From positions 1 to 64,000 of the forward strand of contig JAOADD010000054.1 in the NCBI GenBank assembly GCA_026417495.1: a stretch of 64,000 nt of DNA. Reading direction: 5' to 3'. Origin of the DNA: Ignavibacteria bacterium. Lineage in GTDB: Bacteria > Bacteroidota > Ignavibacteria > Tepidaquicellales > Tepidaquicellaceae. Below the pieces are notes generated by a model. It searched no databases. It had not been told where the DNA came from and saw nothing but the letters and a program-made list of their open reading frames with translations. Positions 1 through 64,000 of this stretch are shown here, piece by piece. How positions within the stretch are numbered: position 1 is the stretch's first letter; each line of letters opens with the position of its first letter. The position numbers were made by a program, and so were the translations under genes.

Positions 1-1070
1 TTTATACAGGTACTTCGAGTCCTTATGATGCATATAAAATAACATTTGGAACAAATGCAACAAACCCAAGTGAATCATCATCTTCAAGAATCATAGGTGT
101 AGCAGAAATGTCTTCAAGGAATATTGGCACAGGTTCAATCAATTTTCTTAATTGTAATATTGCTTCAGGAGTAGATAATATTGGGAATGTGACAATAAAG
201 AGGAAAACAGGAACGTGTGGGATAATAGAGAAAAATGGAAATCAAAGTATTGCTTGCCATTGGCAAATAACAGTTGGTTCACAACCTACAAATGGTAGAA
301 ATGTTACATATAGTTGGTTATCAATTTTAGATAATGGAAAAAATTTTAGCTCGTCAAATCTTGCAGAATTTTGGGTAAGTGAAAACGGAACTGAATGGAC
401 AAAAAAAGGAGATGGATTTGATGTATCAGGAAGCAATCCAAGAACCATGACTGTAAATACAACTAATTTCTCTTATTGGGTAGCAAGTTCACAGGATGCA
501 CCAATGCCTGTAGAGTTGTTATCATTTAACTATAAAATAAAAATAAAAGATGTAACACTTAAATGGATAACAGCATCTGAAGAAAATAATTTGGGATTTG
601 AAATTCAAAGAAATCCTATAGAGAATAATACTTGGGAAAAGATTGGATTTATAGAAGGAAAAGGAACAACAAAATTACCAACAATTTACGAATTCACTGA
701 TAAAAGTACTAATTTTGGAAAATATAGATATAGACTGAAACAAATCGATTACAACGGTAATTATCAATATTTCACATTAAACAGTATTGTCGAAATTAAA
801 TTACCAGAAAAATTTGAGCTATCACAAAATTATCCAAACCCATTCAACAATTATACAATAATAAATCTAATATGCCCAAGTGAAGAAAAAGTTGAGTTAA
901 AAGTGTTTGACATAAGTGGTAGAGAAATTATAACAATATTAAATAACACTTTAAAACCAGGATCATACAATTTTAAAATAAACACAGAATATTTAACAAG
1001 CGGAATATATTTTTACAGATTAATAGCGGGAAGTACCATTATAACACGATCTATGGTATTAATTAAATAA
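1..1070 (+). CDS. T9SS-sorted secreted protein, 3' part only
   Basis: The reading frame is open from base 3, so the 5' end lies before the window. An internal ATG at 108 is not a convincing start because the coding text continues upstream of it without a break. The C-terminal 85 or so residues are a type A T9SS sorting domain: QNYPNPFN, then a beta-sandwich with VFDISGRE and SGIYFYR, ending in a basic/hydrophobic tail. Just before it is an MPVELLSF segment often seen ahead of such tails, followed by a fibronectin-like stretch. By family knowledge the protein is exported through Sec and then the T9SS to the cell surface or medium. The visible part has no enzyme motif, so its function is unknown. 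The next gene encodes a related tail. Confidence 0.8.
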   Translation, partial: YTGTSSPYDAYKITFGTNATNPSESSSSRIIGVAEMSSRNIGTGSINFLNCNIASGVDNIGNVTIKRKTGTCGIIEKNGNQSIACHWQITVGSQPTNGRNVTYSWLSILDNGKNFSSSNLAEFWVSENGTEWTKKGDGFDVSGSNPRTMTVNTTNFSYWVASSQDAPMPVELLSFNYKIKIKDVTLKWITASEENNLGFEIQRNPIENNTWEKIGFIEGKGTTKLPTIYEFTDKSTNFGKYRYRLKQIDYNGNYQYFTLNSIVEIKLPEKFELSQNYPNPFNNYTIINLICPSEEKVELKVFDISGREIITILNNTLKPGSYNFKINTEYLTSGIYFYRLIAGSTIITRSMVLIK

Positions 1071-1107
1071 AATCAATAAGGTTTATTTAAAAATAAATTT
1101 TACAACT

Positions 1108-2406
1108 ATGAAAAACATACTTATATTAATGTTTGTTTTTCTGACTTATACTATTACTTATTCACAACCTTCATATTGGTCAGAATGTAACTCAGGAGTT
1201 ACAACAACATTAACTTCTGCTTGGGCACTTTTATCTTCAGATGCAGTATGGGTTTGTGGTTACTCAGGAACTGTTTTAAAATCTACGAATTTTGGATTTA
1301 ATTGGGTAAATCTAACAGGAAATGGCATTCCAACTAACGTGCAGCTAATTAATATTTGTGGAGTTTCTGGTAATAAAAACATTGCCTTGACAGCAGGTTA
1401 CTTGGGTTCTGACACCTGGGTGTGGAGAACTACAAACGGTGGAATAAACTGGGTACAGGTCTTTTATCAAGCAAGTGGGTTTATCAATTCTATTTGGATG
1501 TTTGATCAATCTTTAGGGTTTATGATGGGTGACCCTGTAGGACAAAGATGGTCATTGTGGAAAACAACTAATGGAGGTTTCAGTTGGGATTCTACAGGGC
1601 TTTATCTTCCTCAAGCAGGTAGTGAAACAGGATATAATAACTCAATGTTTTGCTATTACCCTAAAATTTGGTTTGGTACGAATAATTCCCGTATTTATTA
1701 TTCTACAAATTTAGGAAATTCATGGATTATTCAAACTGTACCAGAGGTAAATTCCTTTGCAATAGCAATGAATCCTATTGTACCTCATGTTGCCTTTTTT
1801 GGAGGGGTTAATTTATATAGGTCTACAAACCAAGGTACAAATTGGATACTTATAAATTCTCCAGGATCAGGTAATTTTGGAGGTATTAGTACGACTCCAT
1901 TACCAGTAGAAAATCCCCAGTATGATATTGTGTGGTATGTGAGAAGTTCAAATGTAGTTTATATTAGTTATAATGGAGGAGAAAATTGGAGTGTAGATTA
2001 TACAAACCCTACAACTACAATGGTATATAGACATTTAAGTTTTTCATTTGCAGGTAGTAAAATGTTCGCTGTTGGAACTTTAGGGAAAATATCCGTAAGG
2101 GATTTACCATACCATATTAAGAAAATAAACTCCGAAATTCCAATCCATTTCAACCTGTTTCAGAATTATCCTAATCCTTTTAATCAATCTACTATAATAG
2201 AATTTGAGTGTCCCTATAGAAGTAGAGTAGTCCTGGAAGTATATGACATCTCGGGAAGGTTGATATCTACTCTTATAAATGATGAATATGAACAAGGAAA
2301 ATACCAAATACAATTTACAGGTGCATATTTGACAAGTGGAGTTTATTTCTACAGAATGGTATCTGATAATTTCTCACAAACAAAAAGAATGATAATAATC
2401 AAATAA
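1108..2406 (+). CDS. Secreted YCF48/BNR-type beta-propeller protein with T9SS sorting domain
   Basis: 432 residues. Residues 1-19 form a Sec signal peptide (a hydrophobic run after MKN, ending near TYS). The middle consists of repeated blades with the pattern STNxGxNW or TTNGGxxW (for example TTNGGINW, STNLGNSW, YNGGENW), as in YCF48-like and BNR/sialidase-type propellers. Residues about 345-432 are a T9SS sorting domain with QNYPNPFN, VYDISGRL and SGVYFYR. The start ATG is 37 bases after the previous stop, so both genes may be one transcript of surface proteins. Propellers of this sort usually bind ligands or are structural; no catalytic residues are visible. A longer protein of the same architecture lies at 41448-43208. 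Confidence 0.85.
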   Translation: MKNILILMFVFLTYTITYSQPSYWSECNSGVTTTLTSAWALLSSDAVWVCGYSGTVLKSTNFGFNWVNLTGNGIPTNVQLINICGVSGNKNIALTAGYLGSDTWVWRTTNGGINWVQVFYQASGFINSIWMFDQSLGFMMGDPVGQRWSLWKTTNGGFSWDSTGLYLPQAGSETGYNNSMFCYYPKIWFGTNNSRIYYSTNLGNSWIIQTVPEVNSFAIAMNPIVPHVAFFGGVNLYRSTNQGTNWILINSPGSGNFGGISTTPLPVENPQYDIVWYVRSSNVVYISYNGGENWSVDYTNPTTTMVYRHLSFSFAGSKMFAVGTLGKISVRDLPYHIKKINSEIPIHFNLFQNYPNPFNQSTIIEFECPYRSRVVLEVYDISGRLISTLINDEYEQGKYQIQFTGAYLTSGVYFYRMVSDNFSQTKRMIIIK

Positions 2407-2659
2407 AGATATAAATATAATTGTAATTTTTTAATTGAATTTATATTTCTAAGTTTTAAAGTAGGAATATATTTATTTTAGAGAGTAAAAATTCACATCT
2501 TTTATTTTCGGGTAATCTGTATAATATTTCATCTCAATTATTTTTTTATACTTCGATATAAAAGAGCTTTTTATCCAAATCATAAAACTTTTAAAATTAC
2601 AAAACACCTAATACCAACTAATAAATTGAAAAAACAAAAAGAAATTTTTATTTTGAAAA

Positions 2660-4624
2660 ATGCAAAAGGTAAAACATTCTAAAAAAGTACCTCCTAAGAG
2701 CAGTCAAGTTAAACTCGACTTTGTTTTTCAACCAGACAAAAACACCCGCATTTTAATTTATTCAGGTATTGTAGTTTTTTCTGCAATAATGGGTATAATA
2801 TACATTCTTTATTCATTGAAAATTAACGGCTATTTTGGTTTCCCTTTAGATGATCCCTGGATACACTTAACATTTGCAAAAAATTTCTCTAAATATTTTT
2901 CTTTTTCGTATTATAAAAATGAAATTGTTACTGCAGGTTCTACTTCCCCAATCTACACATTTTTGTTATCTATAACATTTTTCTTTTCTCAAAATGAATT
3001 TTTGATTAGTTATTTCTTTGGTATTGTATTTCTTATTTTATCAGCAGTTTTCATTTATAAAATATCTACTATTGATTTTGGAAGAGAAAATCTTTATGCT
3101 TTGATAGTGACTGCTATTATCATTTTTGATAAATGGTTAAATTTTATTTCAGGTTCAGGAATGGAAACAACTATGTTTATTTTCATACTTTTAACCACAG
3201 TATATTTCTATAAGAAAAGGTCTGCTATACCATTTGGGATTTTTTTAGGGTTAATTCTCTGGACAAGACCAGATGGAATTGCACTTATAGTTGCGTTACT
3301 ATTAGATTATCTAATTCAAATAAAATTATCAAAATCTGATAATGAAATTATATTATTCGATAAAAAAAGTTTAATAAAGATTTTCATTTTATCAGGTTCT
3401 ATTGTAGCAGTATATTTCCTAATGAATTTAATGTTGTCAGGTTCAATATTTCCAAATACTTACAATGCAAAATTAACATATTACACACCAGAGTTTAGAA
3501 GCAGATCCGCATTTTTCAAATATGAAGTATGGGAATACTTTACTTCAGGGGCTTATATAATTGTTATGATTGGTTTTATTTTAAATTTTTTATTTATAAT
3601 AATCGATATTTCTAAGAAAAAATATAATCCTACAATATTATATACAATATTTATTTTGATATTTATCTTAATTTATTATATCAAATTACCTTATGCACAT
3701 AGATTTGGAAGGTATCTAATGCCAATTATACCTTTCTTTGTACTAACTGCATTCTTATGTTATAGAGATTTATCAAAATTGTTGGGTAAGTATTTTAAAT
3801 CTAGACAGGTTTCAATTTCATTTTTTATAATTTTATCATTAGTAACTTTAATTTATTCTATCATTAATTGTCTTGAGAATAGGAAGAATTTCGCAGAGAA
3901 CTGCAAATATATAAATGACAGGCAGGTTGCAGCTGCACTATGGATAAAGAACAATACTAATGAAAATGATATTATTGCTACTCATGATGTTGGCGCAATT
4001 GGATATTATAGTGAAAGAAAAATTATTGATGTAGCTGGATTGATCACACCAGAATTAATATCTAAATTGCATGACAAAGATTATAACAAATATATGATGA
4101 ATTACCTTACAGAGAAAGGGGTTTCCTATCTTGCATTCCTAAGAGAATGGTATAGGGTAACCAATTCAAATCCACTATTTTCCACTGCTGACTCACTTCC
4201 ACCTGAAGTTATGGAAGTTTTTAAGTATGAACCTGGAAAAACATATATATTAAGTACCGTTGTAAAAAGTGGATTAATGCAAGCAGAAGAATATATGTCA
4301 AAAAGACAATTTAAGGAAGCATTAGCAATATTACAACAGGTTTTACCTCTGGACTACAATTCATCATTGACTTATTTCTATCTCGCCATTTGCTACCGAA
4401 GCTTGAACGATTTAAAAAATGCACAAACAAATCTTGAGAAAGCCTTAAAAATATTTCCCGAATACAAAAATGCTTTGATATTTATGGGTTCCGTTCTAAA
4501 GGATATGAGAAAATATCAAGAATCAAAAAGCTATTTGGAACATTATCTCTCATTAAACCCAAACGACGATATTGCTAAAAAGTATCTTCAAGCAGTAAAT
4601 GATTCCATAAATGCTAATAAATGA
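2660..4624 (+). CDS. GT-C membrane glycosyltransferase-like protein with C-terminal TPRs
   Basis: 654 residues. After a basic N-terminus there is a first membrane span (about 31-53), then PLDDPWIHLTFAKNF. That fits the acidic motif after the first helix of GT-C enzymes (GT39/ArnT/PMT type), which use polyprenyl-phosphate sugars. Roughly ten membrane spans follow to about residue 400, then a soluble domain with THDVGAIGYYS, also typical of this family. Residues about 540-650 form three TPR-like helical repeats. The gene overlaps mltG by ATGA (4 bp), suggesting translational coupling and a job in envelope sugar or glycoprotein assembly (inference). The donor and acceptor cannot be told from sequence. 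Confidence 0.75.
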   Translation: MQKVKHSKKVPPKSSQVKLDFVFQPDKNTRILIYSGIVVFSAIMGIIYILYSLKINGYFGFPLDDPWIHLTFAKNFSKYFSFSYYKNEIVTAGSTSPIYTFLLSITFFFSQNEFLISYFFGIVFLILSAVFIYKISTIDFGRENLYALIVTAIIIFDKWLNFISGSGMETTMFIFILLTTVYFYKKRSAIPFGIFLGLILWTRPDGIALIVALLLDYLIQIKLSKSDNEIILFDKKSLIKIFILSGSIVAVYFLMNLMLSGSIFPNTYNAKLTYYTPEFRSRSAFFKYEVWEYFTSGAYIIVMIGFILNFLFIIIDISKKKYNPTILYTIFILIFILIYYIKLPYAHRFGRYLMPIIPFFVLTAFLCYRDLSKLLGKYFKSRQVSISFFIILSLVTLIYSIINCLENRKNFAENCKYINDRQVAAALWIKNNTNENDIIATHDVGAIGYYSERKIIDVAGLITPELISKLHDKDYNKYMMNYLTEKGVSYLAFLREWYRVTNSNPLFSTADSLPPEVMEVFKYEPGKTYILSTVVKSGLMQAEEYMSKRQFKEALAILQQVLPLDYNSSLTYFYLAICYRSLNDLKNAQTNLEKALKIFPEYKNALIFMGSVLKDMRKYQESKSYLEHYLSLNPNDDIAKKYLQAVNDSINANK

Positions 4625-5931
4625 TTTCTAAGACTCTCAACATAATAAGAAATCTTTTATCAGCAATAAATCAGAAGACCAAACCTATTTTAAACTCATT
4701 CATAAATTACATAAATATAATAATAACAAATCGGATTTTACCTTTCTTAAAAAAATTCTCAAAAAATAGTTTTAATTTCACAAAAACAAATCTGCAAAAG
4801 CTTCTAGACTTTATAAAGAATTATTTTAGAAAAGAAAATTTTCAATTATACAAAAAGAAAATTAGTTATTATTTTTTTTACGCTTTTGCTGATTTTTATC
4901 ATTCATTTTGCAAAAGGAAAAAAAATCTAATTTTGTTTATCACAGCAGTTATTTTAATAATTTTTTGGAGCATTTTTTTTAATATATTATTTTTCAGAAA
5001 TACTTGGGAAGGAGTTAAAATTAAAAAAGTCGTTTTACAACCAGGAATGAATGTTGATGAAATATCAAAATTACTTTTTGAAAAAAATATTATTACCAAA
5101 AGCACTGAATTTAAATTAGCAGTAAGAATATTAGGAAAACAAAATCAACTTTATGCTGGTACATATTATGTAAAAAAAGGAATGAGCAATTTAGAATTAG
5201 CGAAATTATTTTCTTCTCCAGATTATTTTTCTTTAGGGGGAAAAGGTAAAATAACTTTTCCCGAAGGTTATCGTATTAAACAAATGGCAGCATTATTACA
5301 AAGAGATTTTGATATGTCCGAAGAAAAATTTCTAAAGGAAACAGAAAATGATTCCCTTATTAATTTAATCGGTTTAAGTGGTAAAATTAAAAATCTTGAA
5401 GGATTTTTATTCCCTGACACATATATCATACCAAACGATGCTGATGAACAGAAAATGGTTAAAATATTGTTTGATAATTTTCTCTCTCAAGTATACTACA
5501 ATCAAGAAATACAAGAATATACTCAAGAGAACCCACAAAGATTATTAAATCTAATAATACTCGCTTCAATTGTCCAAGCAGAAACAGCAATACCTGAGGA
5601 ATATCCAATTATTGCTGGAGTTTACTTGAACCGATTAAAAAAGAATATAAAACTTCAAGCAGATCCTACGATTCAATATATATTACCTGATGGTCCGAGA
5701 AGATTATTAAATAAAGATTACAAGATAGACTCCCCTTACAATACATATATACACAACGGATTACCTCCTGGTCCAATTAATAATCCTGGTTTAGAAGCAA
5801 TAAGAGCGTGTATTAACCCAGCAGAACATGATTATTATTTCTTTGTTGCAAAAAAAGATAAAAGCCACAAATTCTCAAAAACTTATGAAGAACATTTGCA
5901 AGCGATAAATGAAATTAGAGGTAATCAATGA
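4621..5931 (+). CDS. mltG: Endolytic murein transglycosylase MltG (YceG family)
   Basis: 436 residues. MltG cleaves nascent glycan strands in the inner membrane and so ends peptidoglycan chain elongation. A long lysine-rich cytoplasmic N-terminus (about 95 residues, unusual for the family) precedes one membrane span at about 98-117. The YceG domain follows: a LysM-like part (LQPGMNVDEI), then ASIVQAETAIPEEYP with the catalytic Glu of the ET pair, GVYLNRL, LQADPTIQY, SPYNTY and GLPPGPINNPG. It overlaps the genes on either side by 4 bp, so the three are probably translated as a unit. Family assignment is firm; the extended N-terminus is not explained. Confidence 0.93.
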   Translation: MISKTLNIIRNLLSAINQKTKPILNSFINYINIIITNRILPFLKKFSKNSFNFTKTNLQKLLDFIKNYFRKENFQLYKKKISYYFFYAFADFYHSFCKRKKNLILFITAVILIIFWSIFFNILFFRNTWEGVKIKKVVLQPGMNVDEISKLLFEKNIITKSTEFKLAVRILGKQNQLYAGTYYVKKGMSNLELAKLFSSPDYFSLGGKGKITFPEGYRIKQMAALLQRDFDMSEEKFLKETENDSLINLIGLSGKIKNLEGFLFPDTYIIPNDADEQKMVKILFDNFLSQVYYNQEIQEYTQENPQRLLNLIILASIVQAETAIPEEYPIIAGVYLNRLKKNIKLQADPTIQYILPDGPRRLLNKDYKIDSPYNTYIHNGLPPGPINNPGLEAIRACINPAEHDYYFFVAKKDKSHKFSKTYEEHLQAINEIRGNQ

Positions 5932-7502
5932 ATAATATCAGCATATTGTTAAAAATATTTTTAAAACTTGACTACAGAGATAGAGATTCTATATCTTATA
6001 GAAAAATTATAGGAGCTATTGTTTCATATCTAATTGCTGGAACAGGTTTATCATTGAACTATTTTTTAAATTATGAATATTTAAGTTGTATAATTCTTGT
6101 TTTAACTTTTAATTCATTTCTCATTTTGTTTCTTGTCATTAGTGAATATCCAAATCTTTTTTTCTCTCAACCAAATATTGATTTAATAAAATCTTTGCCA
6201 ATATCATTTTCCGAATTTATTATTTCAAAAATTGCGTCTGCATACTTTTACATTTTGTTTTTTAGCACAATACTTTCAATTCCCCAATCGATCCTTTTCA
6301 TTCTTATAAATAAAAAAATAATTTTATATTCTGCTAACTTTTTTTTAGTTAGTGTCTTATTCTCAATTTTTTTAACATTAATAATACTCATTATTTACAC
6401 ATTTGTTATAAAACTATTTTCTGAAAAAGCATCATTTTTGTTATATTTATTTCAAGTGTTATTTATTTTTTTGATTTTATCAAGCACAAGTTATTCATCA
6501 AAAACAACGAGTCATGATAATGTTTCTATTCTAACATATTCATTTTCAAATTACTTACCTCAGTACTTTTTTGCGCAAGCAATTGAAAATAATTTATATC
6601 TATTATTAATAGTGATACTAACTGTATTTTTGTCATATCTTTTTTATATTATCATTAAGAAGAACTTCAATGACATTCTATATAAATTAACATTCTTGAA
6701 AAAGGAAAGAAGATTCAGTGGTCTAAAATTTTTAACATCATTCAACAAATTGAATGAGATAGTGGAAAAACTATTATTAAAAAGTCCTGAAGAAAGAGCT
6801 GGATATTACATTACAAAAAAAGTTATTACAGGTTCGAGGTCAATGATACTTAAATTTATTCCAATTTTATTTATGCCATTGGTTATTGCATTCATTGGGG
6901 TTCTTAGTAATAATAAAACTATGTTATTAATATCGAATGAGTTTAGTAATATTGGAATTTTAAGTCCTACAATTACATTATTAATTTTAATGATATTCAG
7001 AGTAACAACAAGTAATTTGAAATTTTCGGATGAAAATTCAGATAATGTAGATTGGATATACGAATCTCTTCCTATTTTAAATCCAAAGTATGTTTATAAA
7101 GGATGTATAAAATTTGTTCACTTAAATTATTTAATACCCTTGATAATTTTATTAACAATTACTTTATCTTTGAAAATTAATATAGAAATCATTTTACTGA
7201 ACATACTTTTCATACTTCCCGTTGCAATTACAATAAATAAAATAACTATAATAAGACTTAAGGTTTTTCCATTCACTATTGAAACAAATAAATTAAATGC
7301 ATTTGCAAGATTTGGAGAGGTATTCGTCTCTTTATTCTTTGGATTTATATTATTCTTTTTACAACTTTTAATATTTAGAAATATTACATATATTTTGTTA
7401 TTTATAATTTTTATTTTAATTTTAAATATTTTTCTAAATCATTTATTTTTAAATTATGATGCAGGATCAAGGACAATCAGATTTGGGAATACCCGAAACT
7501 GA
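5928..7502 (+). CDS. Multispanning membrane protein, possible ABC-exporter permease
   Basis: 524 residues with about twelve hydrophobic spans in two halves, separated by a charged central stretch (about 245-290). The N-terminal half, with SEYPNLFFSQPNIDLIKSLP, resembles permease subunits of ABC-2-like exporters in which an LxxLP turn follows the second span. No ATPase is adjacent; the nearest ABC ATPase in the window is at 20051-20674. ATG overlaps the mltG stop (ATGA). The 3' end overlaps ubiX by 47 bp in another frame. The permease call is by gross similarity only; a flippase or an unrelated membrane protein is equally possible. Confidence 0.5.
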   Translation: MNNISILLKIFLKLDYRDRDSISYRKIIGAIVSYLIAGTGLSLNYFLNYEYLSCIILVLTFNSFLILFLVISEYPNLFFSQPNIDLIKSLPISFSEFIISKIASAYFYILFFSTILSIPQSILFILINKKIILYSANFFLVSVLFSIFLTLIILIIYTFVIKLFSEKASFLLYLFQVLFIFLILSSTSYSSKTTSHDNVSILTYSFSNYLPQYFFAQAIENNLYLLLIVILTVFLSYLFYIIIKKNFNDILYKLTFLKKERRFSGLKFLTSFNKLNEIVEKLLLKSPEERAGYYITKKVITGSRSMILKFIPILFMPLVIAFIGVLSNNKTMLLISNEFSNIGILSPTITLLILMIFRVTTSNLKFSDENSDNVDWIYESLPILNPKYVYKGCIKFVHLNYLIPLIILLTITLSLKINIEIILLNILFILPVAITINKITIIRLKVFPFTIETNKLNAFARFGEVFVSLFFGFILFFLQLLIFRNITYILLFIIFILILNIFLNHLFLNYDAGSRTIRFGNTRN

Positions 7503-8115
7503 AACTAATCCCTTAGAAAAAAAATATAAAGGTGAGGGAAAAAATATTATATTAGGTATTACTGGTGCTAGTGGTTCAATATATGCATTAAGAATTTTAA
7601 GGGCTCTAATAATAAATAGTTTTAACATAAACCTCATTCTTACAGAATATGCCCATTTTTCTTTATTTAGAGAGTGTGGCGTTGAATTAAAACCCTCAAC
7701 TATAAAAACTTTGTTTCCAGATTTAATTATAAGGGAAGAATCTGTTACATTTCACAATAACCTTGATTTAAAATCAAGTATATTCTCTTCTTCAAGTGGT
7801 ATATATGGAATGATTGTTGCACCTTGTGCTGTAAATTATGTTTCTGGAATTGCAAATGGTAGTTGTAAAAACTTAATTGAAAAATGTGCTGATTACATAC
7901 TTTCTCATTATAGACCATTAATTTTAGTCCCCAGAGAAACCCCAGTGAATAAAATTTACTTAAAGAATTTAATTAGAATTATAGACGCTGGTGGTAAAAT
8001 TGTACCCGCTGCACCTTCTTTTGAAAATTTACCAAAAGATTTTAATGACCTTGCTGATTTTATTGCTAATAAAGTACTCTCTCTTTTAGAAATTAGTGGG
8101 ACAGAGTCACCCTGA
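7456..8115 (+). CDS. ubiX: Flavin prenyltransferase UbiX
   Basis: 219 residues. UbiX joins dimethylallyl phosphate to reduced FMN to make the prenylated flavin cofactor of UbiD-type decarboxylases. The fold begins at about residue 30 with IILGITGASGSIYALRIL (phosphate/flavin loop). Later come APCAVNYVSGIANG and the PLILVPRETP motif close to the C-terminus, all family hallmarks. The first 29 residues are an extra tail; two ATGs (7456, 7459) inside the end of the preceding gene are the only early starts in frame. No ubiD is in the window. It is the last gene of the 2660-8115 run and meets the next gene tail to tail. Confidence 0.92.
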   Translation: MMQDQGQSDLGIPETETNPLEKKYKGEGKNIILGITGASGSIYALRILRALIINSFNINLILTEYAHFSLFRECGVELKPSTIKTLFPDLIIREESVTFHNNLDLKSSIFSSSSGIYGMIVAPCAVNYVSGIANGSCKNLIEKCADYILSHYRPLILVPRETPVNKIYLKNLIRIIDAGGKIVPAAPSFENLPKDFNDLADFIANKVLSLLEISGTESP

Positions 8116-8131
8116 ATTAAGCAAAATTTCT

Positions 8132-8461
8132 TTATTGCAAAATTACTTTTTCGAATAAGAGTATTTTATCCTTTAATAGCTTTTTTGGTAGTGCACCAAT
8201 AACACCCGTTGTTCCCATTTCGCCAACATAAATACCAGGCAATAGAGCAAATTTTACCCAAGCCTCTAAATGTACTTTACTACCATTTATTTTTACCTTC
8301 ATAATTTGTGGTCCCATAAGCAACCCCATTCCCTTTTTCCAAACCTCTTCATTTTTGATAATGTAATTTTTAAAACCCTCTTTTTTAAAAAACTCATTAA
8401 TTATATTTTCTAAAACCTCAGGAGTTTTATTTGTTTCGTAATCTTTAATAAAACGAGACAT
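8132..8461 (-). CDS. Small cytoplasmic protein of unknown function
   Basis: 109 residues with no signal peptide or membrane span. The N-terminal half is charged and helical (VLENIINEFFKKEGF). The C-terminal half looks like a beta-rich unit with a glycine-rich turn (GIYVGEMGTTGVIGALP). I do not recognise the family. It lies 22 bases beyond the cyclophilin gene on the same strand and could be the last gene of the thrS-pheS transcript. Its composition matches its neighbours and it has an intact ATG and stop, so it is probably real. Confidence 0.6.
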   Translation of the reverse strand: MSRFIKDYETNKTPEVLENIINEFFKKEGFKNYIIKNEEVWKKGMGLLMGPQIMKVKINGSKVHLEAWVKFALLPGIYVGEMGTTGVIGALPKKLLKDKILLFEKVILQ

Positions 8462-8483
8462 TTTAGTAAAAATTTTATATTTT

Positions 8484-9035
8484 TTACTTTTGAATGATAT
8501 TCTCGGAAATAGTTGCTTTAATTATTTTTATATCCTCCAATGGTTTATCTTTATTATCCTTAGGAACTTTTGCAATCCTTTTGGCAACATCCATACCTTC
8601 CAACACTTGCCCAAAAATTGTATATTTTCCATCTAAATGTGGCTGAGGACCGAGAGTGATATAAAACTGTGAATCCTGTGAATTAGGTCTACCAGTATTA
8701 GCCATAGCAACAACACCTTCTTTATCATGTTTCAAACCGTTATTAAACTCATCAGGAATTGTCTGGCCCGAACCACCAGCACCTGTTCCTGTTGGATCAC
8801 CTGTTTGAATCATAAAATTATCAATCACACGATGAAATGTCACTCCATTATAAAAATTATTTTTAGTGAGTTCCTCGATTCTGGAAACTGTTTTAGGGGC
8901 TTTATCTGGATATAGTTGGATTTTAATTGTTCCGAAAGTTGTTTCAAGTGTCAAAATTTTTTGCACCTCTGTTTTTTTTGTGCATCCATAGAATAAAATA
9001 AACAGAGAGAGTAAAACAAATATAGTTTTTTTCAT
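8484..9035 (-). CDS. Peptidyl-prolyl cis-trans isomerase, cyclophilin-type lipoprotein
   Basis: 183 residues. The N-terminus MKKTIFVLLSLFILFYGC is a lipoprotein signal with the acylated Cys at 18, so the enzyme is expected in the periplasm, tethered to a membrane. The cyclophilin domain (about 28-178) has FHRVI with the catalytic Arg, GDPTGTGAGGSG, SQFYITL and HLDGKYTIFGQV. It catalyses proline isomerisation during folding of exported proteins, which fits a species with many secreted proteins. It follows pheS by 10 bases and is likely co-transcribed with it. Confidence 0.9.
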   Translation of the reverse strand: MKKTIFVLLSLFILFYGCTKKTEVQKILTLETTFGTIKIQLYPDKAPKTVSRIEELTKNNFYNGVTFHRVIDNFMIQTGDPTGTGAGGSGQTIPDEFNNGLKHDKEGVVAMANTGRPNSQDSQFYITLGPQPHLDGKYTIFGQVLEGMDVAKRIAKVPKDNKDKPLEDIKIIKATISENIIQK

Positions 9036-9045
9036 AGCTTGTTAT

Positions 9046-10074
9046 TTAAAATTGTTTAAGAAATCTTATATCATTTTCGTAAAACATTCTTATATCGGGA
9101 ACTTGATGCCTGATCATCAGTGTTCTTTCTATCCCCATACCAAAAGCATATCCAGTATACTCTTCAGGGTCATATCCAACAAACTCAAAAACATTGGGAT
9201 CAACCATCCCACACCCAAGAATCTCAAGCCAACCTGTATATTTACACACTCTACATCCTTTAGAATTACACAAATAACACTCTACATCAAGTTCACCTGA
9301 CGGTTCAGTAAAAGAGAAAAAACTTGGTCGTAATCTTGTTTTTATATCTTTACCAAAAAATTCTTTCGCGAAATAATCCAAAGTTCCTTTCAACTCTCTA
9401 AAAGTTACTCCCTTATCAACATAAAGTCCCTCTACCTGATGAAACATTGCAAGCGATCTAGAACTAATTGCTTCATTTCTGTAACATTTACCTGGAACAA
9501 TTACTCTTACTGGAGGCTGATGCATTTCCATCACTCGTATTTGACCAGGAGAGGTATGTGTTCTAAGTAAATATCTTTTATCTTTTCCTTCACTATTTAG
9601 ATAGAATGTATCTTGCATATCCCTTGCGGGATGGTACTCAGGAGTATTTAAAGCATCAAAATTATGATATTCATCTTCTATTTCAAATCCGTCATATACT
9701 TTAAAACCAATTTTTACAAATATTTTAATAATATCTTCGAGTGCTTGAGTAATTAAATGCTTCGTTCCAATATTATATACTCGTCCTGGTAATGTTGGGT
9801 CTTCAACTCTAAATTCGTTTTTCTCAGAAAATTTTTGTAATAGTTCTCTATACTTAGATTCAGTATTATTTTTTAGTGTATTAAGTTCTTTTCCAACTTG
9901 CGCTTTTAATGTTTTATCAAGTAATTTTAATTCTTCAAAAAGACTATTTATTATCCCTTTCCTGCCTAAATACTTTATCCTGAATTGTTCGAGATCATCA
10001 GCATTATTAATAGTTGAAAGATCAGATAGCACATTTTGTTTAATTTGTGTAATTTTATTCAGTAAGTCACTCAT
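9046..10074 (-). CDS. pheS: Phenylalanyl-tRNA synthetase alpha subunit
   Basis: 342 residues from the ATG at 10074; a TTG three codons earlier is less likely. PheS carries the class II catalytic core that charges tRNA-Phe. It has the N-terminal coiled coil (1-90), motif 2 (MFHQVEGLYVDKG), a Cys cluster (CYLCNSKGCRVCKYTGWLEILGCG) seen in many bacterial PheS, and motif 3 (GYAFGMGIERTLMIRHQVPDIR). It comes after rplT in the conserved thrS-infC-rpmI-rplT-pheS order. pheT, which usually follows, is not next to it and is not in this window. Confidence 0.96.
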   Translation of the reverse strand: MSDLLNKITQIKQNVLSDLSTINNADDLEQFRIKYLGRKGIINSLFEELKLLDKTLKAQVGKELNTLKNNTESKYRELLQKFSEKNEFRVEDPTLPGRVYNIGTKHLITQALEDIIKIFVKIGFKVYDGFEIEDEYHNFDALNTPEYHPARDMQDTFYLNSEGKDKRYLLRTHTSPGQIRVMEMHQPPVRVIVPGKCYRNEAISSRSLAMFHQVEGLYVDKGVTFRELKGTLDYFAKEFFGKDIKTRLRPSFFSFTEPSGELDVECYLCNSKGCRVCKYTGWLEILGCGMVDPNVFEFVGYDPEEYTGYAFGMGIERTLMIRHQVPDIRMFYENDIRFLKQF

Positions 10075-10117
10075 TTTTTCCAATTTTCTATAACTAGTTT
10101 TATAACATCCAAGAAAA

Positions 10118-10465
10118 CTATCCTACTGCAAATTTTACAATCTGAGTGAATGCTTCAGGATTGTTGTAAGCTAAATCTGCTAAAGTTTTTCTATTTATTG
10201 TAATATTTTTCTTCTTCAAACCATCAATAAGTTTTGAATAAGTTGTATTGTTTTGTCTTGCAGCAGCATTAATTCTTGCTATCCATAAACTTCTATATAC
10301 ACGTTTCTTCAATTTTCTGTCTTTATATGCATGAAGTAATCCTTTCTCTACAGAGTGCTTTGCTACTGTATAGACCTTACTTCTTGCACCGTAATAGCCT
10401 TTTGCTTGTTTAAGAATTCTTTTTCTTCTTGCTCTCGATGCTACTTTATTTTTTGCTCTTGGCAT
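10118..10465 (-). CDS. rplT: 50S ribosomal protein L20
   Basis: 115 residues, the usual length. The basic N-terminal extension ([21 protein letters not shown]) and the [14 protein letters not shown] helix are diagnostic. L20 binds 23S rRNA and is needed for early 50S assembly. It follows rpmI by 76 bases and precedes pheS by 43 bases. In other bacteria this operon is autoregulated by L20 binding a leader; I could not recognise such a structure here. Confidence 0.98.
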
Positions 10466-10541
10466 AGATTCTCCTTTTTAAAATTGAGGTAATCTTTTTA
10501 TAAGATTTTCAGTAACCTCTTCTCTTAAATTTAAAAATATG

Positions 10542-10739
10542 TTACAAATTTTGAATTAGTTTTTTAATTTTCTTTGCATCACCACTTGCTACCAAAGTGG
10601 GAGTTCTCAATTTTCTTTTTCGTTTTGCTGACTTTTTAGTCAAGATATGACTTCTGTGCGATTTTTCTCTTTTTATTTTGCCAGAACTTGTCATCTTAAA
10701 TCTTTTTGCAGCAGAACGGTTAGTCTTCATTTTTGGCAT
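10542..10739 (-). CDS. rpmI: 50S ribosomal protein L35
   Basis: 65 residues, standard length. It starts [15 protein letters not shown] and contains the Lys/Arg-rich [15 protein letters not shown] segment typical of L35. It sits 12 bases after infC and is almost certainly co-transcribed with infC and rplT. Confidence 0.98.
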
Positions 10740-10751
10740 AAAGTACTTCCT

Positions 10752-11327
10752 TTATTGTTTATCCTGTGTTTGTTGATTTTCTTTCTTATTTTTTAATGCT
10801 GTAATTTTTTGTCTATCAGGTACGAGATAAGCTACAAGTGCTTTCCCATCCATTTTAGGTGGTGTCTCTAATTTCCCAACTTCTGATAAACTTTTTATTA
10901 TATTTTTCATTAAACTTTCACCTATTTCAGGATGTGTTATCATTCTACCTTTATATATTACACTTGCTTTAACCTTATGTCCATCCATTAAAAATTGCTT
11001 TAAGTGTTTCACTTTAAACTCTACATCGTGTTCATCTGTGTTTGCATTGAATCTTATTTCCTTTACTTGCATGACTTGCTGATGTTTCTTGGCAAGTTTT
11101 TCTTTCTTCTGCTTTTCATAATTGTATTTACCAAAATCTATAATCTTGCAAACTGGTGGTTTTGCATTAGGTGCTATTTCAACCAAGTCTAAATCCATTG
11201 ACTCGGCTATTTTTAGTGCTTCTGCTGGTGGCATAATTCCGAGTGGCTTTCCTTCTTCATCAACTACTCTAATTAAATGTGCAGTAATCTCTTCATTAAC
11301 TCTTTCTCTCTTTTGTTTCTCTTTAAT
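10752..11327 (-). CDS. infC: Translation initiation factor IF-3, AUU start
   Basis: 191 residues if translated from an ATT codon at 11327-11325. From there the protein reads KEKQKRERVNEEI, then TAHLIRVVDEEGKPLGIMPP, the normal IF-3 N-terminus. The first ATG (11234) would cut into that domain. An AAAGGAGT ribosome site ends six bases before the ATT. The C-terminal domain (KEIRFNANTDEHDVEFKVKH) is intact. IF-3 keeps subunits apart and proofreads initiator tRNA pairing. By established knowledge the AUU start lets IF-3 repress its own translation; the same logic is inferred here. It follows thrS by 18 bases. Confidence 0.95.
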   Translation of the reverse strand: MKEKQKRERVNEEITAHLIRVVDEEGKPLGIMPPAEALKIAESMDLDLVEIAPNAKPPVCKIIDFGKYNYEKQKKEKLAKKHQQVMQVKEIRFNANTDEHDVEFKVKHLKQFLMDGHKVKASVIYKGRMITHPEIGESLMKNIIKSLSEVGKLETPPKMDGKALVAYLVPDRQKITALKNKKENQQTQDKQ

Positions 11328-11333
11328 AAAATT

Positions 11334-11341
11334 ACTCCTTT
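11334..11341 (-). promoter_or_regulatory. Shine-Dalgarno site of infC
   Basis: Read on the minus strand this is AAAGGAGT, followed by a six-base spacer and the ATT start. It is one of very few strong Shine-Dalgarno sequences in the window and decides the non-AUG start of infC. Confidence 0.8.
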
Positions 11342-11345
11342 TTAA

Positions 11346-13271
11346 TTAATAATTAAAAGATTTATTTGAAATTAAAAATTTAAGATTTTGTATGAATTCT
11401 TTCAATTCCATTTTACCTGTATCACCCTTTGTATGTTGTCGAATAGAGACGGTATTAGTTTCCATCTCCTTTTCACCAAGAATCAGCATAAATGGAATTT
11501 TTTTATTCTCTGCTTCTCTTATTTTATAGCCAATTTTTTCATTTCTAATATCAAGAAAAGTACGAATATCGTTATCTGTAAGTTCTTTATAAATTAGGTT
11601 CGCATAGTCAATCTGATTATCTGTGATAGTTAAAACAGCAACCTGAATAGGTGCAATCCAGAGCGGAAAATTACCCGCATAATGTTCTGTTAAAATACCA
11701 ATAAATCTTTCAAAACTTCCATATATTGCTCTATGAATCATAACTGGTCTATATTTTTTCCCATCTGAACCTTCATAAGTCAGATCAAATCTTTCAGGTA
11801 ATTGAAAATCTAATTGTATAGTTGCAAGTTGCCAAGTTCTGTTTAATGCATCTTTAATATGAACATCAATCTTTGGACCATAAAATGCACCATCTTTCTC
11901 ATTAACTTTATAAGTAAGATTATTTGCTTCAAGTGCTTTCCTTAGTGCCTCTTCAGCTTGATTCCAAACTTCAATTTCTCCCATTGCTTCATCAGGGCGA
12001 GTTGAGAAGAAGTAACTGGGAGTAAACCCAAAAGCTGAATATGTTTCAATCATTAGTTTCAATACATTAGTAATCTCTTCTTGTATCTGTTCATTTGTAC
12101 AAAAAATATGTGCATCATCCATTGTAAATTGCCTTACTCTAAACATTCCTCCAAGAGCTCCACTAATCTCATTTCTATGGTTAATGCCAAGTTCATACAA
12201 TCTTATTGGTAAATCTTTATAACTTCTCAATTTTGAGGAATAAATAAGAGTAGCTTCAGGACAATTCATAGGTTTTATATAAACATTTTCATTATCAGAA
12301 TTAACTCTGAACATATTATTAATATAATGCGTAGTGTGTCCCGAAGTTTTAAAAAGAGATTCTCTAACTAAAATAGGAGTTCTTACTTCCTGATAACCAT
12401 ATTTATCATGTAATTGACGGGAAAATTTTTCTAATTCTCTATGAATAATCATTCCTTTAGGTAACCAGAAAGGAGCTCCTGGACTCACTTCATGAAACAT
12501 GAATAAATCTAATTCTTTTCCAAGTTTTCGATGGTCTCTTCTTTTCGCTTCTTCTAAGTCTTTTAAATATTTTTCAAGTTCTTTTTTTGAAGGAAAAGTT
12601 ATTCCATAAATTCTTTGTAGCATTCTATTTTTCTCATCCCCTCGCCAGTATGAGCCTGAAACTGAAAGAAGTTTTATTGCTTTCACTTTTGAGGTAGAAG
12701 GTAAATGCGGACCACGACATAAATCAGTAAAACTTCCTTGATGGTAAAGAGAAACCACCTCTTCATTATTAGCTATAGTTTCCAGAATTTCAACTTTATA
12801 TGGATCAGGTCGCTTAGTTTTAAAATATTCTATTGCTTTATCCCTTGGCATCTCTTCACGAACAGGTTTAATATTCCTTTTAGAAATTTCATACATTCTT
12901 TCTTCAATCTTTTTTAAATCTTCATCAGTAAATTTCGTATCAGAATCCACATCATAGTAGAAACCATTTTCAATAGCAGGTCCAACACCAAATTTAGCAC
13001 CAGGGTATAACTCCTCAATTGCTTGAGCCATCATATGAGATGATGTGTGCCAATAGGTTTCCTTTCCAATTTCAGAATTGAAGTCATGAAATATTATAGT
13101 AGAATCAGAATTTATTTTAGTATCCAAATCAACATAACTTCCATTCAATTCAGCAACAAGAACTTTTTCAGCAAAATTATCACTAATACTTTTAGCAACT
13201 TCTAAACAAGATATACCTTTCGGAAATTCTTCAACTGAACCATCAGGAAATGTAATCTTTATTTTATCCAT
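11346..13271 (-). CDS. thrS: Threonyl-tRNA synthetase
   Basis: 641 residues from ATG at 13271. The frame stays open for 16 more codons upstream, but those overlap the tRNA-Val gene and do not resemble ThrRS. Domains in order: TGS (1-60, ITFPDGSVEEFPKG), the editing domain with HTSSHMMAQA and GSFTDLCRGPHLP, the class II catalytic core with zinc ligands in KPMNCP and TMDDAHIF, motif 3 HRAIYGSFERF, and the C-terminal anticodon domain. It heads the infC-rpmI-rplT-pheS cluster. tRNA-Val lies 24 bases upstream on the same strand, so the mRNA may begin at the tRNA promoter. Confidence 0.97.
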   Translation of the reverse strand: MDKIKITFPDGSVEEFPKGISCLEVAKSISDNFAEKVLVAELNGSYVDLDTKINSDSTIIFHDFNSEIGKETYWHTSSHMMAQAIEELYPGAKFGVGPAIENGFYYDVDSDTKFTDEDLKKIEERMYEISKRNIKPVREEMPRDKAIEYFKTKRPDPYKVEILETIANNEEVVSLYHQGSFTDLCRGPHLPSTSKVKAIKLLSVSGSYWRGDEKNRMLQRIYGITFPSKKELEKYLKDLEEAKRRDHRKLGKELDLFMFHEVSPGAPFWLPKGMIIHRELEKFSRQLHDKYGYQEVRTPILVRESLFKTSGHTTHYINNMFRVNSDNENVYIKPMNCPEATLIYSSKLRSYKDLPIRLYELGINHRNEISGALGGMFRVRQFTMDDAHIFCTNEQIQEEITNVLKLMIETYSAFGFTPSYFFSTRPDEAMGEIEVWNQAEEALRKALEANNLTYKVNEKDGAFYGPKIDVHIKDALNRTWQLATIQLDFQLPERFDLTYEGSDGKKYRPVMIHRAIYGSFERFIGILTEHYAGNFPLWIAPIQVAVLTITDNQIDYANLIYKELTDNDIRTFLDIRNEKIGYKIREAENKKIPFMLILGEKEMETNTVSIRQHTKGDTGKMELKEFIQNLKFLISNKSFNY

Positions 13272-13295
13272 ATATAAATAAAAAAAATAAAATTG

Positions 13296-13369
13296 TGGGC
13301 GGTAATGGACTCGAACCAATGGCCTCTACGATGTCAACGTAGCGCTCTAACCAGCTGAGCTAACCGCCC
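13296..13369 (-). tRNA. tRNA-Val (anticodon GAC)
   Basis: The 74-base sequence folds as a full cloverleaf. The acceptor stem is GGGCGGT/ACCGCCC with discriminator A. The D arm is GCTC/GAGC and the anticodon stem is CTACG/CGTAG around TTGACAT. The T loop is TTCGAGT. The anticodon is GAC, reading Val GUC/GUU. The T stem ATTGG/CCATT has one T-T mismatch at the second pair. CCA is not encoded. It lies just upstream of thrS. Confidence 0.95.
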
Positions 13370-13486
13370 AATTTTTGAACAAACAAAATATATAAAACAT
13401 ACCGTTTTTTCAATATAAAACAATAAATTAAAACCAATAATTCATCTATATACCCTAAAAATTTATAAATGAGCAATATTGTATTT

Positions 13487-14455
13487 CTACAATACTTGAG
13501 GTATCTCTTCAGTTTTCTTATATGTCGAGTCATATTCCTCTACAAAATCAAGTATTCTGGTTTTAAAACCATATCCCATTACATCATAAACATCAAATAA
13601 AATAAAGAATGCCTTCGGATCTTCCTGTTTAACTATTTTTCTTAAAGTTGCAGTTTGTCTTCTGTTCACAAGGACAAATAAAATATTATGGTGCCTCCCT
13701 GTATAACCACCTTCCGCATGAAACATTGTAACTCCTCTATTTAATTCATCAAATATTCTCTGTTTTATTTTATGTTCAAATCTGGTTATGATAAATGCTC
13801 CTTTCACAGATGGAATACCTTCAGCAGCCAAGTCAACTATTTTTGTGGTTATGAACAGATTAAGATATGCCCATATAATCAAATTTAAATCTTTGAATAC
13901 TATCCCAATCGTTAAAATAATAACTGATTCTATTAACCAGTAACCCGCACCAATCGATACACCTGTATATTGCTTCAGAATTGCTACAGGTATATCTGTT
14001 CCTCCTGTTGAACCTCTGAATCTAAAAATAACACCAAGCCCAATCCCCAGTAAAACAGAACCAGCAATGGATGCAAGTAGAATATTATCTGTAAACGACC
14101 AATAATTTGTATTAATCATTTCACTCAAAATGTGGTGTTCATAGAGAAATTTAGGTTCAAAAGCGTCAATAAGAATTGAACCAACAAACATACCAAAGAA
14201 AGATTTAATCCCAAACTGTTTACCAAGAAATATCCAACCAAGAATAAACAAAGGGATATTTATTGTAATCATTGATATACCTGCCGGGAAACCAAATAAG
14301 TGAAACAATATTTGCGATATACCACCTACCCCACCAGGTGCAACTTTAAAAGGGATTAAAAACCAAGAATAAGATATTGCAAATATTATACAACCAAAAG
14401 TAATACCTAAATAATCTCTCGCGTTGGAAAAGAAGTTAATTGTTTTGGGTTTCAT
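13487..14455 (-). CDS. YitT family membrane protein (DUF161/DUF2179)
   Basis: 322 residues. Five or six membrane spans occupy about 15-215, with the family's GGVGGISQILFHLFG segment and FRGSTGGTDIPVAIL. The soluble C-terminal DUF2179-like domain (about 220-310) has GVTMFHAEGGYTGRHHNILF and the ending ILDFVEEYD. The biochemical role of YitT proteins is unknown; the C-terminal domain resembles small ligand-binding folds. It stands alone, with its 3' end facing the tRNA-thrS cluster on the same strand. Confidence 0.9.
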   Translation of the reverse strand: MKPKTINFFSNARDYLGITFGCIIFAISYSWFLIPFKVAPGGVGGISQILFHLFGFPAGISMITINIPLFILGWIFLGKQFGIKSFFGMFVGSILIDAFEPKFLYEHHILSEMINTNYWSFTDNILLASIAGSVLLGIGLGVIFRFRGSTGGTDIPVAILKQYTGVSIGAGYWLIESVIILTIGIVFKDLNLIIWAYLNLFITTKIVDLAAEGIPSVKGAFIITRFEHKIKQRIFDELNRGVTMFHAEGGYTGRHHNILFVLVNRRQTATLRKIVKQEDPKAFFILFDVYDVMGYGFKTRILDFVEEYDSTYKKTEEIPQVL

Positions 14456-14616
14456 AATTGAAAATATTATATATTCAAGTTATTAAATTTATTTCTGTCT
14501 AAAAAGTCATTTATAACGATAAAGTATTGATAATTCAAACAAAACACATAGGAACAAAAAAATTATATTGCTTGTATAAAAATTAAGTTGTAAGTTAAAA
14601 CAAAATATTAAGTATT

Positions 14617-15474
14617 ATGAAACAAAAGTTATATGTTTGTTTAATAATCCTATTTTCAATATTTCTTTTTACTTTTCAAATATATTCACAAGAAGTTGGA
14701 ACTGGCCTTCAATTCGCAAAACCTGAAGATTTAGAGAAAACAAATAAATATGAAGGTGGGTTCAGAGGTGTAATTGCCTCAAAATTAGATTTTTCTCAAT
14801 ATATGCCACCTGTAATGAATCAAGGATCACAAAACAGTTGTGTCGGATTTTCTATAGGATATTACACATTAAGTTACTTAGTATTTAGTTATCAAGAAAA
14901 TTCTTACTATACAAAAACTGGAGCCCTTGATTATAACAAAGTTTTTAGCCCTGCATTTATATACAATATTGCAAATGGTGGAAAAAATTATGGGATCAGA
15001 TTTATTGATGCTTTTGAAATTTTAGCACAAATGGGTTGTGCTAGGTGGAATACATTTCCTTATAATGAATCTGATTATTATACTTATCCACCTGACTCAT
15101 GTTTCTATGACGCAATGAATTATGTAGTAGACTATACAAGATTTCTTGTCTTTTACTATATCGATGTAGATTTATTTAAAGAAGCAATGAATGAATATCA
15201 AAGACCAATTAACATAGGAACAGCAATAGATCAGAGTTTAATTAATGATGGTTATGAATATTACAAAAGTGGTAAAAAAGGACATTTTATATGGAAAAAA
15301 TTTAAAGACAATAACATCGGTGGTCATGCATTAACAATAGTTGGATATGATGATGATTTAGGAGCTTTTAAAATAATTAATTCATGGGGCACAAAATGGG
15401 GAGAAGATGGATACTTCTGGATTGATTATAATTTTGTACCATATTGTATAAAAGAAGCATATATAGTATATTAA
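14617..15474 (+). CDS. Secreted papain-like (C1) cysteine peptidase
   Basis: 285 residues. A signal peptide (about 1-25, ending YSQ) is followed by a short pro-region. The C1 domain follows: QGSQNSCVGFSIGYY holds the catalytic Cys75 with its oxyanion Gln, GGHALTIVGYDD the catalytic His237, and INSWGTKWGEDGYFWI the catalytic Asn255. All three residues are present, so activity is expected. There is no T9SS tail, so it is probably periplasmic or exported by another route. It is a single gene with about 160 AT-rich bases upstream. Confidence 0.9.
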   Translation: MKQKLYVCLIILFSIFLFTFQIYSQEVGTGLQFAKPEDLEKTNKYEGGFRGVIASKLDFSQYMPPVMNQGSQNSCVGFSIGYYTLSYLVFSYQENSYYTKTGALDYNKVFSPAFIYNIANGGKNYGIRFIDAFEILAQMGCARWNTFPYNESDYYTYPPDSCFYDAMNYVVDYTRFLVFYYIDVDLFKEAMNEYQRPINIGTAIDQSLINDGYEYYKSGKKGHFIWKKFKDNNIGGHALTIVGYDDDLGAFKIINSWGTKWGEDGYFWIDYNFVPYCIKEAYIVY

Positions 15475-15522
15475 AAAAATCAATATATCATTACATCAAT
15501 ATCACTAAATAAAGTTTATCAT

Positions 15523-16701
15523 TTAGTGTTGAGGTTTTGTTTTAACGAAAACCAAAAAATAGAGAATTAGCAAACCTGCACCGATTGAAGAAAATCCAAA
15601 AGTAACGCTTGGATTAAATTTATACCACAGAAATCCAGCTAAAAGACTTGCAAAAAAAGTAAACACACTACTAATACCTGTGAAAAAACCAATAGCTGTT
15701 GCTGTATCCTTTCTTTCTGAAATATTTGTAATCCAAGCTTTAGCAATACTCTCAGTTGCAGATGCATAAATTCCATATAAAAAGAATAAAACAAAAATAA
15801 TATACAATGGTGGATGTAGCGTCATGCCACCATAAACAATAGCAAATAAAGTTAATCCAAAAATGAATATTTTTTTCAATCCTATTTTATCTGCGATAAC
15901 TCCAACAGGGAAAGAAAAAATCGCATAAATTAAATTGTAAAAAATATATGTAATAATTACTTGATTACCCGAGTACCCGATATATTTTACCATCAATAAC
16001 AAAAAAACATCAGAGCTATTAATTAAAGCAAAGAAAAAAAGTCCAATTACAAGTTTCTTATACTCTACTGAAGAATACTTCCAGTACTTTATAAAAGACA
16101 AGAACCCTTTTTTTGTAATTGATGGAGTATGTATGTGTTTTTTCTCTTTGATAAAAAATGAAAGTGAAATACTAATAATACCTGGTATAAAAGCAAAATA
16201 AAAAAGGCTAATGTAATCATCAGGATTGAAATATAAATAAGCAAGAGCAGCAATCGGTCCAAGAAAAGCACCGAAAGTATCTAATGCTCTATGAAAGCCA
16301 AAGACTCTCCCTTTTGTTTCTTTTGATGCTTCATCTGAGAGTAATGCATCTCGAGCTGAAGTTCTTACCCCTTTCCCAAGTCTGTCAATTGTTCTCATTA
16401 AAAATATCCATAAAGGATAAGTGAAAAATGCAATCATCGGTTTTGAAATAGCACTTAAAGAATAACCAATACGAACAAATATTGTTCTTTTCCCAATTCT
16501 ATCCGATAAATTTCCAAAGTAACCTTTGCTAAAACCAGCAACTGCTTCAGCAAGTCCTTCTAGTGAACCTATTAATAAAGCTGTAAATCCAATACTTTGT
16601 AAATATATTGGCATCACCGGATAAAGCATTTCAGAAGCAATGTCAGTAAAAAGACTAACGAGAGATAAGATCCAAACTGTCTTAGTAATTTTTGACCTCA
16701 T
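15523..16701 (-). CDS. MFS transporter
   Basis: 392 residues with twelve predicted spans, which is full length. The loop between spans 2 and 3 reads GNLSDRIGKRT, the classic MFS motif A. DRLGKGVRTSARDALLSDE after span 4 is characteristic of one bacterial MFS subgroup whose substrates are mostly unknown. The motif-A-like repeat GVIADKIGLKK is in the second half. It is convergent with the peptidase at 14617 and a single-gene unit by spacing. The substrate cannot be inferred. Confidence 0.85.
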   Translation of the reverse strand: MRSKITKTVWILSLVSLFTDIASEMLYPVMPIYLQSIGFTALLIGSLEGLAEAVAGFSKGYFGNLSDRIGKRTIFVRIGYSLSAISKPMIAFFTYPLWIFLMRTIDRLGKGVRTSARDALLSDEASKETKGRVFGFHRALDTFGAFLGPIAALAYLYFNPDDYISLFYFAFIPGIISISLSFFIKEKKHIHTPSITKKGFLSFIKYWKYSSVEYKKLVIGLFFFALINSSDVFLLLMVKYIGYSGNQVIITYIFYNLIYAIFSFPVGVIADKIGLKKIFIFGLTLFAIVYGGMTLHPPLYIIFVLFFLYGIYASATESIAKAWITNISERKDTATAIGFFTGISSVFTFFASLLAGFLWYKFNPSVTFGFSSIGAGLLILYFLVFVKTKPQH

Positions 16702-16810
16702 TAAGTTAATTATATATCAATAAACAAAATAAAATAAATATACACAAATTTTAATATAAAAATTTTCATAAAGAATTATGAACAGTAAAACCTAAAACAT
16801 TCATTTTGTT

Positions 16811-16848
16811 ATTAACTTGATAAAACTGAACTTAAATATTAACTTGAT
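16811..16848 (+). repeat. Paired 11-bp direct repeat upstream of glutamate dehydrogenase
   Basis: ATTAACTTGAT occurs at 16811-16821 and again at 16838-16848, 27 bases start to start. The second copy ends 40 bases before the gdhA ATG. The position suggests a two-site operator or promoter element, but the sequence is AT-rich and nothing else supports this. Confidence 0.4.
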
Positions 16849-16888
16849 GGTTATTGTAAATAAATTTTAGAAATCAAATTAAATCAAT

Positions 16889-18172
16889 ATGGCAGAAATT
16901 TATAAAGAACCCGCTCCTTATAAAAAGGATATTGATAATCCTTACGAATCAATGATGGTTCGTTTTGATAAAGCTGCAGAAATGATTAATTTAGATGAAG
17001 GAGTATACAATTATTTAAAACTTCCTGTAAAACAAGTAATAGTTTCAATTCCTGTTCAGATGGACGATGGAAAAATAGTTGCTTTTGAAGGGTATAGAGT
17101 AATTCATAATAATGCACTTGGACCTTCAAAGGGAGGTGTTAGATATGCCCCTGATGTTGATTTAGATGAAGTAAAAGCTCTTGCAGCATGGATGACATGG
17201 AAGTGTGCTATTGCAAATATACCATTTGGTGGAGCAAAAGGCGGAGTGAGATGTGACCCAAATAAACTTTCAATGTCAGAACTGGAAAAAATAACAAGAA
17301 GATATACCGCAAATCTTCTTGAAATATTTGGTCCTGATACTGATATACCTGCTCCTGATATGAATACAAATGAACAAATTATGGCATGGATTATGGATAC
17401 ATATAGTATGCATCAAAGAAAAACTGTAACCGGTGTGGTTACTGGAAAACCCTTAATTATTGGTGGCTCTCGTGGTAGACGAGAAGCAACAGGAAGAGGG
17501 GTTATGATTGCTACTATGGCAGCGCTTATGAAAAAAGGAGTAAAACCAGAAGATACCACAGTGGTTGTACAAGGTTTTGGAAATGTTGGATCCGTAAGCG
17601 CAGATTTACTAAGTGACAAAGGGTGTAAGATTATTGGCATTAGCGATGTAACTGGTGGTTACTATAATGAAAAAGGGATTGACATTAAAAAAGCTATTGA
17701 ATATGTAAACAAGAATAAGGTTCTCGAAGGTGGAAACTTTGGTGATAAAATCACAAATGAAGAATTATTAGAACTAAAATGTGATATATTAGTTCCAGCA
17801 GCAAAAGAAGACCAAATAACTTCTAATAATGCTAGCAGAATTAAAGCAAGACTAATAGTTGAAGGAGCAAATGGTCCTACTTCTGCAGATGCAGATCAAA
17901 TTCTTATGGATAAAGGAATTATGGTAATACCTGATATACTTGCAAATTCTGGAGGTGTTATCGTTTCATATTTCGAATGGGTACAGGATAGATTAGGTTA
18001 TTATTGGGATGAAATGGATATTAATAATCGCCTTACAAGGATGATGAACGAAGCATTTGAGAATGTGTACCTGACTGCATTAAATCATGAAACTACTCTT
18101 AGATTGGGTGCATATATTTATGCAATTCAAAAAGTAGCTACAGCATTGAAGTTGAGAGGAATATACAGTTAA
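16889..18172 (+). CDS. gdhA: Glutamate dehydrogenase (Glu/Leu/Phe/Val family)
   Basis: 427 residues, typical of the hexameric bacterial/archaeal enzyme. It converts glutamate and NAD(P)+ to 2-oxoglutarate and ammonium, or the reverse. Visible motifs are the substrate-binding GPSKGGVRYAPDVD, the catalytic-Lys loop PFGGAKGGVRCDP, PAPDMNTNEQIMAWIMD and the Rossmann loop VVVQGFGNVGS with a following Asp (GISDV), which may indicate NAD preference. C-terminal NSGGVIVSYFEWVQD is conserved. A paired direct repeat lies in its upstream region. The next gene begins 5 bases after its stop. Confidence 0.95.
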   Translation: MAEIYKEPAPYKKDIDNPYESMMVRFDKAAEMINLDEGVYNYLKLPVKQVIVSIPVQMDDGKIVAFEGYRVIHNNALGPSKGGVRYAPDVDLDEVKALAAWMTWKCAIANIPFGGAKGGVRCDPNKLSMSELEKITRRYTANLLEIFGPDTDIPAPDMNTNEQIMAWIMDTYSMHQRKTVTGVVTGKPLIIGGSRGRREATGRGVMIATMAALMKKGVKPEDTTVVVQGFGNVGSVSADLLSDKGCKIIGISDVTGGYYNEKGIDIKKAIEYVNKNKVLEGGNFGDKITNEELLELKCDILVPAAKEDQITSNNASRIKARLIVEGANGPTSADADQILMDKGIMVIPDILANSGGVIVSYFEWVQDRLGYYWDEMDINNRLTRMMNEAFENVYLTALNHETTLRLGAYIYAIQKVATALKLRGIYS

Positions 18173-18177
18173 TCATA

Positions 18178-18798
18178 ATGGAAAAATATTTAGTTTCAAT
18201 TTTTCTTATTTTTTTGTGCGCTCTACCAATATATCCTCAGGAATATGATGATAGACCAAAAACTAATTTAGAATTAATAAACTTATTATTGCAAAACGAT
18301 TTTGAAAAATGTATTGAATATATAAATATATTAGGACCAGAAAAAACATATTTAATCACAACAAACGATAATAGTGAAGTTAGCAAATATATCATAAAAT
18401 TATTTAAACAAATATACATCAACTACAAATTAACAACTGAAGATAAAAAGATTATTAGTGATTATACTTTAAAATTCGATAATGCTATAATTAAAACAGA
18501 ATATAAATATGAGCATAAGAATTTAATTTTTGATAAATATTTGCAGAGGCAAATTTTCTGTGGCTTCGATTTATTAATCTCTAATAAAGATTCTACAATT
18601 TATACTAGAAATTTTTACAGTATTATAAAAGATACAGTAGATTATTCGTACATAAGTTATATTGAATCTGATGGTTACAAGTTTGCAAAAGGTAAATTAC
18701 CTGAGGAAAGTTTTTTTGACAAATACTTAATACCAAGCACTGCAATTTTAGTTTCAGCAGTTGCAATAGTATTATTCTTTACAATAAGAAGTAAATAA
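18178..18798 (+). CDS. Exported protein of unknown function with C-terminal membrane anchor
   Basis: 206 residues. A signal peptide (about 1-20, ending IYPQ) is followed by a helical, charged region. A C-terminal hydrophobic span (about 184-203, STAILVSAVAIVLFFTI) ends in a short basic tail, so most of the protein should be periplasmic and anchored in the inner membrane. I do not recognise the family. It lies 5 bases after gdhA and 10 before a BamD-like lipoprotein gene, so co-expression is likely; a role in envelope assembly is only guesswork. Confidence 0.6.
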   Translation: MEKYLVSIFLIFLCALPIYPQEYDDRPKTNLELINLLLQNDFEKCIEYINILGPEKTYLITTNDNSEVSKYIIKLFKQIYINYKLTTEDKKIISDYTLKFDNAIIKTEYKYEHKNLIFDKYLQRQIFCGFDLLISNKDSTIYTRNFYSIIKDTVDYSYISYIESDGYKFAKGKLPEESFFDKYLIPSTAILVSAVAIVLFFTIRSK

Positions 18799-18808
18799 TA
18801 AATAAATA

Positions 18809-19558
18809 ATGAAAAATTTCTTAAAGGGAATTCTAATATTTTTATTACCATTGATTTTTGGATGTATCTCTGCTGATAAAAGTAATATTACAACCGACGA
18901 TCCTGAAGAAGCATTTAAAATAGCAAAACAAAGTTATGATAAAGGTGATTATACTCAAGCAATAGAAGATTTTTCGTTTATTAAAATTAAATTTTCAGGA
19001 ACATCGATAATTGATAAAGCTCAATTCTATCTTGGTATGAGTTATTACAACCGAGGTGAATATGTTTTAGCAGCATACGAATTTGAGAATTTAATAAAAA
19101 ATTACAATTTAAGTGAATACTATCCCCAAGCAAGATATTATCTTGCTATGTCATATTATAATCTCTCACCTAAATATGAATTAGACCAGACATATACAAG
19201 ATATGCGATAATTGAATTTCAGAATTTCTTAATTTTATATCCAACTCATAAATTAGCTCCAGATGCCGAAAAGAGAATAAAAGAACTACGGAATAAATTA
19301 GCCTATAAAGATTTAAAAACTGCAGAACTTTATGTAAAATTAGAAAACTACAAAGCCGCATTAGTATACTATAATAATATATTAAATGAATATTTCGATA
19401 CAGACTATGCTGATGATGCTTCTTATGGTAAGATTCAAGTATTAATGATAAAGAAAAATTATGAAGACGCGAAAAAAGAAATAAAAAGATTCAAGGAAAA
19501 GTACAAATCAAGTGATTTATATCAAAAAGTATTGGAGTTAGAAGCAAAAGTTAAATAA
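18809..19558 (+). CDS. bamD: BamD-like outer membrane assembly lipoprotein
   Basis: 249 residues. The lipoprotein signal MKNFLKGILIFLLPLIFGC has its acylated Cys at 19. Five TPR-like helical pairs follow, with the family's SYDKGDYTQAIEDFSFI, AQFYLGMSYYNRGEY and a pattern of F..F...YP. Length and domain order match BamD, the essential accessory lipoprotein of the BAM complex that inserts outer membrane beta-barrels. YbgF/CpoB-type TPR proteins are the alternative, but the lipobox and the tandem pairs favour BamD. Confidence 0.82.
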   Translation: MKNFLKGILIFLLPLIFGCISADKSNITTDDPEEAFKIAKQSYDKGDYTQAIEDFSFIKIKFSGTSIIDKAQFYLGMSYYNRGEYVLAAYEFENLIKNYNLSEYYPQARYYLAMSYYNLSPKYELDQTYTRYAIIEFQNFLILYPTHKLAPDAEKRIKELRNKLAYKDLKTAELYVKLENYKAALVYYNNILNEYFDTDYADDASYGKIQVLMIKKNYEDAKKEIKRFKEKYKSSDLYQKVLELEAKVK

Positions 19559-19577
19559 AAGCAATTCATTATAAGTA

Positions 19578-20039
19578 ATGAAAAAAGTAAAAGACTCTCA
19601 AATTGAAATGGTAGAACTTGTTCTACCGAATGACACTAATATATTGGGAAATCTATCAGGGGGTAGATTGATGCATTGGATAGACATAGCAGCTGCTCTT
19701 TGTTCATCCAAACATTGTAATAATATCACTGTTACTGCAGGTGTAGATAAACTTTCATTCAAAAAATCTATAAAACTTGGCAGTCTTGTAAGACTTAAAG
19801 CTTCAGTAAACAGAACATTTAATACTTCCCTCGAAGTAGGGGTTAAAGTTGAAGTTGAAGATATAAAAACAGGGGAGATATTTCATTCAAATAGTGCATA
19901 TTTAACTTTCGTAAATATTGACCCTAAAACTAATAAACCAATTCCTGTTCCTCCAATAATACCTGAAACAGAAGATGAAAAAAGGAGATATGAAGATGCT
20001 CTAATGAGAAGAAATCAAAGAATAAATGAGAAAAAATAA
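19578..20039 (+). CDS. Hot-dog acyl-CoA thioesterase
   Basis: 153 residues, one hot-dog domain. ILGNLSGGRLMHWIDIAAALCS matches the YciA/BACH-type motif in which the Asp of WID is catalytic, and GVDKLSFKKSIKLGSLVRL is also typical. These hexameric enzymes hydrolyse acyl-CoA. The C-terminal tail is charged. It is 20 bases after bamD and 12 before the ABC ATPase gene, all on one strand. Substrate chain length cannot be judged. Confidence 0.88.
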   Translation: MKKVKDSQIEMVELVLPNDTNILGNLSGGRLMHWIDIAAALCSSKHCNNITVTAGVDKLSFKKSIKLGSLVRLKASVNRTFNTSLEVGVKVEVEDIKTGEIFHSNSAYLTFVNIDPKTNKPIPVPPIIPETEDEKRRYEDALMRRNQRINEKK

Positions 20040-20050
20040 ATTTCGAATTG

Positions 20051-20674
20051 ATGATAGAACTTGAATGTTTAAATCTAGAAAAAAAATATTCAAATAAACA
20101 AGTATTTCGGGGTGTTAATATTAAACTAAAAAAAGGAGATTCAGTTGCTATTATAGGTAGAAATGGAAGTGGAAAATCAACCCTCTTAAAAATTATTTCG
20201 AACTTAATTAAACCAACCTCAGGACAAATTATATTAAAAGTTGATAATATTGAAATAAAAAAAGAATATTATTATAAATATATTGGATACGCTGCTCCAT
20301 ACTTAAACTTATATGATGAATTAACAGCTTACGAAAATTTAAAATTTTTTATAGAACTTAAATGTAATTTCAATTATCCTAAAGGAAAAATTGAAGAGGT
20401 TCTAAAAAAAGTTAATTTATATTACTGTAAAGATGATATAATTAGAGAATATTCAACAGGAATGAAGCAGAGATTGAAACTCGCCTTTTCTATTTTAAAC
20501 GAACCGAAATTACTACTTCTTGATGAACCTCATTCTAATCTCGACTTAGAAGGAATTGAAATATTAAAAAAAATTTCTCTTGAGCAAAAAGAGAGAGGTA
20601 TTCTTTTAATTGCAACAAATGAATTGTTAGATTCTTCTTTATGTAATATAACAATTAATATAGAAAATTATTAA
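20051..20674 (+). CDS. ABC transporter ATP-binding protein (small, CcmA-like)
   Basis: 207 residues from ATG at 20051 (a TTG sits one codon earlier). Walker A is GRNGSGKST, the signature is YSTGMKQRLKLAFS (the usual SGG replaced by STG, as in several exporter ATPases), and Walker B is LLLLDEPHSNLD. The small size and EYSTGMKQRLKLA style recall CcmA and ABC-2 exporter ATPases. The H-loop His is not evident near ATNE, which is unusual. There is no permease alongside. The membrane protein at 5928-7502 might be a distant partner, but nothing proves it. Confidence 0.8.
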   Translation: MIELECLNLEKKYSNKQVFRGVNIKLKKGDSVAIIGRNGSGKSTLLKIISNLIKPTSGQIILKVDNIEIKKEYYYKYIGYAAPYLNLYDELTAYENLKFFIELKCNFNYPKGKIEEVLKKVNLYYCKDDIIREYSTGMKQRLKLAFSILNEPKLLLLDEPHSNLDLEGIEILKKISLEQKERGILLIATNELLDSSLCNITINIENY

Positions 20675-20722
20675 TGACAAATTCAGAATTGATATAGGTA
20701 TAAAATTATCAACTTAAATTAA

Positions 20723-22066
20723 TTAAACTTTTTTCAATCTGAATTTAATCCAATGCTTAATCAAATCATCAGAAAAAACTTCCCCAACTTTAAGATAATC
20801 ATTGTCATTTTCTAAATTTTCAAGAGCTTCTTCTAAGTTTTCAGGAGTTTCCATTGCAGATTCTTTTGCTGTAAGTTGTTCTTGAATTTCTATAGGTTCT
20901 CCAGGGTTAATATTTTTAATTATACCATCTATCCCTGCCATGAGAACTGCTGAAAAAGTTAGATATGGATTAGAATCAGCATCAGGTATTCTAAACTCAA
21001 CTCTTTTCCGCTTCGTATTTGTGGTTGTTGGTATTCGTATTGCAGAGCACCTATCAGATTTTGAATATGTTAAACTAACGGAAGATTTTTTATTTGATTT
21101 TAAACGAAAGTATGAGTCAAAAGAAGGATTTGTAAAAGCAAGTAATGATGGTGTGTGATGGAGTATACCTCCAATAAAATTAAGTGCTAACTCTGAAAGC
21201 CCCCCATACTTATCACCAATGAAAATATTTTTATTGTCCTTCCAAAGTGATAGGTGTATGTGAAGTGTATTGTCTAAATTTTCAAAAATTGGTTTTGAAG
21301 TAAAAGTTGCTGTTTTATTAAAAAAGTTTGCTACATTTTTTACAATGTTTTTAAAAATCATAAAAACATCAGCTGACTCAACCAATGAAGAATACTTAAA
21401 ACTTATTTCATTCTGCCCTACAAAAGCTGACTCACAATGATGTCTTTCTACTTCAATTTCATTTTTTAAAAGTTTTTCAACAATAATATTTCTTATTTCA
21501 TAATATTTATCTTCAGGGGGAGTTAATAAATATCCATGCTTGTCATACTCAGTTTGAATCTTTGAAATAAAATCTTTTTTCTCAAGTAAATTATCTAAAT
21601 AATCCTCTGATGATTCAAAAATGAAAAATTTTGATTCTGCACCAATAAAAACTTTATCAGCTATATTTAAGTGAGAAATGTATTCAATAGATTTTTTAGC
21701 AACACTTCTTGGATCATACTTGAAAGGTTTTTTATCAATAGGATCGTATATATCACAAATTATAAAAACGGTTGTAGGTTCCAAAACCGTATCAATACGA
21801 GCTGTTGAAGGATCAGGAATAATTGTTAAATCAGAATCTCTCTTTAGTTTCCAATTACAAATTAAAGAACCATCAATAGTAAAACCTTCAAAAAATGTAT
21901 CTCGCTCTAACTGTCCAACGGGAATTGTAAACTGGCGCCATTCTCCTGACAAATCCGTAAATCTGAAATCAACATTCTTAACCTCTTTTTCTTTAATTAA
22001 TTTAAAAACATCATCTATCAACTTAATTCTCTTAAGTTGTTCTTCTTTAAAGGATTTATTATCCAT
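20723..22066 (-). CDS. Degenerate glutamine synthetase paralogue, probable pseudoenzyme
   Basis: 447 residues, clearly of the GSI fold along its whole length (KPFKYDPRSVAKKS, VGQNEISFKY, GDKYGGLSELALNFIGG, RVEFRIPDADSNPYL). Compared with the well-studied enterobacterial enzyme several active-site positions are changed. The metal-ligand pair in EPEFF reads ESKFF (E131 to K, here K146). The glutamate-binding NGSGMH reads LDNTLH (264-269). The ammonium-site Glu of PGYEAP is K327. E212, E220, H269, R321, R339, E357 and R359 are kept. The adenylylation Tyr region is absent. It follows an intact GS gene by 49 bases and is probably the last gene of the nifJ transcript. A regulatory or altered-substrate role is inferred. 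Confidence 0.85.
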   Translation of the reverse strand: MDNKSFKEEQLKRIKLIDDVFKLIKEKEVKNVDFRFTDLSGEWRQFTIPVGQLERDTFFEGFTIDGSLICNWKLKRDSDLTIIPDPSTARIDTVLEPTTVFIICDIYDPIDKKPFKYDPRSVAKKSIEYISHLNIADKVFIGAESKFFIFESSEDYLDNLLEKKDFISKIQTEYDKHGYLLTPPEDKYYEIRNIIVEKLLKNEIEVERHHCESAFVGQNEISFKYSSLVESADVFMIFKNIVKNVANFFNKTATFTSKPIFENLDNTLHIHLSLWKDNKNIFIGDKYGGLSELALNFIGGILHHTPSLLAFTNPSFDSYFRLKSNKKSSVSLTYSKSDRCSAIRIPTTTNTKRKRVEFRIPDADSNPYLTFSAVLMAGIDGIIKNINPGEPIEIQEQLTAKESAMETPENLEEALENLENDNDYLKVGEVFSDDLIKHWIKFRLKKV

Positions 22067-22115
22067 AGATAAAATAAGATTATAAAATATCGATTGTTAA
22101 AATTTATTTTAATAA

Positions 22116-23654
22116 TTAGTTCTTATGAATATCCTTATGTAAAATTGTTTTTAACTTTTTAATTTTATTCTTACCTTTTAGAGTTGATAATTGTTTTCTT
22201 AATTTTTTATCATTTTCTCTCTCAAGAGACCAAATCGCATAATCTATGGCACTTTTAGAAAATATCCCTTCATATTCGTAAAGTTCTCTTTTCTGTTTTA
22301 AAATTTCAGCAGAACTTGCACAACTATCTGGTAGACTTTTTAATGTTTTTAGAATAGATTTATTTTTAAATATATTACCATGGACTTTGCACTTTTTAGC
22401 AATTTCGAGTGACTTCTCTGGATTAAGAAATCCCCAAAGTGCAGCCATAGTTATTCCCGCAAGTAATAAATGTGAATTAGCACTACCATCAGGTGACCTA
22501 AACTCAACTGTTTGCATATTATCAACTTCTATTGGTTCATCTGGACATTTAGGATTTAATATTTTAGCAAGGTTATTAATTTTTGACCATCCGAGTGGAA
22601 TTCTGATTAAAGCACTTCTATTTGAATCACTCCAACAAATTTTTGTTGGTGCTTCTTGATCTGGTACAAGCCGCAAATAAGAAGAAGCAACTCTATTACC
22701 AAAAGAAGTTAATGAATCTGCACATTCACATAAACCACCTATTAATTTTAATGTATTCTGAGATAATTCTTTATTATCATCAACGGTTATATTTTTCCCA
22801 TTTTGAATTAGTTTTAAATGTATATGCATTCCATTACCTGCTACACCTTCCTCGAGTTTAGGTGCAAAGGTTGCAAGCATTCCATGTCTTGCAGCAATAT
22901 TTCTAATTAGCCATTTAGTAATTACAATTGCATCTGCGGCATCTTCTACTGGTAATGAAAGTAATTCAATTTCCAATTGTTCACCAGAAAGACCGTTTAA
23001 TTCGGGAATAGGGCTTTGAATTTTTTCAATAAAACCAACTTCACTATGAGCATACTTTACATTATTTACAATTTGAGTTATTATTCTTAACATTTCAGAT
23101 AATATTCCGCAGGATTTTATATAGGGTCCTGATGCATGATATCCTCTTTGCTTAAGTGGATAATAAAATTCATTATCAGGTTTATAAAACAAATAAAATT
23201 CTAATTCACCAAATGCATGTAAATCTATTCCCGTGGTTTTTGAAAACAATCTACTTGCTTTCATTAATATACTATCAGGAGTAAAAGGTGCAAGTTCACC
23301 ATCAGCAGTAATGTACCTGCAAATGAAATCTAAACTCCCTTCTTGAAATGGATTAAAGAACGCAGTTTTCCAGATTGGAACAACATATAAATCAGATAAA
23401 GCAGTATCAATCATACCTTTGAAAAGTGATGAACCATCTACTCTCTCTCCTTCTGTTAAAACTATCTCCGCGTTCTTTCTTCCAGGCAATGGTATTTGCA
23501 TTTCTTTCAATTTACCATCAAGAGCAGTGTAATGGAAAGTTATTCTTTCTATATTTTTCTCTTGAATAATTTTTAGCAAATCATCTCTTGTAAAATCCTC
23601 TTTTGGTTTATTTAACAAAACACTTATGGGATTTGAAAGGGCATAATTATACAT
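22116..23654 (-). CDS. glnA: Glutamine synthetase, GSI type, apparently active
   Basis: 512 residues, longer than the usual 440-475. It makes glutamine from glutamate, ammonium and ATP. Active-site motifs are mostly complete: VDGSSLFKGM, FGELEFYLFY (both metal Glu, 150 and 152), HSEVGF (E205), GEQLEIE (E229), GNGMHIH (H277), YLRLVPDQEAP (R328, E334), NRSALIRIP (R346) and TVEFRSPDG. The extra length comes from an insert between HSEVGF and GEQLE, one between RIP and VEFR, and a C-terminal basic tail. It is 49 bases upstream of the degenerate paralogue, and mixed oligomers are conceivable. Confidence 0.92.
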   Translation of the reverse strand: MYNYALSNPISVLLNKPKEDFTRDDLLKIIQEKNIERITFHYTALDGKLKEMQIPLPGRKNAEIVLTEGERVDGSSLFKGMIDTALSDLYVVPIWKTAFFNPFQEGSLDFICRYITADGELAPFTPDSILMKASRLFSKTTGIDLHAFGELEFYLFYKPDNEFYYPLKQRGYHASGPYIKSCGILSEMLRIITQIVNNVKYAHSEVGFIEKIQSPIPELNGLSGEQLEIELLSLPVEDAADAIVITKWLIRNIAARHGMLATFAPKLEEGVAGNGMHIHLKLIQNGKNITVDDNKELSQNTLKLIGGLCECADSLTSFGNRVASSYLRLVPDQEAPTKICWSDSNRSALIRIPLGWSKINNLAKILNPKCPDEPIEVDNMQTVEFRSPDGSANSHLLLAGITMAALWGFLNPEKSLEIAKKCKVHGNIFKNKSILKTLKSLPDSCASSAEILKQKRELYEYEGIFSKSAIDYAIWSLERENDKKLRKQLSTLKGKNKIKKLKTILHKDIHKN

Positions 23655-23702
23655 AATGGATAATATTTTATTTATTATTAAAGCAACTTACCTTATTAAA
23701 AA

Positions 23703-24698
23703 CTATCTTATTTTATAGGTATTAAGTATCTTCATATAGTTAGCTCTAGCAAATGCTGCAGGGTCTGCTACCGATTTTTGGCTCATACTTCCTTTCATCA
23801 TCTCGATAGATTCGTATTCATGCTCTTCAAGCCATATTTTTAGGTTATCTAAAATCTCCGTTATTCTTTTCACACCATTTCTTAAAAGTTCCGAACAAAT
23901 CATTGCAACATCACCACCAGCCATTAATACTTTAATAACATCAATATGATTTTGGACTCCACTTGTTGCAGCTAATGATGCATTTACTTTTCCATATAAA
24001 ATTGCAATCCATCTTAATGGTAACCTCAATTCCCAATTTGTGCTTAATGATAAATCTGGAACAACTTCAAGATTTTCTATATCTAAGTCTGGTTGATAAA
24101 ATCTGTTAAAAAGTACAAGACCATCGGCTCCTGCATCATCAAGTTTCTTACAAAAATTAGCTGTAGCTGAAAAGTATGGACTGAGTTTCATTGAAACTGG
24201 AATCCTCACTGCTGATTTAACTTCTTTGAGATTCCTTAAATAAATTTCTTCTATTTCTTTTCCTTCAGTATCAATATCAGTTGCAAGGTAATATACATTC
24301 AACTCTATCGCATCAGCACCAGCTTCCTCAATAAGTTTAGCGTATTTTGTCCAGCCACTACTTGAAACCCCATTTAAACTACCAATTACAGGGATGCTAA
24401 GAGCATTTTTTGCTTTTCTGATATGCTCAAGATATTCTTCAGGACCTAAGTAATATTCATTTTGCTTCGGAAAATAAGTTAAAGCTTCCGCATATGATTC
24501 TGTACCGAATGTAGTAAAGTAATCATATTCCTGTGCTTCATAAGTAATCTGTTCTTCAAATAATGAGTGTAAAACCACAGCAGAAGCACCAGCATCTTCC
24601 AAAGATTTTAGAGTGTCAATTTCTTTTGAAAGTGGAGAAGACGATGGTACTACAGGGTTTTTCAAATTTAGACCTAAAAATTTTGTTGTTAAATCCAT
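23703..24698 (-). CDS. Dihydroorotate dehydrogenase-like flavoprotein
   Basis: 331 residues with the DHODH/PreA-type FMN barrel: NPVVPSSSPLSKE at the start, PVIGSLNGVS, SMKLSPYF with the FMN-contacting Lys, and GADGLVLFNRF. However, the LNxSCPN substrate and catalytic segment of true PyrD is LNVYYLATD here, so it is unlikely to oxidise dihydroorotate. Proteins of this type are often found beside pyruvate:ferredoxin oxidoreductase, as here (20 bases after nifJ). It may be a ferredoxin-linked flavin reductase (inference). Its real substrate is unknown. Confidence 0.85.
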   Translation of the reverse strand: MDLTTKFLGLNLKNPVVPSSSPLSKEIDTLKSLEDAGASAVVLHSLFEEQITYEAQEYDYFTTFGTESYAEALTYFPKQNEYYLGPEEYLEHIRKAKNALSIPVIGSLNGVSSSGWTKYAKLIEEAGADAIELNVYYLATDIDTEGKEIEEIYLRNLKEVKSAVRIPVSMKLSPYFSATANFCKKLDDAGADGLVLFNRFYQPDLDIENLEVVPDLSLSTNWELRLPLRWIAILYGKVNASLAATSGVQNHIDVIKVLMAGGDVAMICSELLRNGVKRITEILDNLKIWLEEHEYESIEMMKGSMSQKSVADPAAFARANYMKILNTYKIR

Positions 24699-24718
24699 AA
24701 TTTTATCTTTTATAATTA

Positions 24719-27700
24719 TTAAATTTCTTCCTTCTTTTCATTTGTACCATTTGAAGCAAGTTTTTTATAAAGTTTTATTTTATTATATACATCTTGTTGT
24801 GCAAGTTCCATTAATTTTTTAGCCTGTTCAGGATCTGATTTTGTCAACATTTTATAACGAGTTTCTTTATATGCATAATCCTCAAACTTTATTTTCGCTT
24901 CGATTGAATCTAATATCAACGGATTTTTTCCCTGCTTAGCTAAATTCGGATTATATCTAATTAATTGCCAATACCCACTATCGACGGCAGCTTTTTGGTT
25001 CTCAATTGCTTTACCCATATCAATTCCATGAGCAATACAATGACAATAAGCAATAATTACAGATGGTCCATCATATGCTTCGGCTTCCAAAAACGCTCTC
25101 AGACACTGTAAATCATTAGCTGCCATAGCAACCTTAGCAACATATACACTTCCATAAGCCATAGCCATTATTGCTAAATCTTTCTTTGGTGTAGGTTTAC
25201 CTGATGCAGCAAATTTAGCCACTGCCCCAAGGCCAGTTGCTTTGGAGCATTGTCCACCAGTATTAGAATAAACCTCTGTATCTAAAACAAGTAAATTGAC
25301 ATTTTTTCCTGAAGCTATCACATGGTCGAGACCACCATATCCAATATCATATGCCCAACCATCACCTCCTACTATCCATACAGATTTCCTAACTAAATAA
25401 TCTGCAATGACATCCAATATTCTTGCATCTTCAGAATTTATTGAAGTTAACTTTTCTCTCAAGACTTTTACTCTCTCTCTCTGTTTATAAATACCCAACT
25501 CAGTTGATTGATCTGCATCAATAATTTCAATTACTAAATTTTCTCCAATCAGAGCGGAATTTTTTATTAATAATTCTTTTGCAAACTGATTCAGTTTATC
25601 AATGGAAAGTCTCATTCCGAACCCAAATTCTGCATTATCTTCAAAGAGCGAATTCGACCATGCAGGACCTCTACCATCTTTATTAAATGTCCATGGAGTT
25701 GTCGGTAGATTACCACCATAAATAGAAGAACAACCCGTTGCATTTGCAATAATTGCTCTATCACCAAAAAGTTGCGATAATAATTTTAAATATGGAGTTT
25801 CTCCACATCCAGCACAAGCACCTGAATACTCAAACAATGGTTGTAAGAATTGACTACCTTTAACCGAAGCAATATTTAATTTTCCTCTATCATATTCTGG
25901 AATATTAAGGAAAAATTCTAAATTCTCTCTTTCCTGCAATCTAAGAGGAATTTGAGGTGCCATATTAAGAGCCTTATGCTTAACTTCTTTTTTGCTCTTT
26001 GCTGGACAAATTTCAACACACAATTCACAACCTGTACAATCTTCTACTGCTACTTGAATTGTATAAACAGTATCTGGTGTGAATTCTTTTCCTTTCGCCT
26101 TTGTCCATTTAAAAGTTTTCGGAGCACCTTCTAAATATTTTTCATTGTAAACTTTAGTTCTAATGGAAGCATGTGGACAAATCATTGCACATTTCCCACA
26201 CTGTATACAAAGTTCAGGATCCCATACCGGTACTTCGAGGGCAATATTTCTCTTCTCCCACTGAGTTGTTCCACTTGGAAATGTGCCATCAACAGGCATT
26301 TCACTTACAGGAATTTCATCACCCAATCCCTCCATAATTTTTGCTAATGTCTTTCTCACATATTCAGGAGCTTTTTCAGAAACAACGGGTGGTAATTCTA
26401 TATCACTAATATCTTTTTCACTTACTTCTACTTTATAAAGTTTTGCAAGAGTTTTATCTACTGCTTCAAAATTCTTTTGAACTATTTCTTCTCCTTTAGA
26501 ACCATAAGTTTTCAAAATATATTTTTTAATTTGCTCAATTGCTTCATCTTTTGGCAATACACCAGAAATAGCAAAGAAGCAGGTTTGCATTATCGTATTT
26601 ATTCTTGTTCCCATTCCCGTTTCTTTTGCAACTGAATAACCATCAATAACATAGAAATTAAGTTTCTTGTCAATAATTTGTTTACATACTTTTTTAGGAA
26701 GTTTTTTGAAAACTTCTTCTTTAGGAAATGGACTATTTAATAAGAATGTTCCACCATCTTTAATATTCTTTAGAACATCAAATTTCTCAAGCAAAGTGAA
26801 CTGATGGCATCCAACAAAATCCGCTTTTTGCACTAAATAGGTTGATTTTATTGGTTTTCTCCCAAACCTTAAGTGTGATACTGTAGTGGAACCTGATTTC
26901 TTGGAATCATATACAAAATATCCTTGTGCATAGTTATCTGTTTCTTCACCAATAATTTTTATTGTGTTTTTATTTGCTCCAACAGTTCCATCAGCTCCGA
27001 GTCCATAAAACATTGCAGCAAAAAGTCCTTCTTTATCTGTGAAGAAATTCCTATCATATTCTAAGCTAGTAAAAGTGACATCATCATTTATTCCAACAGT
27101 AAAATGATTCTTTGGATTATCTTTTTTTAATTCATCAAACACTGCTTTCACCATCGCTGGTGTAAACTCTTTGGATGAAAGCCCATATCTTCCACCTATT
27201 ATCAATGGCATCTCTTTAAATGGAGTATTTCCTTTTCTCATCTCTTCAACTATCGCAGCAATAACATCAATATATAAAGGTTCTCCAACACTACCGGGTT
27301 CTTTAGTTCTATCAAGCACAGCAATTTTCTTAACAGATGGTGGGATTACAGAAACAAAATGTTTAGTTGAAAATGGTCTATATAAACGAACTTTAACAAT
27401 TCCGACTTTCTCTCCAAATCTTGTATTTAAAAATTCAGTTGTCTCTTCAGCTGTTTCAGCACCCGATCCCATTAAAACAATTATCCTCTCAGCATCTGGC
27501 GCTCCATAATAATCAAAAAGATTGTATCTTCTACCTATGACTTGATAAAACTTATCCATTACTTTCTGAACAATATCAGGACATGCTTGATAGAATCTAT
27601 TTACAGTTTCCCTTCCTTGAAAATATACATCAGGATTTTGAGCAGTACCTCTAATAAAAGGTCTATCCGGAGTTAAAGCTCTTTTTCTATGTTCAATAAT

Positions 27701-28294
27701 AAAATCATAATTAATCATCTTTTTTATTTCATCAACATCAATCATTTCTATTTTCATAACTTCGGCAGAGGTTCTGAAACCATCAAAGAAATGTAGAAAC
27801 GGTATGCGAGATTCAAGAGAAGAAGCTTGTGCTATAAGTGCAAAATCCATAACCTCTTGAACTGAATTCGAACAGATCAAAGCAAAACCTGTTTGGCGAG
27901 TTGCCATAACATCACTATGATCACCAAAAATTGATAATGCATGTGTGGATAAAGATCGCGCTGATACATGAAATACAGTTGGTGTTAATTCTCCTGCTAT
28001 TTTATACATATTAGGAATCATCAAGAGCAAACCTTGTGATGCTGTAAATGTTGTAGTTAAAGAACCACTTTGTAAAGAGCCATGTACAGCTCCTGCAGCT
28101 CCTCCCTCACTTTGCATCTCTGTAACTATTGGAACAGTACCCCAAATATTTTTTCTTCCTTCAGCAGACCATGCATCCGCTAATTCGCCCATTGTAGAAG
28201 ATGGTGTAATAGGATAGATCGCTATTACTTCGTTCGTGTTGTGAGCAATATAAGCAGCAGCTTCATTTCCATCAATAGTGATTGTTTTAGCCAT
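24719..28294 (-). CDS. nifJ: Pyruvate:ferredoxin (flavodoxin) oxidoreductase
   Basis: 1191 residues, the normal size of the single-chain enzyme. It splits pyruvate with CoA to acetyl-CoA and CO2 and passes electrons to ferredoxin. Order: N-terminal pyrimidine-binding domain (EAAAYIAHNTNEVIAIYPIT), transketolase-like domain II, gamma domain with GADGTVGANKNTIKI, two [4Fe-4S] sites (CIQCGKCAMICPHA and CTGCELCVEICP), and the TPP domain with CAGCGETPYLK, ATGCSSIYGG, GGDGWAYDIG and TEVYSNTGGQ. It points to anaerobic or microaerobic carbon metabolism. It starts the minus-strand run nifJ, DHODH-like and two GS genes. Confidence 0.97.
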   Translation of the reverse strand: MAKTITIDGNEAAAYIAHNTNEVIAIYPITPSSTMGELADAWSAEGRKNIWGTVPIVTEMQSEGGAAGAVHGSLQSGSLTTTFTASQGLLLMIPNMYKIAGELTPTVFHVSARSLSTHALSIFGDHSDVMATRQTGFALICSNSVQEVMDFALIAQASSLESRIPFLHFFDGFRTSAEVMKIEMIDVDEIKKMINYDFIIEHRKRALTPDRPFIRGTAQNPDVYFQGRETVNRFYQACPDIVQKVMDKFYQVIGRRYNLFDYYGAPDAERIIVLMGSGAETAEETTEFLNTRFGEKVGIVKVRLYRPFSTKHFVSVIPPSVKKIAVLDRTKEPGSVGEPLYIDVIAAIVEEMRKGNTPFKEMPLIIGGRYGLSSKEFTPAMVKAVFDELKKDNPKNHFTVGINDDVTFTSLEYDRNFFTDKEGLFAAMFYGLGADGTVGANKNTIKIIGEETDNYAQGYFVYDSKKSGSTTVSHLRFGRKPIKSTYLVQKADFVGCHQFTLLEKFDVLKNIKDGGTFLLNSPFPKEEVFKKLPKKVCKQIIDKKLNFYVIDGYSVAKETGMGTRINTIMQTCFFAISGVLPKDEAIEQIKKYILKTYGSKGEEIVQKNFEAVDKTLAKLYKVEVSEKDISDIELPPVVSEKAPEYVRKTLAKIMEGLGDEIPVSEMPVDGTFPSGTTQWEKRNIALEVPVWDPELCIQCGKCAMICPHASIRTKVYNEKYLEGAPKTFKWTKAKGKEFTPDTVYTIQVAVEDCTGCELCVEICPAKSKKEVKHKALNMAPQIPLRLQERENLEFFLNIPEYDRGKLNIASVKGSQFLQPLFEYSGACAGCGETPYLKLLSQLFGDRAIIANATGCSSIYGGNLPTTPWTFNKDGRGPAWSNSLFEDNAEFGFGMRLSIDKLNQFAKELLIKNSALIGENLVIEIIDADQSTELGIYKQRERVKVLREKLTSINSEDARILDVIADYLVRKSVWIVGGDGWAYDIGYGGLDHVIASGKNVNLLVLDTEVYSNTGGQCSKATGLGAVAKFAASGKPTPKKDLAIMAMAYGSVYVAKVAMAANDLQCLRAFLEAEAYDGPSVIIAYCHCIAHGIDMGKAIENQKAAVDSGYWQLIRYNPNLAKQGKNPLILDSIEAKIKFEDYAYKETRYKMLTKSDPEQAKKLMELAQQDVYNKIKLYKKLASNGTNEKKEEI

Positions 28295-28559
28295 TTTATT
28301 TCTCCTACTATTTATTTTTTATTTTTTATGAAAATAATTTCTTATACTTGAAGAGGATATTAAATACATAATTAGAAAATGACACTATTACTTTCAAAAT
28401 TTAAAAATAGCATAATTAATAAATTTATTAAATATAAAATTATTTCTATTCTTTCTTGCTTTTTAATTTAAAATGTTCTAAATTATATATTATTGGGATG
28501 CAATGTTTATATAAGGTTGTCAATTAGAAAAAAAAATTTTTTATGTATTAAAAAAGGAC

Positions 28560-28590
28560 TTGACAATTAAAAATGAAAATATAATTTTTG
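28560..28590 (+). promoter_or_regulatory. Candidate promoter for the small RNA
   Basis: TTGACA at 28560-28565 is followed after 19 bases (counted from its TTG) by TAATTTTTG at 28582-28590. The latter differs from the Bacteroidota box TAnnTTTG by one extra T. TATAAT at 28580-28585 is too close to TTGACA for an ordinary sigma-70 promoter. Plausible but unproven. Confidence 0.35.
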
Positions 28591-28596
28591 TATGTA

Positions 28597-28788
28597 AAGT
28601 TGTTATGTTATAGTAAGATTTGATTAGGTAGTTTATTGACTATGTAAAACAGAGTTTAAAAGCTTCGTTCTTTAAAATTTCTAAAACAAGAGTAGAAGAG
28701 AAAAAAAGTGTAAATTTTTTCATAATATTACTCCCACCAACAATAAACCCCTAAATCCCGACTTTCCCCCGAGTCGGGATTTTTTTTC
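28597..28788 (+). ncRNA. Candidate structured small RNA, no known family
   Basis: A segment of about 190 bases with no coding potential lies between a promoter-like element and an intrinsic terminator. GTTTATTG (28631-28638) pairs perfectly with CAATAAAC (28741-28748). Just outside, TTAGG (28624-28628) pairs with CCTAA (28750-28754), so the two ends can close into a long stem just before the terminator hairpin. The interior has a weaker AAAG/CTTT hairpin near 28660. Size and end-pairing recall 6S RNA, but I see none of its conserved features. It is divergent from nifJ. The 5' end is a guess from the promoter. Confidence 0.4.
28754..28788 (+). terminator. Strong intrinsic terminator
   Basis: AATCCCGACT (28754-28763), an 8-base loop and AGTCGGGATT (28772-28781) form a perfect 10-bp stem followed by a T run. 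The T run is only on the plus-strand side, yet there is no plus-strand gene for 8 kb upstream; the nearest one ends at 20674. That is the main reason to suspect a small RNA here. Confidence 0.85.
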
Positions 28789-28855
28789 TTACTTAATAAT
28801 AATATAATTAAATATATAATTTTATAGCTTTTTAAAAATTTATTACTAGTAAGTA

Positions 28856-31270
28856 TTAATATAATATTCTCTTCAGATATTTTCCATCTGATTGAAAAAT
28901 CAATGAACCCTCAATATCAGTTCTACATATAATACTATTAATTAATGATAATTTAAGCAATGTGACTAATGCAGGGTGGTTGAATCTATTATTTAATCCA
29001 CAAGAAATAACCGAATATATTGGATATGTTTTAACTAGAAAATCAGGTAATGAAGAGTTTTTACTTCCGTGATGTGCAATTTTTAATATATCTGACCTCA
29101 AAAAATCCCCATAAAATTCTGTTAATATTTTTTCAGTACCTTTCCCAATATCACTTGTTAGTAAAACATCTAAGTGTTTAAACTTAAATTTTAATACAAT
29201 ACAATTGAAATGAGGATTCATCTCGAGTAAAGGATTTGAAACTTTTCCTGGATACAACACAAAAATTCTGGAATCACCAGCAAGTTCAATTATATCACCA
29301 GCACATACAAAATCTCTTATAATTTTTTTCTCTATAATTATTTTTTCTAATGAAGTAGAAAGTGTACTTGTATCTTTATAACGAGTGTCTACAATTCTTT
29401 TAACATTAAAGTTTTTTATTATATCTAATATCCCACCGATATGGTCTGCATGTTTATGTGTAATTATTAATAGATCAATATCATTTATGTTATTTTGTCT
29501 TAAATATGGAAACAAAGATTTTCTAGCTTGGCTTATATCTTGATAAGATGGACCAGCATCAATTAATATATTTTGCCCATGAGTTGTTTGTATTAAAGTT
29601 GCATCTCCCTGACCCACATCAAAGAAAATAATTTTCACCTCTTTATCTAATTCTAAATTAAGAACAAGTGTGCAAAAAACTATTAACAGTGATATTGTGA
29701 TTTTTTTCTTTACAGTTGAAACAAAAGAAGTGAATAAAGTTAAAAGGATAAAATAATAAGATGTAGTGCTTATAAAATTGAAATTTAAGCTTGAAATATA
29801 TGCGAAGGATAAATCACCCGTCCATTTTATAAATTCTATTATGAATGATAATATCAAATTATTAACTTCAGCAATTGATGAAGCAAGAATTCCTGACAAA
29901 ATATTGAAAATAATTTGTAAAAAGCCAAGAGCAAGACAAAAATTTGATACAGGTACAACAATAATATTTGTAAAAAGAGATACAAGAGAAATTTTCCCAA
30001 AATATATTGATGTTATGGGTAATACTCCAATTTGAGCAGAAATAGTTGAAGCAATTAAAACAATCAAATAAAAAGATAACTTCTTATAACTTGTATTTAA
30101 GTAGAGTTTCGATTTTAAAAACAATTCAATCTTATCATAAAACAATGCCATAGAAATTATAGCACTGTAAGACAGAATGAACCCCGCATCAAAAATTTGC
30201 CGTGAATCAAAAGACAAGATAAGAATTACAGAAAAAGCAATAATGTTTAACAAAACAACCTTTCTTTGAAGTAAATAAGCGATTAATATTAAAGAGCCCA
30301 TTATTGAAGCACGAATAATTGAGGCAGGAGCCCCTGTAAAAAGGCAATAAAAAGTAAGAACGATTATTATTACAATAGTTCTTTGTACAACATTTAATCT
30401 AAATATTGAGAGTATTATAGTTAAAAACAAAATTATATATGCAACATTCAATCCTGAAACAGCAAGTATGTGCATCAATCCAGAATTAATAAAGCTTTCT
30501 TTCAAATCATCTGTAACTTCACTTCTCTCTCCTACAACAAGTCCTTTTAGTAAAGCTCGAATTTCTGGTGGATTGTACTCATCAATTGTCTTCAATGCAA
30601 ACTCTCTTGCGGGATATACTATTTTAGAAAAAATAAAATTAATATTATTGTTGGAAAGAACTAAGATATTATCATATCCTTTTATTTTATAAATCTTATC
30701 TATCCCCTTTAACTCCAAATATTTCCTGTAATTAAATCCACCTAAAATTTTTTCACCAGGAGCTGTAGAAAGTTTACCGAAAGATATAATTTCGTCACCC
30801 GCTTTTAAGACAGGTACGCTTTTTTTATCATCAACTTTTTTATCAGCAAACAAATAGACTAATACTTTACCTGTAATTATTGCTGTATCCTGACCATTTA
30901 TAACATTCTTACACTCTAAATAAAATTTAATTTTGTTTGAATCATAGTCAGGAGGTTCACTTATAATACCTCTCACCTGTATATCTCTTGAAATATCTGT
31001 GTCAGGAAGAAAAGCAACAGAGTTTTTATATTTAATATGAAAATCTATAGTCGCTTTACCAACTCCAGCTAAAATAATAAGTAATGAAAGCAATAAGAAT
31101 TTTTCAAACGCATTATTACTTTTCCTACATTTTAATATGTAAAATATTAAAACGAGTAGGAATAAAGATAATATTACAAATATATTAAAATAAAAATTTT
31201 GACCTATTAAAATACCAGCTATAAATAAAAAAGCAAACTTTACTGCAGGATATTTTTCAAAACTATTCAT
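28856..31270 (-). CDS. comEC: ComEC/Rec2-type DNA uptake channel
   Basis: 804 residues from ATG at 31270 (a TTG four codons earlier is less likely). ComEC carries single-stranded DNA across the inner membrane during natural transformation. Order: N-terminal spans and DUF4131-like soluble domain (about 25-210), the competence domain with GLVVGERSEV, SGLMHILAVSGLNVAYI and GAPASIIRASIM among many spans (to about 520), then a metallo-beta-lactamase domain with FDVGQGDATLIQ, THKHADHIGG and KIAHHGSKNSS, whose zinc ligands look complete. It is full length. It is divergent from the nucleoside phosphorylase gene with about 100 bases between. Confidence 0.93.
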   Translation of the reverse strand: MNSFEKYPAVKFAFLFIAGILIGQNFYFNIFVILSLFLLVLIFYILKCRKSNNAFEKFLLLSLLIILAGVGKATIDFHIKYKNSVAFLPDTDISRDIQVRGIISEPPDYDSNKIKFYLECKNVINGQDTAIITGKVLVYLFADKKVDDKKSVPVLKAGDEIISFGKLSTAPGEKILGGFNYRKYLELKGIDKIYKIKGYDNILVLSNNNINFIFSKIVYPAREFALKTIDEYNPPEIRALLKGLVVGERSEVTDDLKESFINSGLMHILAVSGLNVAYIILFLTIILSIFRLNVVQRTIVIIIVLTFYCLFTGAPASIIRASIMGSLILIAYLLQRKVVLLNIIAFSVILILSFDSRQIFDAGFILSYSAIISMALFYDKIELFLKSKLYLNTSYKKLSFYLIVLIASTISAQIGVLPITSIYFGKISLVSLFTNIIVVPVSNFCLALGFLQIIFNILSGILASSIAEVNNLILSFIIEFIKWTGDLSFAYISSLNFNFISTTSYYFILLTLFTSFVSTVKKKITISLLIVFCTLVLNLELDKEVKIIFFDVGQGDATLIQTTHGQNILIDAGPSYQDISQARKSLFPYLRQNNINDIDLLIITHKHADHIGGILDIIKNFNVKRIVDTRYKDTSTLSTSLEKIIIEKKIIRDFVCAGDIIELAGDSRIFVLYPGKVSNPLLEMNPHFNCIVLKFKFKHLDVLLTSDIGKGTEKILTEFYGDFLRSDILKIAHHGSKNSSLPDFLVKTYPIYSVISCGLNNRFNHPALVTLLKLSLINSIICRTDIEGSLIFQSDGKYLKRILY

Positions 31271-31369
31271 AGATGCACACAAGTAAATTAGAAAAAATCA
31301 AAATAAAAGAAATTCAAAATCGCTTTTTTAATCTAACTTATTTAATTAATTTAATAGAAATCTTCAGTA

Positions 31370-32678
31370 ATGAACGCAGTAGAGATTATTAAGTTAAAGA
31401 GAGATAACAAAAAATTATCAGAAAAACAATTACAATATTTTATTGAAGGATTCATTAAAGGAAAAATAACTGATTATCAAATGTCCGCATTTTTGATGGC
31501 AATTTATTTTAATGGATTAGACGAAGAAGAAACTTTTAACATAACAAAAATATTTATTGATAGCGGTAAGAAATTAAATTTAAGTTCAATAAAGAAACCT
31601 AAAGTAGATAAACATTCTACTGGTGGGGTTGGAGATAAAACATCCTTAATATTAGCTCCACTGGTCGCTTCTTGTGGAATAGCGGTTCCAATGATATCAG
31701 GAAGAGGATTAGGGCATACTGGCGGTACACTTGATAAACTTTCCTCAATACCTGGATTTAATATTAATTTGACACCAAAGGAATTCATAAAAATTTTGAA
31801 CAAGATTGGTTGCGTAATGGCAGGACAAACGTATGAGCTTTGCCCTGCAGATAAACTTATATATCAGTTAAGAGATGTAACAGCAACAGTTGATATAATT
31901 CCTCTTATGACAGCTAGTATCATGAGTAAAAAAATTGCTGAAGGTACTAATGCTATTGTATTCGATATCAAAACTGGTAGTGGAGCAAATCTATCAGATA
32001 CAAAGAAAAATTATAAACTTATTAAATCTTTATTAAATATATCTAAAAGGTTTAAGAAAAAAGCAATTGCAGTAATAACAGATATGAATCAACCATTAGG
32101 TTATAAAGTTGGAAACTTGTTGGAGGTTGAAGAGTGCATTGAACTCATGTTAGGAAAAAATATACCAGATTTATATGAAATTACTTCTACTCTTGCTGGT
32201 TGCATGATATTTCTGGGGAAAAAAGCAAAGACAATTAACGAAGGAAAAGAAATAGCAAAAGAAAAAATTATTAATGGAACTGCTTATAAAAAATTTATAG
32301 AAATGGTGAAAGTTCAGGGTGGAGATGTTAAATTCATAAAAAATATTAACAAGCAAAAACGTGCAAAAGAAAAACATTATTATACTGCCAATAAAACAGG
32401 GTACCTCGAAAAAGTGGATGCATTAAACATAGGATTAGCAGGAATTGAACTTGGATGCGGAAGGAAAATAATTACAGACAAAATAGATTTTCATGCAGGA
32501 ATTGAATTTAACAAAAAAGAAGGGGATTTTGTAAAAAAGGGTGAAATAATATGTACATTATATTCTTCAAATAGATCTAAAATTGATAAAGCAATTGGAT
32601 ATATTGATAAAGCTATTAAATTAGATAACAATAAACCAAGAAAGAATCAAATTATTAAAAATATTATTTTTTCATCCA

Positions 32679-32689
<11 letters not shown>
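31370..32689 (+). CDS. deoA: Pyrimidine-nucleoside / thymidine phosphorylase
   Basis: 439 residues. It cleaves thymidine, deoxyuridine or uridine with phosphate to give the base and (deoxy)ribose 1-phosphate. Motifs: VDKHSTGGVGDKTSLILAP (phosphate and nucleoside loop), SGRGLGHTGGTLDKLSSIPG (family signature), LRDVTATVDIIPLM, and the C-terminal lobe GLAGIELGCGRK. Sequence alone does not separate thymidine phosphorylase from the broader Pdp enzyme. It overlaps the following nuclease gene by 11 bp. With deoC (49585-50478) it makes a deoxynucleoside breakdown route. Confidence 0.93.
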
Positions 32690-34698
<2,009 letters not shown>

Positions 34699-34932
34699 CT
34701 AAACAATTAATATTATATTGAATTCAAATTTAATTTTTATTAGTTTTATATTGAAAGTTAAGAATATTTAAATTACATTATAATAATAAAGAGACACGCC
34801 CAGTTTCGCTATTTATGTTAAAATCACTATTTTATTTAATTATTAACTATTTTGAGTTAACGAGTAATATATAAAAATACTAACCTTTATTTATTTCCTT
34901 AGGGAAAGGGAAAAAAATTAATCTAATTAACT

Positions 34933-36222
34933 ATGCCGGAAAGAAAAACAATTCTGAAAGAGGAAATCCCTGATAAAAATATAGAGCTTCTCAAGTCCAA
35001 AAAAGTATCAGAGTTGAGAACTATAGCAAGGGAACTCAACATAAAAGACTTTGAAGATTTAAAGAAGCAGGATTTAATATTCAAAATTATAGAAGAAACC
35101 ACTAAAAAAGATGGGTATGCATATGCTTCAGGGGTTTTGGAAGTACTAAGTGATGGTTATGGATTTTTGAGATCCGTTGACTATAATTATCTTCCTTCTC
35201 CCGATGATATATATGTGTCTCCTTCACAAATCAAGAAATTCTTCCTCAAGACAGGTGATTTTGTATATGGGCAGGTAAGACCTCCAAAAGAAGGGGAAAG
35301 ATTTTTCGCTTTAATAAAAGTAGAAGAGGTAAACTTTGGACCACCTGAACTGATTAGAGAAAGAATAATGTTTGACAATCTTGTACCTTTATATCCTAAT
35401 AGCAAAATTATCCTTGAAACGACTCCTACAGAGTATTCGATGCGAATAATGGATTTGTTTACTCCAATTGGTAAAGGACAAAGAGGTCTAATAGTTTCTC
35501 CTCCCAAAAGTGGAAAAACAATTTTGCTTCAAACTATAGCTAATAGTATTACAAGGAATCATCCAGAAATTCATCTAATTGTTCTTTTGATAGATGAAAG
35601 ACCAGAGGAAGTTACTGATATGCAAAGGAATGTAAAAGCAGAAGTAGTTAGTTCAACATTCGATGAACCACCAGAAAGACATGTACAAGTTTCTGAAATA
35701 GTTCTACAAAAAGCAAAAAGGCTCGTAGAATCTAAACATCATGTAGTTATACTTCTTGATAGTATAACTCGACTTGCAAGAGCACACAACACAGTAATTC
35801 CTCACAGTGGGAAGATTTTATCAGGTGGTGTAGATGCAAATGCATTGCACAAACCAAAAAGATTTTTCGGGGCTGCAAGAAATATAGACGAGGGCGGTTC
35901 ATTAACTATAATTGCAACTGCTCTAATAGAAACAGGCAGCCGTATGGATGAAGTAATTTTTGAAGAATTTAAAGGAACGGGAAACATGGAAATAGTTTTA
36001 GACAGGAGATTATCAGACAGAAGAATATTTCCTGCTATTGATTTAAACCGTTCCGGTACAAGAAAAGAAGAGCTCCTGCTCGATCCTGACATTCTTAACA
36101 GAGTTTATCTATTGCGTAAATTACTTGCAGATTACAACCCAGTAGAAGCAATGGAATGGTTGTTAGAAAAAATGAGAGGTACAAAATCTAACAAGGAGTT
36201 TTTAGCATCTATGAACTCTTAA
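34933..36222 (+). CDS. rho: Transcription termination factor Rho
   Basis: 429 residues, close to the minimal E. coli size, without the large N-terminal insert seen in many relatives. Rho is a hexameric RNA helicase that ends transcription. N-terminal helices ([15 protein letters not shown]), the cold-shock RNA-binding domain ([31 protein letters not shown]), Walker [13 protein letters not shown], Walker [18 protein letters not shown] and the R-loop [20 protein letters not shown] are all present. A 234-base AT-rich leader precedes it; I see no clear structure in it beyond a TTGAATTCAA palindrome at 34718-34727. Confidence 0.97.
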
Positions 36223-36268
36223 CGCAATGTCTACAAGGGCAGGATTACCTATGAATAAATTTTGCGTT
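36221..36268 (+). repeat. Inverted repeat spanning the rho-rng gap
   Basis: AACGCAA (36221-36227, starting inside the rho stop codon) can pair with TTGCGTT (36262-36268), which ends one base before the RNase G ATG. The 34-base loop contains AGG/CCT pairing. The hairpin would hold the start region of rng and could affect its translation. It has no T run, so it is not a terminator. Confidence 0.35.
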
Positions 36269-36269
36269 T

Positions 36270-37832
36270 ATGAAAAAAGAAATTTTAATAAATTCATCCT
36301 CAAAGGAAACAAGGATTGCTATTACTGAAGATGGCAAGCTTGTAGAATTATTCTATGAGAGTTCCGACTTAAAAAGAAATGTAGGGGACATTTACTTAGG
36401 GAAAATCGCAAGAGTACTCCCAGGTATTAGAGCAGCATTTATAAATTTAGGATTTCCACAAGACGCTTTCCTTCACTTTTCAGATATTGAAACATCACCT
36501 GATGATTACAAATCACTTCTTGGGGATGATTCAGATGTTGAAGATGAAGATGATGAAGAGGAATCATCAACTCCTGTTATACCGACAGAAAAGAACCCCG
36601 CTGCTGCTACATTAGAAAAAGGGAAAGATATACTTGTTCAAATCACGAAAGAACCAGTGGGGGCAAAGGGATTAAGAGTAACTGCAAAAGTGTCAATCCC
36701 AGGTAGATATATTGTTCTTATTCCATTCTCAAATAAAATTGGTATTTCAAGAAAAATCTACAACTTTAAAGAAAAAAGGAGATTAAGGCAATTAATACGA
36801 AAAAACTTACCTGAAGGTTTTGGTGCAATTATCAGAACTGTTGCTGCTGGTCAAGATGAAAGTTTAATTTTAGAAGATCTGGATAGATTAGTAAATACAT
36901 GGTATGATATTGAAAATAAAATGAAAACTGTAAAAGCACCAGCTCTGTTATATAAAGATGTATCAACAACATACTCCGTAATTAGAGATTTATTTAGAGA
37001 CGATGTTACTAAAGTAATTGTAGATTCAAAAAAAATATATAAGGAAATCAGGAATTATCTTGAAGAGACTTCACCTGAATCAGTCGACAAGTTAGAACTG
37101 TACGAAGGGAAAGTTCCTTTATTTGATACTTATTACAGTATAGATAAACAAATAGAAGAATCTCTACAAAAGAAAATATTATTGAAAAATTCTGCAGGAT
37201 ATATAGTTATTGAAACAACCGAAGCAATGACTGTAATTGACGTCAATAGTGGTAAATACGCTAAATCTAAAGACCAGGAGCAAAATTCATTAAAAATTAA
37301 TATTGAAGCAGCAAAAGAAATTGCAAGGCAAGCAAGACTTCGTGATATTGGTGGTATAATAGTAGTAGATTTTATAGATTTATATGAAGAACCGAGTAGA
37401 AAAAAATTACTTGAAGAGATTAAAAAGGAATTCAAAAAAGATAGAGCTAAAGCTTCATTTTCCCAAATGAGTGAATTCGGAATTGTACAAATCACAAGAC
37501 AAAGAGTAAGACAAAATATTATACAAAGAATATCTACTAAATGCCCGATGTGTAATGGTACAGGAAGGGTTCAATCTCAAATGAATTTTTTAATGGAAAT
37601 AGAAAGATGGTTGCAAAGATATAAAAGTTCTCCCAATGGTTTTATGTTACGCTTAAAGGTAAATCCGTTAATTAAATACTATTTAACAAGTGGAATAATT
37701 AATAGAATATTAAAACTTTGTATAAAATTTAGAGTATTCATTAAACTTGAAATGGATAATGACTTAGCACTTGATGAATTTAGATTTTACGAATTTGGTT
37801 CAAAGCATGATATAACTGAAGAATACAGTTAA
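36270..37832 (+). CDS. rng: Ribonuclease G/E family endoribonuclease
   Basis: 520 residues, RNase G sized, without the long C-terminal scaffold of RNase E. It cleaves single-stranded A/U-rich RNA and matures rRNA. The S1 domain (about 35-140) carries an acidic insert (DDSDVEDEDDEEESS, near 90-104). The catalytic region has VIDVNSGKY and GIIVVDFID, each with a magnesium-binding Asp, then the zinc-link CPMCNGTGR that forms the dimer. It lies 47 bases after rho, giving a termination-and-decay gene pair. An inverted repeat covers the gap. Confidence 0.94.
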   Translation: MKKEILINSSSKETRIAITEDGKLVELFYESSDLKRNVGDIYLGKIARVLPGIRAAFINLGFPQDAFLHFSDIETSPDDYKSLLGDDSDVEDEDDEEESSTPVIPTEKNPAAATLEKGKDILVQITKEPVGAKGLRVTAKVSIPGRYIVLIPFSNKIGISRKIYNFKEKRRLRQLIRKNLPEGFGAIIRTVAAGQDESLILEDLDRLVNTWYDIENKMKTVKAPALLYKDVSTTYSVIRDLFRDDVTKVIVDSKKIYKEIRNYLEETSPESVDKLELYEGKVPLFDTYYSIDKQIEESLQKKILLKNSAGYIVIETTEAMTVIDVNSGKYAKSKDQEQNSLKINIEAAKEIARQARLRDIGGIIVVDFIDLYEEPSRKKLLEEIKKEFKKDRAKASFSQMSEFGIVQITRQRVRQNIIQRISTKCPMCNGTGRVQSQMNFLMEIERWLQRYKSSPNGFMLRLKVNPLIKYYLTSGIINRILKLCIKFRVFIKLEMDNDLALDEFRFYEFGSKHDITEEYS

Positions 37833-37870
37833 AGAATATTTACTCTGAAAAATTTCTTTAATATTTACAT

Positions 37871-39523
37871 ATGTATATAACGATAGACGGACAAAAACTA
37901 GAATTTAAAAAGGGGGAAACTATATTACAAGTTGCACTTCGTTCAGGTATTGATATTCCTCACTTTTGCTACCATCCTGCTCTAAGTATAGCAGGAAATT
38001 GCCGCATATGTTTAGTTGAGGTTGATAATATTCCCAAACTAGTTATTGCATGCGCTACTTTAGCAGAAAAAGATATGGTTGTTAAAACCAACACTCCAAA
38101 AGTAATAGAAGCTCAAAATGCAATAATGGAATTTATTCTGATTAATCATCCATTAGACTGCCCTATTTGTGATGAAGCTGGTGAATGTAAATTGCAAGAC
38201 TATGCATACAAATATGGTAAAGGATATTCAAGATTTGATGAAGAAAAAGTTATTAAAGACAAAAGAGTACCCATAGGACCCAATGTATTATTTGATGCAG
38301 AAAGATGTATAAGCTGTTCAAGATGTATAAGATATTGTGATGAAATTTCAAAATCTCATGAATTAACTTTTGTTAATAGAGGAGAAAAAGTAACCATAGA
38401 AACATTCCCAGGAAAACAACTTGATAATCCATATTCGATGAATGTAATAGAGATATGCCCAGTTGGTGCATTAACATCAAGGCATTTCAGATTTAGAGCA
38501 AGAGTTTGGGACATGTCATTTACATATAGTATATGCCCTGGTTGTGCCAGAGGATGTAATACTATAATTGGAGTTAGAAATAATGAAATACTAAGAATTG
38601 AGCCAAGAGAAAATCTCGAGGTAAATCAATACTGGTTATGCGATTATGGAAGATTAAATACTTATAAATTTGTTAATGATGTAAATTTAAGAATTGATTC
38701 ACCAAAAGTACTTATTGAAGAAACTAGTTCAGAAGAAAAGAAACAAGTTGATGTAGATTGGAAAGCTGCAATTGAAAAAGCGGTTTCATTATTAAAAGAA
38801 GAGGACAATAATTATCTTTTTATTGGATCCGCCTTAAGCACATTAGAGGATAACTACACTTTAAAAAAATTTGCAAACAATATTTTAGGTATCAATGAAA
38901 TATACTACATCCCTCACATTGATGAATCATTTGGAGATGACATTCTAAGGAAATCTGATAAAACTCCAAATTCAAAAGGTGTAGAACTCCTTGGTTTCAA
39001 AAAAATTAGCAACAAAATTATAAAGGAACTAAAAGAAGGTAAATACAATTTTTTATTTATTTTAAATGAAGATATTTCCACCTTACAAAACTTTTCAGAA
39101 TTTCAACCTAACATTGCAAAATCAATTCAACTCCTCAGTACAATAAATAACTATTCTAACGAAGCTGATGTTCTACTTCCATTATCTACATACGCCGAAA
39201 TCAATGGAACATACATAAATTTCCAAAACAGAATTCAGAGACTTCGCCCCGCAGTAACAACGATTGAGCAAGAAAGATTGCCAGGTGAGTTTTCTTTATC
39301 AAGATTAGATAAATTTGGAGCTCATAATGATAGATGGTCTCAAGGCAAAAAATTCAATAGTAGACCAGGTTGGAAAATCATAAAACAAATTGCAAAAGAA
39401 TTTAATATTGAGTTTGAATTCGAAAATTCTGAAGATGTTTTTATTGAGCTCTGCAATTCAATAACAATTCTAAAAGGTTTAGATTACGATAAAATAGGAA
39501 ACCAAGGTTATAAAATAAAATAA
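37871..39523 (+). CDS. nuoG: Short NuoG-like iron-sulfur protein (orphan complex I subunit G)
   Basis: 550 residues; ordinary NuoG is about 680-910. Residues 1-80 are a [2Fe-2S] ferredoxin domain (HFCYHP, GNCRICLVEV, ACATL). Next is the His-Cys cluster HPLDCPICDEAGEC, then CISCSRCIRYC with ICPVGAL. The molybdopterin-type domain starts with CPGCARGCN and WLCDYGR (the optional N7-type cluster site). The rest of that domain is much reduced but keeps the ending NEADVLLPLSTYAEINGTYINF. No other nuo gene is near. It may serve a complex I encoded elsewhere, or a hydrogenase or formate dehydrogenase. Confidence 0.85.
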   Translation: MYITIDGQKLEFKKGETILQVALRSGIDIPHFCYHPALSIAGNCRICLVEVDNIPKLVIACATLAEKDMVVKTNTPKVIEAQNAIMEFILINHPLDCPICDEAGECKLQDYAYKYGKGYSRFDEEKVIKDKRVPIGPNVLFDAERCISCSRCIRYCDEISKSHELTFVNRGEKVTIETFPGKQLDNPYSMNVIEICPVGALTSRHFRFRARVWDMSFTYSICPGCARGCNTIIGVRNNEILRIEPRENLEVNQYWLCDYGRLNTYKFVNDVNLRIDSPKVLIEETSSEEKKQVDVDWKAAIEKAVSLLKEEDNNYLFIGSALSTLEDNYTLKKFANNILGINEIYYIPHIDESFGDDILRKSDKTPNSKGVELLGFKKISNKIIKELKEGKYNFLFILNEDISTLQNFSEFQPNIAKSIQLLSTINNYSNEADVLLPLSTYAEINGTYINFQNRIQRLRPAVTTIEQERLPGEFSLSRLDKFGAHNDRWSQGKKFNSRPGWKIIKQIAKEFNIEFEFENSEDVFIELCNSITILKGLDYDKIGNQGYKIK

Positions 39524-39529
39524 TTTACT

Positions 39530-40954
39530 TTGAAAAAGTTTGAAAGCCACTCCTCAGGATTATTAACACGATTGGGGTTATTCACTTCTATAATGATTGT
39601 CATCAGTTCAATGGTTGGCTCAGGAGTATTCAAAAAAATTGCTCCAATGTCTGCAGAGGTCGGTTCATCAGGTTTAATTTTACTCGCATGGCTTGTAGCG
39701 GGTTTGATAACTTTATTCGCAGCTGCCATTAATGCTGAAGTTGCTAGCCTTATTGCTGAACCTGGTGGGCAATATGTTTATTTCCAAAAGATGTATGGTA
39801 ATGGTATCGCCTTTCTTTATGGTTGGTCGTGTTTCGCTGTCATTCAATCAGCATCAATTGCTTCCATTGCTTATGTGTTCTCAGAATCAGTAAATTCAAT
39901 AATACCATTACCACACTTCAGTAAAGAAATTGAAAGTATAAATATCTTTGGTATATTTTACCCTCTCCAAAGTTTTGGAGTCAAAGGATTAACAATTATT
40001 ACAATCTTATTTCTTACAACGATTAACTATTTTGGAGTAGTTTTCGGAGGTTCAGTGACAAATCTATTCACACTTCTTAAAATACTTGGTATTGTTTTAA
40101 TTGTATTTTTAGTATTTGTATTTAGTAATGGTTCATTTTCTAATGTAAATTTAGTAATTGAAAATCCAAATCACACTTATAGCAGTCCACTTGGAGTTTT
40201 TGGTGCTTTTTTTGCTGCTATGTTATCTGCTTTCTGGGCTTATGATGGATGGAATAATATAGGTTATCTTGGAGGTGAAGTTAAAAATGCAAAGAGGAAT
40301 ATTCCTATTTCGCTTTATCTCGGAGTAATAATTGTGATTTTGATCTATTTGATTGTAAACTTTGCTTTCCTTTATGTGATACCAGTTAATGAAATGATTC
40401 AAGTTTATGAAAAACGAGACTCAATTGCAGCAATAGAAGTATTAAAAAAGTTTCTTGACTATGGTGGTGTTTTGGTTGTGTCAATTATAATAATGGTTTC
40501 CACTTTTGGTACAACTAATGGAACTATTCTTGCTTCATCAAGATTGTATTTTGCTATGTCGAGGGATAAATTATTTTTTAAAAAAGCAGGATATTGTCAT
40601 AAGATTTTTAAGACTCCATCAACTTCTCTTATAATACAAGGATTTTGGGCTTCCATATTGGTTTTATCTGGCTCATTTGACCAACTTACTGATATGTTAA
40701 TATTTGCAGCATTTATATTTTATGGACTTGGTGCTTTCGGAGTATTTGTTTTAAGAAAAAAAATGAAAGATGCACATAGACCCTATAAAGTATTTGGTTA
40801 TCCTGTAATTCCTGCAATTACAGTAATATTCTTTTTTACAATTTTCATTATTACAATAATTCAAAACCCGAGGGATGCAGGAATCGGGCTTGCCCTCATT
40901 CTAATTGGGGTCCCCTTTTATATTATCTGGAATCAAAAGAAAAAGAACTCTTAG
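39530..40954 (+). CDS. APC-family amino acid permease (TTG start)
   Basis: 474 residues with twelve predicted spans. The first span has SMVGSGVFKKIAP, matching the unwound GSG substrate site of APC transporters; AEVASLIAEPGGQYVYFQKMYG and AFWAYDGWNNIGYLGGEVKNAKRNIP are family signatures of the LAT/APA branch. The start is set at TTG 39530: an in-frame stop (that of nuoG, same frame) lies 6 bases upstream, and the first ATG would remove the start of span 1. It likely imports or exchanges neutral or basic amino acids. It could be co-transcribed with nuoG. Confidence 0.88.
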   Translation: MKKFESHSSGLLTRLGLFTSIMIVISSMVGSGVFKKIAPMSAEVGSSGLILLAWLVAGLITLFAAAINAEVASLIAEPGGQYVYFQKMYGNGIAFLYGWSCFAVIQSASIASIAYVFSESVNSIIPLPHFSKEIESINIFGIFYPLQSFGVKGLTIITILFLTTINYFGVVFGGSVTNLFTLLKILGIVLIVFLVFVFSNGSFSNVNLVIENPNHTYSSPLGVFGAFFAAMLSAFWAYDGWNNIGYLGGEVKNAKRNIPISLYLGVIIVILIYLIVNFAFLYVIPVNEMIQVYEKRDSIAAIEVLKKFLDYGGVLVVSIIIMVSTFGTTNGTILASSRLYFAMSRDKLFFKKAGYCHKIFKTPSTSLIIQGFWASILVLSGSFDQLTDMLIFAAFIFYGLGAFGVFVLRKKMKDAHRPYKVFGYPVIPAITVIFFFTIFIITIIQNPRDAGIGLALILIGVPFYIIWNQKKKNS

Positions 40955-41049
40955 GGTAATAAGATTTTATTTACAATAATAATATTTTCAAAAGATTTTT
41001 TTTATTACAAGAAAACTTATTAACCTTAAAATAATAACACATTAAAATA

Positions 41050-41373
41050 TTATTCAGGGATAATTTTAGATATGTTTTTATACTTTTCAGATAGTTTCTT
41101 AAGTCTTCTATCAATAAAATGCAATTTAATAAGTGATCGAATAATAATATAAACAGCAAGAACAGTAAGAAACAAAATAATCGCAAAAAGAAATATTACT
41201 AAAAAGGGTGAATCAAATAAATTGTAATTTTTGGAAAATGCCACTAAGAAACTTAAGGATGATAAAGGTAAAGCTAATATAGCAATACCAGTTCTTAAGA
41301 AAGAATGAATGGTCCTTTTCTCTGCAAGTATTAATTGTGCTTCATTAAAAATTTCCTCTTTATCTTTCTTCAT
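41050..41373 (-). CDS. Small membrane protein, DUF202-like
   Basis: 107 residues with two membrane spans (about 27-45 and 57-80). The segment ILAEKRTIHSFLRTGIAILALP before the first span resembles the ERTxLAWxRTGL motif of DUF202/YidH proteins, whose role is unknown. A charged N-terminus and a basic C-terminal helix lie in the cytoplasm. It is 74 bases beyond the T9SS propeller gene on the same strand. The family call is tentative. Confidence 0.6.
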   Translation of the reverse strand: MKKDKEEIFNEAQLILAEKRTIHSFLRTGIAILALPLSSLSFLVAFSKNYNLFDSPFLVIFLFAIILFLTVLAVYIIIRSLIKLHFIDRRLKKLSEKYKNISKIIPE

Positions 41374-41447
41374 TAAATAACAAAAAAATAAATTTATAAG
41401 TTACTAAAATAACTCCATAAAACTAAAAATATAAACGAGAAAGAAAA

Positions 41448-43208
41448 TTATTTAATAATTATCATTTTCTTAGTGTCAGTAAAGCCATCACAATCAAGCC
41501 TATAAAAATATAAACCCGCTGGTAAATCAGAAGCATCATATTCAATAATATAATTTCCTGGTTCTTGATAAGAATTCACTAATTTTGAAATTTCCCTACC
41601 AAGTATATCGAATATTTTGATAATTACAAATCCTGATTTTGGTATGTCATAACTTATTTTGGTCGTGGGATTAAAAGGATTTGGATAATTCTGATATAAT
41701 ACAAAGTTCTTTGGAATTTCAGTTGATTTTTTGGTAACTTCAGTTGTTACGGGATACCACATGAATTGCAAATTTGGTCTAATACTTGATGCTGTACCTC
41801 CTGTAATATCCACACAACCATCACCTGATATGTTATTTGCATTATGATAAACAGTATTTGTACCAGTATTAGAAGAATAAACTGTAGAGTTAGTACTCCC
41901 AACTGAATTGTTAAAACAAATTTCAATCAAAAGAGAATTTGGATAAGACCAAATAAATTGATTTTGTAAAGGTATGAATTGAACACCTGTGGCAGATGGT
42001 GCCCAATTACCATCAAAAACAGTAGTCCATCCTGTAGAAGTATAACCTGTCAGGGATGATTGAGTTGTATTTCTCATTTTGATTTTTAAACCATTAATAG
42101 TCTGAGTATTAACAGATTCAAAATTAAAACCGATAGTAAAGATATTTGCAGCAGACGCTCCTATAATAGAATTTATTTCACTTGCAAGGTACAATAAATT
42201 TGTTCTGCCATCAGAAAATTGAGTATTGAAAGGTATTGCGGTAATCTGATTTCCAGAACCCACACCTCCAATACCAGGTGCTTCATTAGTTCTTAAGATA
42301 GTTCCCAAATCACCCACGCAATAACCATAATTTGTGTTGGGTATAAAATAAACTTGTTTTAAATTATTTGTTGTGTAATAATACTGGACCCAACTTTCTC
42401 CACCATTTGTAGATTTCAACATAGTACCATTATCTCCAACAGCCCATAGATTAAAAGGATTAATTGCATAAATGGAATTAATTCTTTCGTAAGTACCAGT
42501 GTATACCTGCACAAAGTTAACACCACCATTAGTAGTTTTTAAAATTTTACCACTATCACCTGCAACAAAACCAATATTAGAAGTAATAAAATATACTGCT
42601 CTTAATGGAGAAGTAACTGGTCTTGAATAAGAAAAATTTGAACCACTATTACTAGTTCTGAAAACATATCCATATGTATCTACAACCCATGTTCTATATT
42701 CATCTAAACAAAAAACTTTTGAGTTATAACCAGGTACAGTATAAACATTATACCAATTCAAACCCCAATCAGTTGATTTGATAACATTACCATAATAATT
42801 TCCCATCCAACCAGCTCCTAAAGGAGTGAACATTATAGATGTAATCGCATAATTGTTAGCAGTAACATCAATCATAGTCCAATTATATCCACCATTAGTG
42901 GTTCTATATAATTTCCCATTTTGACAACCAATAAATCCAACTTGTGGATTGACAAAAAATACACAATTAAAATTAAATCCAATTGGTGCTGGTAAAGAAT
43001 ACCAATTAACACCAGAATTTGTGGTAGCCATTATCTTGCCCGCATCCCCAACAATCCAACCTTTAGTATAATCTGTCGGGTTATTTGTAGCAAAAAAAAC
43101 TCCATTTAAATTTTCGTAAGTACCACTATTTTGTAATATCCATCCAGATTGAGAATAACCAATAGAAAATGAGAATAATATTAAAAGAATTATTTTACTC
43201 GCTTTCAT
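41448..43208 (-). CDS. Secreted YCF48-type propeller protein with T9SS sorting domain
   Basis: 586 residues. The signal peptide ends near GYSQ (about 1-20). Residues about 25-310 hold seven or so blades with GKIMATTNSGVNW, GKLYRTTNGGYNW, GKILKTTNGGVNF and GTMLKSTNGGESW, a YCF48/BNR-like propeller. Residues about 330-490 are a beta-rich module also found in the M28 peptidase at 55044-57125 (LLYLASEI, IGFNFESV, TGWTTVF, LLIEICFNN). Residues about 500-586 are a type A T9SS domain (QNYPNPFNPTTKISY, FDILGREI, AGLYFYRL). It is probably a surface binding or structural protein with no visible catalytic residues. Confidence 0.88.
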   Translation of the reverse strand: MKASKIILLILFSFSIGYSQSGWILQNSGTYENLNGVFFATNNPTDYTKGWIVGDAGKIMATTNSGVNWYSLPAPIGFNFNCVFFVNPQVGFIGCQNGKLYRTTNGGYNWTMIDVTANNYAITSIMFTPLGAGWMGNYYGNVIKSTDWGLNWYNVYTVPGYNSKVFCLDEYRTWVVDTYGYVFRTSNSGSNFSYSRPVTSPLRAVYFITSNIGFVAGDSGKILKTTNGGVNFVQVYTGTYERINSIYAINPFNLWAVGDNGTMLKSTNGGESWVQYYYTTNNLKQVYFIPNTNYGYCVGDLGTILRTNEAPGIGGVGSGNQITAIPFNTQFSDGRTNLLYLASEINSIIGASAANIFTIGFNFESVNTQTINGLKIKMRNTTQSSLTGYTSTGWTTVFDGNWAPSATGVQFIPLQNQFIWSYPNSLLIEICFNNSVGSTNSTVYSSNTGTNTVYHNANNISGDGCVDITGGTASSIRPNLQFMWYPVTTEVTKKSTEIPKNFVLYQNYPNPFNPTTKISYDIPKSGFVIIKIFDILGREISKLVNSYQEPGNYIIEYDASDLPAGLYFYRLDCDGFTDTKKMIIIK

Positions 43209-43376
43209 TTTTCTTCTTTTTATTTAAATTATTTTACTATTTTTTTTATATAAAAACAATATTATAATTAAGTATAGTTGTGTGAGACAATAAAAGGAAA
43301 GTCATATATTAAAAACAAAAATGAATTTAATTAATGAATAAAAATAGATAAATTAAAAAAATTTAAAATTATTATT

Positions 43377-44027
43377 ATGAGAATATTTATTGATACAGCA
43401 AATTTAAATGAAATCAAAGAAGCAGCTGATATGGGGCTTCTTGATGGAGTTACAACTAATCCTTCTCTTGTTGCAAAAGAAGGTTATAAAGATTTTAAGG
43501 ACTTATTAATTAAAATATGCGATATTGTTGATGGTGACATAAGTGCTGAGGTTGTTTCCACAACATGTGATGAAATTGTAAAGGAAGCTAAAGAATTAGC
43601 ATCAATTCATAGAAACATTGTAATTAAAATTCCTTTGATTAAGGATGGGTTAAAAGCTGTAAAAATTCTTTCGGCAGAAGGAATTAAAACAAATGTTACT
43701 TTGTGTTTTTCACCATCCCAAGCAATTTTAGCAGCAAAAGCAGGTGCATATTTAGTTAGCCCATTTGTAGGAAGATTAGATGATATTTCACACAATGGAA
43801 TGGAATTAATTTCCCAAATTGTTACCATATACGGAAATTATGGATTTACTACACAGGTATTAGTAGCATCTGTTAGGCATCCTTTACATTTTGTTGAAGC
43901 TGCTATGATGGGAGCAGATGTTTGTACTTTACCTTTCAAAGTACTTGAGCAGTTAGTAAAACATCCTTTGACAGACATAGGTCTTAAAAAGTTTCTCGAG
44001 GACTGGGAAAAGTTAAAAAAATCATAA
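43377..44027 (+). CDS. fsa: Transaldolase-family aldolase (fructose-6-phosphate aldolase type)
   Basis: 216 residues, the size of the short TalC/Fsa subfamily. [16 protein letters not shown] and [13 protein letters not shown] open the barrel, IVIKIPLI holds the Schiff-base Lys, and [20 protein letters not shown] and [10 protein letters not shown] follow. Members act either as transaldolase in the pentose phosphate pathway or as fructose-6-phosphate aldolase; sequence by eye cannot decide. It is 18 bases before gcvT and starts a four-gene plus-strand run ending with ftsK. Confidence 0.92.
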
Positions 44028-44045
44028 TTATTAAATAATATAGAA

Positions 44046-45131
44046 ATGAAAAAGACAGCATTTAACAATATTCACAAAGAGTTAAAAGCAAAACTTGTTG
44101 AATTTGCAGGTTTTGAGATGCCAGTGCTATATGAAGGAATATTAAGTGAACATAAAGCTGTAAGAGAATCAGTTGGTGTTTTTGATGTATCTCATATGGG
44201 TGAAGTGGAAATAAGAGGGAAAGATGCTTTTGAATTTGTTCAAAAAATTACCACAAATGATGTTAGTAAGTTAACAGAAGGAAAAGTTCAATACTCATCA
44301 ATGTGTTATGAAAATGGTGGTATGGTAGATGATTTACTTGTTTATCACTGCGGAGATTATTTTATGCTTGTAATTAATGCTTCCAATATTGAAAAGGATA
44401 TAAACTGGATGAGAAAAAATGTTTTTGGAGATGTGCAAGTAATAGATATTTCAGATGATACTTCATTATTAGCAGTCCAAGGCAAAAATTCGATTCATAC
44501 CCTACAAAAATTAACTAATACAGATTTAAGTTCGATTGAATACTATAACTATAAAAGAGGGAAAATCGCAGGAGAGGATGTAATTATATCTCACACAGGT
44601 TACACAGGAGAAAAAATTTGTTTTGAAATATATATGCCTTCAGATGTTGCAATATCTGAAAAAATTTGGCATGAGATATTCAAAGCAGGAAAAGATTATA
44701 ATATAAAACCGGTTGGGTTAGGAGCAAGGGATACATTACGATTAGAAGCATCATACCGTTTATATGGAAATGATATGGATGAAACTACAAATCCATTTGA
44801 AGCAGGATTGGGATGGATAACTAAACTTGAAAAAAATGATTTCATAGGTAAAGAAGCATTACTTGAAGTAAAAGCAAGAGGTCTAACAAGAAAATTAATG
44901 GGATTTACAAGTGATGAAAAGATTATGGCAAGGCATGGTTACGAAATTTTTTCTAATGGTGAAAAAATCGGTTTCGTAACAAGTGGAGGTCCATCTCCTA
45001 TATTAAACAAAAATATCGGTTTTGCATACATAAACATAGATCATGCTAAAATTGGAAACATTATTGATATTAAAATAAGAGATAAGAAAATAAAAGCTGA
45101 GTTGGTTAAAACCCCTTTTATTACAATTTAA
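44046..45131 (+). CDS. gcvT: Glycine cleavage system T protein (aminomethyltransferase)
   Basis: 361 residues, the normal length. It moves the methylene of lipoamide-bound aminomethyl to tetrahydrofolate. FAGFEMPVLYEGILSEHKAVR, GVFDVSHMGEVEI, KVQYSSMCYENGGMVDDLLVY (folate-site Asp in GGMVDD) and GLGARDTLRLEASYRLYGNDM are conserved. gcvH and gcvP are not nearby. One-carbon units made here would feed FolD (51567-52451). It lies between fsa and comB with short gaps. Confidence 0.96.
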   Translation: MKKTAFNNIHKELKAKLVEFAGFEMPVLYEGILSEHKAVRESVGVFDVSHMGEVEIRGKDAFEFVQKITTNDVSKLTEGKVQYSSMCYENGGMVDDLLVYHCGDYFMLVINASNIEKDINWMRKNVFGDVQVIDISDDTSLLAVQGKNSIHTLQKLTNTDLSSIEYYNYKRGKIAGEDVIISHTGYTGEKICFEIYMPSDVAISEKIWHEIFKAGKDYNIKPVGLGARDTLRLEASYRLYGNDMDETTNPFEAGLGWITKLEKNDFIGKEALLEVKARGLTRKLMGFTSDEKIMARHGYEIFSNGEKIGFVTSGGPSPILNKNIGFAYINIDHAKIGNIIDIKIRDKKIKAELVKTPFITI

Positions 45132-45139
45132 ATTAAGTT

Positions 45140-45970
45140 ATGCCTAAGATAAATTTATATATTACTCATTCACTAATTGCTGATGACTTGATACTAAAAG
45201 ATAAAAATGTAATTATTATTGATGTATTAAGAACATGTACTTCAATTACTGTATCATTATTCAATAAAGCAAAGGAAGTAATTCCAGCTGAAAGTGTCGC
45301 AAAAGCAGCAAAATTAAAAAGAAGCTCAGGCGAAACTTTACTATGTGGTGAAAAAAATGGTAAAATTATCCAAGGGTTTAATCTTGGAAATTCACCTCTT
45401 GAATTTACAGAGAACAATGTTAAGGGAAAAATACTTGTGTTTTGTACAACTAATGGGACTATCTCAATTGTAAAAGCAAGACTTGCAAAAAACTGCATTA
45501 TTGGAAGTTTTGTAAACCTCGCCAAAGTGGTTGAATATATAACAGGATTAAATGAAGATATTGTAATTCTCTGCTCTGGTAAGCAAGGTAATTTTTCACT
45601 CGAGGATTTTATTTGTGCTGGAGCAATAATCAGAGAAATATTGAAATCAACCAATAATAATACTTATGAACTAAATGATCCTGAAAACTCTGCTCTTACT
45701 TTATCAGAATGTTTGATATATGACAATAACAGTATTAATCAAGATAAAGTTTTAAGATTATTACAGTCAACCGAGCATGGGAAGTATTTAATGAGCCTCA
45801 CTTTTATAGATGATATTAAAATATGTGCGGGTATAAACACATATCCAGTTTTACCAGTTTTTCATAAGGATGTAATTAAACTCAAGGAACAATTTGAATA
45901 TGAAACATCACAGAGACAACAAATGAAAAAAATAGATTTATCAGGGAAACCAAAGGAAACAAAGACTTAA
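45140..45970 (+). CDS. comB: ComB-family 2-phosphosulfolactate phosphatase
   Basis: 276 residues. VIIIDVLRTCTSITVSL contains the metal/phosphate site, and GFNLGNSPLEF, VFCTTNGTISI and CSGKQGNFSLEDFICAGAII match ComB proteins. In methanogens ComB makes sulfolactate for coenzyme M; in bacteria such as this the family is widespread and its substrate uncertain. The C-terminal 30 residues are charged and probably disordered. It lies 8 bases after gcvT and 37 before ftsK. Confidence 0.88.
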   Translation: MPKINLYITHSLIADDLILKDKNVIIIDVLRTCTSITVSLFNKAKEVIPAESVAKAAKLKRSSGETLLCGEKNGKIIQGFNLGNSPLEFTENNVKGKILVFCTTNGTISIVKARLAKNCIIGSFVNLAKVVEYITGLNEDIVILCSGKQGNFSLEDFICAGAIIREILKSTNNNTYELNDPENSALTLSECLIYDNNSINQDKVLRLLQSTEHGKYLMSLTFIDDIKICAGINTYPVLPVFHKDVIKLKEQFEYETSQRQQMKKIDLSGKPKETKT

Positions 45971-46007
45971 ATGATAATAACCGTTATCCGTATTAAATAA
46001 TAAGATA

Positions 46008-48482
46008 ATGAATAAAAAAATGAGAAAAAGGGTTTCGGATTACGGGAAAAGTGAAAATAAAACTTATTCAAAAAAAGAAATTAAAGACTTCGAAATTCCA
46101 GAATCATTAAAGAAACAGATTTTAGGATTCCTTTTAATACTTTTTTCTGTATTAATTTCATTATGTATTTTAAGTTATTCACCTAAAGATTTATCGCTAT
46201 TACCACCGATTAGCTTTTCCAATTTCTTTTCATTTAAAGTTGAAAATCTATCAAATTTATTTGGACCAGCAGGAGTACTCTTAGCAGATTTACTTGTAAC
46301 AAAATTATTTGGTTATTATTCTTTAAGTATATCAGTAATATTATTTGTAATCGGACTTTTACTTATCAGAAAAAGACCAATCACAGGGAGTTTAACATTT
46401 TGTATATATTTAATAATCTTTACTATAGTCGTTGCTTCATCTACAGGGATTTTAAATAAAATTCTGGGAAACTCAATCCCGCAATCCTTCAGAGGTAATT
46501 CAGGTGACTTTTTCGCGGAAGTTTTTTATAGAACATTCGGACTTTTGGGAGCTTCAATAATATTTCTATTTGCACTATTCATCATGGTATTGTTAATTAT
46601 TGATAGTAACATATTAAAAAGCATTGCACGGTTACAATTATTATTAAAGAAAATAGTAGAAAAGTTTAGAAAAGAAAAAACAAATCTAGAAGTTAAAAGG
46701 TCTGAACGGTTAAAAAAACAAGAAGAAGAAAAGTCAAAAGATTCATCCTATAAAGAAATATTAGAAAAAGAAAGAGAGAGAATAGAAAAAATAAAAAGGA
46801 AATTAGATAAAGAACCTGAAGAATTAATTAAAGAGACAGAGATAAATAGACCTGAAGAACCAAAAGAAATAAAAAATGGAGAAAAACCGAAAAAGATTAA
46901 AATTGATACAATTCCTGAGACTATTAAATCAGAAGCAGATTCAGATAAAGAAAATCTAACAGAGGAATATTCAGAGTTAGTAGAAAAAGCTGAAGCAGAA
47001 GAAAAACTAGAAAAATATAAGAAACCCACTCTTGATTTACTAATAGATCCGACCAAGGAAGAAACAGAAGTAATATCAGATGAGGAGTTATCAACAAATG
47101 GAAGACTACTACAGGAAAAACTATTAATGTTCGGTATAACTATAGATAAGGTATATGCAACCCCAGGTCCAGTAGTCACATTATATGAGCTTGTTCCTGC
47201 TCCGGATGTAAAACTTTCAAAGATTGAATCATTACAAGATGATATTGCTCTCGCAATGAAAGCAAGAGGTATTAGAATGATAATTCCAATACCAGGGCGT
47301 GGAACAGTTGGTGTAGAAATTCCGAATCAAAAAGCACAACTTGTAAGGATTAAAAGTATATTATCATCACCACAATTTTTTTCGAGTAAAGCAATTCTAC
47401 CCATAGCTTTTGGAAAAACAATTGATGGTCAAGTTTATTTAGATGACCTATCTGTTATACCACATATTTTGATAGCAGGTGCAACGGGTTCAGGAAAGAG
47501 TGTATGTATTAATACAATTATCGCTTCACTTTTATACAAATTACATCCGTCAGATTTAAAATTTGTACTTATCGACCCTAAGAAAATTGAATTAAGTCTA
47601 TATTCAAAACTAAGAAAGCATTTTCTTGCAACTTCACCCGATGTAAATGAAAGTATTATAACAACCCCTGCTAATGCAGTATCAATATTAAAGAGTGTTG
47701 AGCTTGAGATGGAACAAAGATATGACAAACTTGCAAATGCTGGAGTAAGAAACATAGAAGCATATAACGAAAAATTTTTAGCTGGAAAATTAAAGGATAA
47801 TGAGTTGATAAGACATAAGAAAATGCCTTACATAGTTGTGATTATTGATGAACTTGCTGATTTAATAATGACAGCAAAAAGAGACATTGAAGAACCAATA
47901 ACACGAATTGCACAAATGGCAAGAGCTGTTGGTATACATTTAATTTTAGCTACACAAAGACCTTCAGTAGATGTTATTACAGGTGTAATTAAAGCGAACT
48001 TTCCTGTACGAATTGCATTTCAGGTGGCTTCAAAATTTGACTCAAGAACTATACTTGATATGGCAGGTGCAGAACAACTTTTGAGAAATGGTGATATGCT
48101 TTATCAAACATCATCATCACCAAAACCTTTAAGAATACAGAATGCTTACATTACAACTGAGGAATGTGAAAAAATAGTTGAATATATAGGAAGTCAACAA
48201 GGATTTTCAAAACCATATTTATTACCTTCAATTAATATAAAATCAGGTGGTGGGAAATCATCTCCTGAAGAAAGAGATGAAATGTTTGAAGAAGCGGTAC
48301 GACTTATATTAAAACTTCAACAGTGTTCGACCTCAACTCTTCAAAGAAGATTAAAACTTGGTTATGCAAGAGCTGCAAGAATTGTTGATCAAATGGAAGC
48401 TGCGGGAATAGTTGGACCTGCAAACGGTGCAAAAGGAAGAGAAATATTAATTACAGAAGATGAGATTGATGATTATTTGTAA
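46008..48482 (+). CDS. ftsK: DNA translocase FtsK
   Basis: 824 residues. Four membrane spans lie in the first 210 residues, followed by a highly charged Glu/Lys linker (about 220-350). The motor follows with TPGPVVTLYELVPAPDVK, Walker A GATGSGKSVCIN, Walker B IVVIIDELADLIM, ARAVGIHLILATQRPSVDVITG and AGAEQLLRNGDML, then the C-terminal winged-helix gamma domain (STSTLQRRLKLGYARAARIVD) that reads polarity sequences on DNA. It pumps chromosome termini through the septum and activates XerCD at dif. It is complete and canonical. Confidence 0.97.
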   Translation: MNKKMRKRVSDYGKSENKTYSKKEIKDFEIPESLKKQILGFLLILFSVLISLCILSYSPKDLSLLPPISFSNFFSFKVENLSNLFGPAGVLLADLLVTKLFGYYSLSISVILFVIGLLLIRKRPITGSLTFCIYLIIFTIVVASSTGILNKILGNSIPQSFRGNSGDFFAEVFYRTFGLLGASIIFLFALFIMVLLIIDSNILKSIARLQLLLKKIVEKFRKEKTNLEVKRSERLKKQEEEKSKDSSYKEILEKERERIEKIKRKLDKEPEELIKETEINRPEEPKEIKNGEKPKKIKIDTIPETIKSEADSDKENLTEEYSELVEKAEAEEKLEKYKKPTLDLLIDPTKEETEVISDEELSTNGRLLQEKLLMFGITIDKVYATPGPVVTLYELVPAPDVKLSKIESLQDDIALAMKARGIRMIIPIPGRGTVGVEIPNQKAQLVRIKSILSSPQFFSSKAILPIAFGKTIDGQVYLDDLSVIPHILIAGATGSGKSVCINTIIASLLYKLHPSDLKFVLIDPKKIELSLYSKLRKHFLATSPDVNESIITTPANAVSILKSVELEMEQRYDKLANAGVRNIEAYNEKFLAGKLKDNELIRHKKMPYIVVIIDELADLIMTAKRDIEEPITRIAQMARAVGIHLILATQRPSVDVITGVIKANFPVRIAFQVASKFDSRTILDMAGAEQLLRNGDMLYQTSSSPKPLRIQNAYITTEECEKIVEYIGSQQGFSKPYLLPSINIKSGGGKSSPEERDEMFEEAVRLILKLQQCSTSTLQRRLKLGYARAARIVDQMEAAGIVGPANGAKGREILITEDEIDDYL

Positions 48483-48491
48483 TTTGATTCC

Positions 48492-49580
48492 TCACATATG
48501 ATCTATTAATTTACCATCTAAGGATACATAAGATTTCAAAGCGTCTGCTGTCAAACAAGAATGAATTGGTATTATAAAAATTATATCTCCTATTTTTACA
48601 TTGCGTATGAACTTTTCAGTAACTTTTAACAATCCATGTTCCTGAGATAATGATTTAACAAAATTCCCCTTCTCGATCTTCCCCCACCCATTTTTACAAC
48701 TAATTACAGGAATTCCATATAATTCTTTTCCATTTATTTTTATAGAATCCTTTGAAAGATGTATTGCACCACAATAGACTAATATTTCCTTTCTATCCTC
48801 ATAAATTGATATTACAGGACAAGCAACAGCAACAGCAATATCTTCTTCCCTACAAACATTTAGACTTAACATTTTATAATCATAGAAAATAAAGTTACCA
48901 GGCCTAATTTCATCTACACCACTAAAATCATTAATTAAACTGCAAGATGGAGTATCACCAATTGAGATTTCAATATTTGAGTGTATATCTTTCAGTTTCG
49001 ATTTAATATCATTTAGAATTTCAACCGAAGTATGATAAGTCTCTTTTATTTCAGAATTATTTTTAGAATAATATGTATGTCCAAAGTGAGATAAAAGACC
49101 TTTAAATTTTATTTTATTTTGCTTTATTAATTGTCTAACTATTTTTTTTATTTTAGTTAAATCTTTATAATAAACTCCTGCTCGATTATAACCGGTATCT
49201 ATTTTAATGTAACCATTTACATTACCCTTTAAATTTTTTGATATGATATTCACTGCATCTATAGAATCAAATAAGAGATTTAGTTCTATTTTAGAAGCCA
49301 AAAAATTGATTTTATCTATTTCAATTATATTTACAGGAAAAGCAACAGTAATATCATCCCATCCATCTTTAGCAAAATACAAAGCCATATCTAATGAGGA
49401 TACAGTAATTGCTTTTACCCCATATTTCCTAAAAATATTTCCAATCATCAATGATTGATGTGTCTTAAAATGTGGTCGAAATTTAACATTACTTTTCTCT
49501 GCTTTTTCTAACATCCTTTCAAGGTTCTTAACGACCCTTTTTAAATCAATAAATAAAGTAGGTTTAAATATTCTATACAA
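48492..49580 (-). CDS. Alanine-racemase-fold PLP enzyme, D-threonine aldolase / D-serine dehydratase-like (TTG start)
   Basis: 362 residues. KFRPHFKTHQS near residue 38 has the PLP-linked Lys of the DSD1/D-TA family, and KIDTGYNRAGV and SHFGHTYYS follow. The C-terminal IPIHSCLTAD supplies the His and Cys zinc ligands of eukaryotic-type D-serine dehydratase. It probably acts on a D-hydroxy amino acid, either aldol cleavage to glycine or deamination. The start is TTG at 49580, four bases after the deoC stop; the first in-frame ATG is 22 codons later and would leave little before the PLP-binding Lys. Confidence 0.85.
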   Translation of the reverse strand: MYRIFKPTLFIDLKRVVKNLERMLEKAEKSNVKFRPHFKTHQSLMIGNIFRKYGVKAITVSSLDMALYFAKDGWDDITVAFPVNIIEIDKINFLASKIELNLLFDSIDAVNIISKNLKGNVNGYIKIDTGYNRAGVYYKDLTKIKKIVRQLIKQNKIKFKGLLSHFGHTYYSKNNSEIKETYHTSVEILNDIKSKLKDIHSNIEISIGDTPSCSLINDFSGVDEIRPGNFIFYDYKMLSLNVCREEDIAVAVACPVISIYEDRKEILVYCGAIHLSKDSIKINGKELYGIPVISCKNGWGKIEKGNFVKSLSQEHGLLKVTEKFIRNVKIGDIIFIIPIHSCLTADALKSYVSLDGKLIDHM

Positions 49581-49584
49581 TTTC

Positions 49585-50478
49585 TTATACTTTTAAATTA
49601 TTCAAGTAGTCTACTATATTATCGAGTAAAGAAGAAGCTCCAATTCTGAAATAATCTTTATTTAACCATTTTTCACCTAAAACACTCTTTACAATAAAAT
49701 AATATTTGTAAGCATCCTCAACAGTTCTTATTCCACCCGCAGGTTTTATTCCAACCCTTTTCTTAGTTTTTTTGTAAAAATCTTTTATGGCATTTGCCAT
49801 TATAAATACTGATTCGGGAGTTGCAGAAACAGAAATTTTCCCCGTTGATGTTTTTATAAAATCCGCACCTGCATACATAGCTAAAACACTTGCATACCAA
49901 ATATTTTCATTTGTTACAAGCTCCCCAACTTCTAAAATTACTTTTAACTTAATATCTTTTCTTTTCTTAAGACTATATTCAGTACATAGTTCCTTCACTT
50001 TTCTTATTTCATGATATACATATTGGTAATTCCCACTAAGGAATTCCCCTCTTGATATTACCATATCGATTTCGTCTGCACCATCTTTTAATGACTGTTT
50101 TACATCAAAATATTTAACTGATTCCTGATATTGTCCCGATGGAAAAGCAGTTCCAACTGTAGCAATTTTAACATTTTTATTGTTCAAGATTTTTTTTGCA
50201 TAATTAATAAAAACAGGATAAAAGCAGACCGCTGCACAAGAAGGGATAGTATTATCTTCTGGTATTGGATTTACTGCTTTGATACATAAATTTTTGACTT
50301 TTTCCTTTGTGTCAGAACCTTCTAATGTTGTTAAATCAATACAAGAAATTATTTGTTTTAAAATCTTAACTTCTGAAATTTTTTCTTTAGTTCTAGCTTC
50401 GATCTTCTTCAGTTTTCTTTCAACATATTCAGCAGTTAGTTTGAACTTATATTCTGAAAATATCTTATTTATATCCAT
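49585..50478 (-). CDS. deoC: Deoxyribose-phosphate aldolase
   Basis: 297 residues, longer than E. coli DeoC (259) through an N-terminal helical extension. It splits 2-deoxyribose 5-phosphate to acetaldehyde and glyceraldehyde 3-phosphate. Motifs: CIDLTTLEGSDTKEKV, VKIATVGTAFPSGQ, DGADEIDMVISRG, KVILEVGEL, ADFIKTSTGK (Schiff-base Lys) and VGIKPAGGIRTVED (the second Lys). It completes the route begun by the phosphorylase at 31370 once a phosphopentomutase is added, which is not in the window. It is followed at once by the PLP enzyme gene. Confidence 0.95.
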   Translation of the reverse strand: MDINKIFSEYKFKLTAEYVERKLKKIEARTKEKISEVKILKQIISCIDLTTLEGSDTKEKVKNLCIKAVNPIPEDNTIPSCAAVCFYPVFINYAKKILNNKNVKIATVGTAFPSGQYQESVKYFDVKQSLKDGADEIDMVISRGEFLSGNYQYVYHEIRKVKELCTEYSLKKRKDIKLKVILEVGELVTNENIWYASVLAMYAGADFIKTSTGKISVSATPESVFIMANAIKDFYKKTKKRVGIKPAGGIRTVEDAYKYYFIVKSVLGEKWLNKDYFRIGASSLLDNIVDYLNNLKV

Positions 50479-50625
50479 TGTTAAATTCTATATTTTTTAA
50501 AAGTTATCTATAATATTAATCTTTTAAAAGGTAATTATAAACATAACTATAGGATGAATAAACAGATAGAGATTTATTAATATTAATAGTTAGATTTTAG
50601 ACTAATTTTTTATTTAAATTTAATT

Positions 50626-50633
50626 TATCTTTG
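50626..50633 (+). promoter_or_regulatory. Bacteroidota-type -7 promoter box
   Basis: TATCTTTG is an exact match to TAnnTTTG, the -7 element known in Bacteroidota. It lies about 75 bases before the ATG of the first SPOR lipoprotein gene, in a 229-base divergent gap. The -33 region has TTTTAG (50595-50600) rather than a clean TTTG. It is likely the promoter of the 50708-53633 run. Confidence 0.45.
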
Positions 50634-50707
50634 TAGTAGCAAATTAATTTTAAAAAGTGAAAACTTTTCATACCGAAAAAATCTTCTCGGGAATAAATGG
50701 GAAAAAA

Positions 50708-51121
50708 ATGTTTAAAAAAATAATATTTATCAATTTTTCATTAACTCTTCTACTTACTATATTGTTCCTATACTCCTGTGCTGTTCCTGAAGAATACACA
50801 GAATACATTTATGATACAGTAAAAGTAAAAAAAGCTGATACAATAAAAATTTCGGTAAAAGACACATCTGAGAAAAAAGAATATATAACATATAATATTT
50901 ACGTTACTGTCCAATTAGGGGCTTTCAGCAACAGGAGCAATGCAGAAGCTTTTGCTCAAAAAGCAAAGGAAATTTTAAATACAGATATAGAAATTGATTA
51001 TTACAAGGAGAAATACACTGTCATAGTTGGAACTTTTGAGAGTGTTAAAAGAGCTGAAGGATATTTAAATTACGTAAAATCACAGGGTTTTACAGAAGCA
51101 TTTATTAGAAGCAGGCAATAA
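50708..51121 (+). CDS. SPOR-domain lipoprotein
   Basis: 137 residues from ATG at 50708; the frame is open 17 codons earlier from a GTG, but the signal sequence starts at this ATG. Residues 1-24 are a lipoprotein signal ending LYSC. A short linker with an EYIYDTVKVKKADT pattern follows. A SPOR domain (about 63-137, TVQLGAFSNRSNAEAFAQKA, IVGTFESVKRAEGYL) comes last. SPOR domains bind peptidoglycan stripped of stem peptides at division sites. It is followed 12 bases later by a similar gene, so the pair probably arose by duplication. Confidence 0.88.
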   Translation: MFKKIIFINFSLTLLLTILFLYSCAVPEEYTEYIYDTVKVKKADTIKISVKDTSEKKEYITYNIYVTVQLGAFSNRSNAEAFAQKAKEILNTDIEIDYYKEKYTVIVGTFESVKRAEGYLNYVKSQGFTEAFIRSRQ

Positions 51122-51133
51122 AAATTTTTTATT

Positions 51134-51562
51134 ATGAAAAAAGTATTCTTAGTATTCACAATATTAAGTTTGAGTTTAATTGGAAGTATGTTTATTTTTT
51201 CTTGTGGTAGTGGTCTTGAAGATTGTGATTGCGATTTATATGAAAAGTTTGATACTGTTAGAATTACACACATAGATACTGTCAAAACAGTAGATACTGT
51301 ATATGAAGTTTTAACTGATGTAAAGTATTATGTACAAATTGGTTGTTTTCTGAACAAAAACTATGCAGAGCGATTTGCCTCAGAAGCAAAAGAAAACCTG
51401 AATGTTACTATTATAATAATTACTTCAAAGGAGAACCTATATAGAATAATGGCTGGTGAATATAAAGAACTACAAAAAGCAAGAGAAATGCTTCTGTATG
51501 TGAAAGCAAAAGGGTATTCTGATGCTTTTATAAGAGACCAGCGCGGTCCAGTTGAAAAATAA
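51134..51562 (+). CDS. SPOR-domain lipoprotein, tandem paralogue
   Basis: 142 residues. A lipoprotein signal ends IFSC (Cys 24), then a Cys/Asp-rich stretch (LEDCDCDL), a linker with repeated DTV units (FDTVRIT, IDTVKTVDTV), and a SPOR domain (about 65-136, YVQIGCFLNKNYAERFASEA, RIMAGEYKELQKAREML). Order of parts matches the gene before it, including the DTV linker and the ending GxxxAFIR. Probably division-septum peptidoglycan binding at the outer membrane inner face. It lies 4 bases before folD. Confidence 0.87.
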   Translation: MKKVFLVFTILSLSLIGSMFIFSCGSGLEDCDCDLYEKFDTVRITHIDTVKTVDTVYEVLTDVKYYVQIGCFLNKNYAERFASEAKENLNVTIIIITSKENLYRIMAGEYKELQKAREMLLYVKAKGYSDAFIRDQRGPVEK

Positions 51563-51566
51563 TCTG

Positions 51567-52451
51567 ATGAACAACGATAAAATAATAGATGGAAATCTCA
51601 TTGCAAATGAGATAAAAGAAGAAATAAAACTAGAAGCCGGGAGACTTAAAGAAGAAAGAGGAATAGTACCCGGCTTGGCATTTATATTGGTGGGGAACAA
51701 TCCTGCTTCACAAATCTATGTAAAAAGTAAAGGCAAAACTTGTAATGAACTTGGATTTTATTCAGTTACTGAAGAGTTACCGGAAGATATAGACGAAAGT
51801 GTTTTACTGGATTTAATAAATAAATTCAACAACGACTCGAAAATTCATGGAATTCTTGTTCAATTGCCATTACCCTCTCATATTGATGAAACAAAAATAT
51901 TGGAAGCAATTGATTATCGCAAGGATGTTGATGGTTTTCATCCACAAAACATAGGTAGATTAGTTGCAGGGAAAGATTGTTTTTATCCTTGTACACCTTT
52001 TGGAATAATAGAGCTTCTGAGAAGAAGTAAAATTGAGACACAAGGTAAAAGTGCTACAATAATAGGTAGAAGTAATATTGTTGGTAAACCACTTGCAAAC
52101 TTATTATTAAGAAAAGAAATTAATTGTACAGTCTCTGTATGTCATAGTGGAACTTCCGATATAAGGAAATATACTTTAAATTCGGATATAATAATAGTCG
52201 CAATCGGTAAGCCAGAATTCTTAAAAGCAGATATGATTAACGAAGGTTGTGTAATTATAGATGTAGGTATAAATAGATTACCAGACTCGACAAAAAAATC
52301 TGGATATAGAATTGTAGGAGATGTAGATTTTAAAAATTGCTATGAGAAATCATTTAAAATCACACCTGTTCCAGGAGGGGTTGGGCCGATGACAATCGCT
52401 ATGCTTATGAAAAATACTCTTCTATCAGCAAAAGGAGAAGTTAAGTTTTAA
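51567..52451 (+). CDS. folD: Methylene-THF dehydrogenase / methenyl-THF cyclohydrolase
   Basis: 294 residues from ATG at 51567 (an upstream in-frame TTG is less likely because it overlaps the preceding gene). This bifunctional enzyme interconverts 5,10-methylene-THF and 10-formyl-THF. GLAFILVGNNPASQIYVKSK holds the catalytic Tyr and Lys, HGILVQLPLPSHID and DVDGFHPQNIGRL follow, GRSNIVGKPLANLLL is the dinucleotide loop, and TPVPGGVGPMTIAML is the C-terminal signature. It connects with gcvT for one-carbon flow. Confidence 0.97.
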   Translation: MNNDKIIDGNLIANEIKEEIKLEAGRLKEERGIVPGLAFILVGNNPASQIYVKSKGKTCNELGFYSVTEELPEDIDESVLLDLINKFNNDSKIHGILVQLPLPSHIDETKILEAIDYRKDVDGFHPQNIGRLVAGKDCFYPCTPFGIIELLRRSKIETQGKSATIIGRSNIVGKPLANLLLRKEINCTVSVCHSGTSDIRKYTLNSDIIIVAIGKPEFLKADMINEGCVIIDVGINRLPDSTKKSGYRIVGDVDFKNCYEKSFKITPVPGGVGPMTIAMLMKNTLLSAKGEVKF

Positions 52452-52462
52452 AATATAAATCT

Positions 52463-53323
52463 TTGGATAAATATAAAAAAATAACAATAAAAACAGATAA
52501 CTGTAATATTGAAAGTATTTGTAATCAACTTTATTTATTTGGAACAGAATCAATCCTAGAAGAAAAAAATAAATTAATATTTTATATAGAAGAAAATCTA
52601 TTACATTCTTTTAAAGATTTTGCTTCAAAGCTAAAAAATAAGTTTCCGAATATTATTATTAAAATTGAGAATTTCACAGATACTAATTGGGATAGAAAAT
52701 GGAAATCCACAATAGAACCGGTATATATAAAGAACAAAATTGTCATATATCCTTCTTGGAAAAAGAATAAAATTAAAACAAAAAAGGGCTTTATTAAAAT
52801 ACAAATAGACCCCAAGATGTCTTTTGGTACAGGTCACAATGAAACAACCCAATTAGTATTAGAAATGATGTTAGAGTACATTTCTCCAAGAGATAATTTT
52901 ATTTTAGACTTTGGGACAGGGACGGGAATTCTCGCAATAGCTGCAGCAAAACTTGGAGTTAACGAAATAATAGCAATTGATAATGATATTGAAGCTATTA
53001 ATAATGCAAATGAAAACATTAAAATAAATAGGGTTTCATCAAAGATTTCCCTGCTTTATGGTAGTATTGAATCGGTAAAATATTCCAATTTTGATGTTAT
53101 TTTCGCCAACATTACAACAGAAACAATAAAAAAATATTTTAAACACATTTATACAAAACTTAAGTCAAATGGAAAATTGATATTATCAGGAATCTTAAAG
53201 GAAGAGAAAGAAGATTTTAAATCTTTTCTCCTCAAAAAAGGAATGTTAGTTAAGGAAATGAAAGAGAGAAGCGACTGGGTATGTTTTTATTGTTTAAAAA
53301 AACAATATAAAAATGTTAAATAA
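52463..53323 (+). CDS. prmA: Ribosomal protein L11 methyltransferase (TTG start)
   Basis: 286 residues. PrmA trimethylates L11 using S-adenosylmethionine. The N-terminal substrate-recognition domain is short (1-60). NWDRKWKSTIEPVYI and DPKMSFGTGHNETTQLVLEM, with FGTG, are diagnostic. The SAM site is ILDFGTGTGILAIAAAKLG and the active loop is FANITTETI, where NIxxx aligns with the NPP/NI motif. The only start that keeps the N-terminal domain is TTG at 52463; the next ATG is past residue 110. It overlaps the cupin gene by 11 bp. Confidence 0.93.
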   Translation: MDKYKKITIKTDNCNIESICNQLYLFGTESILEEKNKLIFYIEENLLHSFKDFASKLKNKFPNIIIKIENFTDTNWDRKWKSTIEPVYIKNKIVIYPSWKKNKIKTKKGFIKIQIDPKMSFGTGHNETTQLVLEMMLEYISPRDNFILDFGTGTGILAIAAAKLGVNEIIAIDNDIEAINNANENIKINRVSSKISLLYGSIESVKYSNFDVIFANITTETIKKYFKHIYTKLKSNGKLILSGILKEEKEDFKSFLLKKGMLVKEMKERSDWVCFYCLKKQYKNVK

Positions 53324-53633
53324 CTTTTTAAATATTAAAAAACATAATCCGAACTCTAAGGAGGAAATTTTTGAAAATATAATATCTGAAAAAAATATAA
53401 CCATAGAACGTATAATATCCTTTGGACAAAAGACAGAAAAAGATAAGTGGTTATATGATAAAAGAAATGAATGGGTAATATTGCTACGAGGAAAAGCCAA
53501 AATACTTTTTGAAGATGGTAAGATTTATAAAATGCAAAAAGGAGATTACATTCTCATAAAATCTAAAACAAAACACAAAGTACTTTACACTAGTAAAAAG
53601 CCCCCTTGTATCTGGTTAGCAATTTATTACTAA
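53313..53633 (+). CDS. Small cupin-domain protein
   Basis: 106 residues, one cupin barrel. NEWVILLRGKAKILFEDGKIYKMQKGDYILI fits cupin motif 1 loosely and KTKHKVLYTS motif 2; the first motif lacks the usual His pair, having Asn-Glu instead, so metal binding may be altered. Stand-alone cupins of this type are mostly of unknown role. ATG lies inside the end of prmA, so translation is probably coupled. Confidence 0.75.
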   Translation: MLNNFLNIKKHNPNSKEEIFENIISEKNITIERIISFGQKTEKDKWLYDKRNEWVILLRGKAKILFEDGKIYKMQKGDYILIKSKTKHKVLYTSKKPPCIWLAIYY

Positions 53634-53646
53634 AAAAAATACTTAT

Positions 53647-55008
53647 ATGAATCTAAAACAATCACTAATATCATTTTCAGAAAATGGTAAACCAAATCAT
53701 TCAAAAAAATACAGAATCAGGAGAGTACTAAACTGGTTACCACTTGGACTGACTTATGCATTTCTCTATATGGCGAGATATAATCTCACCGTTTCGAAAA
53801 ACGCTCTCGGAAATTTAATGACGAAAGAAGACTTTGGAATTATATTTGCTGCTGGTACAATTACTTATGCTTTTTCATTTCTTATTAATGGTCCATTAAC
53901 TGACAAGTTCGGTGGAAAATCATCTATACTTGCTTCTGCAGGAGGCTCTGCTTTAATGAATATATTAATGGGTCTGTTCTTATATGGAATATTAGCTTTG
54001 AATTGGAATATTAATCTAACAATAATATTCTCTATATTATATGCGATGAATATGTATTTTCAAAGTTTTGGTGCAGTTGCAATTGTGAAAGTTAATTCTG
54101 CGTGGTTTCATGTTAAAGAAAGAGGAGTATTTGGTGGAATTTTTGGAATACTTATTTCTTTAGGATTATACTTCGCTTTCGACTGGAGTCAAATTGTTGT
54201 AAACACTACTGTTTCTATTAATCCAGAAAATCCTTCCCTCTGGTTCGTATTTTGGGTACCTGCTTTTATTTTATTATTGTGGTTCTTAATTGATATATTT
54301 ATTATTAAAGATCATCCATCTCAAGCAGGATACGAAAACTTTAACACTGGAGATGCAACTTCAGAAGAAGATGATAGAAAATATGGTCTTCTAGAAGTAA
54401 TAAAAAAAATATTCACAAACAAAATCATTATAATTGTCGGTCTAATTGAATTCTGCACAGGGGTAATCAGAAATGGTGTTATGCACTGGTTTCCTATTTA
54501 TGCAAAGGAAAATTTAGAAACAAATGTTGCCTGGAATTTTTGGTTAAATAATTGGGGGTTAATTCTTATGATTGCTGGTGCATCTGGTGGTATGCTTGCT
54601 GGATGGATGTCTGATAAACTATTTGGATCGAGAAGAGCACCTGTAGCGGGAATTCTATACACCACTATTCTGTTGTCCGCTATAGGTATGAGACTTACAC
54701 TTTATGATAATCCCATTGGACTTGGTGTATGCGTTTCATTAATATCTATCGCAGTTATTGGAACGCATGGAATGCTAAGTGGAACTGCTACTATGGATTT
54801 TGGGGGGAAAAAAGCAGCTGGTACAGCAGTCGGTTTAATTGATGGGCTGGTTTATTTAGGTACAGGAGTACAATCATTATCTCTTGGATTCATAACTACA
54901 CGAAATTGGGCTTATTGGCCAATATTTCTTATTCCCTTTATTTTAATTGGCATTTTTCTTACTATTAAAATATGGCACGCATTTCCAAAAGGCAAAACTT
55001 CACATTAA
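53647..55008 (+). CDS. MFS transporter, organophosphate:phosphate antiporter-like
   Basis: 453 residues with twelve predicted spans. The start NWLPLGLTYAFLYMARYNLTVSKNALG matches the GlpT/UhpT (OPA) pattern in which an Arg in span 1 binds phosphate. GPLTDKFGGKSSI is MFS motif A, and GMLAGWMSDKLFGSRRAP is its counterpart in the second half. Likely substrates are glycerol 3-phosphate or a related phospho-ester exchanged for phosphate (inference). It starts 13 bases after the cupin gene, and the M28 peptidase begins 35 bases after its stop. Confidence 0.85.
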   Translation: MNLKQSLISFSENGKPNHSKKYRIRRVLNWLPLGLTYAFLYMARYNLTVSKNALGNLMTKEDFGIIFAAGTITYAFSFLINGPLTDKFGGKSSILASAGGSALMNILMGLFLYGILALNWNINLTIIFSILYAMNMYFQSFGAVAIVKVNSAWFHVKERGVFGGIFGILISLGLYFAFDWSQIVVNTTVSINPENPSLWFVFWVPAFILLLWFLIDIFIIKDHPSQAGYENFNTGDATSEEDDRKYGLLEVIKKIFTNKIIIIVGLIEFCTGVIRNGVMHWFPIYAKENLETNVAWNFWLNNWGLILMIAGASGGMLAGWMSDKLFGSRRAPVAGILYTTILLSAIGMRLTLYDNPIGLGVCVSLISIAVIGTHGMLSGTATMDFGGKKAAGTAVGLIDGLVYLGTGVQSLSLGFITTRNWAYWPIFLIPFILIGIFLTIKIWHAFPKGKTSH

Positions 55009-55043
55009 TTAAAAAATTTCTTAGAAATCAAAACTATAAAAAG

Positions 55044-57125
55044 ATGAAACCCTTAAAACTTTTCCTCCTTCTTGTAATTACATTCTTGATTACTTTTAAT
55101 GCTATTTCTCAGGTAGCATATAACCCTTTTGTTGCTAACATAATGAACCAAGTAAATTCAGATAGTGTTAAGAAATATTTAAGACAATTAAGTGGAGATA
55201 CATCTTGCATAATTGGTGGGTCACCATACACCATTGCAACCAGATATTGGAACTCAACTGGTAATATATATGCCGCACAATACATATTAGAAAGATTCCA
55301 AAGCTTTGGCCTTACAAGTTGGTATCAGGATATTAATGCTACAATAAGGAATGTACTTGCAAAAAAAGTTGGTACTAAATATCCAAACCAGTATGTAATT
55401 ATTTGCGGCCATTATGATGATATGCCATCTGGTTCTACTGCTCCTGGTGCGGATGATAATGCTTCCGGCGTTGTATGCGTAATTGAAGCCGCGAGGTTAC
55501 TCGCAAATGTTAATTTACCTTACACAATAATTTTTGCAGCTTGGGATGAAGAAGAAAGAGGGCTATATGGAAGTAAAGCATATGCTGATACAGCATACGC
55601 AAAAGGTGATTCAATTATTGCTGTTTTAAATTTTGATATGATTGCGTATGATGGAAATAATGATGGTGCACTTGATATAAATACAAACTCCGCTTCCATG
55701 TCTCTCGCAAATGACTATTATGCAATTGTTAACTTATACCAACCTACTTTGGTTCCTCAAATTACTACTTCATTGTCAGGTGGAAGTGACCATCAATCAT
55801 TTCAAAACAGAGGTTATAAAGCAATTCTTGCTATAGAAGATAACAGTGATTTTAATCCTTACTATCACACAGTAAATGATAAATACCAATATGTAAATCT
55901 TCCATTTACTGTAAAAATGGTAAAGGCAGGGATAGCAGCACTTGTAACCATAGCTGGTGATTTCAAAATTACAATAAATCATACTCCTTTGTCCTCAGGA
56001 CCCAGCACTGGACCGAGAATTGCAACTGCTGTAATTAAATCTTCATATAAGATAGCAACAGGCTCTTATGCTCCAAGACTTTATTACAAAGTTAATAATG
56101 GACCATATAATTATGTAAATCCTTCTTATACAAATCTCGATACATATAAATTTACAATACCTGGACAACCAATGGGAAGCACAATTAATTATTATATAGC
56201 AGCACAAGATTCGGCAGGTACAATAATCGCTACATTACCTTCTGGTGGAAGTGGAATTAATCCACCTGGGACAACACCTCCGCCTACAACATTCAGTTAT
56301 GAAGTTGCGAATGTTAACATCGTAACTGTTGGTAATGGGACTGTGAGTGTTGGATATCCTTATTATACTTATTATATGGATTCCAGAACTCAATTATTAT
56401 ATTTACAGAGTGAAATGGTAACAGCAGGAGCCACCGCTGGAAATATTCATAAAATAGGTTTTAATGTAATAAGTAATTCAACACAACCCATGAACGGTTT
56501 TACAGTTAGAATGCAAAATTCTACTGCAACTTCACTTTCTGGTTGGATTACAACAGGTTGGACTGATGTTTTCTCGGGCACTTATACTGTACCTGGTACA
56601 GGGATACAATATGTTAATTTACAAACACCATTTTACTGGGATGGGGTTAACAATCTATTAATAGAAATTTGTTTCCACAATACTAGTTGGACATCAAATT
56701 CAAATGTTTATGCTACTTCTGTAACAGGAAGGGTATATCATCATCACCTCGACAACAGTAATGGTTGTCAGATGACAGGTTCAAGTTCAACTACTGGTAG
56801 ACCAAATATCACTATTTACTTCAATCTTACAACTGGAATTAGTAATAATAATGGAATCCCTAAGGTTTATGAATTATCTCAAAATTATCCTAATCCATTT
56901 AATCCCGTAACAAAAATAAATTATGCCATACCAAAGAATTCCTTTGTAACTTTGAAAATTTACGACTTACTAGGTAGAGAAGTAGCTACCTTAATAAATG
57001 AAGAAAAACCTGCAGGATATTATTCAATTGATTTTGATGCATCAAACCTTTCAAGTGGAATTTATTTCTATAGATTGAGCGCAGGAGATTTTATTAAGAC
57101 AATGAAAATGACATTAATGAAGTAA
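55044..57125 (+). CDS. Secreted M28 metallopeptidase with T9SS sorting domain
   Basis: 693 residues from ATG 55044; the open frame begins earlier at 54972 inside the transporter gene, but the signal peptide starts here (1-23, ending AISQ). The M28 aminopeptidase domain has all five zinc or catalytic positions: CGHYDD (H123), PGADDNASG (D138), WDEEERG (E169 and E170), NFDMIAYDG (D198) and the late His in YYHTVNDKY. A beta domain follows, then a module (about 435-600) shared with the protein at 41448-43208, then a T9SS tail with QNYPNPFNPVTKINYAIP. It is a likely surface or released exopeptidase. Confidence 0.93.
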   Translation: MKPLKLFLLLVITFLITFNAISQVAYNPFVANIMNQVNSDSVKKYLRQLSGDTSCIIGGSPYTIATRYWNSTGNIYAAQYILERFQSFGLTSWYQDINATIRNVLAKKVGTKYPNQYVIICGHYDDMPSGSTAPGADDNASGVVCVIEAARLLANVNLPYTIIFAAWDEEERGLYGSKAYADTAYAKGDSIIAVLNFDMIAYDGNNDGALDINTNSASMSLANDYYAIVNLYQPTLVPQITTSLSGGSDHQSFQNRGYKAILAIEDNSDFNPYYHTVNDKYQYVNLPFTVKMVKAGIAALVTIAGDFKITINHTPLSSGPSTGPRIATAVIKSSYKIATGSYAPRLYYKVNNGPYNYVNPSYTNLDTYKFTIPGQPMGSTINYYIAAQDSAGTIIATLPSGGSGINPPGTTPPPTTFSYEVANVNIVTVGNGTVSVGYPYYTYYMDSRTQLLYLQSEMVTAGATAGNIHKIGFNVISNSTQPMNGFTVRMQNSTATSLSGWITTGWTDVFSGTYTVPGTGIQYVNLQTPFYWDGVNNLLIEICFHNTSWTSNSNVYATSVTGRVYHHHLDNSNGCQMTGSSSTTGRPNITIYFNLTTGISNNNGIPKVYELSQNYPNPFNPVTKINYAIPKNSFVTLKIYDLLGREVATLINEEKPAGYYSIDFDASNLSSGIYFYRLSAGDFIKTMKMTLMK

Positions 57126-57150
57126 AATTAACTATTTTATTCCTTATTAC

Positions 57151-57187
57151 AAAAAAGGCTGTTTCATTTTAACAGCCTTTTTTATTT
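57151..57187 (+). terminator. Bidirectional intrinsic terminator
   Basis: AAAAAAGGCTGTT (57151-57163) and AACAGCCTTTTTT (57171-57183) form a perfect 13-bp stem with a 7-base loop. A and T runs on both sides let it work for the M28 gene on the plus strand and the convergent gene at 57206 on the minus strand. Confidence 0.9.
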
Positions 57188-57205
57188 AATTAATTTTTGA
57201 ATTTT

Positions 57206-58087
57206 TCAATTATACTTTAAATTCATTACCCATTGTATAAAATCAAAGTCAATATAATCTATTTTATTGCCGAAAACTTTTTCAATAAAAAAATTTCCTG
57301 TTGAGTCTATCGTAAAATTATCCCTAAATTCTCTATAAAATTGTTTCAATACTCCTTTCTCCTGCATATAAAAACAAAAATATCTTGCTTGAGCATAATA
57401 AAAATCACTATGATTTCCATAAAACTCATTTTTAGAAATAGAGAATAAATCTTTTAAAGGTTTATAATGTTTATCTTTTATCACTTTTTGCAAAGTTGGA
57501 AGACGCCAATTGATTAGACCTTTGATCTCAAAATTAGATACAACACAATGTTCATACAATGAACCAAGTCCTTCATCTAACCACACAGGTATCTCAGGGA
57601 AATCATAACTAATAAATATATGGGTTAACTCATGAACAAGAGTACCTTCTCCTGTGGAGATATTAATTAGAGCAACTTTTTCAGTAGGTTTAAAATATCC
57701 AAAAGAAGAAATATTCTCATCTTCAAAAATACTTTTTGCCCAATATTTGTATGAATCTGTATCTTTGAATAAAAATATTGTTATTATCTCATCTGGTCTA
57801 TTTATAAAATAATTATTGTAAAAACTCCTTTGGGGAATTGAAATGGAATTATCAACTATTTTGTTTAAATCACTTATTTGAAGATTTGAAATAATTAGAA
57901 AGCAGGAATATGTAAGAAAAATAAAATCTTCATTTAGCTTACTTTTATATTCGTGTAGCTTTTTATCAAAATCGTAAATTATACTATCTTTATTCTTATA
58001 TAGGTATGATTTATCATACAAATAAGTTTTATTATTATAAATCAAAATAAGCACACAAAGAAATAATAAACTTAATAAATTTTTCAT
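57206..58087 (-). CDS. Exported HExxH (gluzincin, peptidase MA-like) protein
   Basis: 293 residues. A hydrophobic N-terminus (about 4-17) gives a signal peptide or anchor. LVHELTHIFIS carries the HExxH zinc motif and WLDEGLGSLYEHC, about 24 residues later, the third ligand Glu, the gluzincin layout of peptidase MA-like proteins. The C-terminal half is helical with HSDFYYAQARYFCFYMQEKG. It probably acts in the periplasm. The substrate is unknown. It is convergent with the M28 gene and shares its terminator, and divergent from the lipoprotein gene at 58171. Confidence 0.8.
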   Translation of the reverse strand: MKNLLSLLFLCVLILIYNNKTYLYDKSYLYKNKDSIIYDFDKKLHEYKSKLNEDFIFLTYSCFLIISNLQISDLNKIVDNSISIPQRSFYNNYFINRPDEIITIFLFKDTDSYKYWAKSIFEDENISSFGYFKPTEKVALINISTGEGTLVHELTHIFISYDFPEIPVWLDEGLGSLYEHCVVSNFEIKGLINWRLPTLQKVIKDKHYKPLKDLFSISKNEFYGNHSDFYYAQARYFCFYMQEKGVLKQFYREFRDNFTIDSTGNFFIEKVFGNKIDYIDFDFIQWVMNLKYN

Positions 58088-58170
58088 TGTAGAATCAATT
58101 ACTATAATAAAAATAAAAAAATTTAGTATATACTATTATATAAAAATAATATGTATTTTTGTATAAAGTG

Positions 58171-58563
58171 ATGAAAAAGTTATTGTTATATATTATCACA
58201 ATTTTTCTTTTTATCAATTTATCGTGTACAAAGAATCAAGATAAAGAAAAGTTAATTAAATTATATAATTTATCCAAAGAGTTTACCCTGTCTGATGAGT
58301 TTAAAATATATTTAAAGGAACCTAATGAAAAGATAAGAAACGATTTATTTGATAAAAAAGGGAACGAATTAATATCAAAAGCTGGTTTTAAAGATATATA
58401 TGAAGTACAAAAAGTAGAAGAAAAATTAATAGATGATGAAGACATAGTAAGAATCAGAGATGAATACGAACAAATAAGGGAAATAAAAACATACGAAGCA
58501 AGAATTGAACTTGAGCAAGATTCACTTCTTAGACTTCAAAGTGATAGCATTCCTGATAAATAA
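58171..58563 (+). CDS. Small lipoprotein of unknown function
   Basis: 130 residues from ATG 58171; a TTG four codons earlier is possible but adds nothing. The signal sequence ends INLSC (Cys 19). The mature part is almost wholly charged and helical, and its last 50 residues (VEEKLIDDEDIVRIRDEYEQIREIKTYEARIEL, given in parts: VEEKL, IRDEYEQIR, YEARIEL) look like a coiled coil. No family recognised. It lies 62 bases before the M14 gene on the same strand. Confidence 0.65.
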   Translation: MKKLLLYIITIFLFINLSCTKNQDKEKLIKLYNLSKEFTLSDEFKIYLKEPNEKIRNDLFDKKGNELISKAGFKDIYEVQKVEEKLIDDEDIVRIRDEYEQIREIKTYEARIELEQDSLLRLQSDSIPDK

Positions 58564-58625
58564 AATTGTTACTCTACCGTTTAAAACTACACATTTTCAA
58601 TAGCAAATCAAAATATTAATCAAAA

Positions 58626-60998
58626 ATGAAAAAAATAATCATCTTTATTCTTTTTCTAGTCGTTGTGGGAGTAATTATATCAGACGCAAATGCTCAAAAT
58701 ATTGAGAGATATTCAAAAGTTATTATTTATGCAAAAACAGATTGGGATTTTCAGAAAATTGCAAATGCAGGTCTTTTTCTTGACCATGGTATTAGAAAAC
58801 CAGGACTTTACTTTGAAACCTGGTTATCTGAAAGTGAAATAGAAATGTTAAGAAAGTCAGGGGTACAGTTTGACATAACAATTGAGGACTGGGATTCATA
58901 CTACAACTATCTGCAAAGAATTAATTATATTGACCCCAATATTAGCTTAACTGATGAGTATAATATTAATCACAGTATATATGGTACTATGGGAGGTCAT
59001 CTCAAATGGGCAGAAGCAATTGCAAAACTCGATTCAATGAGACTTGAATATCCTAATCTTGTTTCTGTAAAATTCTCTATTGGTAATTCATATGAGGGAA
59101 GACCACTTTGGACAGTAAGAATAACAAAAAATCCAGACGCTCCAACAGGGAGACCAGAAATTTGGTACAATGCTATTACTCATGCTCGGGAACCAGTTGG
59201 GATGTCAAATGTATTTTACTATATATATTGGTTACTTGAAAATTATAATATTGACCCTATTGCAACATATATTTTAAATAATAGAGAAATTTATTTTACA
59301 CCTTGCTTAAATCCTGATGGATATGTATACAATCAAACTACGAATCCAAATGGTGGTGGGATGTGGAGAAAAAATAGACAACCTAATCAAGGAAGCAGTT
59401 CCATAGGAACAGATTTAAATAGAAATTTCGGTACTTATAACTTCTGGAATTCAACAAATGGTGGTTCTTCAACTTCTCCTTCGTCTGATACATACAGAGG
59501 ACCTTATCCATTTTCAAGTCCAGAAGATTCTCTGTTTAGACTATTTGTTAATTCAAGAAATTTTAAGTGTCAATTGGATTATCATACCTATGGGAATTAT
59601 TTAATTAAACCTTGGGCATGGTGCGATCCTATACCTACTCCTCATGATGCAGTATTTAATGAAATGGGAGCTGACATTACTGCTGTAAACAACTTTACAT
59701 TCGGTACACCTTATCAAACTGTAGGTTATTATGTTCGAGGAGGGGATCTTGATTGGGTTTATAGCACTGACTCCACTGGGCACTCATATAATATATTTGG
59801 TATGACTCCCGAAGTTGGAACAAGTTTTTGGCCTACGCAAGCAGAGATAATTCCACTTTGTAAGTCTTGTATGCATATGAATATTTATATGAGTCTTGTA
59901 GCAGGTCCTTATGCAACTTTGAAATCTAAAACATTTAATAAAGAAACATATACACAAAATGAGACTGGAAATTTAAAAGTTGTTTTCAGGAATAAAGGAT
60001 TAATGAATACAACAAATGTTAAAGTTCAATATACTCCATTAAGTCCTTATGTAACCATACCTGTACAGGAATATTTCAAAGCATCATTACCATCAAGAAC
60101 TTCCGATAGTGTAACATTTAATTTCACTATTTCTGGTTCCTGTCCAAATAATTATGGAATACCCACAAGGTTAAGAATATTACAAAATGATTCTATTGTT
60201 TTATATAATCAAATACATTATCTCCTTGTTGGTAATGGGACAGCATTATTTCTTGATAGTGCAGAAAATGGATTTGGAAACTGGACGACAAGCAATACAT
60301 GGGGAATCGTGACCACCCAATATCATTCCCCAACAAGCTCGTTTACTGATAGTCCATCAGGTAATTATGGCAATAATGCTAATAACTCTATGACTTTGAA
60401 CTTCCCATTGAATACACAAAATAGTCCTGTGGTGTTTTTGTCATTCTGGCATAAGTATTACACAGAAGCTGGATATGACTATTGTAGGGTAGAAATTTCG
60501 AAGGATAATGGTGCTAATTGGACAGAAATAATTTCTTATAACGGTAATATGCAAACATGGACTTATCAAAGTTTCGATATTAGTTCATACTGTAACATGT
60601 CTCAAAATGTAAGGATAAGATTTAGACTTACAAGTGATGGAGCTGTTACTTATGATGGATGGTATGTGGATGACATCAAAATTACAGGATACCAGAGTGT
60701 AATTACAGGAGTTGAAAATGGAAATTATATACCATATAAATTCTCACTAGAGCAAAATTATCCAAATCCATTTAATCCAACAACTCAGATTAAATATTCA
60801 ATTCCTGAAAAAGGATTTGTTAGGTTAACAATATTCGATATATTAGGTAGAGAGGTAGTGACTTTAGTTAATGAAGTAAAAGAGGCAGGAATATATACAA
60901 CATCATTTGATGCTTCAATGTTATCAAGTGGTGTATATTTCTATACATTACAATTAAATGGAATGACTGAGACGAGAAAAATGACTTTGATTAGATAA
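58626..60998 (+). CDS. Secreted M14 zinc carboxypeptidase with T9SS sorting domain
   Basis: 790 residues. Signal peptide 1-23. A pro-domain runs to about 110. The M14 domain (about 115-430) has NAITHAREPVG (H186 and E189, zinc), NPDGYVYN, TDLNRNFGTYNFW (substrate Asn-Arg), LDYHTYG (H320, zinc) and GMTPEVGTSFW (E396, catalytic), so it should be active. Residues about 540-700 form a jelly-roll like that of immune-inhibitor-A peptidases (SAENGFGNWTT, SFWHKYYTEAGYDYCRVEIS, DGWYVDDIKI). The T9SS tail has QNYPNPFNPTTQIKYSIP and SGVYFYTL. It probably digests extracellular protein. Confidence 0.94.
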   Translation: MKKIIIFILFLVVVGVIISDANAQNIERYSKVIIYAKTDWDFQKIANAGLFLDHGIRKPGLYFETWLSESEIEMLRKSGVQFDITIEDWDSYYNYLQRINYIDPNISLTDEYNINHSIYGTMGGHLKWAEAIAKLDSMRLEYPNLVSVKFSIGNSYEGRPLWTVRITKNPDAPTGRPEIWYNAITHAREPVGMSNVFYYIYWLLENYNIDPIATYILNNREIYFTPCLNPDGYVYNQTTNPNGGGMWRKNRQPNQGSSSIGTDLNRNFGTYNFWNSTNGGSSTSPSSDTYRGPYPFSSPEDSLFRLFVNSRNFKCQLDYHTYGNYLIKPWAWCDPIPTPHDAVFNEMGADITAVNNFTFGTPYQTVGYYVRGGDLDWVYSTDSTGHSYNIFGMTPEVGTSFWPTQAEIIPLCKSCMHMNIYMSLVAGPYATLKSKTFNKETYTQNETGNLKVVFRNKGLMNTTNVKVQYTPLSPYVTIPVQEYFKASLPSRTSDSVTFNFTISGSCPNNYGIPTRLRILQNDSIVLYNQIHYLLVGNGTALFLDSAENGFGNWTTSNTWGIVTTQYHSPTSSFTDSPSGNYGNNANNSMTLNFPLNTQNSPVVFLSFWHKYYTEAGYDYCRVEISKDNGANWTEIISYNGNMQTWTYQSFDISSYCNMSQNVRIRFRLTSDGAVTYDGWYVDDIKITGYQSVITGVENGNYIPYKFSLEQNYPNPFNPTTQIKYSIPEKGFVRLTIFDILGREVVTLVNEVKEAGIYTTSFDASMLSSGVYFYTLQLNGMTETRKMTLIR

Positions 60999-61016
60999 AC
61001 AAAAATTTTAGAAAAT

Positions 61017-61057
61017 AAAAAACCGCATTCGTAATTTAACGAATGCGGTTTTTTTAT
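61017..61057 (+). terminator. Intrinsic terminator after the M14 gene
   Basis: AACCGCATTCGT (61021-61032) pairs with ACGAATGCGGTT (61039-61050) around a 6-base loop, extended by flanking A and T runs (61017-61057). It ends the M14 transcript 20 bases after its stop. The amidohydrolase ATG is only 13 bases further on, so any promoter for that gene must lie within or before the hairpin. Confidence 0.9.
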
Positions 61058-61069
61058 TATATTATTCGT

Positions 61070-62629
61070 ATGAATGTATTATTAATTAACGGAAAAGTCT
61101 GGATAGGTAAAGATAAATTTGTTGATGCAATCGGATGGGATGCAATATCAGGAATTATAGTAGAATTAGGGCACACAAATAATATTAGTAAAAAAAATTA
61201 CGACGAAATTATTGATTTAAAAGGTAAGGTAGTTTTACCATCATTTATAGAAGGTCACTGTCATTTAGTAAAGGGTTCTAAAATTAAAAAAGAATTAAAC
61301 CTAAGAAACGCTAAAACCAGAAAAGATATTAAAGAATTAATCTATAAGTACAAAGAAACTTTACACAAAAACAAATGGATTCAAGGAGGATACTTTACTG
61401 AAACAGAATTTATTGAAAATTTTAAAATTGATAGATGTTTATTAGATGAAATATGTCCTGATATTCCAATATTCTTACAGCGAATTGATTTACACTCAGC
61501 AATTGTGAATACAAAAGCAATAGAACTAACAGGTGTAGATAAACAAATTGAAAAATTTGGTACAGAAGAGATAATAATAAATGATAATGGTGAATTGACA
61601 GGAGAACTTAAAGAAAGAGCAATGTTCTTTGTATATGACCAAATCCCACCAAAGACAACTGAAGAAATTTGCAATGCAGTTGAAGATGAAATAAAATATT
61701 TAAATTCTTTAGGAATTACAGCAATTACCGATATCACATATCCAGAAGATATCGAAATTTATGGATTACTTTTAGCTAGAGATAAATTTAGCCTCGAAAT
61801 TAACTCGAGTTTATTGTTTCAACAATTTCCAGAGTTTGAAAAAATACAGCAAAAATTTTCAATCTACGACAAAATCAAATTTAATACTTTTAAAGCATTC
61901 TACGATGGTGCATTATCAAGTGAATCAGCATATCTGTGGAATAATTACAAAGGGAAAAATCATAATGGAATTAAAACAGATTTTGTAAAAAGCGGTGAAT
62001 TTGAAAAGCTTGCCTTAGAAATTGACAAATCTAATAAACAAATAATGGTACATGCAATTGGTGATAGAGCTGTTAGCGAATTACTTGATTTTGTTGAATT
62101 GTTAGAGAAAATTAACGGTAAAAGAGATAGAAGGTTTAGAATAGAACACGCTCAACATATTTTGCAAAGAGATTTTGATAGATTTATTAGACTAAATGTA
62201 GTGACTTCAGTACAACCAGCACATTTATATGTTGACGCTTTAATAGCAATAGAAAAACTGGAAAATTTTGAAAACACTCACAATTATAAAAATATAATTC
62301 AGAAAGGTGGCATTGTTTGTTTTGGGACAGATTTTCCTGTCGCAAATGAATCACCATTTGAAACAATATATTATGCCATGACAAGGAAAATCAAAAATAT
62401 GGAGAATGGTTTTTACCCTGAACTTGCTTTGGATTTAAATACTTGTTTGGAATCTTATACTTATAATAATGCTTATGCTTGTTTTGATGAGAAAAGTAAA
62501 GGTAAATTGCAAACTGGATATTATGCTAACTTAATTGTACTAAACAATGACATTTTTGAATGCAATTCCACTGAAATTAAAGATACAAAAGTAGAAATGA
62601 CTTTTCTAAAAGGAAAAAGGATTTTCTAA
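61070..62629 (+). CDS. YtcJ-type metal-dependent amidohydrolase
   Basis: 519 residues from ATG 61070; the frame opens earlier at 61043, inside the terminator, but the family N-terminus MNVLLINGKVW begins here. EGHCHLVKG has the HxH metal pair, KAFYDGALSSESAYL the bridging region, MVHAIGDRAVSELL and RIEHAQHI the further His ligands, and CFGTDFPVANESPFETIYYAMTR the catalytic Asp. This is the amidohydrolase family 3 pattern (YtcJ, N-substituted formamide deformylase). There is no signal peptide, so it is cytoplasmic. It is followed after 3 bases by the subtilisin gene. The substrate is unknown. Confidence 0.9.
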   Translation: MNVLLINGKVWIGKDKFVDAIGWDAISGIIVELGHTNNISKKNYDEIIDLKGKVVLPSFIEGHCHLVKGSKIKKELNLRNAKTRKDIKELIYKYKETLHKNKWIQGGYFTETEFIENFKIDRCLLDEICPDIPIFLQRIDLHSAIVNTKAIELTGVDKQIEKFGTEEIIINDNGELTGELKERAMFFVYDQIPPKTTEEICNAVEDEIKYLNSLGITAITDITYPEDIEIYGLLLARDKFSLEINSSLLFQQFPEFEKIQQKFSIYDKIKFNTFKAFYDGALSSESAYLWNNYKGKNHNGIKTDFVKSGEFEKLALEIDKSNKQIMVHAIGDRAVSELLDFVELLEKINGKRDRRFRIEHAQHILQRDFDRFIRLNVVTSVQPAHLYVDALIAIEKLENFENTHNYKNIIQKGGIVCFGTDFPVANESPFETIYYAMTRKIKNMENGFYPELALDLNTCLESYTYNNAYACFDEKSKGKLQTGYYANLIVLNNDIFECNSTEIKDTKVEMTFLKGKRIF

Positions 62630-62632
62630 ACA

Positions 62633-64000
62633 ATGAAGAGGGTTCAATTAATAATTTTTTTCCTATTGATATTCTTTTACAATTGTTATAGCAATGAAAA
62701 AATTATTTTAAAAATAAAAACTAATACACCACTTTACACAGTAGAAAATCTAAAGAGAAATAACATTAAAAATGATTATAGTAATTTAGGGTTAATATTA
62801 AATCATTTTAAAGTAACTAAATCATCACAATTTATTGACAACAATTCATTAAAACAACTTGATAATAATACTTTGAAAAAAATTGGTCTCGATAGAATAT
62901 TTATTATAGAAGTTATAGAAAATAATCAAGACAAATTAATTCAAAGGTTAGAATATGAAGATAATATTGAATATGTTCAAAAGGTGAATATATTAAAACT
63001 AAATTTTTCATTAGAAAATACTTTTATACCTAATGATCCATATTATTCAAAACAATATTACTTAAATGAAACAGGATTTAACTTTTTATGGAATTATACT
63101 CTGGGAGATTCAAATATCGTAATTGCAGTTATAGATTCAGGATTAGATTTTTTACATCCAGATTTGCAGAATAGTTATAAATTAAACTACGGGGAATATG
63201 GTAATGGAAAAGAATCAAATGGTATAGATGATGATAATAACGGGTATATTGATGATTGGCGAGGATGGAATTTTATTTATAACAATAATGACCCTACTGA
63301 TGATAATATTTATTCTCACGGAACCGCTGTAACTGGTGTAATAAATGCATCAATCAATAATGGAATTGGAATAGCATCAGCATCTCCTAAATGTAAAGTT
63401 CTTGTATTAAAAGCTTTCGATAGAAATGGATATGGTGCAGAAGATATAATTTCTTATGCTATACTATATGCCGTTTCTGCTGGAGTTAAAGTTATGAATT
63501 TTAGTTTTGGGGATTTCATATATAGCAATTTATTAAGAGATGTAATTAATTTTGCATACGAACAAAATATTACAATGATTGCATCAGCGGGAAATGATGG
63601 AAGTAACAGACTTCATTATCCGAGTGCTTTTGGAGAAGTTATTTCTGTTGGAGCTTCAAATCAGTTTAATTATAAAGCGACATTTTCTTCATTCGGTGAA
63701 ACCGTTGACATATTTGCTCCAGGAGAACAAATCCTAACAACAAGTAGAAGAGGTTTTGGATTACAGGAATTTGAAGGAGATTATTTTTACATAAGTGGAA
63801 CTTCATTTTCTGCTCCAATAGTCGCTTCAGCAGCTGCAATTTTAAAAGTCAAAAATAATAACTTAACTAATGAAGAAATAAGAGGAATTCTCGTTTCAAA
63901 CACAAAATATTTGACTAACCAAAATAAATGGGATCACTACAATTCATCAGGATTGCTTCAAATAAATAATTCCTTCAATAATGTATCTATTTCAGCAATT
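62633..64000 (+). CDS. Subtilisin-like (S8) serine peptidase, 3' end beyond the window
   Basis: 456 residues are visible and the frame is still open at the last base. Signal sequence 1-20 (LLIFFYNCYS; a Cys at 18 is possible but the lipobox is poor). An inhibitor-I9-like propeptide runs to about 122, ending near EYVQKVN. The catalytic triad is present: IAVIDSGLD (D168), SHGTAVTGV (H229) and SGTSFSAPIVASAAA (S391), with the oxyanion Asn in SAGNDG (321). IDDDNNGYIDDWRGWNF is the usual insert of FCB-group enzymes. A T9SS tail may follow but cannot be seen. It is probably coupled with the amidohydrolase gene. Confidence 0.93.
   Translation, partial: MKRVQLIIFFLLIFFYNCYSNEKIILKIKTNTPLYTVENLKRNNIKNDYSNLGLILNHFKVTKSSQFIDNNSLKQLDNNTLKKIGLDRIFIIEVIENNQDKLIQRLEYEDNIEYVQKVNILKLNFSLENTFIPNDPYYSKQYYLNETGFNFLWNYTLGDSNIVIAVIDSGLDFLHPDLQNSYKLNYGEYGNGKESNGIDDDNNGYIDDWRGWNFIYNNNDPTDDNIYSHGTAVTGVINASINNGIGIASASPKCKVLVLKAFDRNGYGAEDIISYAILYAVSAGVKVMNFSFGDFIYSNLLRDVINFAYEQNITMIASAGNDGSNRLHYPSAFGEVISVGASNQFNYKATFSSFGETVDIFAPGEQILTTSRRGFGLQEFEGDYFYISGTSFSAPIVASAAAILKVKNNNLTNEEIRGILVSNTKYLTNQNKWDHYNSSGLLQINNSFNNVSISAI

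Follow-up and report, generated by a model that had tools for sequence, protein, structure and literature searches.

The locus raises the question of why a bacterium should encode, directly downstream of an apparently intact glutamine synthetase (GS), a second GS with a seemingly dismantled active site, and whether this second protein is decaying, has acquired another reaction or is kept for something other than catalysis. The window (the whole stretch of DNA analysed, 64,000 nt) lies on contig C44 of the host genome (G000; 2.19 Mb, 99.8% complete), in which the genes for the two proteins, P447 and D512, were the only GS-family genes found and in which no type III GS was found. Profile searches identified the Gln-synt_N and Gln-synt_C domains in both proteins, those of P447 being nearly full length and above the cut-offs (73.9 and 304.1 bits, respectively). 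In addition, P447 scored 413.5 bits against TIGR00653, the GlnA equivalog, short of the curated threshold of 429.15 bits, and 200.5 bits against the GGputSyn profile, far below its cut-off of 650.

D512 adjoins P447 on its upstream side in a same-strand tandem (Table 1). An earlier note on this DNA had described P447 as a paralogue beside an intact GS, and the intact neighbour does lie 49 nt upstream; however, D512 belongs to a separate deep subfamily (with N264A and R355T) and, at about 27–29% identity to P447, which is a type I GS (GSI), is a deep paralogue and not the source of a recent duplication.

Table 1. Features of the P447–D512 locus, with positions counted from the first letter of the window
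Feature	Position	Strand	Basis
P447, 447-aa orthologue of GSI (type I glutamine synthetase), putatively inactivated	20723..22066	minus	ORF, ATG start
Motif GAESKFF, P447 residues 142–148, n1 ligand E131 replaced by Lys (residue 146)	21623..21643	minus	calculated from residue numbers
Motif LDNTLH, residues 264–269, in place of NGSGMH	21260..21277	minus	calculated from residue numbers
Collapsed Glu flap RLKSNKKSS, residues 321–329, around K327	21080..21106	minus	calculated from residue numbers
Intergenic gap, D512 stop to P447 start, 49 nt, AT-rich	22067..22115	minus	
D512, 512-aa D-type member of the glutamine synthetase family, divergent, intact	22116..23654	minus	

Active-site residues of P447

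Residues are numbered as in E. coli GlnA (MG1655), which served as the ruler of the alignment and with which the numbering of P447 coincides in the C-terminal half. In P447, EPEFF has become ESKFF (E129 kept, P130S, E131K), NGSGMH has become LDNTLH (N264L, G265D, S266N, G267T, M268L, H269 kept) and PGYEAP has become SNKKSS, hence E327K. All three changes had been proposed in the earlier note, and the alignment confirmed them together with its list of retained residues (E212, E220, H269, R339, E357, and R359) and the E. coli-like spacing of the C-terminal half. Further losses were detected as S53L, H211C, and V213S, and P447 also keeps D50, Y179, E212, E220, R321, and R359.

We take E131, E212, and E220 to be the n1 metal ligands and E129, H269, and E357 to be those of n2. 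On this assignment, both degenerate copies, P447 and its counterpart in the congener G002, carry E131K at n1 with E212 and E220 retained, and retain all n2 ligands; in the glutamate-binding set both have lost N264 (N264L), G265 (G265D), and E327 (E327K/Q), with R321 and R359 kept. Twelve positions on the ATP/n2 side, the choice of which we take as established GSI knowledge (G127, E129, E207, H210, H269, H271, S273, R339, R344, K352, R355, and E357), are kept 12/12 in P447 and equally in the G002 copy. Previous studies have described E129, E131, E212, E220, and H269 as divalent-metal ligands of GS, N264, G265, and R321 as coordinating glutamate, and E327 and D50 as the acidic residues central to the flap and the ammonium site (PMC5403932, PMC6529630), and ATP and glutamate come into the GS bifunnel from opposite sides (PMC10799026). 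Read together with this bifunnel, the residue pattern indicates that P447 has lost one side selectively, namely the glutamate/ammonium/n1-metal half-site, and has kept the ATP/n2-metal half. The Lys at 131 may fill the place of the n1 cation.

Comparison of the substitutions with relatives

To place these substitutions, 35 canonical GSIs, drawn from the same class and from outside it, were compared, all of which (35/35) were invariant at the altered catalytic sites of P447. Among the 149 alignment columns invariant in this set, the two degenerate copies still had the canonical residue in 82, the same new residue in 26, and different new residues in 16, with 14 further columns altered in one copy only and 11 within deletions. 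S53L, E131K, H211C, V213S, and the changes of the 264–268 loop belong to the class with the same new residue (S53L, E131K, N264L, and G265D being identical in G000 and G002), and most of the E327 flap (V323, P324, E327, A328, P329, and N331) falls into the class with different new residues. Because the canonical GSIs are invariant at these sites and the congener shares nearly all of the changes, the substitutions of P447 are not due to chance, and as the replacements are mostly identical in the two genomes, most of them date to the common ancestor. The flap columns differ between the copies, indicating that the E327 flap is without constraint: E327 is lost in both, with Lys at site 327 in G000 and Gln in G002, so that only K131 is conserved. 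Thus, of the two lysines that had been proposed to mimic a cation, K131 survives as a candidate, but K327, in a freely varying loop, does not. Likewise, the random decay that would mark a dying duplicate was absent from E131K and the 264 loop but present in the E327 flap.

Orthology and history of the locus

The congener G001 carries an intact 484-aa GSI straight after its D512 homologue, with the same upstream genes (DHO-like and PFOR), and the single-contig genome of G002 carries a 454-aa degenerate GSI in the same place, the gap between the two GS genes being about 200 nt in G001 and 40 nt in G002. In the ML tree, the two degenerate proteins were sister to the G001 GSI (support 100/98), and their stem, at 1.19 changes per column (approximate, given the unusual letter composition of both proteins), was roughly eightfold the length of the G001 GSI branch (0.15). 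The D512 stem was ordinary (0.25 vs 0.21), without a burst on the same branch. The G001 GSI is 68–73% identical to the GSIs of other genera in the family, and P447 and its G002 counterpart are 45–55% identical to intact GSIs. By its phylogenetic position, P447 is the orthologue of the canonical GSI of the family, not a decayed twin of D512, and the sister relationship to an intact GSI together with the long stem indicates that it was the canonical gene that became inactivated, and that this took place within the genus.

The tandem of D-type and GSI genes predates this inactivation. In several other genera of the family the two types adjoin with the GSI intact, the GSI gene coming first in four genomes and the D-type gene first in another. 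The tandem thus occurs with intact GSIs both in G001 and in other genera and, having existed before the inactivation, cannot alone argue for a regulatory subunit. The recurrent adjacency suggests an older functional link rather than a regulation dependent on inactivation.

Across 197 genomes of the class, a degraded GSI without a canonical one occurred, among the matches listed, only in G000 and G002, in a survey that a dead GSI beside a live one would escape. Eleven of the genomes with low best scores were opened, and their proteins were D-type, type III-like or GS-like in some other way. One low-scoring 473-aa protein (D50A, E212D, R321G, and E327W, with an altered ammonium/glutamate site), from a 1.7-Mb genome that also had a type III-like GS match, was rejected as a dead GSI, being a different GS-like ligase. 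A TAG flagged within the degenerate G002 gene appears to be the stop codon at its end, as the reading frame is open with no internal stop.

Selection on P447

The degenerate form is known from two genomes, G000 and G002, and its frame is free of stops and frameshifts in both. Between them, the NG86 method gave a dN of 0.266, a dS of 1.63, and a dN/dS of 0.164 for P447; with dS near saturation, such ratios serve for comparison only, neighbouring genes being the controls. By the same method, dN/dS was 0.053 for D512, 0.030 for the DHO-like gene, 0.039 for PFOR, and 0.025 for GDH, and 0.16–0.19, similar to P447, for two other open neighbours (an ABC ATPase and a hypothetical protein). P447 evolves much faster than D512 (dN 0.27 vs 0.08). 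In neutral simulations of the P447 gene, a mean of 6 stops had accumulated at 0.1 substitutions/site and 24 at 0.8, with 0/200 runs surviving at each level. Identity between the degenerate copies varied by region, being 19/20 at 206–225, a segment that includes the shared, newly derived H211C, V213S, and D222S, but 5/15 at 321–335 and 19/52 at 391–445. The P447 gene is thus constrained, though loosely.

Neither a broken frame nor a dN/dS near 1, the marks of a decaying pseudogene, was found; as far as its sequence tells, P447 combines homology to GSI with lost catalytic residues and maintenance under selection, as a pseudoenzyme would. The idea of an active site that is dismantled but maintained is thereby supported, with the changes recurring in a second genome, the frame open and the ATP side untouched.

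Architecture and oligomeric state

Both degenerate copies lack E. coli positions 145–157 (13 residues) and 450–467. The latter form the C-terminal helical thong, which inserts into the opposite ring and joins the two hexamers (PMC6076278), and the former are part of the inter-ring insertion and lie near where a GSI-beta extension has been reported to give the rings stability (PMC10799026), with which they presumably overlap. D512 also lacks positions 139–166 and has a different C-terminal tail. The AlphaFold single-chain models were confident overall (pLDDT 83.5 for P447 and 85.9 for D512), and all PDB matches listed for them were GS chains, those of P447 being GSI. The full-length fold claimed for P447 was accordingly too strong. 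With the thong and part of the insertion missing, a normal P447 dodecamer is unlikely, and one hexamer by itself or a ring of mixed composition may be likelier; of the mixed dodecamer suggested earlier, the mixed complex is still plausible, but the normal dodecamer less so.

D512 and nitrogen metabolism

D-type proteins keep each catalytic residue checked except where the subfamily has characters of its own, among them N264A and R355T; they are about 511 aa long, with R355T and with AG[NS]G[ML]H in place of NGSGMH. In two genomes (99% complete), a D-type gene was the only GS-family gene found, suggesting that this subfamily may be sufficient alone for glutamine and that D512 is probably the working glutamine synthetase of the cell. 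Relatives of D512 at 43–45% identity occur on Bacteroides/Parabacteroides plasmids, where they are annotated merely as "glutamine synthetase family protein".

Profile searches found no PII, Amt or SBP_bac_3 proteins in the genus, nor GOGAT, the PF01645 matches being weak and the one within the window being IMP dehydrogenase. Two class-I amidotransferase ORFs of GMP/CTP synthetase size were above the cut-off in each genome with PF00117, the probe used here (PF00310 was a poor probe, without a match in any of six genomes). As GOGAT, PII, and Amt were not found in the genus and type III GS was not found in the host genome, the demand of GS–GOGAT appears to be gone, and since amidotransferases remain, glutamine is still needed, though not for GS–GOGAT assimilation. 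The lack of GOGAT, PII, Amt, and SBP_bac_3 proteins and the small number of class-I amidotransferases point to a reduced, amino-acid-scavenging nitrogen metabolism. A GDH gene lies within the window, which also encodes an amino-acid permease and secreted peptidases, so that uptake of glutamine or peptides is possible. The window further encodes Por secretion (type IX) C-terminal sorting domains (108–1070, 1108–2406, 41448–43208, and 54972–57125), consistent with a host of the Bacteroidota group.

Possible functions of P447

The explanation that we favour, with a little more than even confidence, is that P447 is the former canonical GSI of the genus, now selectively maintained as a pseudoenzyme and acting as a non-catalytic nucleotide-binding subunit, perhaps of D512. 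Glutamine would be made by the divergent D512 enzyme, and P447 would form a ring-type oligomer, bind ATP/Mg in the n2 half of its bifunnel and have the Lys that replaced E131 lying between E212 and E220, where the n1 cation would otherwise sit; it would then serve as a regulatory or scaffold subunit, for which the co-encoded D512 would be the most economical partner. The half-site loss, the open and constrained frame and the GSI fold retained in the model argue for this explanation; against it, D512 lacks a matching burst, leaving co-adaptation unsupported, the constraint on P447 is loose, the two genes adjoined before the inactivation, the degenerate form occurs in two genomes only, and the activity of D512 is itself a prediction. 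A more specific form, in which P447 would sit in mixed rings with D512 as an ATP-binding, energy-sensing controller replacing the apparently absent PII and adenylylation controls, is a tentative and rather doubtful proposal.

The same retention of fold, ATP side and constraint, and the same lack of co-adaptation in D512, would also suit a role independent of D512, for instance as a homohexamer that binds a transcription factor or some other enzyme in response to nucleotide, or as a structural protein. Precedents exist in the feedback-inhibited GS that acts on GlnR in Gram-positive bacteria (PMC9249791) and in the inactive lengsin (PMC2667176), but the neighbourhood offers no obvious gene for such a partner, those closest to P447 apart from D512 being metabolic or unrelated, and we regard such a role as unlikely, if well worth keeping in view. 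Phosphoryl transfer chemistry might in principle persist on the ATP/n2 residues together with E212, E220, R321, R359, D50, and Y179, so that P447 could be an ATP-dependent ligase for another acid or amine, with Lys 131 replacing the n1 metal. This substrate change, also raised by the earlier note, is disfavoured and in our judgement improbable: known GS-like ligases (GlnA3, GlnA4, and PauA7) show the reverse residue pattern, largely keeping the E131 and glutamate-binding residues lost here (PMC5403932, PMC6529630), the GGputSyn score is far too low (200 vs 650 bits), and the flap differs between the two degenerate copies.

A decaying gene that has yet to gain a stop codon, freed from selection as D512 took over and nitrogen demand fell, would explain the fast evolution, the variable E327 flap and C-terminal part (391–445), and would suit a small genome without GOGAT, PII or Amt. 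It is nevertheless quite improbable, given that both lineages are full length and in frame at a dS of about 1.6, that simulated neutral genes never survive even 0.1 substitutions/site, that dN/dS (0.16) equals that of two other open neighbours and that the derived residues near E212 and in the 264 loop are held constant. Least credible, to the point of being very improbable, is the view that P447 still makes glutamine with an active site that is simply atypical; the GSI profile score is high but under the curated cut-off, and E131, N264/G265, and the Glu flap, kept by every canonical relative examined, are lost.

Comparison with known systems

Few enzymes are older or better studied than GS, and textbooks describe how PII, adenylylation, feedback inhibition or 2-oxoglutarate regulates it. 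Here, a canonical GS has apparently been taken out of catalysis and retained as a non-catalytic protein, and one species of the genus has a live version at the same locus, so that G001 and G000/G002 offer a clean before-and-after pair for the question of how an enzyme becomes a regulator or scaffold; in addition, the little-studied D-type glutamine synthetases are pointed to as sufficient alone. No bacterial GS pseudoenzyme was found in the literature searched, which comprised open-access papers.

P447 resembles GSI (GlnA, GSI-beta; E. coli/Salmonella, Synechocystis 3ng0) in its fold, its beta-grasp and catalytic domains and its ATP/n2 residues, but differs in lacking the n1 ligand, the glutamate-binding loop, the Glu flap, part of the inter-ring insertion and the thong. 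Its tandem neighbour D512 represents the D-type GS family of Bacteroidota, a separate deep subfamily with an intact core. The ligases GlnA3/GlnA4 of Streptomyces, PauA7, and PuuA are, like P447, GSI-derived with an altered flap residue 327. However, GlnA3, GlnA4, and PauA7 retain E131 together with almost all of the residues that bind glutamate, with the ammonium site and E327 changed (PMC5403932, PMC6529630), and the polyamine/ethanolamide ligases (GlnA3, GlnA4, and PuuA) change the ammonium site D50/Y179/E327, whereas P447 keeps D50 and Y179 and loses E131, N264, and G265. Dead paralogues that activate a live partner are described for the trypanosome AdoMetDC prozyme and the deoxyhypusine synthase pair (PMC5201418, PMC3663545). 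As in these pairs, a dead and a live homologue share one genome here, moreover in tandem, but heteromers have been demonstrated for those pairs, whereas the partnership of P447 and D512 (about 27–29% identity) is a proposal.

Among the 38 PDB matches of P447, the weakest (E 2.9e-10) was 2j9i, GLUL domain-containing protein 1, which we take to be lengsin, compared with 6.3e-105 for the Synechocystis GSI. Being far weaker than the matches to bacterial GSI, it indicates that P447 is not closely related to lengsin. Lengsin, of the vertebrate lens, is an inactive, GSI-derived pseudo-glutamine synthetase that has kept its fold (PMC2667176). Both proteins thus derive from GSI and have lost catalysis (lengsin) or catalytic residues (P447), but lengsin is eukaryotic and described as dodecameric, whereas P447 is bacterial and has lost the parts that lock the rings together.
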